NCBI GenBank assembly: GCA_031275085.1
Contig: JAISPG010000060.1
Span: 1 to 64,000 of the forward strand
Source of the DNA: Bacteroidales bacterium
GTDB taxonomy: Bacteria > Bacteroidota > Bacteroidia > Bacteroidales > ML635J-15
DNA length: 64,000 nucleotides
Direction of reading: 5' to 3'
The translations under genes were made by a program, and so were the position numbers. Below, piece by piece: positions 1 to 64,000 of this stretch (position 1 is the stretch's first letter; each line of letters begins with the position of its first letter). A model generated the notes under the pieces. It did no database searches. It was not told the DNA's origin and was given only the letters and a program-made list of their open reading frames with translations.

Positions 1-819
1 TTGATGAAAATTAATGCCTTTGTTGTTATTTTGTTGTTTTTCAGATCTTTCATACAATACCGAATCTCCTTCGGTAACGCTATATTCGATATAAGTGGTC
101 TCATTTGTCCGCAACATGCGTATACCGTTGATCGTATATTCAAAACTGCTGTATGACTCTTTGAACGGAACAATATGGTCACCGTCTTTTATGTAATATT
201 TATAATCTATATATTTCAATTCGTTGTCACGGAAGAAAAGTGTTTCATAATACAGGTTTTGGAAGTCAATTGATAATTGTACCGAATCATTATATGCTTT
301 AAGGATTTTATTTTTTGGGGAATATTCTACTGTATAGTTTTCCGAGAGTAGATTTTCAGCAGCTTTTTCGGTATTGAATTCAAACAGATTGTTAAAGAAT
401 CCGTAATCAGGATACATTTTTTCGGGTAAGGTATAAAAACTTGCTGCACCCGGTTCTTCGTGGACTACGAAACTTACTAAACTATCCTCATAGTCGTACA
501 GTTCTATTCCATGTGTATTCAGAACTGTTGTCCTGATGCCAAACTTGTAATCAGACAGGTTTTCGTATTCTGTAAGGTCTGTGATAATGATTTCCATTGC
601 AAGATCCTTTTTTGAAATGATTACTTCTTTTGATTCCAGTTTATCCTTTATTTCCATTCTTGCAAGGTCGGGATCTGTGAGCTTTTCAAGGTTTGTGTCC
701 AGGGGAATGGAAAATAATGTGCGGATATTTGTTGTTTGTGTTACTGTTCTTTTCTGGCTGTAGGAAAATTTCGGCAAAACAATAATACCGATAAATAGTA
801 ATAAGTAGAGTTTTTTCAT
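1..819 (-). CDS. Secreted protein of unknown function, 3' end cut by window edge
   Basis: An open frame of 273 codons starts at the ATG at 819-817 and runs without a stop off the left edge, so the C-terminus is missing. The N-terminus (MKKLYLLLFIGIIVLPKFSYSQ) is a Sec signal peptide with a Bacteroidota-like SQ cleavage site. The rest is polar and rich in aromatic and acidic residues, which suggests a beta-rich periplasmic or surface protein. I recognise no family and see no lipobox. No clear promoter could be placed in the AT-rich DNA upstream. Real coding is supported by the long open frame with a signal peptide at its start; function is unknown. Confidence 0.75.
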   Translation of the reverse strand, partial: MKKLYLLLFIGIIVLPKFSYSQKRTVTQTTNIRTLFSIPLDTNLEKLTDPDLARMEIKDKLESKEVIISKKDLAMEIIITDLTEYENLSDYKFGIRTTVLNTHGIELYDYEDSLVSFVVHEEPGAASFYTLPEKMYPDYGFFNNLFEFNTEKAAENLLSENYTVEYSPKNKILKAYNDSVQLSIDFQNLYYETLFFRDNELKYIDYKYYIKDGDHIVPFKESYSSFEYTINGIRMLRTNETTYIEYSVTEGDSVLYERSEKQQNNNKGINFHQ

Positions 820-1323
820 AATGTTGTTTTTAGGTTTTATATAAAATAATTCAATGATAAATATATGATTATTTTTAATATGTTGCAATTATTTAATAAT
901 ATTTTCTTAATTAATTATTAATTTAAAAGAAATAAGTGGTATTAAACTATATATATTATGCATGTTTATTGTGTTTTGAGATAAAATAAAGATGGGGCGA
1001 TTTTCTCTTGGTTTTTTAAAATTAAGGTATTTTGAAAAATATAGTTGATTATATTTATAAAGTGGATTACAATATTAATTACAGGACTTTATTTAGAAAT
1101 ATATCAGGCATAAAAAGTGTTTGTAACTTAAAAGTATATTGACTGCAGAAAATGTGTAATTGTAATATATGATATATGAATAATATTGTTGTAGGCTTTA
1201 AATGTTTATCGCTCTGATTTTATGCCATCACTATTGTTATTTTACTGCAGTGTAGGATTTCCAGACCGGAATAACACTGATAGGAAATTTATGAATGCAA
1301 CGTTAATTGATTTTTTTTAAGTA

Positions 1324-1532
1324 CTTTATGATTTTTTCACGGTCCTCTGTCATTTTTATATGGTCTTTTATGATTTTTCCATGATCCTTTATGGTTTTTT
1401 TGTGGAACTCTATCTTTTATTATAGTCCTTTATGATTTTTTTGCAGTCTTCAGTGGTTTTTTAGTAGTTATCAATGATTTTTACGTGCGATTCTTTTATT
1501 TTTTTATGAAATTGAATAATTTTTATACGATC
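1324..1532. repeat. Degenerate 21-bp tandem repeat, about ten units
   Basis: The sequence divides into consecutive 21-base units (one of 20) with approximate consensus CTTTATGATTTTTnnnnGGTC. Units begin at about 1324, 1345, 1366, 1387, 1408, 1428, 1449, 1470, 1491 and 1512. On the minus strand each unit reads as seven residues resembling D-H-x-K-I-I-K, but stops and a one-base slip break the frame. It is therefore either non-coding or a decayed heptad-repeat coding sequence. Confidence 0.7.
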
Positions 1533-1704
1533 CGTATCAATTAAAAGTTTTTATAGATCATTTGCTTTATAAAATCAATGTTATGACCGGCTGTTCTATT
1601 TTTTATTGCTTGGTAAAATAATATATGATTCTATATAACTCGCAGTAATTCAATATATATTATAAATATACATCCCTAAATTTCAGTAGTTCAATAAAAA
1701 TAAT

Positions 1705-1712
1705 TATTTTTG
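1705..1712 (+). promoter_or_regulatory. Bacteroidota -7 box before ruvX
   Basis: TATTTTTG fits the Bacteroidota -7 consensus TAnnTTTG and ends 13 bases before the ruvX ATG. The matching -33 element is weak (TTTC at 1681-1684). It probably drives the ruvX-def-lipoprotein-comEC run. Confidence 0.45.
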
Positions 1713-1725
1713 TTTTTAATTCTTT

Positions 1726-2151
1726 ATGAAAAGATATTTAGCTTTAGATATTGGCAGAAAAAAAACCGGAATAGCAGTTACTGATACCAGCAGGATAATT
1801 GCTAATTCTTTGGAGACTGTTCCTACACATCAGTTGGAGGTTTATTTAAAAAATTATTTTATTGATAATGAAGTAGAAAAAATAATTGTCGGTATGCCTG
1901 TACAGATGAATAATACACCTTCCGAATCCGTAAAATATATAGAACCTGTTTTAAACAGATTGAAGAGAGTTTTTTCTGATATTGAATTTATATTGGTTGA
2001 CGAAAGATTTACATCCAAACTTGCATTTCAGGCTATGATAGATTCCGGACTTAAAAAAACTCAGCGCAGGGACAAAACAATTGTCGACCGTATAAGTGCT
2101 GCAATAATTTTACAAGCTTATTTAGACAAAGAAAAATATAATACAATATGA
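1726..2151 (+). CDS. ruvX: Putative pre-16S rRNA nuclease / Holliday junction resolvase-like RuvX (YqgF)
   Basis: At 141 residues this is a normal-length RuvX/YqgF protein with an RNase H-like fold. Conserved acidic residues are visible at D8 (LALDIGRKKTGIAVTD), D92-E93 (VDERFTS) and D121 (VDRISAA), matching the family's metal-binding set. The family is linked to 5' processing of 16S rRNA precursors and was earlier proposed to resolve Holliday junctions. The stop codon overlaps the ATG of def in an ATGA, so the two are translationally coupled. Confidence 0.93.
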   Translation: MKRYLALDIGRKKTGIAVTDTSRIIANSLETVPTHQLEVYLKNYFIDNEVEKIIVGMPVQMNNTPSESVKYIEPVLNRLKRVFSDIEFILVDERFTSKLAFQAMIDSGLKKTQRRDKTIVDRISAAIILQAYLDKEKYNTI

Positions 2152-2699
2152 TATTACCTGTTTATTTATATGGACATCCTGTTTTGAGGAAAAAATCTGA
2201 AGATATAACAAGGGATTATCCCGAATTACAGCAGTTGATCTCAGATATGTTTGAAACAATGTATAAAGCAGATGGAGTTGGACTGGCAGCTCCTCAGATC
2301 GGTAAAAACATTAATATTATTGTCATAGATGCAAGTCCTTTGGCATCTGACGATAACGACGAACTTAAGACTTTCAGGAGGGTTTTTATTAATCCGAAAG
2401 TTACATATAATTCGGAAGAAACTCTATATACAGAAGAAGGCTGCCTTAGCATTCCGAATATACATGAAAAAGTCGACAGATATGTTGATCTGACCATAGA
2501 ATATTATAATGAGAACTTTGAAAAAGTAAAAGAGCATCTTACAGGAACAAAAGCTAAAGTTATTCAGCATGAATATGATCATTTGAACGGGATCATGTTT
2601 GTTGATAAAATTTCTCCTGTCAGGAAAAGGCTCTTAAAAACCAAATTAAATAACATTTCAAAAGGAAGAGTTTCAACTTCTTATAAGACAAAGATTTAA
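2148..2699 (+). CDS. def: Peptide deformylase
   Basis: Removes the formyl group from the initiator methionine of nascent proteins. All three family motifs are present in order: GVGLAAPQIG (residues 43-52), EGCLSIP (97-103, metal ligand C99) and QHEYDHLNG (140-148, metal ligands H141 and H145, catalytic E142). At 183 residues the length is normal. The start overlaps the ruvX stop by ATGA, and a small lipoprotein gene follows after 4 bases, so it sits in an operon. Confidence 0.97.
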   Translation: MILPVYLYGHPVLRKKSEDITRDYPELQQLISDMFETMYKADGVGLAAPQIGKNINIIVIDASPLASDDNDELKTFRRVFINPKVTYNSEETLYTEEGCLSIPNIHEKVDRYVDLTIEYYNENFEKVKEHLTGTKAKVIQHEYDHLNGIMFVDKISPVRKRLLKTKLNNISKGRVSTSYKTKI

Positions 2700-2703
2700 A
2701 GAT

Positions 2704-3231
2704 ATGAAAACAAAGATTTTTATTTTATTATCAATTTCTATTTTTGTAGCTGTTTCATGTAATAATTCTGAAAAAAAGGCTGAGAAGCAAAAGGAGGAAA
2801 TGCGTAATGAACTGGTAAGAACAGAAAATAAATTATATCAAAAAATTGATGCAGATCCTGAAATTGCAATGGAACTTCTGGATAAATACAAAGAATTTGT
2901 TGATAAATATCCTGATGATGAGCAAGCAGCAGAATATTTGTTCAAAGCTGCAGAGATAGGTATGAATTTTAAAGAACCCAAACAGGCGATAACATGTTTA
3001 TCCAGAATTGAGGAAAAATACCCTGAATTTGATAAATATGCTACGGCTATATTCCTTAAAGCATTTATATATGAGAATTATTTTCAGAATAGAGGGCTGG
3101 CAAGGATTTATTATGAAAGATTTATTTCGGAATATCCCGACCATAAATTGAAACCGGATGCAGAGAATGCTTTGATGTTTATGGGAATTGATGATGAAGA
3201 ACTTATAAAAATATTTGAACAACTGAACTGA
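2704..3231 (+). CDS. TPR-like lipoprotein
   Basis: 175 residues with a lipoprotein signal ending at C19 (FVAVSC), followed by a short charged, coiled-coil-like linker and helical hairpin repeats such as ELLDKYKEFVDKYPDDEQA and YYERFISEYPDHKLKPDAEN. These resemble the tetratricopeptide repeats of BamD/YbgF-type outer-membrane assembly factors, but the protein is shorter than BamD. It lies between def and comEC with tiny gaps, in the same operon. The specific role is unknown. Confidence 0.8.
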   Translation: MKTKIFILLSISIFVAVSCNNSEKKAEKQKEEMRNELVRTENKLYQKIDADPEIAMELLDKYKEFVDKYPDDEQAAEYLFKAAEIGMNFKEPKQAITCLSRIEEKYPEFDKYATAIFLKAFIYENYFQNRGLARIYYERFISEYPDHKLKPDAENALMFMGIDDEELIKIFEQLN

Positions 3232-3237
3232 TAGCTG

Positions 3238-5364
3238 ATGTATTTTTACCTGCCGGAAGAAATTAAAAAATATCCTTTTATCCGAATAGTTCTTCCACTT
3301 ATGGTAGGAATCATCATTTCTATAAATTTTAATATCCCATTATTACTATCTGCAATTTTTTTGCTTATAAGTGTTTTGCTATTTATTACTTTTTGTTTTA
3401 ACCGGAATTATTCAAAGAACTTTCTTTTAGGTATTTTTTTGAACCTGATTTTATTGTTTTTTGGGATGCTGCTGACTAAACATAAAATCGAATATTCCAG
3501 GACAGATCATTTGACAAAAGATAAGGGATTGATCATCGGGGAAATATCAAAAGACCCTAAAATAACCGACAAACATATTTCATTGAACATAGATGTTCTG
3601 GCGATTAATCATGATGATACATGGATATCGTCATCGGGGCGGACATTGCTATATCTTGAAAAAGATAGTTTGTCGCAAGATCTTAGGGTAGGAGATATGA
3701 TTGTATTTTCGCCTGAACTTTCCGAAATTCAGAATAAAGGCAATCCCGAAGAATTTGATTATAAAAAATATTTAAGTTATAACCTTATTTACAGTTCCGA
3801 TTTTCTTTCGGGAACAGACTGGAGTTTGCTTGAAACTTCCCGGAATATAAAATTGAAATATAAAATATTACGTTTCCGGACAAAATTAATAAGTACATTA
3901 AATGAACTTGGGCTTGATAACGATGAATTGGCTGTAGTTTCAGCTCTGGCATTAGGATATAAAGATAATTTAAGTAATGAGATCAGACATTCGTATTCTT
4001 CTTCTGGTGCTATGCATATACTGGCAGTTTCCGGACTGCATGTCGGTATTGTATATGGAATGCTTATGTTTTTCCTTTCATTTATGAAGACCAGAAAATT
4101 AAATATTCTGAAAATAATCATTGTTGTTTTGTTCATATGGTTTTATGCCATGCTCACAGGATTATCTCCATCGGTATCAAGAGCGTCATTAATGTTTACA
4201 ATTGCAGCACTTGGCAGCTTTCAGAAACATAAATCAGTTACATTAAATTCTGTTGCGGTTTCTGCTTTTATTTTGCTGGTAATTAATCCTTTAAATATTG
4301 TAGATATAGGGTTTCAGTTGTCATATCTGGCAGTAATCGGTATTATATTGATACAACCTCGTATATATGCACTATTTGATGTAAAAAACAAGTTTTTAAA
4401 ATGGTTTTGGTCGCTTACTACTGTTTCAATAGCTGCACAACTTTTTACAGCACCCTTGTGTGTATACTATTTCAATCAGTTTTCTAATTATTTTTTGCTT
4501 ACGAACTATATATTGATTCCGGTTTCTACCGTAGCGATCTGGTTATGTATAATAACTTTTGTTTTTTCAGGAGTTACTTTCCTTGGATTATTTTTTGCTG
4601 ATATTCTGGTATTTATAGTGAAGTTTATGAATATGTCAGTGACTTTTATCGAATCTTTACCATTTTCAGTCAGTAGTAATCTTTATATAAATTTGCCGCA
4701 AATGTTGATTTTATATGCTTTCATTATCAGTATATTTATATTTTTCTTCGTTTCCAAACGATATAAAGATTTAATAATTGCCATTGTTTCATTAATTTGC
4801 TTTTCATGTATTAGCTTGTTTAGTGCTATACAAACGCAAAAACAGAAATATTTCATAGTATATAATATAAATAATGTAACAGCCATAAACCTGATTGACG
4901 GAAGAGATAATATTATGTTTGCAAATCTTTCAGGAATTGAAAATGATAAAATAAGTTTTACGGCAAAAAATAATTGGTTGAAGAAAGGTCTTAACACTGA
5001 AAAATATATTGATCTGTCTTCAGGAAAGAATAATCTTTTATCAAATATAGCAACTATAAGTAACAGGAAGATATTTTTCAAGAAAAAATTTATTGGTTTT
5101 AAAAGCCTTAGAATATTTGTTCTTGATGATACTTTTATTTTAACAGATGCGGAAAATAAGATACATGTCGATTATATAATTCTGAGCAATAATCCTCGTA
5201 TTAAAATTGAAGATATCATTAAAATATTTGATTTTGATGAAATTATTATTGATAGCTCAAACAGTAATTATTTTATCGAAAATTTAATGAAGGAAAATAT
5301 TATTGAAAATATACAAGTACATAATGTTAAGACGGAAGGAGCTTTTGTGTTAAAAACTAATTGA
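3238..5364 (+). CDS. comEC: ComEC/Rec2-family DNA uptake channel
   Basis: 708 residues. N-terminal membrane helices (about 10-80) precede a soluble OB-like region, then the competence domain with the hallmark HILAVSGLHVGIVYGML near residue 265 and many more helices to about residue 530. In the family it moves single-stranded DNA across the inner membrane during transformation. The C-terminal 170 residues occupy the place of the metallo-beta-lactamase-like domain, but no HxHxDH metal motif is visible. Last gene of the ruvX run; ends 38 bases from a convergent gene. Confidence 0.88.
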   Translation: MYFYLPEEIKKYPFIRIVLPLMVGIIISINFNIPLLLSAIFLLISVLLFITFCFNRNYSKNFLLGIFLNLILLFFGMLLTKHKIEYSRTDHLTKDKGLIIGEISKDPKITDKHISLNIDVLAINHDDTWISSSGRTLLYLEKDSLSQDLRVGDMIVFSPELSEIQNKGNPEEFDYKKYLSYNLIYSSDFLSGTDWSLLETSRNIKLKYKILRFRTKLISTLNELGLDNDELAVVSALALGYKDNLSNEIRHSYSSSGAMHILAVSGLHVGIVYGMLMFFLSFMKTRKLNILKIIIVVLFIWFYAMLTGLSPSVSRASLMFTIAALGSFQKHKSVTLNSVAVSAFILLVINPLNIVDIGFQLSYLAVIGIILIQPRIYALFDVKNKFLKWFWSLTTVSIAAQLFTAPLCVYYFNQFSNYFLLTNYILIPVSTVAIWLCIITFVFSGVTFLGLFFADILVFIVKFMNMSVTFIESLPFSVSSNLYINLPQMLILYAFIISIFIFFFVSKRYKDLIIAIVSLICFSCISLFSAIQTQKQKYFIVYNINNVTAINLIDGRDNIMFANLSGIENDKISFTAKNNWLKKGLNTEKYIDLSSGKNNLLSNIATISNRKIFFKKKFIGFKSLRIFVLDDTFILTDAENKIHVDYIILSNNPRIKIEDIIKIFDFDEIIIDSSNSNYFIENLMKENIIENIQVHNVKTEGAFVLKTN

Positions 5365-5402
5365 AGAATATTTTAAGATTTTTTATAAGAATGAATTATT
5401 TG

Positions 5403-5720
5403 CTAAGGTATACCGGGAAAGTCATCAACGATTTCTACTTTAAAATCGGGAAAATATTCAACAATCTGTACTTTAAAATCAGGAAAGTCATCAACGATTT
5501 GCCACTTTCCGCACTCGTTAGGAAAAAAATCTACAAATTTTACTTTTAGATCGGGAAAGCTTTCGACAAATTGAACCTTAAAATCTGGGAAACTTTCAAC
5601 AAATTGAACTTTTCCGTATAATGGAATATTATTACACTCACATTTGTCTAATTTCAGAGAATCAGCTTTGAATGAAAATGTAACCAGACAGCAAAATAAC
5701 AATAGAAATAAATTTTTCAT
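5403..5720 (-). CDS. Small secreted protein with 11-residue repeats
   Basis: 105 residues from the ATG at 5720; an upstream in-frame ATG at 5780 would place residues before the hydrophobic segment and is less likely. A signal peptide (MKNLFLLLFCCLVTFSFKA) leads into a cysteine pair region (DKCECNN) and about six imperfect 11-residue repeats of the form V-[QK]-F-V-E-S-F-P-D-F-K, encoded by 33-bp DNA repeats. The regular alternation suggests a beta-solenoid or beta-roll. Convergent with comEC. Function unknown. Confidence 0.7.
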   Translation of the reverse strand: MKNLFLLLFCCLVTFSFKADSLKLDKCECNNIPLYGKVQFVESFPDFKVQFVESFPDLKVKFVDFFPNECGKWQIVDDFPDFKVQIVEYFPDFKVEIVDDFPGIP

Positions 5721-5883
5721 ATATAAAGGTTTTATATTTTGTCTATCAAAAAATGAACCAAAATAATTTTGAGAAATCAATATTTGTTATTTTATCTGAA
5801 AATAGAATAAAGTAGGTATTGTTTTTACGGTATTTTAGATTTATGGACATTGAAGTTGATTTTTTAAAATAAATAATTGTAGA

Positions 5884-6192
5884 TTATACGCCTAATGAGA
5901 ACTTCAAACCCAAAGCTTCTGCAATTCGGATAAGGCTGGATATTTGCATATCGGTTTCGCCTTTTTCTATACGGGCAATATAGCTGCGTTCTTTTCCAAC
6001 TTTTTCAGCAAGCTGTTGTTGTGTAAGTTTTAATTCTTTTCTTCTTTCACGCAATATTTCACCATAATACCAAGCTATGGCTTTTTCGTGAAATTCTTGT
6101 CTGCTTTCGGTATTATATTTACCATATTCTTTATCAAGCATGTCATTTATGCTGTGAAGCTTTGCGAGCTTATTTTCATCAAATTTCTTCAT
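5884..6192 (-). CDS. XRE-family antitoxin (HigA-like)
   Basis: 102 residues with a helix-turn-helix of the Cro/C1 type in the C-terminal half (LRERRKELKLTQQQLAEKVG, then RSYIARIEKGETDMQISSLI). Its start overlaps the stop of the upstream toxin gene by ATGA. Toxin-first order and the C-terminal HTH fit HigBA-type systems. By analogy it should neutralise the toxin and repress the shared promoter, where a perfect palindrome lies at 6564-6579. Confidence 0.88.
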   Translation of the reverse strand: MKKFDENKLAKLHSINDMLDKEYGKYNTESRQEFHEKAIAWYYGEILRERRKELKLTQQQLAEKVGKERSYIARIEKGETDMQISSLIRIAEALGLKFSLGV

Positions 6193-6554
6193 AATCCCGA
6201 ATCTTTTATTATTTTTTCAGCTTTTCTAATTTGTCTTTCATAGTCTTTTTTCGATTTTTTAAGAAATCCGTTTAAAAGGACTATATTTTTTGAAAGTATG
6301 ATATTTTCATTATCTATTGTAAAAAGAATTGTTCTGTATTCGTTATGTCCTATTGAAACACGCATTTCATACAAATCTGTATTAATAAGTTTTTTTACAA
6401 GTTTTGTATTTAACACATATACAGTGCAAATAATGTCAAAACTTTGTTTAAATTTCATTTGAGTTTTTTCGTTAAGTCCGGCAAAGAAATGATTAAATTC
6501 GTTGGTTGCGTATAACTTTTGTATTCCCTTTATGTCAGACTCTTTTGAAATCAT
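6189..6554 (-). CDS. RelE/ParE-superfamily toxin (HigB-like)
   Basis: 121 residues resembling phage Gp49/HigB-like toxins: a compact alpha/beta protein with the core LYEMRVSIGHNEYRTILF and the later strand IILLNGFLKKSKK followed by basic residues. Family members are ribosome-dependent mRNA interferases. It precedes and overlaps its antitoxin gene. The -7 box lies only 4 bases upstream of the ATG, so the transcript may be leaderless. The catalytic residues cannot be assigned with certainty by eye. Confidence 0.82.
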   Translation of the reverse strand: MISKESDIKGIQKLYATNEFNHFFAGLNEKTQMKFKQSFDIICTVYVLNTKLVKKLINTDLYEMRVSIGHNEYRTILFTIDNENIILSKNIVLLNGFLKKSKKDYERQIRKAEKIIKDSGL

Positions 6555-6558
6555 TTTA

Positions 6559-6589
6559 CAAATGTAACTAATTAGTTACGAGATTCAAA
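6559..6589 (-). promoter_or_regulatory. Toxin-antitoxin promoter with palindromic operator
   Basis: On the minus strand TTTG (6589-6586) and TACATTTG (6566-6559) are separated by exactly 19 bases, a full match to the Bacteroidota promoter. A perfect 16-bp palindrome, GTAACTAATTAGTTAC, occupies 6564-6579 and overlaps the -7 box and spacer, where a bound HigA-type repressor would block sigma factor. The operator role is inferred from position. Confidence 0.72.
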
Positions 6590-6697
6590 ATATTTATTCA
6601 TATTTTTTTAGTAGTTTTGTGAACATAATATTTAAACAATCGAAATATAAGGAAATAGCTATTTGTAAAATATAACAAAAACGTAGGCTTTTATTTT

Positions 6698-6811
6698 TGA
6701 CATCGAAAACCGCCAATTTTCAAATCCCACAGGAATAAATAAGTTGTCGTTCATGCTACGGCGTGGACTGTTCTTATTTGTGGGAGGGTGCTTGGCGGTA
6801 CCTCGATGTCA
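6698..6811 (+). ncRNA. Candidate structured RNA: 114-nt hairpin
   Basis: Five complementary blocks pair in nested order: TGACATCGA with TCGATGTCA, CCGCCA with TGGCGG, TCCCAC with GTGGGA, AAATAAG with CTTATTT, and CATGC with GCGTG closed by a UACG tetraloop of the stable UNCG class. Internal loops separate the blocks. TATTTTTG at 6692-6699, a -7-like box, overlaps its 5' edge. It ends 43 bases before the start of the small XRE gene, so it could be a leader element, an independent small RNA or a mobile hairpin repeat. Confidence 0.5.
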
Positions 6812-6853
6812 GGTAAGATATCAGTTCCACGCTTTTTTATTAATCCTAAGCAT

Positions 6854-7081
6854 ATGAACGATAAAATACACATTGGTAAGTCTATCAAAAATAAAATGGT
6901 AGAAGATGGTAGAAAAGTCTCATGGTTGGCAGAGAAATTACATTGCGACCCCAGTAATATTCATAAAATTTTCAAAAAAACAGATATAAATACTACACAA
7001 CTTTTAAAGATTTCATTAATTCTTGATTTTGATTTTTTTAACGAATATTCGGAATTTATTGGAAATAGCAAAAAAATATAA
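6854..7081 (+). CDS. Small XRE-family DNA-binding protein
   Basis: 75 residues from the ATG at 6854. An upstream in-frame ATG at 6788 would begin inside the hairpin 3' arm and adds sequence unlike the family. The protein has one helix-turn-helix (VSWLAEKLHCDPSNIHKIF) followed by TTQLLKISLILDFDFFNEY, the common layout of small Bacteroidota XRE regulators. It precedes three AT-rich secreted-protein genes on the same strand and may regulate them; that link is only positional. Confidence 0.75.
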   Translation: MNDKIHIGKSIKNKMVEDGRKVSWLAEKLHCDPSNIHKIFKKTDINTTQLLKISLILDFDFFNEYSEFIGNSKKI

Positions 7082-7222
7082 AAATTCATAATGTTTTTAC
7101 TTACAAAATATGGAAAAATTAGCATGAATTTATGGAGGTTTTGGCAGTGAAATAATAGTGTATTATATAAAAATATTTGATTTTTTTGTATATATTTTTT
7201 TGAAAACTATAATAAGAAACTT

Positions 7223-8290
7223 ATGAAACATAAAATATATTGTTTATTGTTTTTTTTATACATCTGTTCTATTAGTTTATTTTCTCAAGGCTCTCTTCAT
7301 TCTCAACAAATATTAAATAGGTTAGAAAATAGATTAGTTACGGATAATGAGCTTTATATAGATACAGAAATAAACATAGCCAGAAAGATGTTTCCGGAAG
7401 AAGAAATATTAATATTGAAATTGTATTATACTCCATCTGTAAATACAAAAAAATTTGTTGGACTTTGTATTTATCGAGAGTACGAAATAGCTACATGGCA
7501 AAAAGATTGTAGTGAATCAATAAAGGCGTTCAAATGTGAATGTAGTAAAGCATCTAAACCTGTATTTTATTTTAATGGGGTTGCTTATTCAACACAAGAA
7601 GAGAAAGATTTGGCAGAAAAAACGTATACTAATGAGATGGCAAAAAAAAAATTAGAAGAAGAAAGGGAAAAAAAAGAAACGGAAATATATTCTAAATTAG
7701 AAGATATAAAGGTTTCAAAACCAACTGTTGTCGTTTCAGATCCAATTGTAAAAATACTGGCAGCTGATTCTCAAGAAGCTGTGGAACGAATTGTTCATAA
7801 TGATTTTATGAAAATGAAACAACAAAACCTCCCTGATGCTCTTGTTGTGCCAACCGATTTAGTGTTTGGAAGTCTTGATGAGAATTTTACACATAATTAT
7901 AATATAATTGGAAGAATGACTAAAGATTTAGATTATAAGAGGAAACTTCAGGAAACTAGATATAAAATTGAAAGGAATAAGAATGAAAAAAAGAATCATG
8001 ATAATAATATTGCTTTATTGGAGAGGCAAAAAATAAATTTGATGAATGAGAAAAATATTGATGAAGAAAAATTAAGGAATCCCAATATTACTCAAGATGA
8101 AAAACAAGAAATTGAAAATCGAAAATCTGTAAATCAAGAAAAAATTGGTAAGATTGATGAATACATAAATGGCGAAGTAGAAGCTTTAAAAAAACTGGAG
8201 GAAGAGTTAATGACATTAGAAAGTGAAGTAGAAAATTTAAAAAATGAATGTCCGGACTGTGATAATACAGGTATTATTAAAGATAAATAA
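7223..8290 (+). CDS. Secreted coiled-coil protein of unknown function
   Basis: 355 residues. A signal peptide (MKHKIYCLLFFLYICSISLFSQ) leads to an N-terminal domain with scattered cysteines (CSESIKAFKCECSK, residues about 95-108), a charged segment, a middle domain and a long C-terminal coiled coil (about 235-340). It ends with CPDCDNTG, which looks like half of a DnaJ-type zinc motif. Codons are strongly A/T-biased compared with the housekeeping genes. First of three consecutive same-strand genes; no family recognised. Confidence 0.72.
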   Translation: MKHKIYCLLFFLYICSISLFSQGSLHSQQILNRLENRLVTDNELYIDTEINIARKMFPEEEILILKLYYTPSVNTKKFVGLCIYREYEIATWQKDCSESIKAFKCECSKASKPVFYFNGVAYSTQEEKDLAEKTYTNEMAKKKLEEEREKKETEIYSKLEDIKVSKPTVVVSDPIVKILAADSQEAVERIVHNDFMKMKQQNLPDALVVPTDLVFGSLDENFTHNYNIIGRMTKDLDYKRKLQETRYKIERNKNEKKNHDNNIALLERQKINLMNEKNIDEEKLRNPNITQDEKQEIENRKSVNQEKIGKIDEYINGEVEALKKLEEELMTLESEVENLKNECPDCDNTGIIKDK

Positions 8291-8298
8291 AGAAAACC

Positions 8299-9267
8299 AT
8301 GAAAAAACTAATACTTATAATATTTTTTGAAGTTCTTTTTGGCGTAAGCTTGTTGTTTGCCCAAACAGAAGAAGAACGGTTGAGAGTTAAAATAGCTGAA
8401 AAAAAGGAAGAAAAAGAAAGATTATATAACTGTAAAACTTTTTTTGAAAATCAGAAGTATATTAAAAATCATTATTACGATCAAAAAATAGCGATTGTTG
8501 AAGTAGAACCCAATTCTATGAATAAAAATGAATTTAAAAATTTATGTCAGGAATATTCAAGAGAAGTAGTTGAATTTGAACGTAACTTAAAATATGATCC
8601 AAATGTTACAGATTATCACATAGTATATGCTTGCAATCAAAAAAATGAAACTACTGAAATAAATATGTATTATGAGGTAACTTCAAATACTTCAATTAAT
8701 TTTATAAAAGAAGGAGATGACGCAGAAATTAGAGAATGTGAATTGTTGCTGAATAAAATTAGGAATAATCAAAAGCTTTGTAAAGAATTATCTGATATTT
8801 TACAACGACAAATAAATTACAATTTAATAGAAACTGCTGATAATGCTGGCAATTTATTGCTAAAACATGTTTCGATTCCGAATGGAGAAGAACTAAAGAC
8901 AAATATTATGGAAGAACTGAAAAAAGCAGGTGGAGTTGAAAATGAAAAGCCAATAGATAACAAAACAGCTAACATTTTAAATAAAGGAATCAATTTAACA
9001 GAAAAAGTAGTTGAATTTATTCCAGGAGGAGATAAACTGACTAATCATTATTTATGGAAATTATTTAAGTCAACTCCAGAAGCAGGTAAAGGATTAGGTC
9101 ATTTGGCTGCTTCTGTAAATATTTATTTTCGAAAAAATGAATACGAAAGAGAAATACAAAAATTAAAAATAGAAGAAGAAATTATTATTAAGAAAATAGA
9201 AGATATTAAAAATAGAAATTTAAATAGAGAAAATACATCAATTCCGCTTGGTGGACATAATAGATAA
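8299..9267 (+). CDS. Secreted coiled-coil protein of unknown function
   Basis: 322 residues starting 8 bases after the previous stop, so almost certainly co-transcribed. The signal peptide (MKKLILIIFFEVLFGVSLLFAQ) is followed by a short coiled coil, a mixed domain with a few cysteines, a glycine-containing segment (VVEFIPGGDKLTNHYLWK, about 235-255) and a second coiled coil at the C-terminus. The composition is extremely rich in Lys, Glu and Asn. No family recognised; probably periplasmic. Confidence 0.72.
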   Translation: MKKLILIIFFEVLFGVSLLFAQTEEERLRVKIAEKKEEKERLYNCKTFFENQKYIKNHYYDQKIAIVEVEPNSMNKNEFKNLCQEYSREVVEFERNLKYDPNVTDYHIVYACNQKNETTEINMYYEVTSNTSINFIKEGDDAEIRECELLLNKIRNNQKLCKELSDILQRQINYNLIETADNAGNLLLKHVSIPNGEELKTNIMEELKKAGGVENEKPIDNKTANILNKGINLTEKVVEFIPGGDKLTNHYLWKLFKSTPEAGKGLGHLAASVNIYFRKNEYEREIQKLKIEEEIIIKKIEDIKNRNLNRENTSIPLGGHNR

Positions 9268-9314
9268 AAAAACAAATGAACTATTAATTTTTGTCATAAC
9301 AATTTTACAACAAA

Positions 9315-11696
9315 ATGATGGGTACCCATATAATAAAATATTTATTTTTTATTGCTTTTCTTGTTTGTAATGTCTCTATTGCTTTTTCGCAAGATTGCCA
9401 ATTTTCAAACGAACAAAAATATGCAATAGAAGAAGCTAGAAAAAGTATGTCTAATGCTCAAAAAAATCCATCATACCCATCATATACCAATCTTGTTAAT
9501 AAATGCTCAACAGCTTTAGAATTAGTAGCTAATTGTTCACAAGTGCATGATATTTATAAGGAATTGATAATAACATGCCGTGTATTAACAAAATCTGGAG
9601 ATGGAAACGAATTATATTTTTATCAAAAAGCTATTAGTTTTTGCAGTGAGTATACACAATTAATTATTGATCCAATTGAAAAGGAAACGTACAAAAGACT
9701 TTTAAAAGAATTAAATGATGAATATAAAAATATTGAAACAATAAAAATAAATGAAAGTAAAAATAGAAAAGATAAAGAGGCATTTGATTATTCTGATAAA
9801 TTAGGAACAATTGAAAGTTATAAAGCATATTTAGAAACATTTCCTAATGGAATGTTTGCCAAAGAAGCAAAAGAGCGAGTGGATAGATTAATTAACGCAA
9901 AATTACGTAGAGAAGATGATTCTTATTATAATTATATAAAAGAACTTGATATTAAAGAAGGATATGAGGATTATATTACAAATTTCCCAAACGGCTTTCA
10001 TGTAGAAGAAGCGAAGAAAGAAATTAAAAAAATTGAAGATGCTGCAGATAATGATTATTATAATAATTGTAGAAAAAGAAATATAAAAGAGGCATATAAA
10101 GAATATTTGAATAAATATCCTAAAGGAATTAATGCTAATAATGCAAAAAAAGAAATTGAAAAAATTGAAGATTATGAATTTTGGGAGAAAATAAAAAATT
10201 CTTCTGATATTAATTCAATTGAAAATTATCCACAAAAATATCCTAATGGACTTTATATAAATGAGGTAAAAAATAAATTATCAAGTTTATATATTGAAAA
10301 AGGCGATAGCGAAATATCTTATTCGAATTTTCAAAATGCTTTATATTATTATAAAAAAGCTGATAATTATAAATCTTCAAGTGATTTACGGAATAAGATA
10401 AAAAAAGTAGAAGAAAATATTTTATATCTTAAAATTCAAAATCAAAATAATTCTTCGGATTGCGAAGAATACCTTAAATTATATCCTAATGGCGAATATA
10501 AAGAAATCGTTACTGAAAATCTTTGTAAGCATTATTATGATTTAGCAAAAAAACAAGACAAAAATAAAAATCATAAAGATGCTAAAAGCAATTATTTGAA
10601 AGTTGTTGAGTTAAATTGTAGTAATAAAAAAGATGTACAATCACGAATAAATACTATCAATAGGAAAGCGAAAAATAAAATTTGGAATGATGGCTTTACA
10701 TCTAAAATGTATTACACTTTTATTTTTCAAACACCTCTAGCCATCAATTCAAAAAATTTAGTAGGAATAAAAATTGACCTTCTTGATAATCAAAAACTGA
10801 AATATTATTATTCATTCCGATCCAGCATAAATTTCTCTGTTCCCAAAGTCAATATCTCTAATTTTTATGATAACGATAAATATGTTTTGACAAAAACCAA
10901 AGAAAATCAACAAAGTAATATATCTTCGGCTATTTTTTCTTCTGGTATAACAAAAAAAATATATAGACCAATATTTATTACTGCTGGATTGGGAATTGGG
11001 ATGAATACATATTCTCAAAAATATGATATTTTGAATATAGAATCAAATGAAGAAAATTCTCTTTGGCTATATGAAAAAAATAATAGAAGTTTTTTTGCAA
11101 CTCCTGAATTTGGGGTACATTTTGCTTTTTATTATTTTTCTATTTTTGCTAATTTGAATTATTTAATACCAATTAAAAATCGTTCAGATCATATAACTTA
11201 TAATAAATTTTCCTATTCAATGGGATTGAGTTTTCCTATTAGGCAATATCGAAGATATCCACCATATTTATATTTGGCATATTGTTTAGATTTCCCAGTA
11301 CCTAATTATTTAGATTTTAAATCAAATTCATCATTAATCGGTATATCTTTTGGCTCTTTAAGAGGTATGTATGGTACAATTAGAATGAATTCATTATTAT
11401 TTAAAGATATTGAACATTATAATAAATCTGAAGATAGAGGAAATTTGTTTATTAATTTGGGCTATGGAAATAAAGCATTTAATTGGGTATATTTTTATTT
11501 AGGGGCAGGGGTGTTGTATCAAAAAACAATTTCAAATGATGGTCTTGGTTTTGACACGAGTTGGAAGTTTAACCCTGAAGTTGGATTAAATTATAGGATA
11601 CTCCATTTTATTATAAGAGGAGGAATTAATGTCCCAAACTTTAGATTTAAATATGATAATATATATATTACTACAGGCTTTGGGTATATTTTCTAA
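9315..11696 (+). CDS. Secreted repeat protein with predicted C-terminal outer-membrane barrel
   Basis: 793 residues; the adjacent ATG at 9318 is an equally possible start. A signal peptide (to about residue 26) is followed by a helical domain and four or five repeats of about 45 residues with the core Y-x-x-Y-[LI]-x-x-[FY]-P-[NK]-G (about residues 165-400), like the TPR-related repeats of some Bacteroidota envelope proteins. From about 460 to the end, alternating aromatic strands ending in ITTGFGYIF look like an outer-membrane beta-barrel. Third gene of the cassette; very AT-rich. The function is unknown; a periplasmic sensor or scaffold anchored in the outer membrane is plausible. Confidence 0.72.
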   Translation: MMGTHIIKYLFFIAFLVCNVSIAFSQDCQFSNEQKYAIEEARKSMSNAQKNPSYPSYTNLVNKCSTALELVANCSQVHDIYKELIITCRVLTKSGDGNELYFYQKAISFCSEYTQLIIDPIEKETYKRLLKELNDEYKNIETIKINESKNRKDKEAFDYSDKLGTIESYKAYLETFPNGMFAKEAKERVDRLINAKLRREDDSYYNYIKELDIKEGYEDYITNFPNGFHVEEAKKEIKKIEDAADNDYYNNCRKRNIKEAYKEYLNKYPKGINANNAKKEIEKIEDYEFWEKIKNSSDINSIENYPQKYPNGLYINEVKNKLSSLYIEKGDSEISYSNFQNALYYYKKADNYKSSSDLRNKIKKVEENILYLKIQNQNNSSDCEEYLKLYPNGEYKEIVTENLCKHYYDLAKKQDKNKNHKDAKSNYLKVVELNCSNKKDVQSRINTINRKAKNKIWNDGFTSKMYYTFIFQTPLAINSKNLVGIKIDLLDNQKLKYYYSFRSSINFSVPKVNISNFYDNDKYVLTKTKENQQSNISSAIFSSGITKKIYRPIFITAGLGIGMNTYSQKYDILNIESNEENSLWLYEKNNRSFFATPEFGVHFAFYYFSIFANLNYLIPIKNRSDHITYNKFSYSMGLSFPIRQYRRYPPYLYLAYCLDFPVPNYLDFKSNSSLIGISFGSLRGMYGTIRMNSLLFKDIEHYNKSEDRGNLFINLGYGNKAFNWVYFYLGAGVLYQKTISNDGLGFDTSWKFNPEVGLNYRILHFIIRGGINVPNFRFKYDNIYITTGFGYIF

Positions 11697-11742
11697 AATA
11701 TTTTTATCGAAATAATAACTTTATCAGCAATTACTCTATCTT

Positions 11743-12927
11743 TCAAATATGTCTTACTGTAATATGTTTCAGTAATTTATTTTCCAGCACATTGGCAACT
11801 CTGTTAGCGATAGTGCGTCTTATTTCAAGATCGACAGGAACATTCGGATCCTGATGAGCTTCATTTATTTTTGTGCCTACAAGTATATCTATCTGATCGC
11901 TTTCCAGTATAAGTTTTACTATCTGATCTGCGGGACCTTTACCCGGTTTATAGTCATTGGTAAGATTTGTAAGTATTTTCCAGACTTTATTCAATGTGAG
12001 TATTCCTTCGGTAACGAGATCAATTCCTTCCATATGTGAAACAGGTGGCAGTTCGTCATCAAGGAAATCCAGAGAATCGGTGACTTCCAGGTTTAATTCG
12101 CGCGCAATAATATCGGTTGTAGAGCCACCGGCAATTATTTTCTTACCGTCATAATTTTTTACAATTGATGCGAATTCTTTATCGTTTGCCTTACTCATAG
12201 GCGGACCTGTTACAATAAGTAATTTTCTGGGTCTTCTGAAATATATTGTTGCACAGCTTGTGTCGTCCTTAGGCATGTAGTCGTCATTTGCAATAGCTTT
12301 ATTTACTACTTTTTCCGCTAATTTTCCTGCTGATATGTCATGGTTGTTATCAAGAATTCCTGCAATATATTCTTCAATGTGGGAAACTTCCCATCCAAAA
12401 GGATATTTGTCTGTTCCCATACCCGATTGTGCAACTCCATCGGTACAAATAATTATACGGTCGTAAAGTTTTGGATAAAAACTGCTATGAGTTAGTTTTT
12501 TTCCTGCATGTTTCGGGTTTTTCATTTCAATTATTTCACGGTTAACAACCAGAGATTTGTTGTTTCTGAATACCATTACAGAAGGATTGTCATATTCCAG
12601 TATGTGTACTTTTCCGTCTATTTCAAGGTCGATAACTGTAAATGTTGCATAAGAAACCTGTCTTTCGCTACATATCGGAAGCGTACTCATTATTATTTCT
12701 GCAATACGTTCGGGATTACGGTGTTCTACAGTAAAGTTAAGAGCCATTGTAGAAGTCAGGGTTGCAAGCACATTAGCTTTTACTCCATGTCCCATTCCGT
12801 CGGATAAAACTACTATAATACGTTTATCTTCCTTGATCCTTTTTTTCAGGAAAACATCTCCGCAAATTTTTTCACCATGATGATTTACTTGTTTTGCTTC
12901 GATTTCTATATATAGGTTTTTATCCAT
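11743..12927 (-). CDS. SpoIIE-family (PP2C-like) phosphatase with extra C-terminal domain
   Basis: 394 residues. The N-terminal 230 residues form a PP2C/SpoIIE phosphatase domain, with metal-binding aspartates in CGDVF (D24) and VVLSDGMGHG (D43) and a later CTDGVAQS. Residues from about 232 to the end (starting PRKLLIVTGPP, then AGGSTTDIIAREL) form a separate domain I cannot name. Proteins of this kind are familiar beside FeFe-hydrogenase sensor genes. It starts 2 bases after the stop of the hydrogenase-PAS sensor, so the sensor probably controls this output. Its substrate is unknown. Confidence 0.85.
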   Translation of the reverse strand: MDKNLYIEIEAKQVNHHGEKICGDVFLKKRIKEDKRIIVVLSDGMGHGVKANVLATLTSTMALNFTVEHRNPERIAEIIMSTLPICSERQVSYATFTVIDLEIDGKVHILEYDNPSVMVFRNNKSLVVNREIIEMKNPKHAGKKLTHSSFYPKLYDRIIICTDGVAQSGMGTDKYPFGWEVSHIEEYIAGILDNNHDISAGKLAEKVVNKAIANDDYMPKDDTSCATIYFRRPRKLLIVTGPPMSKANDKEFASIVKNYDGKKIIAGGSTTDIIARELNLEVTDSLDFLDDELPPVSHMEGIDLVTEGILTLNKVWKILTNLTNDYKPGKGPADQIVKLILESDQIDILVGTKINEAHQDPNVPVDLEIRRTIANRVANVLENKLLKHITVRHI

Positions 12928-12929
12928 TT

Positions 12930-14777
12930 TTATTTATTATCATTGCTTTTTTCAAATGATGAGATAATACTGTTCAACATTCTTTCGGTTTCGGATGCTC
13001 CTTCGCCGAGTAAAAATCCGATTTGCTGAACCATGCCCAGGTTTTTTTCAATTACATCATTTATTCTTTCAATTAATTCGTCTTTTCTCACTTCCGGTTG
13101 ATACATATCTCTGAAAACGGCTCCGAAAATTCTATCTCTTTTTATAGGGAATGCTGTAATACTTATAAGTTTATCATTAAATTCAATATCTTTATTGTCA
13201 ACTTCTTTGTTTTTGCTTGAAATATAGCTGAAAATATTATAAACAGAATGAGGCAGTAAGGTTTTAACATCAGCACCGATAAGTCCCGGAATTATATCAT
13301 TTATTTCTTTTGCATCCTGTCCGATCAGGTCTATGAATTTTTGGTTAGATTGTATTATTTTAAGTTTATCATCCACAATAACAACTCCTGATGGTATTTT
13401 AGCCAGTATTGCCTTTATTAAAGTAATTGACTCTTTTGCATCTTCATGTTCTTTTCTGATTTTTTGTTCGGATTCTTCCAGTGCCCGTTGTGTTTCTGCA
13501 AGTTTAGTATTTGCTGCGGTAATTTTATTAATGAATTCTTGTCTGTTGCGCAGGGTGAAATTTACGCACATTTCCGGCTTTACAAGCCCTTTGGCTACAT
13601 CTGTTGCGAAATCATGGCAATTATCATAACCACATGTTTTACACCCGGTTTCGGTATATTTTTCCTTTCCGATAAGTTTCAGAACTTCTGTTATTTTATT
13701 TTCTGCCGGTTTTGGAATTCTTTGGTCATTTGCAGAAAATGATCTTGACAGATCGGTTTCTTTATAAAGTTCTATATTTTTTTCCCATTCATTGTTATCA
13801 AGAAGCCCCAGGCGTTTGGTCGTATAATTGACAACAAGGCTGTGATTCAGAAGATAACTTTTGTTATGTGAAGAACAAGGACCCATATTACAACCTTTAC
13901 AATAAAATATATTCAGGTGATGTTTTATTTCATTGATATTTGCAAAATCATCTATATTTTTTGTAAAATTCTCTTGTCCTTCTCTTGTTACTATTCTGTT
14001 TATCAATGGAGTATAGTTAATATCAGATGCGTCAAGAATGCCTGTACTTAACGGATATAATGAACCTTTTTTTCCTATTGGCTGGTCAAATTCAGAAAAT
14101 TCAACAGAATTTTCATAGATATTATTTTCATTGAAGAGTATTCTTAATTCTTCGAAAGATATGACTTCATTGACCAGGTTTTCATATTTTTTTACTTCTT
14201 TTTTTTGTGCGAGGCATGGTGTAATAGCAATAATTATGGCATTTTCTCCATGAATTTGCCGTAATATCTTTGCGGTAGCTATTATGGGAGAAACAACCGG
14301 AATAAGGCTGTCTATTATATGTGGCTGGAATTTTTCAATATATTCAACAACAGGAGGACAATTAGTAGTTACAAGATATTTTCCTTTAAAGTTATCTATT
14401 TTTTCTTTATATTTTAAAGATACTATATCGGCACCGAAAGATATTTCATTTATATAATTGAATCCGAGTATTCGTATCATTCCTACAAAATTACGGTAAT
14501 CCAGTATATCCGGAAATTCTGAGGCTATTGACGGGTCTACGATCGCAATTGATTCTTTTTCTGTTTTAAGAAGTTCGGCTGCATTTTTATAAGTTTTCAG
14601 ATATTCAACTGCCTTTATTCCACAACTAACATAACAATTTCCACATCCTATACATCGTTCGTGATTAATGTCCAGTTCATCGGATGCAATTTGCATTGTA
14701 ATTGCCTTTGTCGGGCAAGATTTTACGCAGGCATAACAATGAACACATTTTTTTGAATTTATTTTTATGAGTTCCAT
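12930..14777 (-). CDS. Sensory FeFe-hydrogenase-like protein with PAS domain (HydS/HsfB-like)
   Basis: 615 residues. Order: two [4Fe-4S] ferredoxin motifs (C11/14/17/21 and C42/45/48/52), an FeFe-hydrogenase H-domain (about 75-320), a further Fe-S motif (C379, C382, C387, C404), a coiled coil (410-450) and a PAS domain (about 455-570). H-domain loops read TTNCPP (C140), TPCLAQKKE (C188) and YCKGCNMGP (C293, C296). The usual TSCCP is TTNCP, so the proton-relay cysteine is Asn, as expected for sensory rather than catalytic members. It has no kinase domain; its partner is probably the adjacent phosphatase. Confidence 0.87.
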   Translation of the reverse strand: MELIKINSKKCVHCYACVKSCPTKAITMQIASDELDINHERCIGCGNCYVSCGIKAVEYLKTYKNAAELLKTEKESIAIVDPSIASEFPDILDYRNFVGMIRILGFNYINEISFGADIVSLKYKEKIDNFKGKYLVTTNCPPVVEYIEKFQPHIIDSLIPVVSPIIATAKILRQIHGENAIIIAITPCLAQKKEVKKYENLVNEVISFEELRILFNENNIYENSVEFSEFDQPIGKKGSLYPLSTGILDASDINYTPLINRIVTREGQENFTKNIDDFANINEIKHHLNIFYCKGCNMGPCSSHNKSYLLNHSLVVNYTTKRLGLLDNNEWEKNIELYKETDLSRSFSANDQRIPKPAENKITEVLKLIGKEKYTETGCKTCGYDNCHDFATDVAKGLVKPEMCVNFTLRNRQEFINKITAANTKLAETQRALEESEQKIRKEHEDAKESITLIKAILAKIPSGVVIVDDKLKIIQSNQKFIDLIGQDAKEINDIIPGLIGADVKTLLPHSVYNIFSYISSKNKEVDNKDIEFNDKLISITAFPIKRDRIFGAVFRDMYQPEVRKDELIERINDVIEKNLGMVQQIGFLLGEGASETERMLNSIISSFEKSNDNK

Positions 14778-14833
14778 ATTATATTAGTTGAAAGCTAGAG
14801 GTGTAATATTTTTTCATATTTTCTCTTTTCACT

Positions 14834-14880
14834 CTTCGGCTTACTTCGACTTGGTTCGACTACGCTCAGTAATTGCCGCT
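14834..14880. repeat. Intergenic repeat of the CTTCGACTnCGCTCAGT type
   Basis: The gap between two minus-strand genes contains TTCGACTACGCTCAGTAA (14855-14872), preceded by a second partial copy (CTTCGACTT). The same core occurs at 18358-18375. I recall this motif as a common dispersed intergenic repeat in Bacteroidota. No coding potential. Confidence 0.55.
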
Positions 14881-14918
14881 TTTCGTTTTTAATTTATTGC
14901 TTCTCATTTCTCATAAGG

Positions 14919-15170
14919 CTATTCTTCCATTAAAAAACTTTCAATGATTGCGATGGCTTTTGAAGGATTTATTTCAATAAATTCCTGACCGTTTACCAGC
15001 ATTATTGGTCCTTTTTTGCAGTGTCCAAAACAGTGTCCGCCTTTTAATGTTATTTTAGTTTTAAGGTTTTTATCGGTTATATATTCCTGTAATACTGATA
15101 CAACATCACGGTTCTTCCTGCTGAAACAGGAGCTTCCGAGACATATTGTAACGTTTATTTTATCTTCCAT
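14919..15170 (-). CDS. Thioredoxin-like [2Fe-2S] ferredoxin
   Basis: 83 residues with the cysteine pattern of NuoE/HndA C-terminal domains: C10-x4-C15 (CLGSSC) and C47-x3-C51 (CFGHC) followed by KKGPIMLVNG. Such stand-alone domains occur in FeFe-hydrogenase loci as small electron carriers. It lies between ugd and the hydrogenase-PAS sensor gene on the same strand. It is likely cytoplasmic; its redox partner could be either sensor or the HndC-like subunit. All four ligands are present, unlike the degenerate N-terminal domain of the HndC-like protein. Confidence 0.85.
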   Translation of the reverse strand: MEDKINVTICLGSSCFSRKNRDVVSVLQEYITDKNLKTKITLKGGHCFGHCKKGPIMLVNGQEFIEINPSKAIAIIESFLMEE

Positions 15171-15221
15171 TTTTATAATTAATAAAGTTTATTATTTTAA
15201 CTTTATAAACATTCAACTTGT

Positions 15222-16535
15222 TCATTTTCTTCCTATGCTGTAATATGTATATCCTTTAGAGCGAACTTCATCAGGGTCGTATATATTTCTTCCGTCAAAA
15301 ATTACTTTTCCTTTCATTTTTTCCAAAAGCGGATAATTCAGAACTCTGAACTCTGTCCATTCCGTAACAAGAAATAAAGCATCAGCATCCTTAATTGCAT
15401 CATATGGATTTTGTATATATTCTATTTTATTTCCAATCCGTCTTTTTGCTTCTTCAATTGCAACAGGATCATAACCTATAACTTTTGCACCTTGTTTGGT
15501 TAAGAGATCAATAAGCACCAGAGCCGGAGCTTCTCTCATATCGTCTGTATTGGGTTTGAATGATAATCCCCACATTGCAAAAGTTTTTCCTTTTATATCG
15601 CCGTCAAAATGTTTCATTGCTTTATGGAATAATACTTCTTTTTGACGGTCGTTTACTGCTTCTACCGATTTTAATATTTCAAGTGAGTGGTTATTTTCGT
15701 CAGCTGTTTTTATTATTGCTTTCACATCTTTTGGGAAACAAGAACCTCCATATCCTGTTCCGGCATATATAAAATAAGGACCTATCCTTTTATCAGAACC
15801 AATACCTTTTCTTATTGAATTGATATCGGCACCTACTTTTTCGCAGAAATTTGCAATATCATTCATAAATGATATTTTTGTTGCAAGCATGGCGTTTGCT
15901 GTATATTTTGTTAGTTCTGCCGACGGAATATCCATGTAAATTATAGGATGACCGTTTAATACAAATGGTTTATATAGTCTGTCAATAATTTTATTTGCTC
16001 TTTCGGAGTCTGTTCCTACTACAATTCTATCGGGATGGAGACAATCTTCAATAGCATCTCCTTCTTTTAAAAATTCAGGGTTTGAAGCAACGTCAAATTC
16101 AATATCAGAATTTCTTTTTTTAAGTTCTTTTTTGACGATTTTTCTTACTTTTTCGGCAGTACCGACAGGAACGGTACTTTTGGTTATTATTACAAGGTAA
16201 TCCTGCATGTTTTGGCCTATTTCTTTTGCAACAGATAATACATACTGAAGGTCTGCACTTCCGTCTTCGTCAGGAGGAGTTCCAACGGCTATAAAACATG
16301 CTTCTGCTCCTTTTATACTTTCAGCTATTTCGTTGGTAAATGAAAGCCGGCCTTTTTCATAGTTTCTTGTAACCATCTGTTCAAGGCCTGGTTCCCATAT
16401 AGGCATTATTCCTTTTTTGAGATTTTCTATTTTTTTTTCGTCAATATCAAGGCATGATGTTTCTATACCCATTTCGGCAAAACATGTGCCTGATACTAAT
16501 CCAACATAGCCCGTTCCAATTATTGAGATTTTCAT
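15222..16535 (-). CDS. ugd: UDP-glucose 6-dehydrogenase
   Basis: 437 residues. Oxidises UDP-glucose to UDP-glucuronate with NAD+ for capsule, LPS or exopolysaccharide precursors. Visible are the N-terminal Rossmann motif GTGYVGLVSG (residues 7-16), the conserved ITKSTVPVGT (117-126), FLKEGDAIED, and the catalytic cysteine C266 in GYGGSCFPKD. The length is typical. A minus-strand TAAATTTG box at 16560-16567 suggests its own promoter. Functionally it seems a passenger between the redox genes, though it does reduce NAD+. Confidence 0.95.
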   Translation of the reverse strand: MKISIIGTGYVGLVSGTCFAEMGIETSCLDIDEKKIENLKKGIMPIWEPGLEQMVTRNYEKGRLSFTNEIAESIKGAEACFIAVGTPPDEDGSADLQYVLSVAKEIGQNMQDYLVIITKSTVPVGTAEKVRKIVKKELKKRNSDIEFDVASNPEFLKEGDAIEDCLHPDRIVVGTDSERANKIIDRLYKPFVLNGHPIIYMDIPSAELTKYTANAMLATKISFMNDIANFCEKVGADINSIRKGIGSDKRIGPYFIYAGTGYGGSCFPKDVKAIIKTADENNHSLEILKSVEAVNDRQKEVLFHKAMKHFDGDIKGKTFAMWGLSFKPNTDDMREAPALVLIDLLTKQGAKVIGYDPVAIEEAKRRIGNKIEYIQNPYDAIKDADALFLVTEWTEFRVLNYPLLEKMKGKVIFDGRNIYDPDEVRSKGYTYYSIGRK

Positions 16536-16559
16536 TGTTTTTTTAATTTTTTGTTATCA

Positions 16560-16567
16560 CAAATTTA
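16560..16567 (-). promoter_or_regulatory. -7 box before ugd
   Basis: Minus-strand TAAATTTG fits TAnnTTTG and lies 24 bases before the ugd start. The -33 region is only a T-run. It supports separate transcription of ugd from the upstream rex-ribF pair. Confidence 0.4.
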
Positions 16568-16615
16568 ATTTTTTTTATTATAAAATAAAATCAGAAGTAT
16601 ACCGGCTTCTTAAAA

Positions 16616-16654
16616 CTTAAGATATCAAAATTTAATAATTTTTTTGATATTAAT
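16616..16654 (-). terminator. Hairpin downstream of the ribF-like gene
   Basis: GATATCAAAA pairs with TTTTTGATATT around an AT-rich loop, just downstream of the ribF-like stop on the minus strand. A second small stem (AGAAG/CTTCT) about 25 bases further on is followed by a T-rich tract. Together they could terminate the rex-ribF transcript. The T-run after the larger stem is poor, so confidence is low. Confidence 0.35.
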
Positions 16655-16709
16655 ATTCTTTGTTACAATCTTATTTTATTAGTTGTAGCTAGATTTTAGT
16701 TTCTGTTTC

Positions 16710-17615
16710 TCAATATATTAATCTTTTTACATTATTTTTATCTGTTTCTCTTGTTTTTATAAAATTTTCAGGATCTTCATCAAAAAATCTAAGACGTTTG
16801 AAAAAATATAAATTTACCGGTTTGTTTGGATTAAATGTGAAATTTTCGACTTCTATCACAAATACTTTGGGTTTTCCGCTAGTTTCTATTATTTCTGAAA
16901 TACATGAAAATATTTGTCCGTTTTGTTTTATTTTTGCAGCATATCTCCCGGCTGGGGGCAAAAGCTTTTCTTTTTCATCTAATTCAATGATATATTTAAG
17001 TTCATTTTCCTGATTTTGTCCGGTATTATATAAATTACCGTGAATAAAATACTGATGATTCAGATATGCATTAGCCCTCATGATCTGTCCTTCAAGTATA
17101 GCTTTACGTATACGCGTAGAGCTGACAGTTTCATTTTCTATATCCTGTTGTGGTATTTCTTCAACAATAAAGTTTCTTTTTTTACTGAGATTGTATAAAT
17201 ATTCATAATCTCCTTCGCGGTTATGTCCGAAATGATGATTGAAACCGACAACGATTACTTTAGCTTTTAATTTATTCAGGAGTATGTCTGTTACAAATTT
17301 TTCGGAAGTTATTTCGGAAAATTCTTTTGTGAATTCAATAACAAATAAATGATCTAATTTTGTTGTCGACAGCATTATTTTCTTTTCCTTTTGTGAATTT
17401 ATAAGTTTTAATTCTGCTACTTTTTCAGGAAGAAGGATTTTACGCGGATGAGGATGGAATGTAATTAATACAGACTCGCCGTCAACCTGATCTGCAAGTT
17501 CGTTAAGTCTTGATATGATATATGAATGTCCTATGTGTACACCATCAAATATTCCTGTTGTAACTACAGGATTCTTTATTTCCTCAAAATCGTCGAAACT
17601 ATAGTGGATTTTCAT
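16710..17615 (-). CDS. RibF-like FAD synthetase with degenerate riboflavin kinase domain
   Basis: 301 residues. The N-terminal FMN adenylyltransferase domain is well conserved: TGIFDGVHIGH near residues 21-31, ITFHPHPRKILLP and VSSTRIRKAI (about 164-173). The C-terminal domain sits where riboflavin kinase should be and keeps the LPPAGRYAAKI core, but the GxxxGRxxGFPTAN signature is absent. It may make FAD from FMN only, or have another role. It begins 1 base after the rex stop, which ties it to redox control. A full bifunctional RibF may lie elsewhere in the genome. Confidence 0.8.
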   Translation of the reverse strand: MKIHYSFDDFEEIKNPVVTTGIFDGVHIGHSYIISRLNELADQVDGESVLITFHPHPRKILLPEKVAELKLINSQKEKKIMLSTTKLDHLFVIEFTKEFSEITSEKFVTDILLNKLKAKVIVVGFNHHFGHNREGDYEYLYNLSKKRNFIVEEIPQQDIENETVSSTRIRKAILEGQIMRANAYLNHQYFIHGNLYNTGQNQENELKYIIELDEKEKLLPPAGRYAAKIKQNGQIFSCISEIIETSGKPKVFVIEVENFTFNPNKPVNLYFFKRLRFFDEDPENFIKTRETDKNNVKRLIY

Positions 17616-17616
17616 T

Positions 17617-18234
17617 TTATTTTTTTTCTTTTACATAATAGGCGACTTTCTCCAGTGATGTGATCATATCATAATTTTCTAAAAAAACATCGTCAGGTAC
17701 ATTTATTGATACTGATGTAAAATTCAGAATTCCTCTTATTCCGGCATAGACTAGTTTGTCGGCAACATCCTGTGCGCCTTTTTGTGATAACGACATAATT
17801 GCAATTGAAACATTACTGTTTTTTAATATTTTTCCCAGATCATTTACATGGTAACTTTTTATTCCTGAAATAATTCTGTCTATTTTAGAATTGTCTATAT
17901 CAAATGCGGCAACTATTTCAATATTACTGCGTTTTGAATTAAAATAGTTAGTAATGGCTTTGCCTAAATGCCCCATTCCTATAATTACAGCACTGGTTTT
18001 TTCATTGCCATCCAGTATTAAATTGATTTTTTCAATTAATTCCGGTATAGAGTAACCTTTTCGTTGTGTACCGGTATAACCTATCAACATAATATCCCTT
18101 CTTACTTGCACCGAAGTTAGATGTAACAAACTACCCAATTCGTGCGAAAAGATAAAATCGTTTCCGTTTTCAAGGTTAGATATCAAAACTCTGCGGTACA
18201 AGCTTAATCTCTCAATCGTTTTTTCTGGTAACAT
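17617..18234 (-). CDS. rex: Redox-sensing transcriptional repressor Rex
   Basis: 205 residues. N-terminal winged helix with the Rex hallmark LTSVQVRRDIMLIG (about residues 39-52), then a Rossmann NAD(H)-binding domain with VIIGMGHLGKAI (about 84-95). Rex binds DNA when NADH/NAD+ is low and releases it when NADH rises, controlling fermentation and hydrogenase genes. Two Rex-like operator sequences overlap the promoter at 26122-26169 at the head of this gene run, so it probably controls the hydrogenase-like genes and perhaps itself. Coupled to the ribF-like gene. Confidence 0.93.
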   Translation of the reverse strand: MLPEKTIERLSLYRRVLISNLENGNDFIFSHELGSLLHLTSVQVRRDIMLIGYTGTQRKGYSIPELIEKINLILDGNEKTSAVIIGMGHLGKAITNYFNSKRSNIEIVAAFDIDNSKIDRIISGIKSYHVNDLGKILKNSNVSIAIMSLSQKGAQDVADKLVYAGIRGILNFTSVSINVPDDVFLENYDMITSLEKVAYYVKEKK

Positions 18235-18324
18235 GTTTTTTTAATTAAAAGTTAAAAATATTTAGTTAAAAGTTCATAGTAATTAGTGTCCAGTAGTTAG
18301 TTCTTAGTTTTCTATTTTATTCTT

Positions 18325-18425
18325 AACGGCGGTTTACTTCGGGTTGGTTTGGGTTACTTCGACTTCGCTCAGTAACCACCGCTCACCAACCGGCGCTCAG
18401 TAGCCGTTGTTCACCAATCGTAGCT
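18325..18425. repeat. Intergenic repeat with CTTCGACTTCGCTCAGT core and inverted GGCGGTT/AACCACCG arms
   Basis: The 207-base gap between the hybrid kinase gene and rex holds a GC-richer block. It has the core CTTCGACTTCGCTCAGTAA (18358-18376), a second partial core (CGGCGCTCAGTAG) and imperfect inverted arms GGCGGTT and AACCACCG. It shares its core with 14855-14872. It is probably a dispersed repeat; it separates rex from the upstream signalling genes. Confidence 0.6.
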
Positions 18426-18441
18426 TAACTCATCGCATTCT

Positions 18442-19560
18442 TCATTTCTTTAATATTATTTTTATTGTTGTTCCCTGATTTATTACACTTTCTAATTTAA
18501 TTTCGGAATCGTAGTTCTCTAATATCCTTTTTACTATTGATAATCCTAAACCACTTCCCGGAATTTTTTGAGTATTTTCATTTTTTATTCTTACAAATTC
18601 ATTGAATAATTTTTGTTGGTCTTCTTCTTTTATTCCGATTCCGGTATCAGATACAAGAACTTCGATATGATCGGGCATTTCTCGTATTGTACAGTCGACT
18701 CTTCCGTTTTGTTTATTGTATTTTACAGCATTTGAGAGGATATTATTAAGAATTATTTCAAAATCAGTAGGATCTATATTATAAATTACTTTTTCATTAT
18801 AGTTAAGATATATTCTTACATCTTTTTGAATAGCAAGTGGTTGTGTGCTTGCAATGCATGTTTTGGCAATTTCTCCCAAATCAAGTGGTTGTATGTTTTT
18901 ATGAGCTTGTCCTGATTCTATTTTTGTAAAATCCAGTAAGTCCATGATCATGGTTCTCATTGCTTTTAAACGTTCTATAGACCTGTCTATCATAGGCATA
19001 TAAGCATTGATGTTATCACCGTTTTTGTGATCTTTTATGATCTTCAGATAACCTTCAACTGCGTTTACGGGAGCTTTTAATTCATGTGATAACAATGACA
19101 AAAATTGGAACCTTATTTGTTTTCCTTCTTTTTGTAGTTTTGAAGTCATTTTTTTGAGAAACATCTGTTTAGTTATATTTTCGACAGAAGATCTTAATTC
19201 CTGCGGAGTAAATGGTTTAGGTACAAAATCAATTGCACCTTCACGTGTTGCTTTTACAGCTAGTTCTAATGATGCATAAGAAGTTATCATCACAACTTTA
19301 GAATCTATGTTATTCGAATTTATGTACTCCAGAACTTCTATGCCTTGTATTCCAGGTAATTTATTATCCAGCAGGACAATAGCAAATTCTTCTTTTTTCA
19401 GCAGACTGATAGCTATTTCACCTGTTTCTGCTTCGGTTACTTCAAAGCCGATCGCTTCATCCATAAACGGATAATCAACTTCAAACTTTTCGAGAATTCT
19501 TTTTACTCCCGAACGAATACCAAATTCATCGTCAACAACAAGAATTTTTAGCTTATCCAT
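18442..19560 (-). CDS. Response regulator-histidine kinase hybrid (REC-HisKA-HATPase)
   Basis: 372 residues. N-terminal receiver domain with acidic pocket D10-D11, phosphoacceptor D65 (VLLDNKLPG) and K115 (VPKPFTP), then a HisKA domain with H159 (SHELKAPVNA) and a C-terminal HATPase with VSDTGIGI and GSGLGLSIVK. No membrane segment, so it is cytoplasmic. The receiver at the N-terminus suggests its kinase activity is controlled by phosphotransfer, possibly from the hydrogenase-domain kinase upstream. It lies 84 bases downstream of a stand-alone receiver gene. Confidence 0.9.
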   Translation of the reverse strand: MDKLKILVVDDEFGIRSGVKRILEKFEVDYPFMDEAIGFEVTEAETGEIAISLLKKEEFAIVLLDNKLPGIQGIEVLEYINSNNIDSKVVMITSYASLELAVKATREGAIDFVPKPFTPQELRSSVENITKQMFLKKMTSKLQKEGKQIRFQFLSLLSHELKAPVNAVEGYLKIIKDHKNGDNINAYMPMIDRSIERLKAMRTMIMDLLDFTKIESGQAHKNIQPLDLGEIAKTCIASTQPLAIQKDVRIYLNYNEKVIYNIDPTDFEIILNNILSNAVKYNKQNGRVDCTIREMPDHIEVLVSDTGIGIKEEDQQKLFNEFVRIKNENTQKIPGSGLGLSIVKRILENYDSEIKLESVINQGTTIKIILKK

Positions 19561-19644
19561 AATTATATTTTACGTGGTTTTAAATCAAAAGTTAAAACTT
19601 GTTTTAATAGACTTTTTAATTTTTTTTCATTATTTGACACTTAA

Positions 19645-20025
19645 TTATTTTAAAAACTTTTTTAATTCTTCGGCTATTTTTTCGGATTCCACACCTTTTT
19701 CGAGATATATATCTGCTTTTATCCACGATGTTTCATTATTAAAATGTAAACCAGTTTCAGAAGCAACATTTGTAGAAATTATCACAGGAACTTTTGGTTT
19801 TTTTTTCTTTGTTTTATATGCAAGAATAAAACCGCTATCATCATTTTCCATCATAAGGTCGAAAACTGCCGCATCAAAATCCATGTTTTCAATTATTGCT
19901 TCTGCTTCCTTTTGCGAACTTGCAGTTATTGTATCAAACCCTTCGCTTTCAAGCCTGAATTTTATCTGAAACAGATAATCAAAATCATCATCTGCAATAA
20001 GTACTATTTTATTTAATTTGCTCAT
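19645..20025 (-). CDS. Stand-alone response regulator receiver
   Basis: 126 residues forming a single receiver domain: D12-D13 (IADDDFD), phosphoacceptor D56 (AVFDLMMEND) and K110 (YLEKGVESEK). There is no output domain, so it should relay phosphate, like CheY or Spo0F. Its start overlaps the end of the hydrogenase-domain kinase gene by 17 bases, making that kinase the obvious donor. Insertions around NDDSGFILAYKTKKKKPK make it diverged. Confidence 0.88.
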   Translation of the reverse strand: MSKLNKIVLIADDDFDYLFQIKFRLESEGFDTITASSQKEAEAIIENMDFDAAVFDLMMENDDSGFILAYKTKKKKPKVPVIISTNVASETGLHFNNETSWIKADIYLEKGVESEKIAEELKKFLK

Positions 20026-22018
20026 TATTAATTTCGTTTAATTGTGGGATTGTTAAAATAAAGCTTGTTCCTGTTTTTCCTTTTTCAGGATCAGAATTTG
20101 AAATTACATTAATATTTCCTTTGTGCATTTTTATTATACCGTATGTTGTAGGCAATCCGAGGCCGGTTCCCTGACCGATTTCTTTGGTTGTAAAGAACGG
20201 AGTAAATAATTTATCCATGTGTTCCTCTTTTATGCCGGTCCCGGTATCGGAAATTTTTATTACAACTTCATTTTTTTCATTTTGAAGATCAATAGTAAGT
20301 TTTCCTTTTTCCGGCATGGCATCAACAGCATTCTTTATAACATTTGTAATTGCTTGTGTCATTTGTTCTTCATCTATTGAAGTATTAAAATTTGACAGAA
20401 AATTATTAACCTGAACTGTTATTCCTTTTGGTATGATAACAGCTCTTATACAGGAATTTATAAATTCTCCGATATCAACAGATTTAAAACTTACTTTATT
20501 TTTTCTGGCAAAATTGAGCAGACCACTTACTATATTTTTACATCTCATTGCTTGTTCCGAAATTAATCTCAGATCGCTGTAATTTTCGCTGTTTGGATCA
20601 GCTTCATCAAGTAGGATATTGGCATACATTATCACAACGCCAAGCGGATTATTTATTTCATGAGCTATTCCTGCAGAAAGCTGTCCTAAATGGGCTAATT
20701 TTTCACTTTGTTTTAAAGCCTGCTGAACTGATTCTATTTTTGAATTTTGTATGTTTAATTCTGTTACCATATTTTTCAGTTTGTCGAGGTTATATGGTAA
20801 ACACATATCAATTTCGGCTAAGTTGCGAAGTACAGCTATTGCGTGTTCTTCGCAGGATTCATAACCACAGGCATGACAATCAAGCCGGTCTTGTTTTTCT
20901 ATTTTTCCCATCGAAATATAAATTGCTTCAATTTCTTCTGATGTAGGAACTTTTACGCGACTGTCATCCTGGTGAAAATGACGATCCAGTGAAATAGTAA
21001 GAAATTCATTCATATTTCTATTCCATTCTTCCCAGTTTATTTTTGTTAATTTTTTCTGAGTATAGTCAATTACATATGCTGCATTTTGGTATCTCCTGCC
21101 TTCTGTCGACATTCCGGGCCCCATTATACACCCTTTACAGCATAATAATTCCAGGTGGTAATCTTTAATTAATCCGTTATCAAACTCATTTATGGCTTCT
21201 TTAAAATTTACTCGTCCGTCAGCAACAATAATATTGCCGGTTATCATATTTTCCTGGAAGTTTATAGTATTTATCAATCCGCGGCTTGTCGGAAATACTG
21301 CTCCTCTTCCGCTGTGAGGGGGATCAAAATCTTCAGGGAATACTCCGTCCGGTGTTATCTCCATTTTGTCAAATAACCCTCTTAATTCTTTGAATGTTAA
21401 AGTGTTGTCTGTTTCTGAAGATTCATTTTTCTTTGCAATACAGGGACCAATAAATATTATTTTATTATTGTTACCATATAATTTTTTTATTACTCTTGCT
21501 GTTGCCATTAATGGAGAAACAATAGGAGCAAGGTATCCGGTTAAATGAGGATGATATTTTGTTATGTAAGAAACTATAGCAGGACAATCTGATGAAATAG
21601 ATTTTCTTATACCGCTATTGAATAGAAAGTCTTTGTATTTTTCTGCTACCAGATCGGCTCCGAATGAAACTTCCACTACTTTTTTAAATCCCATTTTTTT
21701 CAGCATTCCCACAAATATCCTGTGATCTTCGATTTCTTTGAATTCTGCAGGAAAAGCCGGAGCTACACATGCAATACAGTCAGTATTAGTTTTAAGTAAT
21801 TCAAGGACTTCGTATTCTTCATTATAAAAACTTTTGGCTTTTCTTTTACATACTTTAACACAGTTGCCACAGCTGATACATCTTTGAGGAATGACATTAG
21901 CCTGTCCGTTTTGCATACTGATAGCTTTGGCAGGACATTCTCTTATACATGTATAACATGTTTTGCACCTGTCTGCAATTGTAAATACCAATTGTTTTTT
22001 TTCATTTAACTTTATCAT
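20009..22018 (-). CDS. FeFe-hydrogenase-domain sensor histidine kinase
   Basis: 669 residues. Order: two [4Fe-4S] motifs (C18/21/24/28 and C47/50/53/57), hydrogenase H-domain (about 75-325), Fe-S motif C381/C384/C389/C406, short coiled coil, HisKA with H453 (AGIAHEINNP) and HATPase with NVIKNAVDAMP and GTGLGLPTTYG. H-domain loops are SSDCPA (C145), GPCIAKKNE (C193) and CCKGCIMGP (C294, C297). The proton-relay cysteine of TSCCP is Asp. It is probably a cytoplasmic H2 or redox sensor that phosphorylates the overlapping receiver protein. It starts 3 bases after the HydA-like gene. Confidence 0.88.
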   Translation of the reverse strand: MIKLNEKKQLVFTIADRCKTCYTCIRECPAKAISMQNGQANVIPQRCISCGNCVKVCKRKAKSFYNEEYEVLELLKTNTDCIACVAPAFPAEFKEIEDHRIFVGMLKKMGFKKVVEVSFGADLVAEKYKDFLFNSGIRKSISSDCPAIVSYITKYHPHLTGYLAPIVSPLMATARVIKKLYGNNNKIIFIGPCIAKKNESSETDNTLTFKELRGLFDKMEITPDGVFPEDFDPPHSGRGAVFPTSRGLINTINFQENMITGNIIVADGRVNFKEAINEFDNGLIKDYHLELLCCKGCIMGPGMSTEGRRYQNAAYVIDYTQKKLTKINWEEWNRNMNEFLTISLDRHFHQDDSRVKVPTSEEIEAIYISMGKIEKQDRLDCHACGYESCEEHAIAVLRNLAEIDMCLPYNLDKLKNMVTELNIQNSKIESVQQALKQSEKLAHLGQLSAGIAHEINNPLGVVIMYANILLDEADPNSENYSDLRLISEQAMRCKNIVSGLLNFARKNKVSFKSVDIGEFINSCIRAVIIPKGITVQVNNFLSNFNTSIDEEQMTQAITNVIKNAVDAMPEKGKLTIDLQNEKNEVVIKISDTGTGIKEEHMDKLFTPFFTTKEIGQGTGLGLPTTYGIIKMHKGNINVISNSDPEKGKTGTSFILTIPQLNEINNEQIK

Positions 22019-22021
22019 AAG

Positions 22022-23662
22022 CTAAAAGAGTCTTTCTATTCCTTTTTCTTTATAATACCCTTTAATGAAAGGGTTTTTCCCTGCTGTATCAGAATTTGTT
22101 TTTTCATCAAATTCCAGAATGTTCTTTTTTAATTTTTTATAATTTTCAACATCATTGCATTGTATATGTCCGCAGCCGTAGATGCATCCGAAATTACAGG
22201 CTCTTACCTCAACAAATAAATATTTATTATTTAATATTTCATGTTGTTTACATCTTAAAGTATCTACATTATTAATACTTGCAATAGTATATTTCTTATT
22301 TCCCAGTGCAAACTCATATTCTATAAATTGTTTATCGGATTTAAGTTCAGGTATTTTTTTAGTGTTATTATTTATTCCTGATTTTAAATATAATTCCCTT
22401 ATGATTGCTTCTGAAATTCCTCCTTTTGTTTCCAGTAAAACACCACCCGATGAATCAGAATTTGAAGGTTTGTCGGGTGTTTCCTTTTTACTATATGGAA
22501 GAATAATTCCATGTGTTTTTAATAATTTCAATAATTCTTTGGTTGTTATCACATAATCAATATCAGGTACTCCTTTTTGTGTATTGTTGGATTGGATAGC
22601 TTCATATTTATGTGCAACACATGATGCAACGCTAACAAGTATATCATTCTGGGGATCGTTATCGAATTTTAGGATTTTACCTAATATTTGTTGTGGTGTA
22701 GGTACTTTTGGTAAATATTTTTGAAATTCGGGAAGTTCAGTTTTAATGTATTTTTTTACAGATGGACAATCGCTGATTATCAATGGTTCATTATGGTTGT
22801 TTAACCTTTCTAAAATTATTGAAGAAATTTCATGGACAAATATATCATTCCCTAACGATAGAGTCATAACATTTTTAAATCCGACATCGTGAAGTGCTGC
22901 AACTAAATAATTACGTGCATCTTCATACCGTTTTACATTAAAGTATGTTGCAAGGCTGGCTATTGTAGAGCCGGATATTATAATATTTATTGATTTATCC
23001 GAATAATTTAATTTTTCTACAATTTGCGGAATATTTGTTTTTTCAAGTATGGCCCCTGTAGGACATGCTGTTATACAAAATCCGCAATGAATGCAGTTAG
23101 AATAAAATAGTCCGCGTTGAAATACTGTTTCTATATTAGAATTTTTACCTCTGTTCACGAGATCAATAGCAGAAATTTGGAGCATTTCCTCACAAATCCT
23201 CACACACCTTCCGCATAAAATACATTTGGACATATCGCGCACTATACCGGGACTGGAACGGTCTGATTTAGACATATTTTTTTCTCCGACAAAAGTTCTT
23301 TCCCTTATATTAAGATTTTCTGCAAGTTGCTGTAGTTCACAGTTTCCGCTTTTATCACAGTATAAACAGTTTTCAGGATGATTTGTAAGAAGTAGTTCGG
23401 CAATTGTTTTACGTGCAGAGATAACTTTCTGAGAATGAGTGAGAATTTTCATGCCTTCAGACACAGGACTGGAGCATGCTGTTACAAGAGTGTGGTTATT
23501 TTCAAGTTCTACTACACATAAACGGCAAGCACCTGTCGGAGTTAATTCCGGCATGTTACACAGAGTAGGAATTGCTATTCCTATTCTTTTCAATACGGAA
23601 AGAATGGTTTCTCCTTTTGTAACTTTAACATTGTTGTTATTTATTTTTATGTTAAATTCCAT
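22022..23662 (-). CDS. HydA-like FeFe-hydrogenase subunit with atypical H-cluster pocket
   Basis: 546 residues. N-terminal [2Fe-2S] (C35, C46, C49, C63), His-ligated [4Fe-4S] (H95, C99, C102, C108) and two [4Fe-4S] motifs (C147/150/153/157, C190/193/196/200), as in NADH-dependent HydA proteins. The H-domain keeps the four [4Fe-4S]H ligands C299, C348, C489 and C493. However, loop 1 reads ISDCP instead of TSCCP, loop 2 SVASCVAHKYE instead of MPCxAKKxE, and loop 3 VEVRACNFGC instead of ExMxCxxGC. Relay Cys, both pocket Met residues and the cyanide-contacting Lys are replaced. It partners the flanking HndC- and HndA-like subunits; normal H2 catalysis is doubtful. Confidence 0.85.
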   Translation of the reverse strand: MEFNIKINNNNVKVTKGETILSVLKRIGIAIPTLCNMPELTPTGACRLCVVELENNHTLVTACSSPVSEGMKILTHSQKVISARKTIAELLLTNHPENCLYCDKSGNCELQQLAENLNIRERTFVGEKNMSKSDRSSPGIVRDMSKCILCGRCVRICEEMLQISAIDLVNRGKNSNIETVFQRGLFYSNCIHCGFCITACPTGAILEKTNIPQIVEKLNYSDKSINIIISGSTIASLATYFNVKRYEDARNYLVAALHDVGFKNVMTLSLGNDIFVHEISSIILERLNNHNEPLIISDCPSVKKYIKTELPEFQKYLPKVPTPQQILGKILKFDNDPQNDILVSVASCVAHKYEAIQSNNTQKGVPDIDYVITTKELLKLLKTHGIILPYSKKETPDKPSNSDSSGGVLLETKGGISEAIIRELYLKSGINNNTKKIPELKSDKQFIEYEFALGNKKYTIASINNVDTLRCKQHEILNNKYLFVEVRACNFGCIYGCGHIQCNDVENYKKLKKNILEFDEKTNSDTAGKNPFIKGYYKEKGIERLF

Positions 23663-23695
23663 ATTTCCGTTAATTTTTGCTTTCGGTCTATATTG

Positions 23696-25609
23696 TTATC
23701 TTACAATTATTGCATTGAATTTACATACAGATTCGCATATCCCACATTTGATACAACGTTCCTGGATTATAAAATGGGCAGTTCTTTGCGAACCGATTAC
23801 AGCATCTGAAGGACATCTTTTTGAACAAATACTACATCCTACGCAGTTATCGACATTAATGGAATATTCTTTCAGATTTCTGCATATAACAGCGTCGCAT
23901 CTTTTTTCATAGATGTGCTCCTCGTATTCCTGTCTGAAATATTTCAATCCTGAAATTATAGAATTTGGCGCATTTTGTCCAAGACCACACAATGAAGTTT
24001 CTTTCATTAATTTTGAAACTTCTTCCATTTGTGTAACTCCTTTAAACCTTAACAGTGTTTCATGTTGTTTATTTGTTCTAGGTCTTTCCGTTATTCTGGT
24101 TAAAATTTCGAGTAACCTTTGTGATCCTTCCCTGCATGGAATACATTTTCCACAGCTTTCATTATTTATAAAATCAATATAGTACTTTGTGACATCTACA
24201 ATACAGTTTTCTTCATCTAAAACCAGAAAACTACCTGAACCAAACCACATGTTATTGTTGTTGAAGGTATCAAAATCTATATTCATATTGAAATCGTCAG
24301 GATGTATAAAACCTCCGGACGGACCTCCTATGTGGATTGCTTTTACATCACCGGGATTATTCTGTAACTTCGTAATGTCAAGGATATCATTGGGAGTTTG
24401 TCCCATTTCCATTTCAACCATTCCGGTAAAATCCACCTTTCCACTAACTGAAAAAAGTTTTGTCCCGTAACTGTTTTGACTGCCAAGTTCTTTAAATTTT
24501 TCAGGTCCTTCTTTAATTATGTAAGGAATATTGCATAACGTTTCTACATTGTTTACAACTGTGGGATATCCGAATAATCCGTATTCCGACGGATATGGCG
24601 GTTTTGGGCTTGGCATTCCTCTGTGGCCTTCCAGACTTGATATTAATGCAGTTTCTTCACCACATACATAAGCTCCCGGACTTGCAAATACAGATAAATG
24701 GATATTTATTCCACTTCCGAAAATATCTTCTCCTGCTAACCCTGAAATTTCAGCCTGCTTTATTGCATTTTTAAGTCTTTTTATCGCCAGGTCAAAAGTA
24801 TTACGTATATAAATTATCGCTTCATTTGCATTTATTGCATATGTACCGATCAATATTCCTTCTATAAGTAAGTGGGGGTTTCCTTCTATTAACATTCTGC
24901 CTGCAAAAGAACCCGGATCACTTTCGTCGGCATTACATATGAAATATTTTTTTTCAGCATTGTTGTTTAAAGTGTTTTTCCATTTCAATCCTGTATAAAA
25001 ACCTCCACCGCCTCTGCCGCGTAATTCACTTTGTTCTATAATATCACAGACTTCGGAATGTGTGTGTGTTGTAAGTATTTTTCCAAACGATTTGTATCCG
25101 CCATAATCAAGATATGATTTTATAGAATTGACATCAATGTTACCAATATCTTTAAGTAACCTGCGTGTTTGCTTTTTGAAAAATGGGATATCCGATATTT
25201 CCGTTATTTCACTCCACGAATTAAGTTCGGGATGAGAATATTGACCTATTATGAGTTCTCTTTCCGGTAATATATTATTCAGAATACTGTCAAGAACGGA
25301 ATCAACAATGTTAGAATAAATATTTTTTAAAGATATGATAGCTCTTCCCGGGACCTGTATACTAACTACAGGATCATACTCACAAAGTCCCTTGCTGCCG
25401 ACTTCAACCAATTCATATTCCATATTGTTTTCACTAAAATATGATTTGATTTGATCGATGGTTTTATCAATTCCTGCTATTATGCTGCAAGAACTTTTTT
25501 CAACAAAAATGTGTGGTACATTTATGTTATATTCATATAATGTATTGTCCGGTAATTGTTTTTCAGACTGGAAAATTTTTTTATATGTATAATCTTTTAA
25601 AATTGTCAT
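23696..25609 (-). CDS. NuoF/HndC-like NADH-binding flavoprotein subunit
   Basis: 637 residues. Degenerate thioredoxin-like N-terminal domain (about 30-110), FMN/NADH domain with LRGRGGGGFYTGLKW (196-210) and CNADESDPGSF (225-235), SLBB-like region, NuoF [4Fe-4S] site (C486, C489, C492, C541) and a C-terminal 2[4Fe-4S] ferredoxin domain (C589/592/595/599, C619/622/625/629). It should oxidise or reduce NAD(H) and pass electrons to the HydA-like subunit. Oddity: the N-terminal [2Fe-2S] domain keeps only C41 and C76 of its four cysteines. Lies 33 bases upstream of the HydA-like gene. Confidence 0.9.
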   Translation of the reverse strand: MTILKDYTYKKIFQSEKQLPDNTLYEYNINVPHIFVEKSSCSIIAGIDKTIDQIKSYFSENNMEYELVEVGSKGLCEYDPVVSIQVPGRAIISLKNIYSNIVDSVLDSILNNILPERELIIGQYSHPELNSWSEITEISDIPFFKKQTRRLLKDIGNIDVNSIKSYLDYGGYKSFGKILTTHTHSEVCDIIEQSELRGRGGGGFYTGLKWKNTLNNNAEKKYFICNADESDPGSFAGRMLIEGNPHLLIEGILIGTYAINANEAIIYIRNTFDLAIKRLKNAIKQAEISGLAGEDIFGSGINIHLSVFASPGAYVCGEETALISSLEGHRGMPSPKPPYPSEYGLFGYPTVVNNVETLCNIPYIIKEGPEKFKELGSQNSYGTKLFSVSGKVDFTGMVEMEMGQTPNDILDITKLQNNPGDVKAIHIGGPSGGFIHPDDFNMNIDFDTFNNNNMWFGSGSFLVLDEENCIVDVTKYYIDFINNESCGKCIPCREGSQRLLEILTRITERPRTNKQHETLLRFKGVTQMEEVSKLMKETSLCGLGQNAPNSIISGLKYFRQEYEEHIYEKRCDAVICRNLKEYSINVDNCVGCSICSKRCPSDAVIGSQRTAHFIIQERCIKCGICESVCKFNAIIVR

Positions 25610-25657
25610 TTTTATTTATTGAATGATATAAAATATAACATTGTTGCATTTGGTAAT

Positions 25658-26116
25658 TTAATCCAAATTACTGATTATAATTTTGAAATCATTCAGTGAA
25701 ACATTCATAAAATATCTATCATTGACAGCAATTATTGGACCTAAAGCACATGCTCCCATACAAGGTATGAACTCTATGCTAAATTTTCCGTCACTGCTTG
25801 TTTCTTTATTTTTTAAATTTAAAATTTTATATATTTCAGAGGTCAGATTATCTTTTGTCTTTATATGACAAGCAGCTCCGCTACATATTTTTATATGGTG
25901 CCTCCCTTTTGGCTTGAATCTAAACTGATTATAAAAAGATGCAATTCCATAAATTTTACCTGCCGGAACATTAATTCTTTTGCTTAATTGTTCAATGAAA
26001 TTCAAATCTATATAACCGAATTTATTCTGGAAGTTTTGTAATATAGATAAGAGTTCCCGTTTTTCAATATGTTCCTTTAAAGAATCTATGTAATTTTGCA
26101 TAGTTTTAGTTTCCAT
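25658..26116 (-). CDS. NuoE/HndA-like [2Fe-2S] subunit
   Basis: 152 residues. Helical N-terminal bundle (ILQNFQNKFGYID) and a thioredoxin-like [2Fe-2S] domain with C-x4-C (CSGAAC) and C-x3-C (CMGAC) followed by ALGP, all four ligands intact. It is the smallest subunit of NADH-linked HydABC-type complexes and first gene of the minus-strand run. The -7 box ends 5 bases before this ATG, so the mRNA may be leaderless; a second in-frame ATG lies five codons downstream. Confidence 0.92.
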   Translation of the reverse strand: METKTMQNYIDSLKEHIEKRELLSILQNFQNKFGYIDLNFIEQLSKRINVPAGKIYGIASFYNQFRFKPKGRHHIKICSGAACHIKTKDNLTSEIYKILNLKNKETSSDGKFSIEFIPCMGACALGPIIAVNDRYFMNVSLNDFKIIISNLD

Positions 26117-26121
26117 TAATG

Positions 26122-26129
26122 CAAATATA
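26122..26129 (-). promoter_or_regulatory. Promoter -7 box of the hydrogenase-like operon
   Basis: Minus-strand TATATTTG matches TAnnTTTG. An upstream TTG lies about 20 bases away as -33 candidate. Transcription would begin at or next to the first ATG at 26116. Rex-like sites occupy the spacer and -33 region. Confidence 0.6.
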
Positions 26130-26134
26130 ATAAA

Positions 26135-26169
26135 TTGTTATAAAAAAAACAATGTTATTAGCGTAACAA
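26135..26169 (-). promoter_or_regulatory. Two end-to-end Rex-like operators
   Basis: Compared with the published Rex consensus TTGTTAAnnnnTTAACAA, 26135-26152 (TTGTTATAAAAAAAACAA) matches 11 of 14 defined positions and 26152-26169 (ATGTTATTAGCGTAACAA) also 11 of 14. The two sites share one base. They overlap the spacer and -33 of the operon promoter, where repressor binding would block transcription. A rex gene lies in the same run. Confidence 0.6.
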
Positions 26170-26347
26170 TTAACAAATAAAATATATAAAAGGTGTGAAA
26201 TTATTTCATATGATATTTTTAAATGTTTGAAGTAATTTAGAGAATATTGATTAATTAACAAATTTCAGGATAAACTTGTTTAAATCACTGTAGAAGAAGG
26301 TCTTTATTATTGGATGCAAATTCTCTTTTTGTTGAAATATAAGTAAA

Positions 26348-26512
26348 ATGGAATTTATTGATATTAATGGAATAATTTTAAAACCAATTACAATAAAACA
26401 AGACAAAGAAAACAGTGTGAATGTTTCTGATTTAGTCAGGTTTTTTTATTTTGTTAAATTTTTCATTGGCGAATGTGGAATAACTAAAAGTGACTTAAAA
26501 ATAATTTTGTAA
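26348..26512 (+). CDS. Possible small protein, 54 residues
   Basis: An ATG-started frame encodes a 54-residue peptide beginning MEFIDINGIILKPITIKQDK, with an aromatic stretch VRFFYFVKFFIGECG in the second half. It ends 28 bases before the rpsU -7 box. No clear ribosome-binding site or family. The composition is protein-like, but a chance ORF cannot be excluded. Confidence 0.25.
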   Translation: MEFIDINGIILKPITIKQDKENSVNVSDLVRFFYFVKFFIGECGITKSDLKIIL

Positions 26513-26516
26513 AAAA

Positions 26517-26547
26517 TTTGCTGTGAATTTAATTTTATGTAACTTTG
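26517..26547 (+). promoter_or_regulatory. Consensus promoter of rpsU
   Basis: TTTG at 26517-26520 and TAACTTTG at 26540-26547 are separated by exactly 19 bases, a full match to the Bacteroidota housekeeping consensus. The leader to the rpsU ATG is about 50 bases. Confidence 0.85.
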
Positions 26548-26601
26548 CACTCCTGTTTTCAGGAATTGATAAAATAAATAAAAATTTAATTTAAACAAGA
26601 A

Positions 26602-26799
26602 ATGATAATAGTACCAGTAAAAGAAGGCGAAAATATTGACAGAGCCTTAAAACGTTTTAAAAGAAAATTTGAAAAAACAGGTGTAGTAAAAGAATTAAGA
26701 AGACGTCAGGCTTTTGAAAAACCGTCTATTACAAATCGTCAGCAGAGATTGCATGCAATTTATGTTCAACGTTTACAAAGCCAACAGGAAAATAATTAA
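26602..26799 (+). CDS. rpsU: 30S ribosomal protein S21
   Basis: 65 residues, small and highly basic (KRFKRKFEKTGVVKELRRRQAFEKPS), typical of Bacteroidota S21, which binds near the 3' end of 16S rRNA at translation initiation. It follows the strongest promoter in the window and is followed after 72 bases by a xer recombinase gene and hpf, so three genes may share the promoter. Confidence 0.96.
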   Translation: MIIVPVKEGENIDRALKRFKRKFEKTGVVKELRRRQAFEKPSITNRQQRLHAIYVQRLQSQQENN

Positions 26800-26871
26800 A
26801 AAATTTTAACATTTTTTTGTAACCTAAAAGATCTTTTTTCGTAACAAGATAAAAATATTTGGGAAAAAGAG

Positions 26872-27762
26872 ATGGAGATAGAATCTTTTGTCAAGTATCT
26901 TAAATACGAAAAAAGATATTCCGAACATACAGTAAAGGCATATGAAACTGATATATATCAGTTTCATAATTTTATTTATACGGATCAGAAAAAACCTTTA
27001 AGTTCTGAGTTATTGGAGTATAACAATATACGCCTTTGGATGGTTAAACTTAAATCTGATGGTTTATCTTCACGTTCTATAAATCGAAAACTTTCAAGTT
27101 TAAAAAGATATGTTAATTATTTGCTTAAGCAGGGAAAAATAGATAATGACCCTTTGGCAAAGATAATTAATCCCAAAAACAACAAAAGGCTTCCTGAATT
27201 CGTTCAGGAAAAACAGATGAACAAATTAGAGGACCTATCTGTTTTTAAAGAAGGGTTTTCAGGAATAAGGGACAGGTTTATGCTGGAGCTTTTTTACAAT
27301 ACCGGAATGCGTTTGTCAGAATTGATTAATATAAAGCATGGCGATATGGATTTAATGGCTGGGGCGGTTAAAATATTAGGAAAAAGAAATAAAGAAAGAA
27401 TTTCTCCTTTAAATAATTATACCATTAATATATATAAAGAATATTTGGTGGCAAAGAAAGAAATGGACTTTTCGGTAGATAAGAATTCTTATCTGATTGT
27501 TACCGATAAAGGAAATAAATTATATGAGAAGTTTGTATACCGTAAGGTTGTTCATTATTTGAGTTTTGTAACAGAAATTGATAAAAAAAGTCCACATGTT
27601 TTACGTCATACTTTTGCAACTCATATGCTTAATAATGGAGCGGATTTGAATGCTATAAAAGAATTGTTAGGACATTCAAGCCTGGCTGCAACTCAGGTAT
27701 ATACTCATAATACGTTTAAAAAAATAAAAGAAATTTATAAACAAGCTCATCCCAGAGCATAA
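26872..27762 (+). CDS. Tyrosine recombinase XerC/XerD type
   Basis: 296 residues. N-terminal SAM-like domain (YEKRYSEHTVKAYETDIYQF) and C-terminal catalytic domain with TGMRLSEL, HVLRHTFATHML, LLGHSSLAATQVYTH and the nucleophile Y277. The length and lack of extensions fit the chromosomal dimer-resolution enzymes XerC/XerD rather than a phage or transposon integrase. Its place between rpsU and hpf also fits a housekeeping role. Which Xer paralogue it is cannot be told by eye. Confidence 0.92.
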   Translation: MEIESFVKYLKYEKRYSEHTVKAYETDIYQFHNFIYTDQKKPLSSELLEYNNIRLWMVKLKSDGLSSRSINRKLSSLKRYVNYLLKQGKIDNDPLAKIINPKNNKRLPEFVQEKQMNKLEDLSVFKEGFSGIRDRFMLELFYNTGMRLSELINIKHGDMDLMAGAVKILGKRNKERISPLNNYTINIYKEYLVAKKEMDFSVDKNSYLIVTDKGNKLYEKFVYRKVVHYLSFVTEIDKKSPHVLRHTFATHMLNNGADLNAIKELLGHSSLAATQVYTHNTFKKIKEIYKQAHPRA

Positions 27763-27777
27763 AGAAAGGAGTACATT

Positions 27778-28077
27778 ATGAACATAAAAATTCAATCAGT
27801 GCATTTTGATGCCGACAAAAAGTTATTAGAATTTATAGAAAACAAAGTGGAGAAACTTTCACAAGTCGCTGATGATATAATGCTGGCAGAAGTAGTTTTA
27901 CGTTTGGAAAATTCGGAAACTAATGAAAATAAGGTAGCAGAAATTCGTATTGATATTCCACATGCTTCAGATATTTTTGCCCGTCGTCAAACAAAATCAT
28001 TTGAAGAATCTATTGATTTAGCAACAGATGCATTGCGTCGTCAGTTAAGGAGATTTAAACAAAAACAACGCGGATAA
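27778..28077 (+). CDS. hpf: Ribosome hibernation-promoting factor, short form (HPF/RaiA)
   Basis: 99 residues with the S30AE fold pattern: HFDADKKLLEFIENKVEKLS, a central VVLRLEN strand and IDIPHASDIFARRQ, ending in a basic tail. Short HPF forms bind the 30S subunit and inactivate ribosomes in stationary phase. It has a clear Shine-Dalgarno sequence (AAGGAG) 6 bases before the ATG, unusual in this phylum. Separated by 15 bases from the recombinase gene. Confidence 0.93.
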   Translation: MNIKIQSVHFDADKKLLEFIENKVEKLSQVADDIMLAEVVLRLENSETNENKVAEIRIDIPHASDIFARRQTKSFEESIDLATDALRRQLRRFKQKQRG

Positions 28078-28184
28078 AAAAAAGTTAAAAAAAATCGTAA
28101 AAAAATTTGATTAGAAAAAAATAATTTATACATTTGCAGACCTTTTAGAAAGGGAAGTTCTTTAAAATGTATGAATTTATTTTG

Positions 28185-28260
28185 GCCGATGTAGCTCAGT
28201 TGGTAGAGCAGCTGATTTGTAATCAGCCGGTCGGCGGTTCGAGTCCGTCCATCGGCTCCA
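28185..28260 (+). tRNA. tRNA-Thr (anticodon TGT)
   Basis: Acceptor GCCGATG pairs with CATCGGC, anticodon stem CTGAT/ATCAG with loop TTTGTAA, T-arm GGTTCGAGTCC, and an encoded CCA end. First of four tRNAs in a row. Confidence 0.95.
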
Positions 28261-28269
28261 AAATATGTT

Positions 28270-28352
28270 GGGGAGATACCAAAGTGGCCAACTGGAGCAG
28301 ACTGTAAATCTGTTGTCGTACGACTTCGGAGGTTCGAATCCTTCTCTCCCCA
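28270..28352 (+). tRNA. tRNA-Tyr (anticodon GTA)
   Basis: Acceptor GGGGAGA pairs with TCTCCCC, anticodon loop CTGTAAA on stem GCAGA/TCTGT, and a long class II variable arm as expected for tRNA-Tyr. CCA is not encoded. Confidence 0.94.
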
Positions 28353-28363
28353 CTGCTAAGTAT

Positions 28364-28437
<74 letters not shown>

Positions 28438-28445
28438 AACTAGGT

Positions 28446-28517
<72 letters not shown>

Positions 28518-28568
28518 CAATTTTTTGAGTATAATGTTTAATTTTAATTTATTAATATTTTTTAAGCC

Positions 28569-29756
28569 ATGGCTAAAGAAAAATTTGAAAGGTCGAAACC
28601 ACACGTAAATATTGGTACCATTGGACACGTTGACCATGGTAAGACCACTTTAACTTCTGCAATTACTAAAGTATTGGCAAAAAAAGGATTTGCATCTGTA
28701 ATGGATTTTGATTCGATTGATAATGCTCCTGAAGAAAAAGAAAGAGGTATAACAATTAACACATCTCACGTTGAGTATCAAACCGAAAATCGTCACTATG
28801 CACACGTTGACTGTCCAGGTCACGCTGACTATGTGAAAAATATGGTAACTGGTGCTGCTCAGATGGACGGTGCAATTCTTGTTGTTGCCGCTACAGACGG
28901 ACCTATGCCTCAAACTCGTGAACATATCCTTTTAGCTCGTCAGGTAAACGTTCCTAAAATCGTTGTTTTCCTTAATAAAGTTGATATGGTTGACGACGAA
29001 GAATTACTTGAGTTAGTTGAAATGGAAGTTCGTGAATTATTGAGTTTTTATGAATTTGAAGGTGATAATGGACCAGTAATCAGAGGTTCAGCTTTAGGCG
29101 CATTGAATGGAGAACCACAATGGGAAGCTAAAGTTGAAGAACTTATGGATGCTGTTGATGCATGGATTCCAATTCCTCCGCGTGATAATGAAAAACCTTT
29201 CTTAATGCCTGTTGAAGACGTATTTTCAATCACAGGTCGTGGTACTGTAGCTACAGGCCGTATTGAAACAGGTGTTGTTAATACCGGCGATGAAGTTCAT
29301 ATCATAGGATTAGGTGCTGAAGCACGTAAGACAGTTGTGACTGGTGTTGAAATGTTCCGTAAAATCTTAGATAGAGGCGAAGCTGGTGATAACGTTGGAT
29401 TATTACTAAGAGGTGTTGATAAAGATGAGATTAAGAGAGGACAAGTAATTGCTGCTCCGGGAACAATTAAACCTCATACTAAATTCAAAGCTGAGATTTA
29501 TGTTTTGAAAAAAGAAGAAGGTGGTCGCCATACTCCATTCCATAATAATTATCGTCCTCAGTTTTTCTTGAGAACATTGGATATTACAGGAGAAATTTCT
29601 CTTCCGGAAGGAGTTCAGATGGTTATGCCTGGTGATAATGTAACTATCACAGTTGAATTAATTTATCCTGTTGCTTGTAACGTAGGTCTTCGTTTTGCAA
29701 TTCGCGAAGGAGGAAGAACCGTTGGAGCTGGTCAGATAACTGAAATTTTAGACTAA
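28569..29756 (+). CDS. tuf: Elongation factor Tu
   Basis: 395 residues. GTP-binding motifs GHVDHGKT (P-loop), DCPGHADY (G3) and NKVDMVD (G4) are intact, as is the RGITI effector loop; domains 2 and 3 follow. It delivers aminoacyl-tRNA to the ribosome. It sits between the tRNA cluster and tRNA-Trp, the normal Bacteroidota order. A hairpin just downstream may end or process its transcript. Confidence 0.99.
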
Positions 29757-29776
29757 TTTTAAATATTAAAGTAGGG

Positions 29777-29797
29777 AAGATACTTTTTAAGTATCTT
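29777..29797 (+). terminator. Hairpin between tuf and tRNA-Trp
   Basis: Perfect 9-bp inverted repeat AAGATACTT and AAGTATCTT with a three-base loop, followed by GCTTACTTTTT. It may be a weak terminator or an RNA processing site that releases tRNA-Trp and the tuf message. Confidence 0.55.
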
Positions 29798-29808
29798 GCT
29801 TACTTTTT

Positions 29809-29881
29809 ACGGGTGTAGCTCAGTTGGTAGAGCACTAGTCTCCAAAACTAGGTGTCGGGCGTTCGAGTCGCTCCTCCCGTG
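29809..29881 (+). tRNA. tRNA-Trp (anticodon CCA)
   Basis: Acceptor ACGGGTG pairs with CTCCCGT with one T-T mismatch, anticodon stem CTAGT/ACTAG with loop CTCCAAA, and T-arm GCGTTCGAGTCGC. Its place between tuf and secE is conserved in Bacteroidota. Confidence 0.94.
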
Positions 29882-29918
29882 CTAAAAAGTTATACGAAAG
29901 ATCGAAAGATAAAATATA

Positions 29919-30113
29919 ATGAGTAAAATAAAAACTTATTTTGTTGAAACGTACAATGAACTGGTTTATAAGGTTACATGGCCAAAATGGTCAGAACTGC
30001 AAAGCAGTGCAATTGTCGTTATGGTTGCTTCCTTAATATTCGCCGTGTTAATATTTTCAATGGATTTTATTTTTAAAGAATTACTTGAGATTATCTACGG
30101 ATTGTTTTATTAA
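29919..30113 (+). CDS. secE: Preprotein translocase subunit SecE
   Basis: 64 residues: an amphipathic N-terminal helix (YFVETYNELVYKVTWPKWSEL) with the conserved KVTWP turn, then one membrane helix (AIVVMVASLIFAVLIFSMDF). It clamps SecY in the Sec channel. Immediately upstream of nusG, as usual. Confidence 0.96.
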   Translation: MSKIKTYFVETYNELVYKVTWPKWSELQSSAIVVMVASLIFAVLIFSMDFIFKELLEIIYGLFY

Positions 30114-30133
30114 ACCAAAAGTGTTGTTGGGAT

Positions 30134-30679
30134 ATGGCAGAAATTGAAAAAAAATGGTATGTTGTTCGTGCCCTTAGCGGAAAAGAAAAAAAGGTGAAAG
30201 AGTACCTTGAAACCGAAATTAATAAGCTGGGGTTGACAGATCAGGTATCTCAGGTACTTATTCCAACAGAGAAGGTCTATCAGGTACGAAAAGGAAAACC
30301 TATCCATAAGGAAAGAAGTTTTTTTCCGGGTTATATACTTATATATGCTGCTTTGGACGGTGAAACTGAGCATATAATAAAAGGTATAACGGGAGTAATA
30401 GGATTCTTAGGTACAAAAGATGGGCAAGCTATACCATTAAGAAATGATGAAGTTGCCAGGATCCTTGGTAAAGTTGATGAATTAGCAGAAGGACGCGAAG
30501 AAGTTAATGTTCCATATTATGTTGGAGAACCGGTAAAGGTTATTGACGGTCCTTTTAATGGTTTTAGTGGTATAGTAGAAGAAGTGTATGATGAGAAGAA
30601 AAAACTGAAGGTTATGGTTAAAATATTTGGCCGTAAAACACCTATAGAACTTCGATTTATACAAGTTGAAAAAGAATAA
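30134..30679 (+). CDS. nusG: Transcription termination/antitermination factor NusG
   Basis: 181 residues. N-terminal NGN domain (KKWYVVRALSGKEKKVKEYL, then RSFFPGYILI) and a C-terminal KOW domain (GEPVKVIDGPFNGFSGIVEE). It binds RNA polymerase and couples it to ribosomes or Rho. It lies 20 bases after secE and 27 before rplK in the transcription-translation operon. Confidence 0.98.
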   Translation: MAEIEKKWYVVRALSGKEKKVKEYLETEINKLGLTDQVSQVLIPTEKVYQVRKGKPIHKERSFFPGYILIYAALDGETEHIIKGITGVIGFLGTKDGQAIPLRNDEVARILGKVDELAEGREEVNVPYYVGEPVKVIDGPFNGFSGIVEEVYDEKKKLKVMVKIFGRKTPIELRFIQVEKE

Positions 30680-30706
30680 TCTTTTATTTTTTTAAGTAAA
30701 AAGTTT

Positions 30707-31153
30707 ATGGCAAAACAAATTGGTGGTTTTATTAAACTGCAAATTAAAGGAGGTGCAGCAAATCCATCTCCACCGGTTGGTCCAGCTTTAGGTTCAAAAG
30801 GTTTAAATATCATGGAGTTTTGTAAACAATTTAATGGCAGAACTCAGGAATTAGCTGGTAAGGTATTACCTGTAGTAATAACTTATTATAGTGATAAATC
30901 TTTTGATTTTATAGTTAAGACTCCTCCGGTTGCTGTTCAACTAATGGAAATTGCAAACGTAAAAAAAGGTTCAGCCGAGCCTAACAGAGCAAAAGTTGGT
31001 TCTATTACATGGGATCAGGTTAAGACTATTGCTGAAGGTAAAATGGTTGACTTAAATGCATTTACATTAGAATCAGCAGTGAGCATGGTTGCAGGTACAG
31101 CTAGAAGTATGGGGATCGCTATAAAAGGAGAATCTCCGATTAAAAATAATTAA
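30707..31153 (+). CDS. rplK: 50S ribosomal protein L11
   Basis: 148 residues with the N-terminal [20 protein letters not shown] and C-terminal rRNA-binding domain ending in [10 protein letters not shown]. It forms the GTPase-associated stalk base. Gene order nusG-rplK-rplA is standard. Confidence 0.99.
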
Positions 31154-31166
31154 AGTACTTTTTGAA

Positions 31167-31859
31167 ATGGCAAAAATTAGCAAAAAAAGAAAAGACGCTT
31201 TAGCTAAAGTAGAAACGGGCAAGAAGTACGATATCCAGGAAGCTGCAAATCTAGTAAAAGAAATTACTTATACTAAATTTGATGCATCAGTAGATATAGA
31301 TGTTCGTCTTGGGGTAGACCCACGTAAAGCTAATCAAATGGTGAGAGGTATTACTACATTACCACACGGAACAGGAAAGCAAATACGTGTTTTGGTTTTA
31401 TGTACTCCGGACAAAGAACAGGAAGCTAAAGATGCCGGAGCTGATTACGTTGGTTTAGATGATTATATTGATAAAATTGCTCAGGGATGGACAGATATTG
31501 ATATAATTATAACTATGCCTCAAGTAATGGCAAAAATCGGAAAACTTGGTAGAATTTTAGGCCCCAGAGGTCTTATGCCAAACCCGAAAACCGGTACAGT
31601 AACAATGGATATCGGAAAAGCTGTCGAAGATGTAAAGAAGGGTAAAATAGATTTCAAAGTGGACAAGTATGGTATAATACATGCTGGTATTGGAAGAGTT
31701 TCTTTTGATGCAGGTAAAATTGTTGATAATGCAACAGAAATTATACAAACCATCATAAAGTTAAAACCAACTGCGGCAAAAGGTACTTATGTAAAAAGTA
31801 TATACCTTTCAAGTACTATGAGTCCGGGAATTGAAATCGATCCTAAATCAATTAATTAG
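31167..31859 (+). CDS. rplA: 50S ribosomal protein L1
   Basis: 230 residues with the L1 signatures [14 protein letters not shown] and [18 protein letters not shown]. It forms the mobile L1 stalk and in many bacteria represses its own operon by binding the mRNA; no operator could be assigned here. It starts 13 bases after rplK. Confidence 0.99.
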
Positions 31860-31881
31860 TAATTAGAAATTGCCGGTTATT

Positions 31882-32400
31882 ATGAAACGAGAAGATAAAA
31901 ATGCCCTTATCGAAAGCTTAAAATCAACGATTGAAGAATACAGTCATTTTTATTTGGCTGATATTTCAGGACTTGATGCTCAGCAAACTTATGAGCTGCG
32001 TAAAAAGTGTTTCGAGAAAGACATTGAACTGATTGTTGTTAAGAATACATTCTTTAAAAAGGCATTAGAAAGAGCAGAAGGTAATTACGATGAAATTTAC
32101 AGTGTATTAAAAGAAAATACCTCTGTAATGTTTTGTAACGTAGCAAATATACCTGGAAAGCTAATAAAAGAGTTAAATAAAAAAAGTGATAAACCTCTTT
32201 TCAAAGCAGCTTATGCAGAGGAATCTGTTTATGTCGGAGCACATATGCTGGATTCACTTGCAAATCTGAAGTCAAAAGAAGAACTTGTTGGCGATATTAT
32301 CATGTTGTTACAATCACCAATGAAAACAGTTCTTGGACAATTACAATCAGGTAAAAATTTATTGGCAGGTTTAGTAAAAACTTTGTCAGAAAGAGAATAA
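31882..32400 (+). CDS. rplJ: 50S ribosomal protein L10
   Basis: 172 residues from the ATG at 31882. An in-frame TTG at 31870 would add four residues, but MKREDKNALIESLK matches where family members usually begin. N-terminal rRNA-binding domain (FYLADISGLDAQQTYELRK) and C-terminal helix that carries L7/L12 dimers. It lies between rplA and rplL. Confidence 0.97.
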   Translation: MKREDKNALIESLKSTIEEYSHFYLADISGLDAQQTYELRKKCFEKDIELIVVKNTFFKKALERAEGNYDEIYSVLKENTSVMFCNVANIPGKLIKELNKKSDKPLFKAAYAEESVYVGAHMLDSLANLKSKEELVGDIIMLLQSPMKTVLGQLQSGKNLLAGLVKTLSERE

Positions 32401-32434
32401 TAAAAAAAAGTTAAATAAGTAAAATTCAATTAAA

Positions 32435-32818
32435 ATGGCAGATCTTAAGAAGTTAGCAGAAGAATTAGTTAACCTTACTGTTAAGGAAGTAAACGAATTG
32501 GCAGATATTTTAAAAGAAGAGTATGGTATTGAACCAGCAGCAGCTGCAGTAGCAATAGCAGGACCAGTAGCAGGCGGAGCAGGCGAAGCAGCAGGCGAAG
32601 TTGAAAAAACAGATTTTGATGTAATATTAAAATCAGCTGGCGCTCAGAAATTACAAATAGTTAAATTAGTTAAAGAATTAACAGGCTTAGGCCTTAAAGA
32701 AGCTAAAGCCCTTGTTGATGAAGCTCCAAAACCAATTAAAGAAGGAGTTCCAAAAGATGAGGCAAACGCACTTAAAGCTCAATTGGAAGAAGCAGGTGCG
32801 GAAGTCGAACTTAAATAA
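32435..32818 (+). CDS. rplL: 50S ribosomal protein L7/L12
   Basis: 127 residues: N-terminal dimerisation helices ([20 protein letters not shown]), an Ala/Gly-rich hinge and the C-terminal factor-binding domain ([20 protein letters not shown]). It recruits translation factors. Followed by a strong hairpin before rpoB. Confidence 0.99.
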
Positions 32819-32840
32819 CAGCTTTTGTTGTATAAATTCT

Positions 32841-32871
32841 AGGTTTAAAACCCAAAATGGGTTTTAAACCT
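32841..32871 (+). promoter_or_regulatory. Hairpin between rplL and rpoB (attenuator or processing site)
   Basis: A perfect 13-bp stem, AGGTTTAAAACCC with GGGTTTTAAACCT, loops over AAAAT. It lies in the rplL-rpoB gap, where many bacteria keep a partial terminator or RNase III site that lowers rpoBC expression relative to ribosomal proteins. The following TTCGTTGTT is only weakly T-rich, which favours partial termination or processing. Confidence 0.7.
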
Positions 32872-32911
32872 TTCGTTGTTATTGTTTAGGTTCTTATTTA
32901 ATAAATTCAAA

Positions 32912-35900
32912 ATGACTGTTAATAAAAAGGAAAGAATAAATTTCTCAACCACAAAAAATCAGTTAGAGTATCCTGATTTTTTAGAAATTCAAATAAAATC
33001 ATTTCAAGAATTTTTCCAGCTGGATTCCACAGCAGAACAAAGAAAATCAGAAGGATTATACAAAGTTTTTCAGGAAAATTTTCCAATTACGGACACTAGG
33101 AACAATTTTGTGCTGGAATTTCTAGATTATTCATTGGATCCTCCACGTTATAGTATTGAACAATGTATAGAAAGAGGTTTAACTTATAGTGTTCCGCTAA
33201 AGGCAAAATTAAAGCTGTATTGTACTGATACCGAGCACGAAGATTTTGAAACATCAGTTCAGGATGTTTGGTTAGGCACAGTTCCTTACATGACTCCAAG
33301 CGGCACTTTTGTAATAAATGGTGCTGAAAGAGTCGTTGTATCACAGTTACACAGATCGCCTGGAGTATTCTTTAGTCAGACAATCCATACTAACGGAACA
33401 AAACTTTATTCTGCAAGAATAATTCCTTTTAAAGGATCTTGGATAGAGTTTGCAACTGACATAAACTCAGTTATGTATGCCTATATCGACAGAAAGAAAA
33501 AATCTCCGGTAACAACATTATTGCGAGCTATAGGCTTTGAAAGTGATAAAGATATTCTCGAAATTTTTGACCTTGCCGACGAAATAAAAGTTTCAAAAAC
33601 AGCTTTGAAAAAAATAGTTGGTCGTCGACTGGCTGCAAGAGTATTGAAAACCTGGATAGAAGATTTTGTTGATGAAGATACTGCCGAAGTTGTTTCAATT
33701 GAACGTAATGAAGTCGTTATTGATCGGGAAACAATAATTGATAATCATCATATTGATCTTATTCTCGAATCGGGCGCTAAAACAGTTTTATTACATAAGG
33801 AAAATCAAAAAATCTCGGATTATGCAATAATCTATAATACTTTACAAAAAGATGCATGTAATTCCGAAAAAGAAGCTGTTGTACATATTTACCGTCAGTT
33901 GCGTAATAGTGAACCACCTGATGAAGCAACAGCCAGAGATGTCATAGATAAATTATTCTTCTCAGACAAAAGATATGATCTTGGTGATGTGGGAAGATAC
34001 AGAATAAATAATAAACTAGGATTGGATATTGATCCTGAAATAAAAGTATTAACAAAAGAAGATATCATCGCGATAATAAAATATCTGATTGAATTAATAA
34101 ATTCGAAAGCAGATGTTGATGATATCGACCATTTGAGTAATAGACGTGTACGTACGGTAGGAGAACAATTAGCAAACCAGTTCAGTGTTGGTTTGGCACG
34201 TATGGCACGTACTATAAGAGAAAGAATGAATGTCAGGGATAATGAAGTATTTCATCCTTTGGACCTTATTAATTCAAAGACCTTATCCTCTGTAATAAAT
34301 TCATTCTTTGGAACAAACCAGTTATCTCAGTTTATGGATCAGATAAATCCGATTGCTGAAATAACACATAAAAGAAGAATGTCAGCATTAGGTCCTGGCG
34401 GACTTTCCAGAGAAAGAGCAGGATTTGAGGTTCGTGACGTTCACTTTACACACTATGGACGCTTGTGTCCGATTGAAACTCCGGAAGGTCCTAATATTGG
34501 ACTTATTTCTTCATTATGTGTATATGCAAAAGTTAATACTCTTGGTTTTATTGAAACTCCTTATCGTAGAGTTTCAGATAAAAAAGTAGCACTTAATGAT
34601 ATCGTATATTTAAGTGCAGAGGAAGAAGATTCTAGGATTATTGCACAGGCAAATGCAAAAATTGACGAAGATGGAAATTTTTTGAATCCAAGAGTCAGAG
34701 CACGCGATAATGGAGATTATATTGTTATTGAACCGGATAGATTAGAGCTGATGGATGTTGCTCCTAATCAGATCGCTTCAATTGCAGCTTCTTTGATCCC
34801 ATTTTTAGAGCATGATGATGCAAACCGTGCATTAATGGGCTCTAACATGATGCGCCAGGCTGTACCATTATTAAAACCTGAAGCTCCTATAGTAGGAACA
34901 GGAATTGAACATATGGTTGCCAAAGATTCAAGGATTTTATTGGTTGCAGAAGGAGATGGAGTTGTAGAATATGTTGATGCTGAAAAAATAATTGTCAGGT
35001 ATGAAAGAAGCGAAGAAGAAAAATTCATAAGTTTTACTGATGATGCAAAAACATATTATGTACCTAAATTTCAGAAAACAAATCAAAATACATGTGTAAA
35101 CCTCAAGCCCATTGTAACTAAAGGAGAAAAAGTTACTAAAGGGACTATTCTTACAGAAGGCTATGCTACAGAAGGAGGAGAATTAGCCTTAGGTAGAAAC
35201 CTTAAAGTAGCATTTATGCCATGGAAAGGATATAATTTTGAGGACGCTATAGTAATTAGCGAAAGAATTCTCAGAGAAGACTTCTTTACATCTATTCATA
35301 TTTCGGATTATCAACTTGAGATTCGTGAAACAAAACGAGGTATGGAAGAATTAACTTCCGATATTCCGAATGTAAGCGAACAAGCAACAAAAGATCTTGA
35401 TGAAAATGGTATTATAAGGATAGGTGCTTATGTGAAGCCCGGTGATATCATGATTGGAAAGATTACTCCTAAAGGAGAAAGTGATCCGTCGCCGGAAGAA
35501 AAACTTTTAAGAGCTATTTTCGGAGATAAAGCAGGTGATGCAAAAGATGCATCATTAAAAGCTTCTCCATCTATTAATGGTGTGGTTATTGATAAAAAAC
35601 TTTTCTCAAAAACAGTAAAAGACAGAAAAGTTAAAAATCAGGATAAGTTATTGTTAGAGAATCTTGATTCTCAACAACAGCAAGATACAGCAAAATTGAG
35701 AGGAATTCTTTTAGAAAAATTATTTGTTCTTGTTAATGGAAAAACTTCTCAGGGAGTAAAAGATAATTTTAATAATGATGTAATTCCAAGAGGAGTAAAA
35801 TTCACTCAAAAATTATTAGCGGATCTGGATTTTATAAATATTAATCCGAATAAATGGACTACAGATAAATCCCGTAATGAAACTATATCCAGCTTATTGT

Positions 35901-36715
35901 TCAATTATATGGTTGAACAAAAGAAAATAGATGGTGAATATCGCCGTAAGAAACTTGATATAACAATAGGGGATGAACTTCCTTCCGGAATAATGCAATT
36001 AGCAAAAGTTTATCTTGCAAGTAAACGAACTGTTAAAGTTGGGGATAAACTTGCCGGTCGTCATGGTAACAAGGGTATTCTGGCTAGAATTGTTCGTCAG
36101 GAAGATATGCCTTTCCTTGAAGATGGAACTCCGGTAGATATAGTGTTGAATCCGTTAGGAGTGCCTTCCCGTATGAATCTGGGACAGATTTATGAAACTG
36201 TTCTCGGTTGGGCAGGACAAGTATTGGGTTGTAAATTTGCTACTCCGATTTTTGACGGTGCAACAATAGAACAAATTAATGAATATACAGATAAAGCAGG
36301 ATTACCCCGTTACGGAAAAACTTATCTTTATGATGGCGGAACCGGACAAAAATTCGACCAACCTGCAACTGTTGGTATGATATATATGCTTAAATTAGGA
36401 CATATGGTTGAGGATAAAATGCATGCACGTTCTATTGGACCTTATTCATTAATTACTCAACAACCATTAGGAGGTAAGGCACAGTTTGGTGGACAACGTT
36501 TTGGGGAAATGGAAGTATGGGCATTGGAAGCATTTGGAGCAGCTAATATCCTTCAGGAAATACTTACTGTTAAGTCTGATGATGTCGTAGGACGTGCTAA
36601 GACTTATGAAAGTATAGTAAAAGGAGAACAAATGCCTACGCCGGGAATCCCTGAATCTTTAAACGTTCTTTTACATGAATTGAGAGGACTTTGTCTGAGA
36701 GTGGATCTTGATTAA
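32912..36715 (+). CDS. rpoB: RNA polymerase beta subunit
   Basis: 1267 residues from the ATG at 32912 ([15 protein letters not shown]). A TTG 36 bases upstream is in frame but adds an atypical [12 protein letters not shown] leader. Conserved blocks include the rifampicin region with [16 protein letters not shown] and the adjacent [20 protein letters not shown] and the C-terminal [20 protein letters not shown]. The QLSQFMDQ and HKRR sequence looks rifampicin-sensitive. Forms the core enzyme with rpoC 30 bases downstream. Confidence 0.99.
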
Positions 36716-36745
36716 TAATAAAAAAATAAATAAATAGCTAATAAT

Positions 36746-39700
36746 ATGGCTTTTAGAAAAGATAATAAATTAAAAACAAATTTTTCCCGTATTACAATAA
36801 GTTTGGCTTCTCCGGAAGAAATTCAGGATATATCAAGCGGAGAAGTAACAAAACCGGAAACAATAAATTATCGTACATATAAACCTGAAAGAGACGGTTT
36901 ATTTTGCGAAAGGATTTTCGGTCCGGTTAAAGACTATGAATGTCATTGCGGTAAATATAAACGCATAAGATATAAAGGTATTGTTTGCGACAGATGTGGT
37001 GTTGAAGTTGCTGAAAAGAAAGTACGTAGAGAAAGGATGGGACATATAAAACTGGAAGTTCCTGTTGCTCATATCTGGTACTTTAAAACTCTTCCTAATA
37101 AAATAGGATATTTGTTAGGATTACCGGCAAAAAAACTTGACTCTATAATCTATTATGAAAGATATGTTGTAATTCAACCGGGAGTAAAAGCTGTTGATGG
37201 TATTCAGGAATTAGATTTTTTAACTGAGGATGAATATCTCGAAATATTAGAATCACTTCCAAGAGAAAATCAGCTATTGGAAGATTCCGACCCGAATAAA
37301 TTTGTGGCAAAAATGGGAGCTGAGGCTGTCTACGATTTACTTCAGCGTATAGATTTAGATACATTATCTTATGACCTTAGAGATAAGGCAAGCAAAGAAA
37401 CATCTCAACAACGTAAAAGTGAAGCACTTAAACGGTTAAGTGTTGTGGAAGCTTTTAGATTATCTAAAGATAAAAACAAGCCGGAATGGATGATAATAAA
37501 AATAGTTCCGGTTATTCCTCCGGAATTAAGACCATTAGTTCCGCTTGATGGAGGTCGTTTTGCAACATCAGACCTTAATGACTTATATCGTAGAGTTATA
37601 ATTAGGAATAATCGTTTGAAACGATTGTTGGAAATTAAAGCTCCGGAAGTTATTTTACGTAATGAAAAACGTATGCTTCAGGAGGCAATAGATTCTTTGT
37701 TTGATAATTCAAGAAAATCAAATGCCGTTAAAACGGATGCTAATAGACCGCTTAAATCATTAAGCGACAGTTTAAAAGGAAAACAAGGTCGTTTCCGTCA
37801 GAATTTGCTTGGTAAACGTGTCGATTTTTCCGCACGTTCTGTTATTGTTGTAGGGCCTGAACTTAAAATGCATGAATGTGGTATTCCGAAGGATATGGCT
37901 GCTGAATTATATAAACCTTTTATTATTCGTAAATTAACTGAAAGGGGTATTGTTAAGACAGTTAAATCAGCAAAGAAAATTGTTGAAAGAAAAGAACCTA
38001 TTATTTGGGATATTCTGGAAAATGTATTAAAAGGACACCCAATATTACTTAATCGTGCTCCTACTCTTCACCGCCTTGGTATTCAGGCATTTCAGCCAAA
38101 ACTTATAGAGGGTAAGGCTATTCAGTTACATCCACTTGTATGTACGGCTTTCAATGCCGACTTTGACGGTGACCAGATGGCTGTACATTTACCATTGGGT
38201 AATGCGGCTATTTTAGAAGCACAAGTTTTAATGCTTGCATCACATAATATTCTTAATCCTGCTAATGGTGCTCCGATTACTGTTCCTTCACAGGATATGG
38301 TTCTTGGTTTATATTATATGACCAAGGAAAGAAAAGGTGCAAAAGGAGAAGGACAGAAATTTTATTCTCCTGAAGAAGTTATTATTGCCCATAATGAAGG
38401 AAAACTTAGCCTTCATGCACCTATCGAAGTTAGGACACAAGATATAAACGAGAGCGGTGAGATAGAAACCAGGATGATTTCTACTACTACAGGAAGAGTT
38501 TTATTCAACCAGATCGTTCCGAAAGAATATGGATACATTAATGAACTTTTGACAAAAAAATCTCTTCGTGATATTATAGGAAATCTTGTTGGAAAATGTG
38601 GTACTGCAGTTACTGCAAAATTCCTTGATGACATAAAAGATTTAGGCTACAGTAATGCCTTCGTCGGAGGTTTGTCTTTCAACCTGGACGATGTTATTGT
38701 TCCGGAAGAAAAACAGGATTTGATTCAGGAAGGGTATGAACAGGTTGAAGAGATCATGTTCAATTATAACAATGGGTTCATTACTGACAATGAAAGATAT
38801 AATCAGGTAATTGATGTGTGGACTAATATCAATGCTCGTTTGAGTATTGAAGTTATGCGAAAACTTTCTACTGATGATCAGGGATTTAATGCTGTATATA
38901 TGATGCTTGATTCCGGAGCAAGGGGGTCAAAAGAACAGATCAGTCAGCTTTGCGGTATGAGAGGTCTTATGGCAAAACCTCAGAAATCAGGTGTTGCAAC
39001 CAGTGAAATTATTGAAAACCCGATTCTTTCTAACTTTAAAGAAGGTTTGTCGATTCTTGAGTACTTTATTTCTACACACGGTGCCCGTAAAGGGTTAGCT
39101 GATACCGCTCTTAAAACTGCCGATGCAGGTTACTTGACAAGGCGTTTGGTTGACGTTGCTCAGGATGTTATCATTACTGAAGAAGATTGTGGAACATTAA
39201 GAGGATTGGTAGCTACAGAATTAAAGAAAAATGATGAAGAAGTAATTGAATCATTATATGAAAAAATACTAGGTAGAACCAGTGTTCATGATATATATCA
39301 TCCGCAAACAGAAGAATTAATCGTTTCATCTGGTGAAGAAATAACAGAAAGAATAGCAAAAATAATTGAAGATTCTCCAATAGAAAAAGTTGAGATTCGT
39401 TCAGTATTAACCTGTGAATCCCGTAAAGGAGTATGTGCAAAATGTTACGGACGTAATCTTGCTACCAGAAGAATGATACAAAAAGGAGAAGCCGTTGGTG
39501 TCATTGCTGCACAATCAATCGGTGAACCGGGTACTCAGCTTACTCTTAGAACATTCCATATGGGGGGGGTTGCAGGTAATATTGCAAGTGAATCCTCAAT
39601 TACGGCAAAATACGATGGTGTCCTGGAAATTGAAGAATTACGTACGGTTAGTCATGAAGAATCAGATGGAAGTTTTGTTGATATTGTAATTACACGTATG

Positions 39701-41011
39701 GCTGAAATGAAAATTTTAGACTCTAATACAAAAATTCCGTTAGTTCATAAACCTATACCTTATGGTTCCAAATTATATTTTAAAAATGGCGATATTGTTA
39801 AAAAAGGCGATAAAATATGTGATTGGGACCTTTATAACATTGTAATTATTTCTGAATTTTCAGGAAAACTTATGTTTGAAGATGTTATTGAAGGTATTAA
39901 TTATAAAGAAGAACTTGCCATTCAAACAGGTTTTACCGAAAAAATAATAATCGAAACAAAAGACAAATCGAAAATTCCTGTAGCTAAGATTATTGGTAAA
40001 AACAAGGAAGTTCTTGCAACTTATAACCTGCCTGTTGGAGCTCGTTTGATAAAAGATGAGAAAGAAGACATCAAGGCTGGTGATATTCTGATAAAAATGC
40101 CTAGAATTGTTGGTAAAGGTGGTGATATTACCGGAGGTCTGCCTCGTGTAACCGAATTATTCGAAGCGCGTAACCCTTCTAATCCTGCAATTGTTTCTGA
40201 AATTGATGGTGAAGTAACATTTGGAAAAATTAAAAGAGGTAACCGTGAAATTGAAATAAAATCTAAAGAAGGTAATATTAAAAAATATCTTGTTCCACTT
40301 TCAAAACAAATTCTTGTTCAACAGAACGATTATATAAAAGCAGGAACACCATTGATTGACGGAGCGATTACTCCTTCAGATATTTTAGCAATTAAAGGGC
40401 CTACAGAAGTTCAGGAATATCTTGTTAATGAAATACAGGATGTATATCGTTTACAAGGTGTGAAAATAAATGATAAACATTTTGAATGTATTGTTAGGCA
40501 GATGATGAGAAAAGTAGTGGTTGAAGAACCTGGTGATACTCAATTTTTGGAAAAACAAGTTGTTGATAAATGGGAATTCAGAGAAGAAAATGACAGAGTA
40601 TTTGATAAAAAAGTGGTTATCGATGCAGGAGATTCAACTAATTTCCATCCCGGACAAATGATATCATACCGTCGTTTAAGAGATGAAAATTCAATGCTTA
40701 AACGTAAAGACCTGAGATTAGTAGAAGTTAGAGACGCTCTTCCTGCTACTTCAAGTCAGATACTTCAGGGAATTACAAGAGCTGCTCTTCAGACTAACAG
40801 TTTTATGTCGGCAGCTTCATTCCAGGAAACAACTAAAGTGCTTAATGAAGCAGCTATCAGAGCAAAAGTTGATGACCTTGAAGGATTGAAAGAAAATGTG
40901 ATTGTAGGTCATTTAATTCCTGCCGGTACCGGACAACGTGAATTTCAGAAAATTAAAGTTGCCGGTAAAAGTGATATAGAAAGATTACAGAAAAAAATAA
41001 CTGCTGAATAA
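36746..41011 (+). CDS. rpoC: RNA polymerase beta' subunit
   Basis: 1421 residues. N-terminal zinc ribbon ([20 protein letters not shown]), the catalytic Mg2+ loop [12 protein letters not shown] near residue 470, bridge helix region [22 protein letters not shown] and a second zinc site ([13 protein letters not shown]). The length fits Bacteroidota. It is followed after 7 bases by a DUF3467 gene. Confidence 0.99.
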
Positions 41012-41018
41012 TACAGAT

Positions 41019-41345
41019 ATGAGTGATAACAATAAGAATAATACAAATCAGATCAATATTGAATTAACTGAAGACACTGGTCAGGGAGCATACGCAAACC
41101 TGGCTGTGATAACACATTCAACTTCAGAATTTATACTTGATTTTGTAAGAATCATGCCTGGTTTACCAAAGGCAAAAGTTCAGTCGAGAATTATACTTAC
41201 TCCTGAGCATGCAAAAAGATTAATGGCAGCATTACAGGATAATATTGTAAAATACGAATCGGTAAACGGAACAATTAAGGTAAATAACAGAGGAAATAAT
41301 CCTCCCATACCTATGAATTTTGGTGGACCTACTGCTCAGGCATAA
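41019..41345 (+). CDS. DUF3467 domain protein
   Basis: 108 residues. The core YANLAVITHSTSEFILDFVRIMPGLPKAKVQSRIILTPEHAKRLM region (split over residues about 22-67) is characteristic of DUF3467, a small family that follows rpoC in many Bacteroidota. Its role is unknown; constant linkage to rpoC suggests a part in transcription or expression. A terminator follows at 41481-41513. Confidence 0.92.
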   Translation: MSDNNKNNTNQINIELTEDTGQGAYANLAVITHSTSEFILDFVRIMPGLPKAKVQSRIILTPEHAKRLMAALQDNIVKYESVNGTIKVNNRGNNPPIPMNFGGPTAQA

Positions 41346-41480
41346 ATAGTATTAAGTTAATTTAATATCTAAAGTAATGCACTGAAAGGTAGTTGATGAT
41401 TATTTTATAATTGATTTATTAAATCGGATAGAGTATAAATTTGATAGTGATCATCTTTATCAGAAATTAATACATATATT

Positions 41481-41513
41481 AAAAAAGACAGCTTTTAAAA
41501 AGTTGTCTTTTTT
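41481..41513 (+). terminator. Rho-independent terminator of the rpoBC operon
   Basis: AAAAAAGACAGCTT pairs with AAGTTGTCTTTTTT (one G-U pair) around a short AT loop, leaving a T-run. It lies 135 bases after the DUF3467 stop and ends the long secE-to-DUF3467 transcript. Confidence 0.85.
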
Positions 41514-41719
41514 AATATAGCTCAAAATAATATATTCCCGGGTTTTAAAACTTGACAATTTTTTATATAAATATATTCTAATATTTAATAATTAACATAT
41601 ATATTTAAGCATAAAACAAAGTTGAAACTATTTTTGTTAGTTATTTGTTTATAATAATGTGAAGAGTTTTTAAATTCAATTATTTAAAAAACAATTAATT
41701 TATTTTTCATATTTTGTAA

Positions 41720-41749
41720 TTGAAACATTAAATAAAAAATATACTTTTG
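41720..41749 (+). promoter_or_regulatory. Promoter of the YitT-family gene
   Basis: TTG at 41720-41722 and TACTTTTG at 41742-41749 are separated by 19 bases, close to the full Bacteroidota consensus. The leader to the ATG is 19 bases. Confidence 0.75.
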
Positions 41750-41768
41750 CAGGCTTAAAATAAAAAAA

Positions 41769-42662
41769 ATGGTAAAATTGAAAAAAATAAAAAAGGAAGA
41801 TTTATTTAATACCATTCAAAACTATTTTTTTATAGTTGTAGGTTTGTTTATATATGCATTTGGCTGGTCGGCTTTTATAATACCTTCTCACTTAACCGGA
41901 GGTGGTGTTGCGGGATTATCGACAATTCTTCATTTTGCATTCGGGACTCCGATCGGGATGATGAACCTTATTATAAATGGGATTTTGATAGCTGTTGCAT
42001 TTAAAATACTCGGACCACGTTTCATTATAAAAACAATAATATGTACTGTACTTGTTTCAGTATTTTTTGATGTTCTGACTCCACAGTTCCCGGAACCTTT
42101 GATCAAAGATAATTTATTGACCTGCACACTTTTGGGTGGAGCATTATCAGCAATAGGTATCGGTTTGGTCATTACTAACGGAGGAAACTCCGGAGGGACG
42201 GATATCATTGTACTTATGATAAGTAAATATCGAAATATTTCCTATGGAAAAACATCAATGATGATCAATATAATAATTATTGCTCTTCTGATTTTAGTCG
42301 AAAAAGATATTGAAAAATTATTATATAGTTATCTTAATATGATTATAGGAACAACAATGTCTGATCTTGTTATAGGTGGGTTCAGGCAGTCGTTCCAGAT
42401 TATGGTCTTTTCTCCTTCAAATGATAAAATTGCAGAAAGGATAAGTAAAGAAGCAGGACGTGGTGTCACAATACTTAAAGGATACGGATGGTTTACTCAA
42501 AAAGAACAGGATGTTTTAGTTACGATGTTACACAGAACAGAAAAATATGCTGTTATGCGGATAATTAAACAAGAAGACCCGAATGCTTTTGTTTCAGTAT
42601 CTAAAGTTCAGGGTGTTTTCGGAAAGAATTTTGAAGAACTTAAAATATCATCGAAAAAATAG
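41769..42662 (+). CDS. YitT-family membrane protein (DUF161/DUF2179)
   Basis: 297 residues. Five or six hydrophobic helices in the first 200 residues (for example YFFIVVGLFIYAFGWSAFI and TCTLLGGALSAIGIGLVI) with glycine-rich turns (THLTGGGVAG-like, NGGNSGGTD), then a C-terminal soluble DUF2179 domain (ISKEAGRGVTILKGYGWF). The family is widespread; its transported substrate is not established. It has its own promoter and stands alone. Confidence 0.9.
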   Translation: MVKLKKIKKEDLFNTIQNYFFIVVGLFIYAFGWSAFIIPSHLTGGGVAGLSTILHFAFGTPIGMMNLIINGILIAVAFKILGPRFIIKTIICTVLVSVFFDVLTPQFPEPLIKDNLLTCTLLGGALSAIGIGLVITNGGNSGGTDIIVLMISKYRNISYGKTSMMINIIIIALLILVEKDIEKLLYSYLNMIIGTTMSDLVIGGFRQSFQIMVFSPSNDKIAERISKEAGRGVTILKGYGWFTQKEQDVLVTMLHRTEKYAVMRIIKQEDPNAFVSVSKVQGVFGKNFEELKISSKK

Positions 42663-42732
42663 GTTTTAGAAAAACTTAGTTACTTACTGTTTTTTGCTGT
42701 ATTTTTCAATCTTAAATTTTTAAAATATATTT

Positions 42733-42740
42733 TATCTTTG
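42733..42740 (+). promoter_or_regulatory. -7 box before the glycosyltransferase gene
   Basis: TATCTTTG fits TAnnTTTG and lies 17 bases before the ATG. No good -33 element is visible at the right distance. Confidence 0.5.
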
Positions 42741-42757
42741 TATAAAGCTTTCTATTA

Positions 42758-43933
42758 ATGCGATTATTGGTTCTAAACTATGAATACCCTCCATTAGGTG
42801 GCAGAGCTGGCGTTATTACCCGGAATATTTCAGAAAGGCTGGCAAACCGCAATAATAAAATTACTGTAATAACCACATGGTTTGACGGGGAACCTGAAGA
42901 TATTACGGATGGCAGTTTACGTGTTATAAGATTAAAATCAAAACGTAAATACATATTCAGGTCTGATCCGAAAGAAATGTTATCATGGATGTCGGCTTCA
43001 AAAAAGTTTCTGAGAGAACATCTAAAAACAGAAAAATATGATCTCTGTCTTGCAAACTTTGCATTGCCAGGAGGTGAAGTGGCATACAGCATGAAACTTA
43101 TATACGGCTTACCTTATGTGATTTTATCGCATGGGCATGATATTCCATGGCTTTTCCCGGAACAAATGATGTGGTACCACGCACTGACATACCATTGGAT
43201 ACATAAAATCTGTCTGCAATCGGAAAGAAATTATATCCGTTCAAAAGACATGAAAGATAATATAGATTCTTTTTTAGGAAAGAAATTTTCCTCAAAAAAT
43301 ATGATTATAAATAATGGTTGGGACAGTAGTATTTTCAAGCCGGATTATTCAAAGAGAAGCAGGCAATTCATTATTTTATTTCCGGGCAGACTTGTTAAGC
43401 AGAAGGAGCCTTTAATATTTTTGCAGGCCATTAAAATTTTAAAAGATCAGATCCCTGAATTTAAAGTACATATACTGGGAGATGGATACTTAAGAAAGAA
43501 AATGGAAATTTTCGTATCCGAATCTAATTTAAATAATACTGTTATTTTTAAATCGTGGATAAGTCAAGAAGAGATGTTACATGAATACCAAACAGCATCT
43601 TTAACTGTATTGCCTTCCTTAAACGGAGATATGAGTATTGCTACGCTTGAAGCCATTACTTGCGGTCAATATCTGATTACAACAAAAGTGCCAAATAATA
43701 ATGATCTTATTATACCAAACATTAATGGAAACTTTATTGAAAAAAATAATCCCGGAGATATTGCAAAAAAAATATTTGATTATTATAGTGAAAAATTCAG
43801 TAATGGATATTTATTGCCTGTTGAAGAACTAGGCAAATATCATAAATTATTTGAGTGGGATAAGATAATTGACATGTATGAAGAAGACTTTGATAAAATT
43901 ATCTTAGAAGCAAAACTAAAAAGAGACTTATAA
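42758..43933 (+). CDS. Glycosyltransferase family 4 (GT-B fold)
   Basis: 391 residues. N-terminal NYEYPPLGGRAGVITRNISERL matches the donor/acceptor loop of GT4 enzymes; the C-terminal half has FPGRLVKQKEPLIFLQA and the motif region MSIATLEAITCGQYLIT, where family members bind the nucleotide-sugar. It probably adds a sugar to an envelope glycan or lipid. The acceptor is unknown; there are no polysaccharide genes beside it. Convergent with an outer-membrane protein gene only 3 bases away. Confidence 0.9.
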   Translation: MRLLVLNYEYPPLGGRAGVITRNISERLANRNNKITVITTWFDGEPEDITDGSLRVIRLKSKRKYIFRSDPKEMLSWMSASKKFLREHLKTEKYDLCLANFALPGGEVAYSMKLIYGLPYVILSHGHDIPWLFPEQMMWYHALTYHWIHKICLQSERNYIRSKDMKDNIDSFLGKKFSSKNMIINNGWDSSIFKPDYSKRSRQFIILFPGRLVKQKEPLIFLQAIKILKDQIPEFKVHILGDGYLRKKMEIFVSESNLNNTVIFKSWISQEEMLHEYQTASLTVLPSLNGDMSIATLEAITCGQYLITTKVPNNNDLIIPNINGNFIEKNNPGDIAKKIFDYYSEKFSNGYLLPVEELGKYHKLFEWDKIIDMYEEDFDKIILEAKLKRDL

Positions 43934-43936
43934 TAT

Positions 43937-44815
43937 TTATCTGATCAAAATTCTTATACCGGCAGTAATTCTCAGATTTTGTAAATTCAGATATGCATCT
44001 TTATCTAAGTTTTGTATTTCTCCTTTTCTTTTTATACTTTTTAATTTTCCTGAATTATATGAAGCTTTAAGACCCACAGCAAAATTACTGCCCAGTTTAA
44101 AATCAACGCCCAGGTCGCCTCCAAAATATAGTGTTGATCCGGTAATTTTTATGTCACTGTTTATATATGAATAGTTATTGATATAATTAGCGCTTCCCAA
44201 TCCTGCATTAAGATAAACAATCGACCATTTCGACTCATAGCGGCCGGAAACAAGTATTCCTATATTCCATAGAATAATATTGTCAGAAATGGAGCCGTTG
44301 CCTATACCTAATTCATTTCTGATAGTAGCTTCATTAGAAGAACTAAAATAACTTGCATTTAAGCCCATTCCACAGTACTTATTAAAATAATATGTGATAT
44401 CACCCGAAAAATTTATCCCTTTCCTAAGTTTTTTATAATAATCGCCAAGTTCATATGGAGTTGTATTTTTTATTTCATTAAGCCTGTATCCGATTCCTGC
44501 ATTTATACCTATGGATATCCATGTATAATCTTTTTCTTTTACCTGATATAATGGTGCTTCCTGTTTAATTTTATATTCCTGATATTCGTTGTCACCATAA
44601 TAACCAAAAACATATTTTTTTACATCATTTGAATGAATTGAATGATCAGTAAGCTTATTTTCTGTTTTCTGTGAATAAAATATATATCCTTTATCTAGTT
44701 TTTGTATCTTACAATTTATGGAATCTCCGGATTGTTTAATGATAAGGTCTTGTGCGTAAGATGATTGAAAAATAAATATCAACACAATAATATTAAGGAA
44801 TAATTTTATTTTCAT
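43937..44815 (-). CDS. Outer-membrane beta-barrel protein
   Basis: 292 residues with signal peptide MKIKLFLNIIVLIFIFQSSYAQ. Residues to about 95 form a short domain with GDSINCKIQKLDKGYIFY, then about 190 residues of alternating strands (GINAGIGYRL, INFSGDITYYF, NAGLGSANYINNY) ending LRITAGIRILIR, typical of a small outer-membrane barrel. Function unknown. Confidence 0.8.
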   Translation of the reverse strand: MKIKLFLNIIVLIFIFQSSYAQDLIIKQSGDSINCKIQKLDKGYIFYSQKTENKLTDHSIHSNDVKKYVFGYYGDNEYQEYKIKQEAPLYQVKEKDYTWISIGINAGIGYRLNEIKNTTPYELGDYYKKLRKGINFSGDITYYFNKYCGMGLNASYFSSSNEATIRNELGIGNGSISDNIILWNIGILVSGRYESKWSIVYLNAGLGSANYINNYSYINSDIKITGSTLYFGGDLGVDFKLGSNFAVGLKASYNSGKLKSIKRKGEIQNLDKDAYLNLQNLRITAGIRILIR

Positions 44816-44936
44816 TTTTCCAAATTATATAACATAGAAACAAATATATAAAAAAGATTTATATTGAAAAATGTTACGATAATAAAAACGCTATATCTTT
44901 CACAGCAAATCCAATCAGAAAAAACATTGAGTGAAA

Positions 44937-45479
44937 TTATTCTTCCTCATCAGTTATATTTGAATAAATCAAAGTTTTCAGGCTTTGAATTATTTTAAAA
45001 TTATTGAGATTTATATTTTCAAAAACTTCTTTTACATCAGAACTGCTGATTTCAAAAATTTCATCATTTCTGGCATAGGATATTTTAAATTCTACATCCT
45101 GATACTGACAAATAAAATTTGCAAAAGTTCCGGACAGATCACCCAAAGGTTGCATGTCAATATGATTTTTTCGGAAAGAACCGTAAATTTGAGTTCCTTT
45201 TCCTAATTCGGATGTTAACCTGAATTCCCCTTCTGCCAGTTCTGAATGATATTTTAAAAGAGCTATTCCCATACCGATTTTTCTTTCTTTTCTGGAAGAA
45301 TAAAAAGATTCATTGATTGCTTCAAGAGTTTCTTTATCCATTCCGCAACCATTATCAGTAATTTTCACTGAAAATATATTTTCAGTATCATTATCGATAA
45401 TATCGATATTTATTACAGAAGCTCCTGCCCGTATCGAATTGTGAACAATATCAATAATATGTAAATCTAATGTTTTCAA
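44937..45479 (-). CDS. HATPase-domain ATP-binding protein (hydrogenase-locus companion type)
   Basis: 180 residues. A GHKL ATPase domain without a dimerisation/phosphoacceptor domain: LHIIDIVHNSIRAGA (N box), ITDNGCGMD (G1) and GMGIALLKYHSE (G2). The start is a TTG whose bases overlap the TGA of the upstream PHP gene as TTGA, indicating translational coupling. Proteins like this occur with PHP and DRTGG proteins in FeFe-hydrogenase loci of Clostridia, Thermotogae and Bacteroidota. It may act as an anti-sigma-like or kinase partner of the SpoIIE-type phosphatase; that is inference. Confidence 0.83.
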   Translation of the reverse strand: MKTLDLHIIDIVHNSIRAGASVINIDIIDNDTENIFSVKITDNGCGMDKETLEAINESFYSSRKERKIGMGIALLKYHSELAEGEFRLTSELGKGTQIYGSFRKNHIDMQPLGDLSGTFANFICQYQDVEFKISYARNDEIFEISSSDVKEVFENINLNNFKIIQSLKTLIYSNITDEEE

Positions 45480-46231
45480 TATTTTGGCGCTTGTTGAATT
45501 GCTTTTTTTATATTAATAAAATCTATTTGGTCAATTTCAAAATTATTATGAACTTTTCCGATATCTTCTATAAAATGAGCATCAGAATCGGTAATATAAT
45601 TATATCCCTTAAACCATGGAAACCTTTCAAAAAAGTTATTTCTAAAAGCATAAGGGCTTAGTTCCAGAGCATCAAATTTTAAATCTTCAGGTACAAAACC
45701 CAGTTGAGAGCTTAAACTGGTATCTTTTCTGTCGACATGTGCAGGTACAAAGATTCCTCCCATATCATCAACTTTTTTCTGTAATTCATTTATCGACAAG
45801 TCAAGAGCATTTATAAGCAAATATGGAACTTCATCCAATATATTTTCTTCTTCATCTACAACTAATTGATATCCGAATTTATCAACTGAATTAGGGAAAA
45901 AAATAACTTTAGATTCTAAAAATTCCTGAAATTCCTTTAGTTTTTTACTATCAGGCATATAACATAAACAATGTACCTCTTCCTTTGTCGTTACTTCTGC
46001 GCCTTTAAGTACAAAAATACCTTCTTTTTCAGCTATTTTTGAAACTACTTCTACATTTAACGTAGAATTATGATCGGTTATAGCTATTATATCCAATCCC
46101 AGTTCTTTTGCCCGTTCAACAATGGCAAGAGGACCCATTGCAAGGTTCCCGCAAGGAGATAATACTGTGTGAATATGTAGGTCTGCTTTAATTTTCACCG
46201 GTAATAAGATGATATAATTTTCCACAAACAT
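45476..46231 (-). CDS. PHP-domain phosphoesterase
   Basis: 251 residues as read from the ATG at 46231. A GTG at 46198 (giving KIKADLHIHT near the N-terminus) is an alternative that shortens the overlap with the DRTGG gene from 44 to 11 bases. Metal-binding motifs are visible: ADLHIHTVLSPCG, AITDHN, ...HVDRK and YITDSDAH. PHP proteins are metal-dependent phosphoesterases. It is the middle gene of a DRTGG-PHP-ATPase operon; its substrate is unknown. Confidence 0.87.
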   Translation of the reverse strand: MFVENYIILLPVKIKADLHIHTVLSPCGNLAMGPLAIVERAKELGLDIIAITDHNSTLNVEVVSKIAEKEGIFVLKGAEVTTKEEVHCLCYMPDSKKLKEFQEFLESKVIFFPNSVDKFGYQLVVDEEENILDEVPYLLINALDLSINELQKKVDDMGGIFVPAHVDRKDTSLSSQLGFVPEDLKFDALELSPYAFRNNFFERFPWFKGYNYITDSDAHFIEDIGKVHNNFEIDQIDFINIKKAIQQAPKY

Positions 46232-46526
46232 GGAATGATGGTTCTGGACTTACCAAAACACAAATTTCTTCATTTCTGGCATGTTCTATCATTTCTTTGT
46301 CAGGATTACCGTTGCCAATAATTAATATTGCAGGCATATCTTTTAGCGATGCAATAGCAGCAACATTTTTATGGGTCTGCATAGTTATCCAGATCTGACC
46401 TGATTTTGCATTTCCCATAACATCACTTAACAGGTCTGAAGCATATGCATCGGTAATTTCAATATCTCCATTGAAATCGACAATTTTATTCAGACCTAAT
46501 TTATCAATTATTTCAGATAATTTCAT
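46188..46526 (-). CDS. DRTGG-domain protein
   Basis: 112 residues forming one alpha/beta DRTGG-like domain: LSEIIDKLGLNKIV, ITDAYASDLLSDVMGNAKSG, then the ligand-loop region IASLKDMPAILIIGNGNP. The domain is associated with allosteric regulation and is a frequent neighbour of FeFe-hydrogenase genes. First gene of the operon with the PHP and ATPase genes, which overlap in sequence, arguing for a joint function. Confidence 0.82.
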   Translation of the reverse strand: MKLSEIIDKLGLNKIVDFNGDIEITDAYASDLLSDVMGNAKSGQIWITMQTHKNVAAIASLKDMPAILIIGNGNPDKEMIEHARNEEICVLVSPEPSFHVCGKLYHLITGEN

Positions 46527-46588
46527 AATATATATTTTTAATAAAATATAGTTAATTTTAAAGATTGAGTAGAATAAGAGCTATTTAC

Positions 46589-46843
46589 TTATTTTGAAAT
46601 ACACTTTTTAATAGTAATTATATTTTCTTCAATATTAGTTGTATCAAAATCCATATCACTACATTGTTTTATGTTTTCATCCTGCATATTTTCCAATACA
46701 AATATAACTTTCATAGACGAGGCTTTTCCGTTTTGTATTGTATTTATAGTGCAATTACATTTTTCCTTTTTTTCGCAGGATATAGATATTAAGCCAATAC
46801 TCAATATTATTAATATTATTAATATTATTGATAATGTTTTCAT
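46589..46843 (-). CDS. Small lipoprotein
   Basis: 84 residues. Signal peptide with lipobox SISC followed by EKKEKCNC, then a short domain with two more cysteines near the C-terminus (KQCSDMD, TIKKCISK), which may form disulfides. The hydrophobic core of the signal is encoded by three copies of a 9-bp repeat. No family recognised. Lies between the DRTGG operon and a threonine dehydrogenase gene. Confidence 0.7.
   Translation of the reverse strand: MKTLSIILIILIILSIGLISISCEKKEKCNCTINTIQNGKASSMKVIFVLENMQDENIKQCSDMDFDTTNIEENIITIKKCISK
46802..46830. repeat. 9-bp tandem repeat in a lipoprotein signal sequence
   Basis: Three copies of AATATTATT (minus strand AATAATATT) encode I-L-I repeats of the signal peptide core. 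Copy-number change would keep the reading frame and alter signal length. Confidence 0.75.
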
Positions 46844-46871
46844 AATTTACAGATATTTGGTTAGTTTTATT

Positions 46872-47840
46872 TTATATAATACCTTTTTCGTGTTTTTCTG
46901 AAATTGCAGATAGCATGTCTTTTGTCATTGCGTCCAGGTCGTATTCGGGTTTCCATCCCCACTCATTACGGGCAGCACTATCGTCAATAGACATTGGCCA
47001 TGAATCTGCGATTGCCTGTCTGAAATCAGGTTTATAAATTATTTCAAAATCAGGAATATATTTTTTAATCGACTGTGCTAATTCTCCGGCTGAGAAACTC
47101 ATAGCTCCTACGTTAAAATCGCTGTGGTGTATTAATTTATCCTTGTCTGCCTGCAATAAATCTACAGTTGCCTTCAGGCAGTCGGGCATATACATCATTG
47201 GAAGACGTGTTGGCTCGCTTACAAAACAAGTATATTTTTTATATTTTATGGCATCAAAATATATTGCAACCGCAAAATCTGTAGTGCCGCCGCCCGGTAA
47301 TGTTTCATGGCTTATAATACCCGGATAACGTAACCCTCTTACATCCAATCCATATTTTTTAACATAATAGTCACCTAATAATTCGCCGGTAACTTTTGTT
47401 ATTCCATATATTGTTGTAGGTTTTAAAACGGTTTCCTGAGGAGTGTTTTCCCTTGGTGTTGAAGGCCCGAATGCAGCTATAGAACTTGGAGTTAATATTC
47501 TTTTAAGATTTAATTCACGTGCTATTTCCAGAATATTCATATAACCGTTTATATTTACATTCCATGCCAGCATAGGATTTTTTTCACCGTTAGCCGATAA
47601 TATTGCAGCAAAATTAATAATCGAATCAATATTATATTTTTTTACAACCTCTACGATTCTTTTACTATCGTTGATATCAACCTTTTCGTAAGGACCGTTT
47701 GCAATGCTTTCGGTAGGAGTGTCCTTTAGGTCGGAAGCAATAATATTATCGTTGCCATATAAAGACCTTAATTTTAAAACAAGTTCTGAGCCTATTTGAC
47801 CTGCAGAACCAATGATAAGTATTTTTTTGAGATCGTTCAT
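46872..47840 (-). CDS. L-threonine 3-dehydrogenase, SDR type
   Basis: 322 residues from the ATG at 47840; a TTG two codons upstream is also in frame. Rossmann motif ILIIGSAGQIGSELV, the SDR catalytic YGITK and the signature segments RYPGIIS and GGGTTDFAVAIYFDAI are those of short-chain-type threonine dehydrogenases, which oxidise threonine to 2-amino-3-ketobutyrate with NAD+. A UDP-sugar epimerase is the alternative, but the GGTTDFAV block argues for threonine dehydrogenase. Monocistronic. Confidence 0.88.
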   Translation of the reverse strand: MNDLKKILIIGSAGQIGSELVLKLRSLYGNDNIIASDLKDTPTESIANGPYEKVDINDSKRIVEVVKKYNIDSIINFAAILSANGEKNPMLAWNVNINGYMNILEIARELNLKRILTPSSIAAFGPSTPRENTPQETVLKPTTIYGITKVTGELLGDYYVKKYGLDVRGLRYPGIISHETLPGGGTTDFAVAIYFDAIKYKKYTCFVSEPTRLPMMYMPDCLKATVDLLQADKDKLIHHSDFNVGAMSFSAGELAQSIKKYIPDFEIIYKPDFRQAIADSWPMSIDDSAARNEWGWKPEYDLDAMTKDMLSAISEKHEKGII

Positions 47841-47973
47841 ATTCAATAAAATTTTACAAGCTAAAAGTAATATGATTTTTTTACAGCATAAAATTTATTT
47901 TGAGGTTTTTTTTGTTAGTTACCACTTCTTGATTTTTAACATATTTATTTCTAATTTTTATTTGGTTAACTTG

Positions 47974-48002
47974 TTGAACTTTTAGTTTATTTACTATCTT
48001 GC
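47974..48002 (+). promoter_or_regulatory. Promoter-like boxes before the C1 peptidase
   Basis: TTG at about 47974-47976 and TATCTTGC at 47995-48002 lie 18 bases apart, an imperfect match to the Bacteroidota consensus, 11 bases before the chosen ATG. Confidence 0.45.
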
Positions 48003-48013
48003 ATCAAAAAAAT

Positions 48014-49237
48014 ATGAAAAAGATAATTAGTATAATTTTTTTGTTAATAATCTCCGTATGCACTTTTTCTCAGACAGATAAAGGTAAGTTCGTTACTTAT
48101 CCGGCAGGTTTTTATCAAAATGTGATAATGCGTGAACTTACAGGAAAATCTCCTGCCGAACAAGGATTTAAACCTCAGAAACAGTTCAGGATGGATTTTG
48201 AGGGAAATACTTACCCTACGGATATGAGTCAGTATGAGGTTTTATATCATTCTCTAACTGTTTCACAGGGAAATAGCGGAACCTGCTGGGCTTATGCAGC
48301 AACTTCGTTTATGGAATCAGAAGCTTTCAGGCAACACAGGATAAAAGTGAAAATTTCAGAAATGTTTACAGTATACTGGGAGTATATTGAAAGAGCTGAA
48401 CATTTTGTATCGACAAAAGGAAATACCAATATAGGAGAAGGAAGCGAATCCAATGCGATATTGCGTATAATGAAAAATCATGGCATGATGCCTTTTTCTG
48501 TGTATTCAGGTCTTAGAGAAGCTCAAAGCTATAATGATCATGCTAAAATGTTTGAAGAATTCGATAATTATCTTAAATCAGTTAAAGAAAGTGAATCATG
48601 GGATAAAGAACAAGTAATTACAGATGTTAAAGTTATTCTTGAGAAATATATGGGAACTCCACCGGAGACTTTTACATATGAAGGAAAAGAATATACTCCT
48701 GAAACTTTTATGACTGATTATTTGAAGCTGGAACCTAACAGATATTTTAGTTTTATGTCAACAAAGGAATATACTTATAATGAAAAACACGAACTTGTTG
48801 AATTTGACAACTGGTGGCATTGCAAAGACTATTATAATTTAAACCTTGACGATTATATTTCATTACTTAATAAATCTGTAACTTCAGGTTATACTGTAAG
48901 TATTTGTGGCGATGTAAGTGAACCTGGTTATGACCAGATCGCTGAAGTAGCAGTTGTGCCTGATTTTGATATTCCTTCAGCATATATTAATGAAGATTCG
49001 CGTCAATTAAGATTATCGAACCATACTACAGAAGATGATCATTGTATTCATATTGTAGGTTATCAGAATATTAACGGAGTAAACTGGTATTTAATAAAAG
49101 ATTCGGGTAGCGGTGCTTTTGATGGAAAAAACAAAGGATACCGTTTCTATCATGAAGATTATATCAGGCTTAAAATAATGAATTATATGATTCATGTCGA
49201 TATAGCAAGAGAAATTCTGGATAGAATAATAAAATAA
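48014..49237 (+). CDS. Secreted C1-family cysteine peptidase (aminopeptidase C-like)
   Basis: 407 residues from the ATG at 48014, chosen because it begins the signal peptide MKKIISIIFLLIISVCTFSQ; the longer frame uses TTG at 47999. Papain-fold motifs: SQGNSGTCWAYAATSFMESE (oxyanion Gln and nucleophile Cys) and HCIHIVGYQ (catalytic His). The third catalytic position, Asn in the usual KNSWG, is Asp here (IKDSGSGA). It probably degrades peptides in the periplasm. The family resembles bleomycin hydrolase. Confidence 0.88.
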   Translation: MKKIISIIFLLIISVCTFSQTDKGKFVTYPAGFYQNVIMRELTGKSPAEQGFKPQKQFRMDFEGNTYPTDMSQYEVLYHSLTVSQGNSGTCWAYAATSFMESEAFRQHRIKVKISEMFTVYWEYIERAEHFVSTKGNTNIGEGSESNAILRIMKNHGMMPFSVYSGLREAQSYNDHAKMFEEFDNYLKSVKESESWDKEQVITDVKVILEKYMGTPPETFTYEGKEYTPETFMTDYLKLEPNRYFSFMSTKEYTYNEKHELVEFDNWWHCKDYYNLNLDDYISLLNKSVTSGYTVSICGDVSEPGYDQIAEVAVVPDFDIPSAYINEDSRQLRLSNHTTEDDHCIHIVGYQNINGVNWYLIKDSGSGAFDGKNKGYRFYHEDYIRLKIMNYMIHVDIAREILDRIIK

Positions 49238-49402
49238 TATTATTGGTTGTTGTACCAGTTAACTTATAGTTTTTACAATGGAATAAAACGATATGTTCTC
49301 TAAAAAAATATGGTAAAATATTACACAGAATGAAGAAGTTGTATTGATCTGTAAAATCTTCATTCACATTTTCTATACAATTAAAAAAAATATCGAAGCC
49401 CA

Positions 49403-49432
49403 TTTGTGTTAAAAAATCTCTGTGTATCTTTG
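49403..49432 (+). promoter_or_regulatory. Promoter of queE
   Basis: TTTG at 49403-49406 and TATCTTTG at 49425-49432 are 18 bases apart. The surrounding CTCTGTGTATCTTTGTGTCTTCTCTG text is a low-complexity phrase I have seen in many Bacteroidota intergenic regions, so the match may be partly due to that repeat. Confidence 0.5.
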
Positions 49433-49476
49433 TGTCTTCTCTGTAAATCTCAGTGAAACAAAAGACAAAACAAAAA

Positions 49477-50109
49477 ATGACAAATAAAAAATTCATATCA
49501 GAATTAAATGAAGATAAAATCCCTATTCTTGAAGAATTTTACTCAATTCAGGGAGAGGGGTTTAATACCGGAAAAGCAGCTTATTTTGTAAGAGTTGGCG
49601 GTTGTGATCTGGCATGCCGCTGGTGCGATTCCAAAGAATCCTGGAAGCCTGAAATCCATCAATTTGTAAAAATCCGGAATATTCTTGACCGTATAAAACA
49701 AACACCTGCAGATACTATTGTTGTTACCGGAGGAGAACCTTTGACATATAATTTTGATAATTTTTGTGAATTAATGACCGAAGCTGGTCTTGCCTTGATG
49801 ATAGAAACAAGTGGAGCATATCCGTTAAGTGGTAAGTGGGATTGGATTTGCCTGTCACCCAAACGGCAAAAACCTCCGAAAAATGATTATTTTGAAAAGG
49901 CCAATGAACTCAAAGTCATTGTTTATGAAAATGAAGATCTTTTATGGGCAGAGGAATGTGCAAAGAAAGTTAATAAATCATGTGTTTTGTTTTTGCAGCC
50001 TGAATGGAGTAAGTTTGCAGTGACTAAGAATATGGTTGTAGATTATGTAAAAAATAACCCGAGATGGAATGTTTCAATTCAAACACATAAATTTTTAAAG
50101 ATTCCATAA
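49477..50109 (+). CDS. queE: 7-carboxy-7-deazaguanine synthase
   Basis: 210 residues from the ATG at 49477; an in-frame GTG at 49453 adds eight Lys/Gln-rich residues and is less likely. Radical-SAM cysteines lie in GGCDLACRWCD (C-x3-C-x2-C), preceded by EFYSIQGEGFNTG, which is diagnostic of QueE. It makes the 7-deazaguanine core in queuosine biosynthesis. TGGEPL supports SAM binding. No other queuosine gene is in the window. Confidence 0.95.
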   Translation: MTNKKFISELNEDKIPILEEFYSIQGEGFNTGKAAYFVRVGGCDLACRWCDSKESWKPEIHQFVKIRNILDRIKQTPADTIVVTGGEPLTYNFDNFCELMTEAGLALMIETSGAYPLSGKWDWICLSPKRQKPPKNDYFEKANELKVIVYENEDLLWAEECAKKVNKSCVLFLQPEWSKFAVTKNMVVDYVKNNPRWNVSIQTHKFLKIP

Positions 50110-50251
50110 TACGAACTGAATAAAAATGAGAAAGTTTAAAATAATAAATCCAAATATTTTAAACATGATTTTTTGAAAATTAATATTTATTTGTAATTTG
50201 CATTCTGAGAATTATAAATCTAAATTATATCTGGTTATATAATTGAAAAAT

Positions 50252-52204
50252 ATGAAAAAAATATTACTAATAATATTATATTGTAGTTGTTTGTTTTCAG
50301 GAGTTGTTGTTTCGCAAACAACAACATCAAACTATACCAAATCAAAAAAAGCTCTGAAATTATTCGATGAGGCTATTTATGATATGTCAACCAGGAAAAA
50401 ATCCGAAGCAATTAAAAAATTAAATAAAGCCATAGAAACGGATGTAAATTTTTTGGAAGCATATTTTATGCTTGCCGAGATTTATGAAAAAGAAGGTGAT
50501 CTTGATAATTCTGTAAATAATTATGAAAAAGCATATTCTATTGATCCCGATTATGACGCTTTATTAAGTTTGAAGTTAGCTATAAATACATATAAACTTG
50601 GGAGATATAATGAAGCTAAAGAATATATTGACTATTTCCTGAAAATCGGAGATGTAAATTTATTCAGATCATATGATGTTGACAGATTAAAAACATTCAT
50701 ATATTTTGCCTGGGAGGCATTTAACAATCCTGTAAAATTTAACCCTATAAATCTGGGTGATGGAGTCAATACAGATTGTAATGAATATTGGCCTTCATTA
50801 TCAATTGATGAAGAAATATTGGTTTTTACACGTGGTGTTCCTATTGATCCGAGAGGTTCAAAAACATCTCATGATAATATCCAGGAAGATCTGTTTGTTT
50901 CGCATCGTGATCCGGAAACAGGAAAATATATGTCTGCAGTTCCAATGGGCGGAGTAGTGAATACTCCTCTAAATGAAGGGGCACAATGTATTTCAGGAGA
51001 CGGTAAGACCTGTATAATTACGGCTTGTAATCGTCCCGACGGAAAGGGAAGTTGTGATCTATATATTATGTTCTTAAAGAGCGGCAGGTGGACTGAACCT
51101 GAAAATATGACAACAGTAAATACCGGAGCATGGGAAAGTAATCCGTCTTTAACTGCCGATGGGAAAACATTATATTTTGCGAGTAACAGAACAGGAGGAT
51201 ATGGTAAAATAGATATCTGGAAAATAGATATTGACAGTAAAGGGCGAGCAGTAAGTGATGCCGTGAATCTCGGACCTGTGATAAATACTCCGTATAATGA
51301 TGTGTCACCATGTATCCATCCTGATAACATGACATTATATTTTGGTTCGGACGGGCATCCCGGAATGGGAAGCCTTGATCTTTTCTGGTCGAAACTTGAT
51401 GATGACGGGCAATGGCAGACTCCGGTTAATCTTGGTTATCCGATAAATACGAACAAAGAGGAGAGAAGCCTTATTGTTAATGCAAAAGGAGATATTGCTA
51501 TGTATGCATCAAGTGGAGGAAAGGAAGATCTTGATATTTATTATTTTGAAATTCCCGAAGAAGCAAAACCTATTACAGTTACTTATGTAAAAGGATATGT
51601 ATATGATAATAAAACAAATGAAAGACTTCAGTCCCAATGTGAATTATTGGATCTGGGATCGGGCGAAATATTAACAAGTGTATTGTCGGAGGAATATACC
51701 GGCGAATATATGGTATCGTTACCGGTGAACAGGGATTATGCATTTAACGTTTCAAGAGAAGGATATTTATTTTATTCCGAAAATTTTTCATTAACTAATC
51801 TTGAGAATCCTGAAGAACCCTACATTATGAATATACCTTTAAAACCGATTGAAAAAGGAGTTACAGTTGTTCTGAAAAACATATTTTTTGAATTTGCAAG
51901 TTATGAATTACTGCCTGAATCATATACGGAATTAAATAAAATAGTTGAATATATGACAACCAATCCTACTATGAAAATAGAAATAGGCGGACATACCGAC
52001 AATGTAGGAAGTAAAGAATACAATAAAAGGCTTTCTCAGGACAGGGCAAAAGCTGTATATGATTACTTAATCAGGAAAGAAATTTCAAAAGACAGGTTAT
52101 CATATCAAGGATATGACTTTTCCGTACCTGTTGCGGATAATGATACGGAAGAAGGTCGTGCCCAGAATCGCAGAACAGAATTTAAGGTTATTAGTATAGA
52201 TTAA
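50252..52204 (+). CDS. OmpA-family protein with TPR, beta-propeller and CRD domains (PorE-like)
   Basis: 650 residues from the ATG at 50252 (the longer frame begins with TTG). Signal peptide ending VVVSQ; tetratricopeptide repeats (about 30-150, e.g. FLEAYFMLAEIYEKEGDLDN); a WD40-like/PD40 propeller (about 165-440, with repeated LYFASNRTGGYGKIDIW-type strands); a carboxypeptidase-regulatory-like domain (about 450-530); and a C-terminal OmpA domain with GGHTDNVGSKEYNKRLSQDRA. This order matches PorE, the peptidoglycan-binding periplasmic protein of the type IX secretion system. No lipobox is clear, unlike PorE. Orthology is unproven because such architectures are common in the phylum. Confidence 0.83.
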   Translation: MKKILLIILYCSCLFSGVVVSQTTTSNYTKSKKALKLFDEAIYDMSTRKKSEAIKKLNKAIETDVNFLEAYFMLAEIYEKEGDLDNSVNNYEKAYSIDPDYDALLSLKLAINTYKLGRYNEAKEYIDYFLKIGDVNLFRSYDVDRLKTFIYFAWEAFNNPVKFNPINLGDGVNTDCNEYWPSLSIDEEILVFTRGVPIDPRGSKTSHDNIQEDLFVSHRDPETGKYMSAVPMGGVVNTPLNEGAQCISGDGKTCIITACNRPDGKGSCDLYIMFLKSGRWTEPENMTTVNTGAWESNPSLTADGKTLYFASNRTGGYGKIDIWKIDIDSKGRAVSDAVNLGPVINTPYNDVSPCIHPDNMTLYFGSDGHPGMGSLDLFWSKLDDDGQWQTPVNLGYPINTNKEERSLIVNAKGDIAMYASSGGKEDLDIYYFEIPEEAKPITVTYVKGYVYDNKTNERLQSQCELLDLGSGEILTSVLSEEYTGEYMVSLPVNRDYAFNVSREGYLFYSENFSLTNLENPEEPYIMNIPLKPIEKGVTVVLKNIFFEFASYELLPESYTELNKIVEYMTTNPTMKIEIGGHTDNVGSKEYNKRLSQDRAKAVYDYLIRKEISKDRLSYQGYDFSVPVADNDTEEGRAQNRRTEFKVISID

Positions 52205-52219
52205 TTTAAAATTATTAAA

Positions 52220-53764
52220 ATGAAAAAGATATTTTTGCAGATTTTATTATTGTTTTTTGCATTTTTTTGTTATTCTCAGGTTTCAACTATTGATCAAAAA
52301 GCATTAGGCACAAAGCTGTCTGAGATATTCGAAGCCTGGGGAGATGTTCCGGCATTAGGTATTGCAGTTGTTCAAAATAATGAAATAGCTTTTGAAAAAG
52401 GATATGGAGTTTTGGAAACAGGAAAAAAAACAAAAGCAAACGAAAATACAAATTTCGCCATTGCATCAAATACTAAAGCCTTTACTGCTGCGGCACTGGC
52501 AATATTAGTTGATGAAGGCAGGATATCATGGGATGATAAAGTAAGAAAATATATACCTTATTTTGAACTTTACAATCCGTACGTAAGTAACGAAATGACA
52601 ATAATAGACCTGTTATGCCACAGGTCGGGATTGAAAACATTTAGCGGCGACCTGATATGGTATGGCTCGGATCATTCAAGAGAAGAAGTAATAAAACGTG
52701 CAAAATATCTGGAACCTGTATATGGTTTTCGTGAAAAATACGGATATTCAAATATATTATATCTTACTGCCGGTCAGATTGTAGAAGCAGTGACCGATAC
52801 AACCTGGGATGATTTTCTTAAGCACAGGATTTTTACTCCTTTGGGAATGAATCGCACAAATACCAGTGTAAGTGTAAACGAAAAACTGGATAATGTTGCA
52901 GCATGTCATTCGTTAGTTAACGGTAAACCGGTTGCAATTCCATATATCAGTTGGGATAATATTGCACCTGCCGGTAGTATAAATTCAAATGTTCACGATA
53001 TTTCAAAATGGATGATGTTACAGCTTAATAAAGGAGAATTTAACGGTAAACGTATATATTCCGAAAAAGTTTCAAACGAGATGTGGACAGCATATACTCC
53101 TAAAGCCGTACGACCTGTTGCAACAGGGGTAGAATCCGATACGCACCTGAAATCCTACGGGTTGGGCTGGGAATTATATGATTTTAACGGATACCTGATT
53201 GTAACCCACAATGGCGGATACGACGGAATGATTTCACAAACGGTTCTGATTCCCGAATTAAATACTGGTTTTGTTGTATTGACAAATAGCTTATCAATAA
53301 TGTTTGTTGCCGTACAAAATACACTTATAGATTATTTGATTAAGGGAGAACTAAGTTCGGCATGGAGCGACAGGTATCTTAGAGTCAGAGATATGATTGC
53401 AGAACAGGATAAAAAAGAAAAAGAAGAATGGGAGAAAAGCAAAATTGAAGGAACTTCTCCTGCTCATAACTTTAAAGATTACACAGGAGTATATATGTCT
53501 GATGTTTATGGCGCAGTAGAAATAAGTTTAACCGCAGACGGCAGCTTATATCTTAAAATGATGCACACGCCTGATTATCAGGGGAAAATAACTCACTGGC
53601 ATTATGATACTTTTATGGTGAAATTTGACAGAGCTATTTCTTTGCCGGAAGGAACTGTAAATTTTATATCTGATAAATATGGTAAAGTGGTAGAACTCCA
53701 GATAGATATTCCAAATCCTGATTTTGACTTCACAGAACTAAAACTAATAAAACAAAATAATTAA
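52220..53764 (+). CDS. Secreted serine hydrolase, beta-lactamase/DD-peptidase fold with C-terminal DUF3471-like domain
   Basis: 514 residues. Signal peptide to residue 20 (CFYSQ-like end YSQ); class C/S12 motifs S83-N-T-K86 (IASNTKAFTA), Y176-S-N178 (YGYSN) and HNGG near residue 330 in place of KTG. A linker of charged residues leads to a C-terminal beta domain (from about 410) that resembles DUF3471. It may be a peptidase or esterase rather than a true beta-lactamase. Starts 15 bases after the PorE-like gene, probably co-transcribed. Confidence 0.9.
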   Translation: MKKIFLQILLLFFAFFCYSQVSTIDQKALGTKLSEIFEAWGDVPALGIAVVQNNEIAFEKGYGVLETGKKTKANENTNFAIASNTKAFTAAALAILVDEGRISWDDKVRKYIPYFELYNPYVSNEMTIIDLLCHRSGLKTFSGDLIWYGSDHSREEVIKRAKYLEPVYGFREKYGYSNILYLTAGQIVEAVTDTTWDDFLKHRIFTPLGMNRTNTSVSVNEKLDNVAACHSLVNGKPVAIPYISWDNIAPAGSINSNVHDISKWMMLQLNKGEFNGKRIYSEKVSNEMWTAYTPKAVRPVATGVESDTHLKSYGLGWELYDFNGYLIVTHNGGYDGMISQTVLIPELNTGFVVLTNSLSIMFVAVQNTLIDYLIKGELSSAWSDRYLRVRDMIAEQDKKEKEEWEKSKIEGTSPAHNFKDYTGVYMSDVYGAVEISLTADGSLYLKMMHTPDYQGKITHWHYDTFMVKFDRAISLPEGTVNFISDKYGKVVELQIDIPNPDFDFTELKLIKQNN

Positions 53765-53776
53765 TTACTTATAATG

Positions 53777-53905
53777 ACTGGAGGATTGGCGGTCGGGTGG
53801 AGGAACACGAAAGTCCGCACGGGCGCGGAACTTTCAAAAACTGTCCTTTGAAGGGAGAATGCTGCTGTAAAAATATTAAATTTAACGTGAGTTCTGGAAT
53901 TAGCC
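53777..53905 (+). ncRNA. GC-rich structured segment, possibly a truncated RNase P RNA relic
   Basis: The first 55 bases (53777-53831) contain about 36 G+C by hand count, far above the surroundings. GTGGAGGAA, then CACG, then AAAGTCCG resembles conserved region I of bacterial RNase P RNA (GAGGAAAGTCC) broken by a short insertion. Stems are visible: CCGC/GCGG at 53815-53828 and CTTTCAAA/TTTGAAGG at 53831-53854. The other conserved parts of RNase P RNA are not found before the neighbouring nuclease gene. It may be a degenerate fragment or a different RNA. Confidence 0.3.
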
Positions 53906-53909
53906 TCTT

Positions 53910-54890
53910 TTATTCGTCAAAAAGTTCGTGTATTTTTCTCTGCAACAATTTCTTATCTGGCAATTGTGTTTGATATTCAGAAACCATTGTTGGAGATAAA
54001 CTTCTGCTTAATGCATATTCAACGACCTCATTGTCTTTATCTTTGCAGAGTAAAATGCCAATACTAGGATTCTCATTAGGATTTCGAACATCTCTGTCCA
54101 ATGCTTCCAAATAAAAATTCAATTGTCCCAAATGTTCAGGTCTAAACTTGTCGGCTTTCAATTCGAATGCTACTAAACATTGTAAGCCTCTGTGGTAAAA
54201 AAGTAAGTCAATAAAAAAATCATTATTGCCAACTTGTATCCTGTATTCCTCTCCGATAAACAAAAAATCTCGCCCGAGTTCGAGTATGAAATTTTTCAAC
54301 TGAGCTATCAAACCTCTCTGCAAATCTTTTTCTGCGTGAGATTTCGGTAAGCCAAGAAACTCAAAAATATAACTATCTTTGAAATTATTGACTACATTTG
54401 GGTGGGTTGCTCTCAGTGGTACCGAGATTTTTGAATTTCCCAGCATTGTTCTTTCATAAGTTCCGCTGGAAATTTGTCTTTCTAGTTCTCTTTTTGTGTA
54501 TCTTTCTCGAATCGCTAAACGTAAGTAGAATTCTTTTTCTTCGATAGATTTTGTACGACCCAAAATAGTAAGATTATTTGTCCAACTAATTTCTCTCACC
54601 ACTGGTGAGAGTTTTGGTAAATCTTTATAAGTTTCGTAGAACTGCTTCATTCTCCAAAGATTCTTGTCAGAAAATCCTTTTAAATCAGGCTCATTTTTAG
54701 ATAAGTAATCAGCTAACTCTTTTACAACTGATTGTCCCCAATCTGAATTTTTTATTTGGTTATGTATATATTCTCCAATATCCCAATACAAGTCAATTAG
54801 TTCTGTATTCACAGATTTTATCGCCTTCTCTTTTGATTGCTTTATCAATACAACAACTTTCGAAAATTCTTTTTGTCGAATCAATTGCAT
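53910..54890 (-). CDS. DUF1016 PD-(D/E)xK nuclease-domain protein (YhcG-like)
   Basis: 326 residues. N-terminal helical DUF1016_N domain (LIDLYWDIGEYIHNQ, WSQ-like WGQSVVKELADYL) and a C-terminal PD-(D/E)xK nuclease domain with D in FFIDLLFYHRGLQ and the E-x-K of LVAFELKADKF. Such proteins are patchily distributed, often near mobile elements or restriction systems, and bind Holliday-like DNA in some studied cases. It has its own -7 box. The adjacent GC-rich relic suggests this is an insertion site. Confidence 0.92.
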   Translation of the reverse strand: MQLIRQKEFSKVVVLIKQSKEKAIKSVNTELIDLYWDIGEYIHNQIKNSDWGQSVVKELADYLSKNEPDLKGFSDKNLWRMKQFYETYKDLPKLSPVVREISWTNNLTILGRTKSIEEKEFYLRLAIRERYTKRELERQISSGTYERTMLGNSKISVPLRATHPNVVNNFKDSYIFEFLGLPKSHAEKDLQRGLIAQLKNFILELGRDFLFIGEEYRIQVGNNDFFIDLLFYHRGLQCLVAFELKADKFRPEHLGQLNFYLEALDRDVRNPNENPSIGILLCKDKDNEVVEYALSRSLSPTMVSEYQTQLPDKKLLQRKIHELFDE

Positions 54891-54904
54891 AAATGTTTTT
54901 GTTT

Positions 54905-54912
54905 CAAAGATA
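54905..54912 (-). promoter_or_regulatory. -7 box before the DUF1016 gene
   Basis: Minus-strand TATCTTTG fits TAnnTTTG and lies 14 bases before the ATG. The -33 region does not match well. Confidence 0.5.
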
Positions 54913-55178
54913 CAGCTTTTTAATTGCTTTTTCTTAATTACTAATATTTTTCAACTGTCTTGCCACATTACCTATAACTAAGAGATTTAAAGAATAATAG
55001 ATATACTATTTTTATTTCACAAATTATCGTAATATTTATTGACTTTAATCCACTACTACTATTGGAAATATTCTGTGTTTAAGTTATTTAAAATATTTTG
55101 GTATAGTTTTTGTCTATATTTTATTGCAGAGATAATAATTTTAACTTTCTTTGCATATTATTTAGTTTTATACATTTA

Positions 55179-56813
55179 ATGAACGACAAACAAAATTTGA
55201 CAATCCCTTTTTTTCTTAACAGATCTTTTGAAAAATATCCGGGTAATCCGTTTTTAGGGTTTTCTGACGAAAAAGCTTATACATATTCGGAAGTAAAGCA
55301 ACAAATTTCGGCAGTGATTTCTTTTTTAGAGAAACTTGAAGTCAGAAAAGGAGATAAGGTAGCAATACTTTCAAACAATATGCCTAACTGGGGTATAACA
55401 TATTTTGCCGTAGTTTCCATGGGAGCTGTTGTTGTTCCGTTGTTACCGGATTTTAGCGAAGAAGAAGTAAAAAATATTTTGGAACATAGTGAAGCAAAAA
55501 TTGTTTTTTGTGCACAATTATTAATTCCAAAAATAATTAATATTGAAAATGAATATCTGAAAGCTAAAATAAAAATAAATGATTTCAGTAATATAGATGT
55601 TAGGAATAACATAGTATATGATCCTTGTGATTTTTCAACTAACGAATATACTGTTTCCGAAGATGACCTGGCTTTACTTATTTATACTTCAGGTACTACC
55701 GGAAAGTCAAAAGGAGTTATGCTAAGTCACAGAAATGTTTGTTTTAATGCTGAAAAAAGCGGAGTTCTTCAGCCAATATTTCCTGAAGATAAATTTTTAT
55801 CATTTTTGCCGTTGTCGCATGCTTATGAACATACATTAGGTTTAATATTGCCTATGATGAATGGAGCTTCGGTTTATTATTTAAGAAAATTACCTACTCC
55901 GGCAGTTCTTATTCCTGCTATGCAACAAGTGAAGCCGAGTATTATGCTTTCTGTTCCGCTTATCATAGAGAAAATATATAAGACAAAAATCCTGTCTTCC
56001 ATAAATTCCAAGAATATAACAAAATTATTATATAAAATTCCTCAGCTCCGTAAATGGCTGAATGCAGCAGCAGGTAGAAAGCTGAAAGAAACATTTGGAG
56101 GTAATATTCGTTTCTTCGGTGTTGGTGGAGCAAAGCTGGACCCGGTAGTCGAACAATTTTTAATTGAAGCAAAATTTCCTTATAGTATAGGGTACGGGCT
56201 TACAGAAACAGCACCTTTAATTGCAGGAGCAAATCCGGATATGGTTAAACTGAATTCAACAGGTCCTATTATTGAAGGAATTGAAATGAAATTAAACGAT
56301 GTTAATCCGAAAACAGGAGAGGGCGAAATATGGGTAAGAGGTCCTCTGGTGATGCAAGGGTATTATAAGGAACCGGAATTGACAAAAGAGGTACTTACTA
56401 CCGACGGATGGTTTAAGACCGGAGATCTTGCCGTGATGGATAAAAATGACGGATATCTTTATATTAAGGGACGTACGAAAAATGTTATAATAGGTTCGAG
56501 CGGAGAAAATATTTATCCTGAAGAAATAGAATCTATTATTAATAACTTCGAATTTGTTCTGGAATCTTTAGTTGTTGAAGAAAAGGGACGTCTTGTTGCA
56601 TTGGTTCACCTGAATTTCGAAGAACTTGAAAATAAATATAAAAATTTCAAGGAAGAGCTTGACGAGAAAATGGAGGAGTTTAAAGAAGAACTGAAAATTT
56701 ATATAAATTCAAAAGTTAATAAATTTTCAGCAATAAAAGTTGTATCTATACAAAAAACACCTTTTGAGAAAACTCCGACTCAAAAAATAAAAAGATATAA
56801 ATATATCGGATAA
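55179..56813 (+). CDS. AMP-forming long-chain fatty acid-CoA ligase family protein
   Basis: 544 residues from the ATG at 55179; the longer TTG-started frame adds an unlikely 23-residue leader. Adenylate-forming motifs in order: LLIYTSGTTGKSKGVMLSH (P-loop), GYGLTETAP, TDGWFKTGDLA and the C-terminal TPTQKIKRYKY with the catalytic Lys. It activates a carboxylic acid, probably a long-chain fatty acid, to acyl-CoA or acyl-AMP. The protein is shorter than most bacterial FadD. Soluble; no partner genes adjacent. Confidence 0.9.
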   Translation: MNDKQNLTIPFFLNRSFEKYPGNPFLGFSDEKAYTYSEVKQQISAVISFLEKLEVRKGDKVAILSNNMPNWGITYFAVVSMGAVVVPLLPDFSEEEVKNILEHSEAKIVFCAQLLIPKIINIENEYLKAKIKINDFSNIDVRNNIVYDPCDFSTNEYTVSEDDLALLIYTSGTTGKSKGVMLSHRNVCFNAEKSGVLQPIFPEDKFLSFLPLSHAYEHTLGLILPMMNGASVYYLRKLPTPAVLIPAMQQVKPSIMLSVPLIIEKIYKTKILSSINSKNITKLLYKIPQLRKWLNAAAGRKLKETFGGNIRFFGVGGAKLDPVVEQFLIEAKFPYSIGYGLTETAPLIAGANPDMVKLNSTGPIIEGIEMKLNDVNPKTGEGEIWVRGPLVMQGYYKEPELTKEVLTTDGWFKTGDLAVMDKNDGYLYIKGRTKNVIIGSSGENIYPEEIESIINNFEFVLESLVVEEKGRLVALVHLNFEELENKYKNFKEELDEKMEEFKEELKIYINSKVNKFSAIKVVSIQKTPFEKTPTQKIKRYKYIG

Positions 56814-56827
56814 TTGAGGTATTTATT

Positions 56828-57874
56828 TTATAACCATTTTTTTCGTTTAATATAAATGATCATAAAAAATGTAATAAGTAACATTATTGCCCATACAGCT
56901 ATATATCCCCATTTCCATGATAATTCAGGCATGAACTTAAAATTCATACCATAAAGACCTACAATAAAAGTTAAAGGGATAAATATTGTTGAAATAATTG
57001 TAAGTACTTTCATTACCTCATTGGTTTTGTTACTTATCCCGGATAAATAAAGATCTATTAAACCTGATAAAATTTCCCTTGATACTTCGGCAGTGTCAAT
57101 TACTTGTATAGTATGATCGTAAAGATCGCGGAAGTAAATTTGTATTCTATCATTTAACAGATCAGATTCAGACCTTTCAAGCTGACTTATCAGTTCTCTT
57201 ACCGGCCATATTGAATTACGCATAACCAGATTTTCACGTTTGAGTCTGTATATTTGTGTTAATGTTTCCTTTTCAAAGCTATATATGAGGTTTTCTTCAA
57301 ATACTTCAATTTCGGAATTAAGTTTTTCAAGCAAAACAAAGTAATTATCAACAACAATATCTATTAAAGCGTATGCAAGATAATCGGAACCTGATGATCT
57401 TATTTTTCCGCTTTGTGATTGTATCCTTAAGCGTAGCGGGTCAAATATATCACCTGGTTTTTCCTGAAATGTTATTACATAATTCTTTCCTAAAACTATA
57501 CTTATCTGTTCATTATCAATAGAATCTCCATTATAAGTCAGCATTTTTAATGTTATATAGATATAATCCCCAAAAATTTCAGTTTTAGGGCGTTGCTGTA
57601 AATTTAAAATATCTTCCAATGTAAGAGCATTTATTGAGAAAATATTTCCTATGCTTTCAATAATGTTTGTTTCGTGAAGCCCGTTGATATTAATCCAGTA
57701 TATATTATCCGATCCGGCAGAATAGTTTATGTTTTTTATATTTTTAATTTCTTTTCTGGAATAATTAGTTTGATTATATTCTATTTCCTCTATTGAGATT
57801 TCAGATGTTTTTTTCGTACCGGTGAAGACCAGACTTCCTGGAGGTAACCCTCTTTTTTTTGAATAACTGCTCAT
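56828..57874 (-). CDS. corA: CorA-family magnesium/cobalt transporter
   Basis: 348 residues. A long cytoplasmic N-terminal funnel domain, a stalk helix (SYEKETLTQIYRLKREN region) and two C-terminal membrane helices with the gating signature YGMNF (in IVGLYGMNFKFMPE), ending with the basic tail IKRKKWL. It mediates Mg2+ uptake as a pentamer. Convergent with the acyl-CoA ligase gene, 14 bases apart. A TAAATTTG box lies upstream. Confidence 0.95.
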   Translation of the reverse strand: MSSYSKKRGLPPGSLVFTGTKKTSEISIEEIEYNQTNYSRKEIKNIKNINYSAGSDNIYWININGLHETNIIESIGNIFSINALTLEDILNLQQRPKTEIFGDYIYITLKMLTYNGDSIDNEQISIVLGKNYVITFQEKPGDIFDPLRLRIQSQSGKIRSSGSDYLAYALIDIVVDNYFVLLEKLNSEIEVFEENLIYSFEKETLTQIYRLKRENLVMRNSIWPVRELISQLERSESDLLNDRIQIYFRDLYDHTIQVIDTAEVSREILSGLIDLYLSGISNKTNEVMKVLTIISTIFIPLTFIVGLYGMNFKFMPELSWKWGYIAVWAIMLLITFFMIIYIKRKKWL

Positions 57875-58185
57875 TATAATAAGTCTATATTTCCTGCAAA
57901 TTTAAAAAAGTATTGGATTTATTAAAGTTAACAGAAAATTTATCAGTATGTTTATGAAAATCATTGGTTAAAAGTACAGGTTTATAAGTCAACAATTAAA
58001 TCTATTTCTTATTTTAGTTGTTGGCTAAAAAGAATTTTGTTTAATAAGTGTATTGTAATATGGTTGTTTTATTTTAAAAAATATAAATTAATATTTATTT
58101 ATTGCAATAAAATGATTATTATATTATTTATTTGTTTCTTCATTTTATTTTTTTAGATATTTTTTTGCAATAGACGGTCAACTAC
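57875..58185. other. Intergenic region, corA to DUF192 gene
   Basis: About 310 AT-rich bases with the corA -7 box near its left end. I see no gene, strong hairpin or repeat in the rest. Confidence 0.55.
57897..57904 (-). promoter_or_regulatory. -7 box before corA
   Basis: Minus-strand TAAATTTG matches TAnnTTTG, 22 bases before the ATG. The -33 region has only CTTT. No Mg2+ riboswitch-like structure was seen. Confidence 0.45.
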
Positions 58186-58725
58186 CTAAAAAATAATACT
58201 ATCTCCAATTTTTATACCGTATTTTTCACATAATCCGGCATTTATTTCCACAACATATTTTGCAGGAGCAGCAGACGGGAGAGAGGCTTCATTTAAAATT
58301 TCGGTATTTTCGTAAATATCAACAATCTCAAATTTTGCATTGACATATATTATATCCAGTGGAATGATTGTATTTCTCATATAAAATGATTGTCTTTCTT
58401 CCATATCCATAAGAAAAAGCATACCTTTATTTTCGTCCATTTCAGGTCTGAACATTAGTCCTCTGGCTCTTTCCATATCATTGCTTGCAATTTCGATATC
58501 TATTGAAAATATAATATTGTTAGATGTTTTATTTATAAAACTTAATTCGCCGTCTTTACGGAATTGAGGAGGATTATCAAAGCTGTATTGTACAGGTTTT
58601 AGTTCAGTTCTTGTTGAATTTGGAGCCGGTCTGTTTTGTTTTTTATTATCTCCGCATTGTGAGAATGTTATAATGATCAGGCCAATTAAAATAACAAACG
58701 AAATATTTTTTAATAATCTTTCCAT
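58186..58725 (-). CDS. DUF192-domain lipoprotein
   Basis: 179 residues. Lipoprotein signal with lipobox FSQC, a Pro/Thr linker, then a DUF192 domain (IASNDMERARGLMFRPEMDE, MLFLMDMEERQSFYMRNTIIPLDIIY, PAKYVVEINAGLCEKYGI) with the family's typical RGLM and PLDI blocks. The domain has no firmly known function. Starts 2 bases after the ABC transporter stop, so translated from the purB-ABC transcript. Confidence 0.9.
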   Translation of the reverse strand: MERLLKNISFVILIGLIIITFSQCGDNKKQNRPAPNSTRTELKPVQYSFDNPPQFRKDGELSFINKTSNNIIFSIDIEIASNDMERARGLMFRPEMDENKGMLFLMDMEERQSFYMRNTIIPLDIIYVNAKFEIVDIYENTEILNEASLPSAAPAKYVVEINAGLCEKYGIKIGDSIIF

Positions 58726-58727
58726 TT

Positions 58728-60545
58728 TTAAGACATTTGAAGCATATGCAATTTATAATAATAACCTTTTTGTTCAATAAGTTCCTCATGTTTACCGGAT
58801 TCAACTATTTTTCCTTCATGTACAACACATATCAGGTCTGCTTTTTTTATTGTCGACAACCTGTGTGCTATAACTATGGATGTCCTGTTTTTCATGAGAT
58901 TCTCAATGGCTTCCTGTACCAGTTTTTCCGATTCTGTATCCAGAGCAGAAGTCGCTTCGTCAAGAATTAATATTGGTGGATTTTTCAAAACTGCACGGGC
59001 AATACTCAACCTTTGCCTTTGACCTCCAGATAACCGTCCTCCGCCATCTCCTATATTAGTTTCATAATCATTTCCGGTATCGATGATAAAGTCATGAGCA
59101 TTTGCAATTTTTGCAGCATTAATAACTTCTTCATGAGTTGTATTTTCTTTTCCGAAAGCAATGTTGTTATAAATAGTATCGTTGAAAAGAATTGGTGTTT
59201 GGTTTACATAACCCATAAGATCACGAAGATCTTTTATTTTATAATCTTTAATATCCTTTCCGTCAACTAAAATCTCACCATGTTCAATATCGTAAAACCT
59301 GGGAATAAGGTCAACCATAGTCGATTTGCCGGATCCGCTTTGCCCGACAAGTGCAATGGTCTGTCCTTTTTTTATCTTTAAATTTATATTTTTCAGAACC
59401 GGAATTTCATTATATGCAAAATTTACATTTCTGAATTCTATCGAATCTTCAAATTTATTTATTTTATTAGCGCCTTCTTTTTCTGTGATATTATTTGTTG
59501 CATCAAAGATTTCGTTTATCCTGTCGATAGAAGCCATTGCTTTTTTTATGTTATACCATGAACCTGATAAACTTTTTGCCGGAACTATGATCTGGCTGAA
59601 TATAAGCAGATAACCTATTAATGATTGTGACGCTAATGTATTGTCGCCTTGTAGTATGAGAGTGCCGCCAAACCACATGATAACAACTATTGCGATTGTG
59701 GCTAACAGTTCGCTTAACGGACTGGCTAAAAATCGTTTGCGGTTTATATGATTCATTAACCGGGTGTAATATTCATTGGTCTTTTTGAACCTTTCCGATA
59801 TATGGCGTTCGGCATTAAAAGCCTTTATTATTCGTAAACCGCTCAACATTTCATCTATTTGGGACATTAAACTACCCATTTGTTGCTGACCGCTCATTGC
59901 TGTTTTTCTGAGAGATTTTCCGACTAAGCCAATAATTCCGCCTACTATAGGGAGGAAAATAAATACAAATATTGTCATTTTCCAGCTTATAAGTATCATA
60001 GCGATCAGATATATTATTATTTTTATAGGATCTCTGAAAAGCATTTCCAAAGAACTCATAATTCCCCATTCAACTTCGGTAACATCATTGGTCATTCTTG
60101 AAATTATATTCCCTTTTTTATCTTCGGAATAATATGAGAGAGGGAGGCTTAATGCCTTGTCGAAAAGGGCATTACGCATGTCTCTTACGACTCCGTTACG
60201 TATCGGGACCATAAAATGGCTTGCAAGGTACCAGAATCCGGTTTTGAAAAATGTGAAAATAATAACGATAATTCCTATAATTACTAAAGCATTTAATTCT
60301 CCTTTATCAATTACAATAGAACTGAGCCAGTAATTAAAATTATGCTGTATCGATTCCATTGTCAGACTAAAAGCGACTTTTTCAGTAATAATGGGCTGGG
60401 TTTTAAATAAAATCCCAAGGAACGGAATTACCATGGCAAAGGAAAATAAACTGAAAAATGAGGATAACACATTAAACAGTATATTTAAAAATGCATAAAA
60501 CTTGTAAGGAATAATATATTTTGCAACTTTAATAAAATCTTTCAT
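58728..60545 (-). CDS. MsbA-like ABC exporter (fused permease and ATPase)
   Basis: 605 residues. Six-helix type I exporter domain (to about 330) and an ATPase domain with Walker A GQSGSGKST, signature LSGGQRQR, Walker B ILILDEATSALD and the H-loop IVIAHRLST. Homodimeric exporters of this type flip lipid A core or export peptides and drugs. The length and motifs fit the lipid-A-exporter-like group, but the substrate is not certain. 12 bases downstream of purB. Confidence 0.93.
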   Translation of the reverse strand: MKDFIKVAKYIIPYKFYAFLNILFNVLSSFFSLFSFAMVIPFLGILFKTQPIITEKVAFSLTMESIQHNFNYWLSSIVIDKGELNALVIIGIIVIIFTFFKTGFWYLASHFMVPIRNGVVRDMRNALFDKALSLPLSYYSEDKKGNIISRMTNDVTEVEWGIMSSLEMLFRDPIKIIIYLIAMILISWKMTIFVFIFLPIVGGIIGLVGKSLRKTAMSGQQQMGSLMSQIDEMLSGLRIIKAFNAERHISERFKKTNEYYTRLMNHINRKRFLASPLSELLATIAIVVIMWFGGTLILQGDNTLASQSLIGYLLIFSQIIVPAKSLSGSWYNIKKAMASIDRINEIFDATNNITEKEGANKINKFEDSIEFRNVNFAYNEIPVLKNINLKIKKGQTIALVGQSGSGKSTMVDLIPRFYDIEHGEILVDGKDIKDYKIKDLRDLMGYVNQTPILFNDTIYNNIAFGKENTTHEEVINAAKIANAHDFIIDTGNDYETNIGDGGGRLSGGQRQRLSIARAVLKNPPILILDEATSALDTESEKLVQEAIENLMKNRTSIVIAHRLSTIKKADLICVVHEGKIVESGKHEELIEQKGYYYKLHMLQMS

Positions 60546-60557
60546 AAAATAGGATAT

Positions 60558-61907
60558 TTAATCCGTAACTCCGGTATAATTGAATGGAGTTATTTTGTAT
60601 AGTTCATTTTTTATATCATCTTTTACATTAAGACCGGCAATAAAGTCGTGCATTGTTTTGCGGTCGATCTTTTTGTTTGTTCTTGTAAGTTCTTTAAGAG
60701 CTTCGTAAGGGTTCGGATAATTTTCGCGTCTTAATATTGTTTGTATTGCTTCGGCTACAACTATCCAGTTATTTTCAAGGTCTTCATCTATTTTTTCTTT
60801 ATTGATAAATAATTTTGACATTCCTTTCTTTAACGACTCAAAAGATATTAAGATATGTGCGAACGGAACTCCTATATTTCTTAAAACAGTAGAATCTGTC
60901 AGGTCCCTTTGCAAACGGCTTACCGGAAGTTTTGCCGCAAGAAATTCCATTATTGCATTTGACATACCTAAATTACCTTCAGCATTTTCGAAATCGATAG
61001 GATTTACTTTGTGCGGCATGGCACTTGACCCTACTTCTCCTTCTTTTATCTTTTGTTTAAAATAATCCATTGATATATATGTCCATATATCTCTGGAGAA
61101 ATCGACAAATATGTTATTTATCCTTGAAAGACAATGCAACATGGCGGCAATATTGTCATAATGCTCTATTTGTGTTGTCGGATAGCTTCTGTTCAATCCT
61201 AAGGTATTATTTACAAAATCGAGGGCAAACTCATTCCAGTCTGTTTCCGGATAACTAACATAATGAGCATTAAAATTTCCGGTTGCTCCACCGAATTTTG
61301 CACTTAAAGGGATTTGTTTTAACTGTTTAAGTTGTTCTTTTATCCTTACGGAAAAAACATTCAGTTCTTTTCCTAAATTAGTAGGAGATGCCGGTTGTCC
61401 GTGGGTTTTTGCCAGCATTGGAATATCTTTATATTCTGTGCACAGTTTATCCAGATTTTTTAATAATTCGCCCAAAACAGGATAATATACATCGTTCATA
61501 GCGTCTTTTACAGAAAGAGGTACGGCTGTATTATTGATATCCTGTGAAGTTAATCCGAAATGAATAAATTCTTTGTATGCTGATAAATTTATAAGGTCAA
61601 ACTTTTCTTTTATAAAGTATTCAACAGCCTTTACATCGTGATTTGTAGTTTTTTCGATTTCCTTTATTCTTTCGGCAGATTTGCTGTTAAATTCAAGATA
61701 AATATTTCTTAATAATAGGATTTTCTCTTTGTTAAAGGATTTTAATTGTGGCAAAGGCATATTTACAAGAGCAATGAAATATTCTATTTCAACTTTTACT
61801 CTGTATTTCATTAAAGCATATTCTGAAAAAAAATCTCTCAGAATACTGGTTTTTGAATAATACCTACCGTCAACCGGACTTATTGCATATAAACTATCCA
61901 GACTCAT
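60558..61907 (-). CDS. purB: Adenylosuccinate lyase
   Basis: 449 residues. The superfamily signature SSAMPHKVNPIDFENAEG is present, with KTHGQPASPTNLGKEL and an N-terminal ISPVDGRYYSKT typical of the E. coli PurB branch. It catalyses two steps of purine synthesis, releasing fumarate from SAICAR and adenylosuccinate. First gene of an apparent purB-ABC-DUF192 operon. Confidence 0.97.
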   Translation of the reverse strand: MSLDSLYAISPVDGRYYSKTSILRDFFSEYALMKYRVKVEIEYFIALVNMPLPQLKSFNKEKILLLRNIYLEFNSKSAERIKEIEKTTNHDVKAVEYFIKEKFDLINLSAYKEFIHFGLTSQDINNTAVPLSVKDAMNDVYYPVLGELLKNLDKLCTEYKDIPMLAKTHGQPASPTNLGKELNVFSVRIKEQLKQLKQIPLSAKFGGATGNFNAHYVSYPETDWNEFALDFVNNTLGLNRSYPTTQIEHYDNIAAMLHCLSRINNIFVDFSRDIWTYISMDYFKQKIKEGEVGSSAMPHKVNPIDFENAEGNLGMSNAIMEFLAAKLPVSRLQRDLTDSTVLRNIGVPFAHILISFESLKKGMSKLFINKEKIDEDLENNWIVVAEAIQTILRRENYPNPYEALKELTRTNKKIDRKTMHDFIAGLNVKDDIKNELYKITPFNYTGVTD

Positions 61908-61933
61908 TCCATTTATTTTTTTGAAATAACGTC

Positions 61934-61941
61934 CAAAGGTA
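61934..61941 (-). promoter_or_regulatory. -7 box before purB
   Basis: Minus-strand TACCTTTG fits TAnnTTTG, 26 bases before the purB ATG. The -33 region is poor (TTCA). Confidence 0.5.
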
Positions 61942-62040
61942 ATAAAAAGTTTATAAGGATTGAAAGTTTTTTGGAAGATTCAAATTATTTCAGATTGTTT
62001 GATATATTTATCAGGTTAATGTTTAAATTTGCATATTGCT

Positions 62041-62074
62041 GTAAAATAAAAAAGTTCACAATTTTGTGAACTTT
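62041..62074 (-). terminator. Terminator of the Ig-like lipoprotein gene
   Basis: AAAGTTCACAA pairs with TTGTGAACTTT. Read on the minus strand, the stem is followed by a T-rich tract (TTTTATTTTA), a good intrinsic terminator 44 bases downstream of the lipoprotein stop. It may act in both directions. Confidence 0.8.
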
Positions 62075-62117
62075 CTGTTTTTAATTTAAAATTGCTTTTG
62101 ATCTGCAATATTATAAT

Positions 62118-62519
62118 TTATAATGGAATTTCAAGAGTTAAGTTTTTTACATCATCTCTTTTTACAGTAACGCCAACAGAACCGGCAACTCTGTTTTCAG
62201 TTCCCAAAGAATAAAAAACTGCAAAATATAATGATGTCTGAGATTCTAATATATTTAATTCTGTAAAACTTAAGTAAAAATCTGCGACACCATTACTGTC
62301 TGTTATTACTTGTTTTTTTGCATCTGAAATCTTTGTAGAATTGGTAACTTCCTGATCTTTGTACATATAGACGGTAACTCCATCCTGAACTTCCCCAAGT
62401 GAATTTACTACGGTTACTTTTACGTCGGCACCTAGTGTTGGAGCATCATCATTCTTGTTGCAGGAACTTAAAATTGATAATAATGCAATAATAGTTGTAA
62501 TTAATAATAAATTTTTCAT
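62118..62519 (-). CDS. Lipoprotein with Ig-like/carboxypeptidase-regulatory-like domain
   Basis: 133 residues. Lipobox LSSC (after MKNLLLITTIIALLSI) followed by NKNDD, a sorting-like acidic stretch seen in Bacteroidota surface lipoproteins. The rest is one beta-sandwich-like domain (VKVTVVNSLGEVQDGVTVYM, DSNGVADFYLS) similar to peptidase-associated or transthyretin-like domains. Single gene with its own terminator; ligand unknown. Confidence 0.8.
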   Translation of the reverse strand: MKNLLLITTIIALLSILSSCNKNDDAPTLGADVKVTVVNSLGEVQDGVTVYMYKDQEVTNSTKISDAKKQVITDSNGVADFYLSFTELNILESQTSLYFAVFYSLGTENRVAGSVGVTVKRDDVKNLTLEIPL

Positions 62520-62736
62520 AATACTAGTAATTTTTAGTTAATAATGTTTTTAATTAAAATTTCTGTTGGTGAAACAAATTTTTGATATTATTGTTCAGAA
62601 TTATTAAAATATGATGTAATAAACAATATCATTTTATGACAAAAGATATTTTGTCATATTATTTTTATGTATTGTATGGATTATTAAGATTTATAGATGA
62701 AGATACAACCTGATCCGGTTTTAATGTAGTTATCGG

Positions 62737-63792
62737 CTAATATAAATACATTTCTTTCATTTTTTCCAGGTCAACATTTAGAATATTTGTGAGATAGTTC
62801 TCAACAGATCCGTGATTTTCTTTTATCAGATTGATGCCTGCATATAAAAACTCAGGTTTAACTTCAAATAAAGATTTTAAAACAGGAAATTCTGATTTGT
62901 ATGAAGCGTATTTTTCTTCAAGAAATTTGTTTGACAGAAGGTAATTGTCTAGTATCGTATTTTCGTCAACTCCCAGAGAAAATAATATTAATGCTGCTCC
63001 CATTCCGGTTCTGTCTTTGCCTGCAGTACAGTGAAACAGCAGAGGGACATTGTCTTCATTTTGGATTAGCCTGAAAAATTCGCGGTATATTTCTATAATT
63101 TCAGGGTTTGTAACAAGTTCTTTATTTAAACTTATCATGATAGAATCAACCTGTTCCGGAGTGATATTACTAATGTCAAATTCGTTAGAAACATTAAGAT
63201 TACCTGGATTGATTGAAAACGGATAATTCATTTTTACAGATTCGGGATTTTTATCGGGTAAAGCATCAATTTCTTCTTTTGAACGGAAATCCACAATTGA
63301 TATTAATGGAATACCTGCAAGGTATTTCAGGTCTGAATCGCTTAATTTACCTAATTCATCGGCGCGGAAAAGTTTTCCCCATTTAACATATTTACCTTCG
63401 GAATTTTGTATTCCTCCCATGTCCCTGAAATTATATCCTCCTTCCATCGGTAATTTTGTTTCTGCCAGAATTGATTTTCCTTTTTCGGTTACAAGCTGGA
63501 AATAATTTCTTACATTAAAAGGAACATCAATAATAAAGTCACCTGTTGTGTTACCCTCTTTTACCGGTTTAGAAAAATCAATTTCTTCGATGGAATTTCC
63601 GCCGTAAAGATACCAATCCCCGGCTATATCAATATGTAAAATTGTAGTTTCAGAACTAATATCTTTTATCACAAAAGCATTTTTTGAAATATTCTCACCT
63701 GAATAAACGGCTTTATCACTCATATCTTTTGTTCTGTTGCAGGAATATAAAATTATAACTCCTAAAAATGTGAAAAAAATTGTTTTAGTCAT
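62737..63792 (-). CDS. Tyrosine/dual-specificity phosphatase lipoprotein
   Basis: 351 residues from the ATG at 63792. An upstream in-frame ATG at 63882 would precede the signal peptide with 30 hydrophobic residues, so it is rejected. Lipobox YSC in LGVIILYSCNRT. The N-terminal 130 residues are Ig-like (TTILHIDIAGDWYLYGG); the phosphatase domain has NFRDMGGI, VDFRSKEEI and the catalytic loop HCTAGKDRTG (C-x5-R). It resembles the Tyr_phosphatase3 group that acts on tyrosine phosphate or phosphoinositides. The periplasmic or surface location is by inference from the lipobox. Confidence 0.88.
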   Translation of the reverse strand: MTKTIFFTFLGVIILYSCNRTKDMSDKAVYSGENISKNAFVIKDISSETTILHIDIAGDWYLYGGNSIEEIDFSKPVKEGNTTGDFIIDVPFNVRNYFQLVTEKGKSILAETKLPMEGGYNFRDMGGIQNSEGKYVKWGKLFRADELGKLSDSDLKYLAGIPLISIVDFRSKEEIDALPDKNPESVKMNYPFSINPGNLNVSNEFDISNITPEQVDSIMISLNKELVTNPEIIEIYREFFRLIQNEDNVPLLFHCTAGKDRTGMGAALILFSLGVDENTILDNYLLSNKFLEEKYASYKSEFPVLKSLFEVKPEFLYAGINLIKENHGSVENYLTNILNVDLEKMKEMYLY

Positions 63793-64000
63793 GACTAAAT
63801 ATAATTTAAAAAGTAAAGATAAAGAAATTTTATGAAAAAATAAATTAAATAAAAATAAATTGTTTGATACATGTTTAAACATAATGAAACTTCTGATTTT
63901 TTTAATATTATGCCTGGTGACAATTTTATATTTTTACTTATACCCTGAATTGCAGATTAACCTAATAGTTATAAAATTTTGTAATCACTAAATTATATTG

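Follow-up and report, generated by a model that had tools for sequence, protein, structure and literature searches.

Results

The window, 64,000 nucleotides at its full length, carries a minus-strand run of genes in the order hydC, hydB, hydA*, H-domain histidine kinase, receiver, receiver–kinase hybrid and rex. The third of these, hydA* (P0001; 22022..23662, minus strand), encodes a NuoG-like N-terminal Fe-S domain and an H-domain with an altered pocket (PF02906, 148.5 bits). Its reading frame of 546 aa is uninterrupted, and the plus strand is full of stops. It is adjoined by genes for a HydB-like subunit (23696..25609, minus strand; PF01512, PF10589, PF00037) with a NuoF FMN/NADH domain, a [4Fe-4S] site and two C-terminal [4Fe-4S] sites, and for a HydC-like thioredoxin-fold [2Fe-2S] subunit (25658..26116, minus strand; PF01257). 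This is the layout of HydABC/Bfu enzymes, and the initial annotation was right to place the rebuilt pocket within a HydABC-like complex. Judged by eye, the N-terminal [2Fe-2S] site of this HydB has two Cys versus four in the metabolic HydB of L092; it is also incomplete in the HydB of operon relatives with a canonical pocket, with one Cys in L080 and three in L081.

On the other side of hydA* lies the sensor P0002 (20009..22018, minus strand), composed of a ferredoxin-like Fe-S domain, an H-domain, HisKA and HATPase_c. Its H-domain pocket is of the sensor type (SSDCP, GPCIAKK, LCCKGC), and by our assignment the protein resembles HydDB class C1. A response regulator receiver protein (19645..20025, minus strand; PF00072), a receiver and histidine kinase hybrid recognized by domain matches (18442..19560, minus strand) and a Rex-type redox-sensing repressor (17617..18234, minus strand; NF003995, 203.6 bits at a cut-off of 126) follow. 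Beyond rex the run continues with two genes that we take, by eye from the sequence, to be ribF-like and ugd, a small thioredoxin-like [2Fe-2S] protein (14919..15170, minus strand), the PAS-type H-domain sensor P0005 (12930..14777, minus strand) and a SpoIIE-type phosphatase adjoining it (11743..12927, minus strand; PF07228). P0005 combines a second sensor H-domain with a C-terminal Fe-S domain and a weak PAS match, and by our assignment it resembles HydDB class C3. By eye its pocket is also unusual, with Asn at the relay position (TTNCP) and Gln at the place of Lys358 (PCLAQKK). Kinase-linked C1 and phosphatase-linked C3 are classified in HydDB as putative H2 sensors (PMC5037454).

The operon recurs elsewhere. 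Receiver and receiver–kinase hybrid are present in all 16 other hydA regions fetched (L075–L090), the H-domain kinase in 15 (absent in L088), hydB in 14 (L087 and L088 start near hydA), hydC in 13, rex in 11 and the PAS-type sensor in 8; several contigs stop inside the run.

Alignments of HydA* with 8a6t, 7q4v, 7p5h and CpI (6glz) confirm that all four [4Fe-4S]H ligands (C299, C348, C489, C493) and all 16 accessory ligands are kept, as first annotated. The latter are presumably sorted into clusters as C35 C46 C49 C63, H95 C99 C102 C108, C147 C150 C153 C157 and C190 C193 C196 C200. Around these ligands the group A motifs are replaced by ISDCP, ASCVAHK and RACNFGCIYGCGH. At P1–P3, written for group A as TSCxPxW, MPCxAKK and ExMxCPGGCxxGxGQ (PMC11406978), HydA* reads ISDCPSV, ASCVAHK and EVRACNFGCIYGCGH. 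Asp298, Ala346, Ser347, His351 and Arg487, positions anchored by invariant cysteines, stand exactly as described in the initial annotation. Changes that had escaped it are, from CpI to own numbering, P231 to G231, E279 to I279, E282 to I282, S319 to P318, F417 to L410, G418 to E411, T420 to K413 and G507 to C497. In CpI numbering, the pocket of HydA* thus carries A230S, P231G, E279I, E282I, C299D, S319P, M353A, P354S, K358H, F417L, G418E, T420K, M497R and G507C, and it retains R286, P324 and Q325. About six residues are missing ahead of the P2 motif, and the C-terminus is short. The predicted pocket (AlphaFold) has a pLDDT of 53.2, too poor for geometry. A sequencing accident is unlikely because the altered residues recur in eight further copies of the genus: the nine copies have D at 299 (9/9), R at 497 (9/9) and H or N at 358 (7 and 2 of 9), and with this agreement error or chance was ruled out for the motifs.

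The best PDB matches of HydA* are 8a6t_A (308.8 bits), 7q4v_A and 7p5h_A, then CpI; they are HydA of electron-bifurcating or HydA1-type hydrogenases. With TIGR02512 ([FeFe] hydrogenase group A) it scores 216.2 bits, below the curated cut-off of 405.95, against 517.8 and 511.2 bits for the genome's two other HydA. With NF040763 (NADH-dependent [FeFe] hydrogenase A6) it reaches 426.7 bits, below the curated cut-off of 765. HydA* has the four cubane cysteines of group A. The domain search returned neither the C-terminal four-Cys Fe-S domain nor the PAS or kinase domain of the sensory groups C and D in HydA*, and PF04060 and kinase or PAS matches were returned for P0002 and P0005. K358 and P231 have a role in diiron binding, and we take them to be among the sensor residues that hydrogen-bond the [2Fe] unit. 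The conservation of such residues that marks the sensory groups is absent from HydA*, where Lys358 has become His351 and Pro231 has become Gly231.

HydA like HydA* are found, window genome included, in 133 of 393 genomes of the order at E<=1e-95, a threshold at which more divergent copies may be missed, and in 29 of 395 genomes of a phylum sample. Retaining ORFs of >=480 aa and merging those with identical last 250 residues left 186 rows: 146 operon HydA (those of all 133 genomes and 13 further relatives), 28 from the phylum sample, 11 metabolic HydA and L154, a further copy of G159. G001 was left out, as it holds only a 224-aa fragment. The sensor kinase gene lies directly downstream of hydA in 115/146; 4/146 sit at contig ends, and 27/146 lack a kinase gene inside the distance applied; in at least four of these 27 a sensor match lies slightly further off.

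Positions 231, 299, 353, 358 and 497 are canonical (P, C, M, K, M) in 88 of the 146 operon HydA. Cys299 is lost in 49, and nine keep Cys299 with another of the five altered. The replacement is D in 21 rows, otherwise S, N, H, R, A, F, L, T, E or Y. The cubane cysteines are present in 146, 146, 145 and 146 of the 146, and among the 49 Cys299-less HydA in 49, 49, 48 and 49, with each of the 16 accessory ligands in 49/49. The single deviation, Phe for the cubane cysteine C499 in L019:9001-10632, is probably a matter of sequence quality and is not taken as evidence because its contig has other split genes. Loss of the pocket residues is graded: M353, K358 and M497 are intact in 8/49, C299, M353 and K358 are jointly lost in 33/49, and C299, M353, K358 and M497 are all gone in 15/49, 11 of which also lack P231. 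Nine of these 11 are the same-genus copies; the other two belong to a different lineage. HydA* does not stand alone: it marks the far end of a graded series within one clade of operon-linked HydA. The five residues are canonical in all 28 other phylum-sample HydA and all 11 metabolic rows. Cubane position 300 is Ser in 4 of the 11 metabolic rows. TSCSP, in which the first cubane ligand Cys300 is Ser, occurs in the metabolic HydA L091:7028-8818 (G000:C8), L082:14229-16016, L062 and L066, and 7q4v shares the feature.

After deletion of the pocket columns, 151 HydA were placed in a tree with five metabolic HydA as the root. All 58 altered operon HydA fall, together with 29 canonical ones, into a single 87-row clade (SH-aLRT 100), and the 59 operon HydA outside it are all canonical. 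About 12 changes of the Cys299 state, at least six of them forced by well-supported branches, and about seven gains or losses of Asp299 fall on this tree; the counts are approximate, as the tree was built by a quick method, carries no bootstrap values and contains several long branches. HydA* does not lie inside a known active group sharing ISDCP and AHK: the copies that share them come from metagenome-type assemblies, none of which we saw characterised. A single well-supported group comprises the nine same-genus copies and, next to them, L046 and L053. The genus of the window genome is mixed, with nine altered copies, one canonical copy (G018) and many members without such a match. This canonical operon HydA (L049 / L082:9126-10847) is labelled with the same genus and lies far from the nine, among canonical copies of other genera; transfer or misplacement is possible. 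Counting one row per genome, two or more extra hydrogenase copies occur with 41/49 Cys299-less and 31/88 canonical HydA, a strong raw association (Fisher p 4e-8). The idea that pocket loss followed gain of other hydrogenases found no support in phylogenetically independent pairs, and we do not claim it: nine such pairs gave, over random pairings, 0.1 for, 1.4 against and 7.5 without difference.

Over 21 positions of the pocket shell, taken from the CpI structure, mean entropy rises from 0.02 for 10 metabolic HydA to 0.46 for the 88 canonical operon HydA and reaches 0.87 for the nine copies of the same genus, in which it is no longer below the background of 1.03 (p 0.15). The same copies hold some new residues fixed: Asp298, Lys413, Arg487 and Cys497 occur in 9/9 each and in 0/88 canonical operon HydA, with Glu or Asp at 411 (8 and 1) and His or Asn at 351 (7 and 2). 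P231, K358, M497, E279 and E282 are kept in 0/9 and S319 in 1/9. The H-domain dN/dS of the four closest pairs is 0.067, 0.089, 0.092 and 0.116 (dS 0.3-1.3), and that of the N-terminal domain 0.03-0.05. Three of these pairs were drawn from one set of three genomes, and the window copy is in none of the four; synonymous distances that were saturated or >1.4, among them most with the window copy, were not used. Identity between the window copy and seven others is 0.51-0.62 for the H-domain and 0.70-0.73 for the N-terminal domain, and all nine ORFs are full length (543-550 aa). The low dN/dS in close relatives rules out a pseudogene. From dN/dS, entropy and fixed residues together we conclude that the protein is under purifying selection in the relatives, that its pocket seems to have been released as a hydrogenase pocket and that a few new residues are held.

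The kinase-fused H-domain behaves differently. Beside Cys299-less HydA (a row is available for 37/49), the equivalents of P231 and K358 and each of the four cubane Cys are kept in 37/37, and the relay place is Asp in 36/37. Beside canonical HydA (70 rows) the equivalents of P231 and K358 are kept in 68/70 and 69/70, with Asp at the relay place in 65/70. For this count 27/141 rows were dropped as duplicates or other context. Since the kinase pocket is kept, binding of H2 in this operon is more probably the task of the kinase-fused H-domain than of HydA*.

The window genome (G000) encodes six H-domains: two other HydA, HydA*, the two sensors and one protein of ~444 aa. The two other HydA (597 and 589 aa) have all five residues canonical, the 597-aa one with TSCSP. 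Loss of the maturases was discarded as an explanation, with HydF over cut-off in 22/26 and HydG in 22/26 of the genomes searched. In G000, which is 89% complete, HydG is encoded and HydF was not found over cut-off. Four neighbouring tandem radical SAM genes of ~450 aa each lie at G000:C60:17006-21581.

Discussion

We favour, at somewhat less than even confidence, the reading that HydA*BC is an NADH/ferredoxin redox module that ends at the [4Fe-4S]H cubane, probably has no working diiron site and serves the sensor kinase. HydA*, HydB and HydC would form a HydABC-type NADH, possibly also ferredoxin, oxidoreductase, in which the H-domain could no longer hold or work the diiron site and the cubane would be kept as terminal redox centre. 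Electrons would enter at FMN in HydB and reach the cubane by way of the unbroken Fe-S relay in HydA*, and the complex would report the redox state of NADH/ferredoxin to the neighbouring H-domain histidine kinase. The kinase would keep its own H-cluster pocket for H2, and the operon, with Rex, could compare H2 against the cellular redox state. This reading is suggested by the cubane and accessory ligands, which stay in the 49 Cys299-less HydA while the pocket goes. It also draws on the rise of pocket-shell entropy to background, the kept pocket of the kinase, the conserved operon, the low H-domain dN/dS of the four closest pairs and the presence in G000 of two further HydA that are canonical at the five positions. 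We infer an absent or idle diiron site, electron transfer to the kinase and a signalling role from sequence; the complex may feed redox information to the sensor instead of making hydrogen.

Several points weaken this redox-module reading. HydG is encoded in the same genome, so that a diiron site could be delivered; contact between HydABC* and the kinase is hypothetical, and a kinase gene was absent from the distance applied in 27/146 operon HydA. The association with extra hydrogenase copies drew no support from independent pairs. Asp299 can relay protons, and even Nar1 homologs, the precedent for a missing diiron site, have shown hydrogenase activity after anaerobic production in E. coli, as reported in PMC12621388.

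In the main rival reading, HydA* still contains the whole H-cluster and works as a hydrogenase, though very slowly or in one direction only; the operon would use it as an H2-responsive input, and Asp298 would relay protons. We regard this rival as rather unlikely, yet it stays strong because CpI C299D and HydA1 C169D release H2 and studied sensors work without Cys299. The two variants keep 30-80% of H2 release, and C169D has only 1-2% of uptake, according to PMC6226526; the CpI structure 6glz itself prints TSDCP at the relay motif. TmHydS and TamHydS are described as functioning slowly without Cys299. The 21 Asp299 rows of 146, the repeated gains or losses of this residue, its place as the usual relay residue of the kinase-fused H-domain and the eight Cys299-less HydA with M353, K358 and M497 intact would also suit a slow enzyme. 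The nine same-genus copies fit less well, since most of the proton path is lost in them, and P231, K358 and M497 are absent from all nine, which goes beyond the changes that the cited accounts describe for studied sensors. The interpretation in the initial annotation is supported in part and needs correction here: the exchange of the relay Cys for Asp is not disabling by itself in the variants of PMC6226526. What speaks against turnover is that K358, P231, M353 and M497 have gone together with the outer proton path (E279, E282, S319).

Two further readings concern what the H-domain has become. It appears improbable to us that the charged pocket (Asp298, His351, Glu411, Lys413, Arg487, Cys497) has become an active or binding site for a different small substrate, supplied by NADH and ferredoxin in the manner of other Bfu-type enzymes. 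The appeal of this reading lies in the four residues fixed in all nine same-genus copies and absent from canonical operon HydA, and in Bfu enzymes, which are described as having exchanged the third substrate many times while retaining the BC core (PMC9304861). However, the pocket shell as a set is not more conserved than background, and other lineages put many different residues there, which resembles loss of constraint rather than a single new chemistry. Equally hard to favour is an H-domain that is decaying and persists just as a scaffold that holds HydBC and the accessory clusters together, so that HydA* would have no signalling or catalytic role of its own. The H-domain does evolve faster than the N-terminal domain, and Cys299 is replaced by many different residues, but the cubane cysteines are near invariant (145-146 of 146), dN/dS is low in close relatives and the nine ORFs are full length. 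Of the three uses initially offered, different chemistry, slow running or a sensor, we consider the sensor likeliest because hydA* lies directly upstream of the H-domain histidine kinase in a conserved operon; binding of H2, however, would more probably fall to the kinase.

Among known systems, group A3/Bfu-type HydABC (8a6t, 7q4v, 7p5h) share subunits and accessory clusters with HydA*BC, whereas in HydA* P1–P3 are broken and the NCBIfam scores lie under cut-off. The sensory groups C and D (TmHydS, TamHydS; HydDB C1, C3) are alike in the replacement of C299, M353 and M497 and in the genomic tie to histidine kinase and phosphatase; unlike them, HydA* has the HydABC layout, lacks a PAS/kinase domain and lacks K358 and P231. 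Studied sensory enzymes are reported to function although Cys299 is missing and M353 and M497 are replaced (PMC10055695, PMC10407848, PMC11803613, PMC8163306), and PMC10055695 describes the residues that hydrogen-bond the [2Fe] unit as conserved in enzymes altered at C299, M353 and M497. In a prototypical enzyme, M497L is described there as leaving [2Fe] not properly integrated. CpI C299D and HydA1 C169D (PMC6226526) have Asp at the relay as HydA* does; in the variants as described, the remaining pocket and proton path are intact. The BfuABC clusters of Hydrogenedentota (PMC11406978) also have A3 genes beside C1/C3 genes and motif variation whose effect is left open. Their motifs are called conserved in general, and the passages on them do not describe loss of the relay Cys or Lys358. 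For a group A3 catalytic subunit of B. thetaiotaomicron, low activity and low transcription are reported (PMC12578642). Our search of open-licence PMC papers, in the text it returned, found no description of pocket-altered operon HydA.

Nar1/CIAO3, as presented in PMC12621388, keeps the [4Fe-4S]H site and has no [2Fe]H in vivo. It differs in acting in Fe-S delivery, in hosts without maturases and without HydBC partners, and we claim no shared ancestry. With still less confidence than the redox module itself, we suggest a bacterial, Nar1-like counterpart in an energy enzyme: within one clade, a bifurcating HydABC would have become, repeatedly and to varying degrees, an H2-independent redox input for an H2-sensing kinase. 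In these Bacteroidales relatives the diiron pocket would have been taken away and the [4Fe-4S]H cubane kept.

A working HydABC is usually recognised by its relay Cys, both pocket Met and Lys358, and gene surveys would score these HydA as H2 producers. About one third of the operon HydA have lost such marks, several times over. Here an energy-converting enzyme may have been turned into a component of a signalling device. The natural gradation from loss of Cys299 alone to loss of all five residues amounts to a mutant series that bears on the requirements of the H-cluster pocket.

Operon HydA of another lineage, L205 and L216 (G111, G214), show a second pocket with strong changes, with STLCP and QTCTSGK in a short protein of 550 aa.
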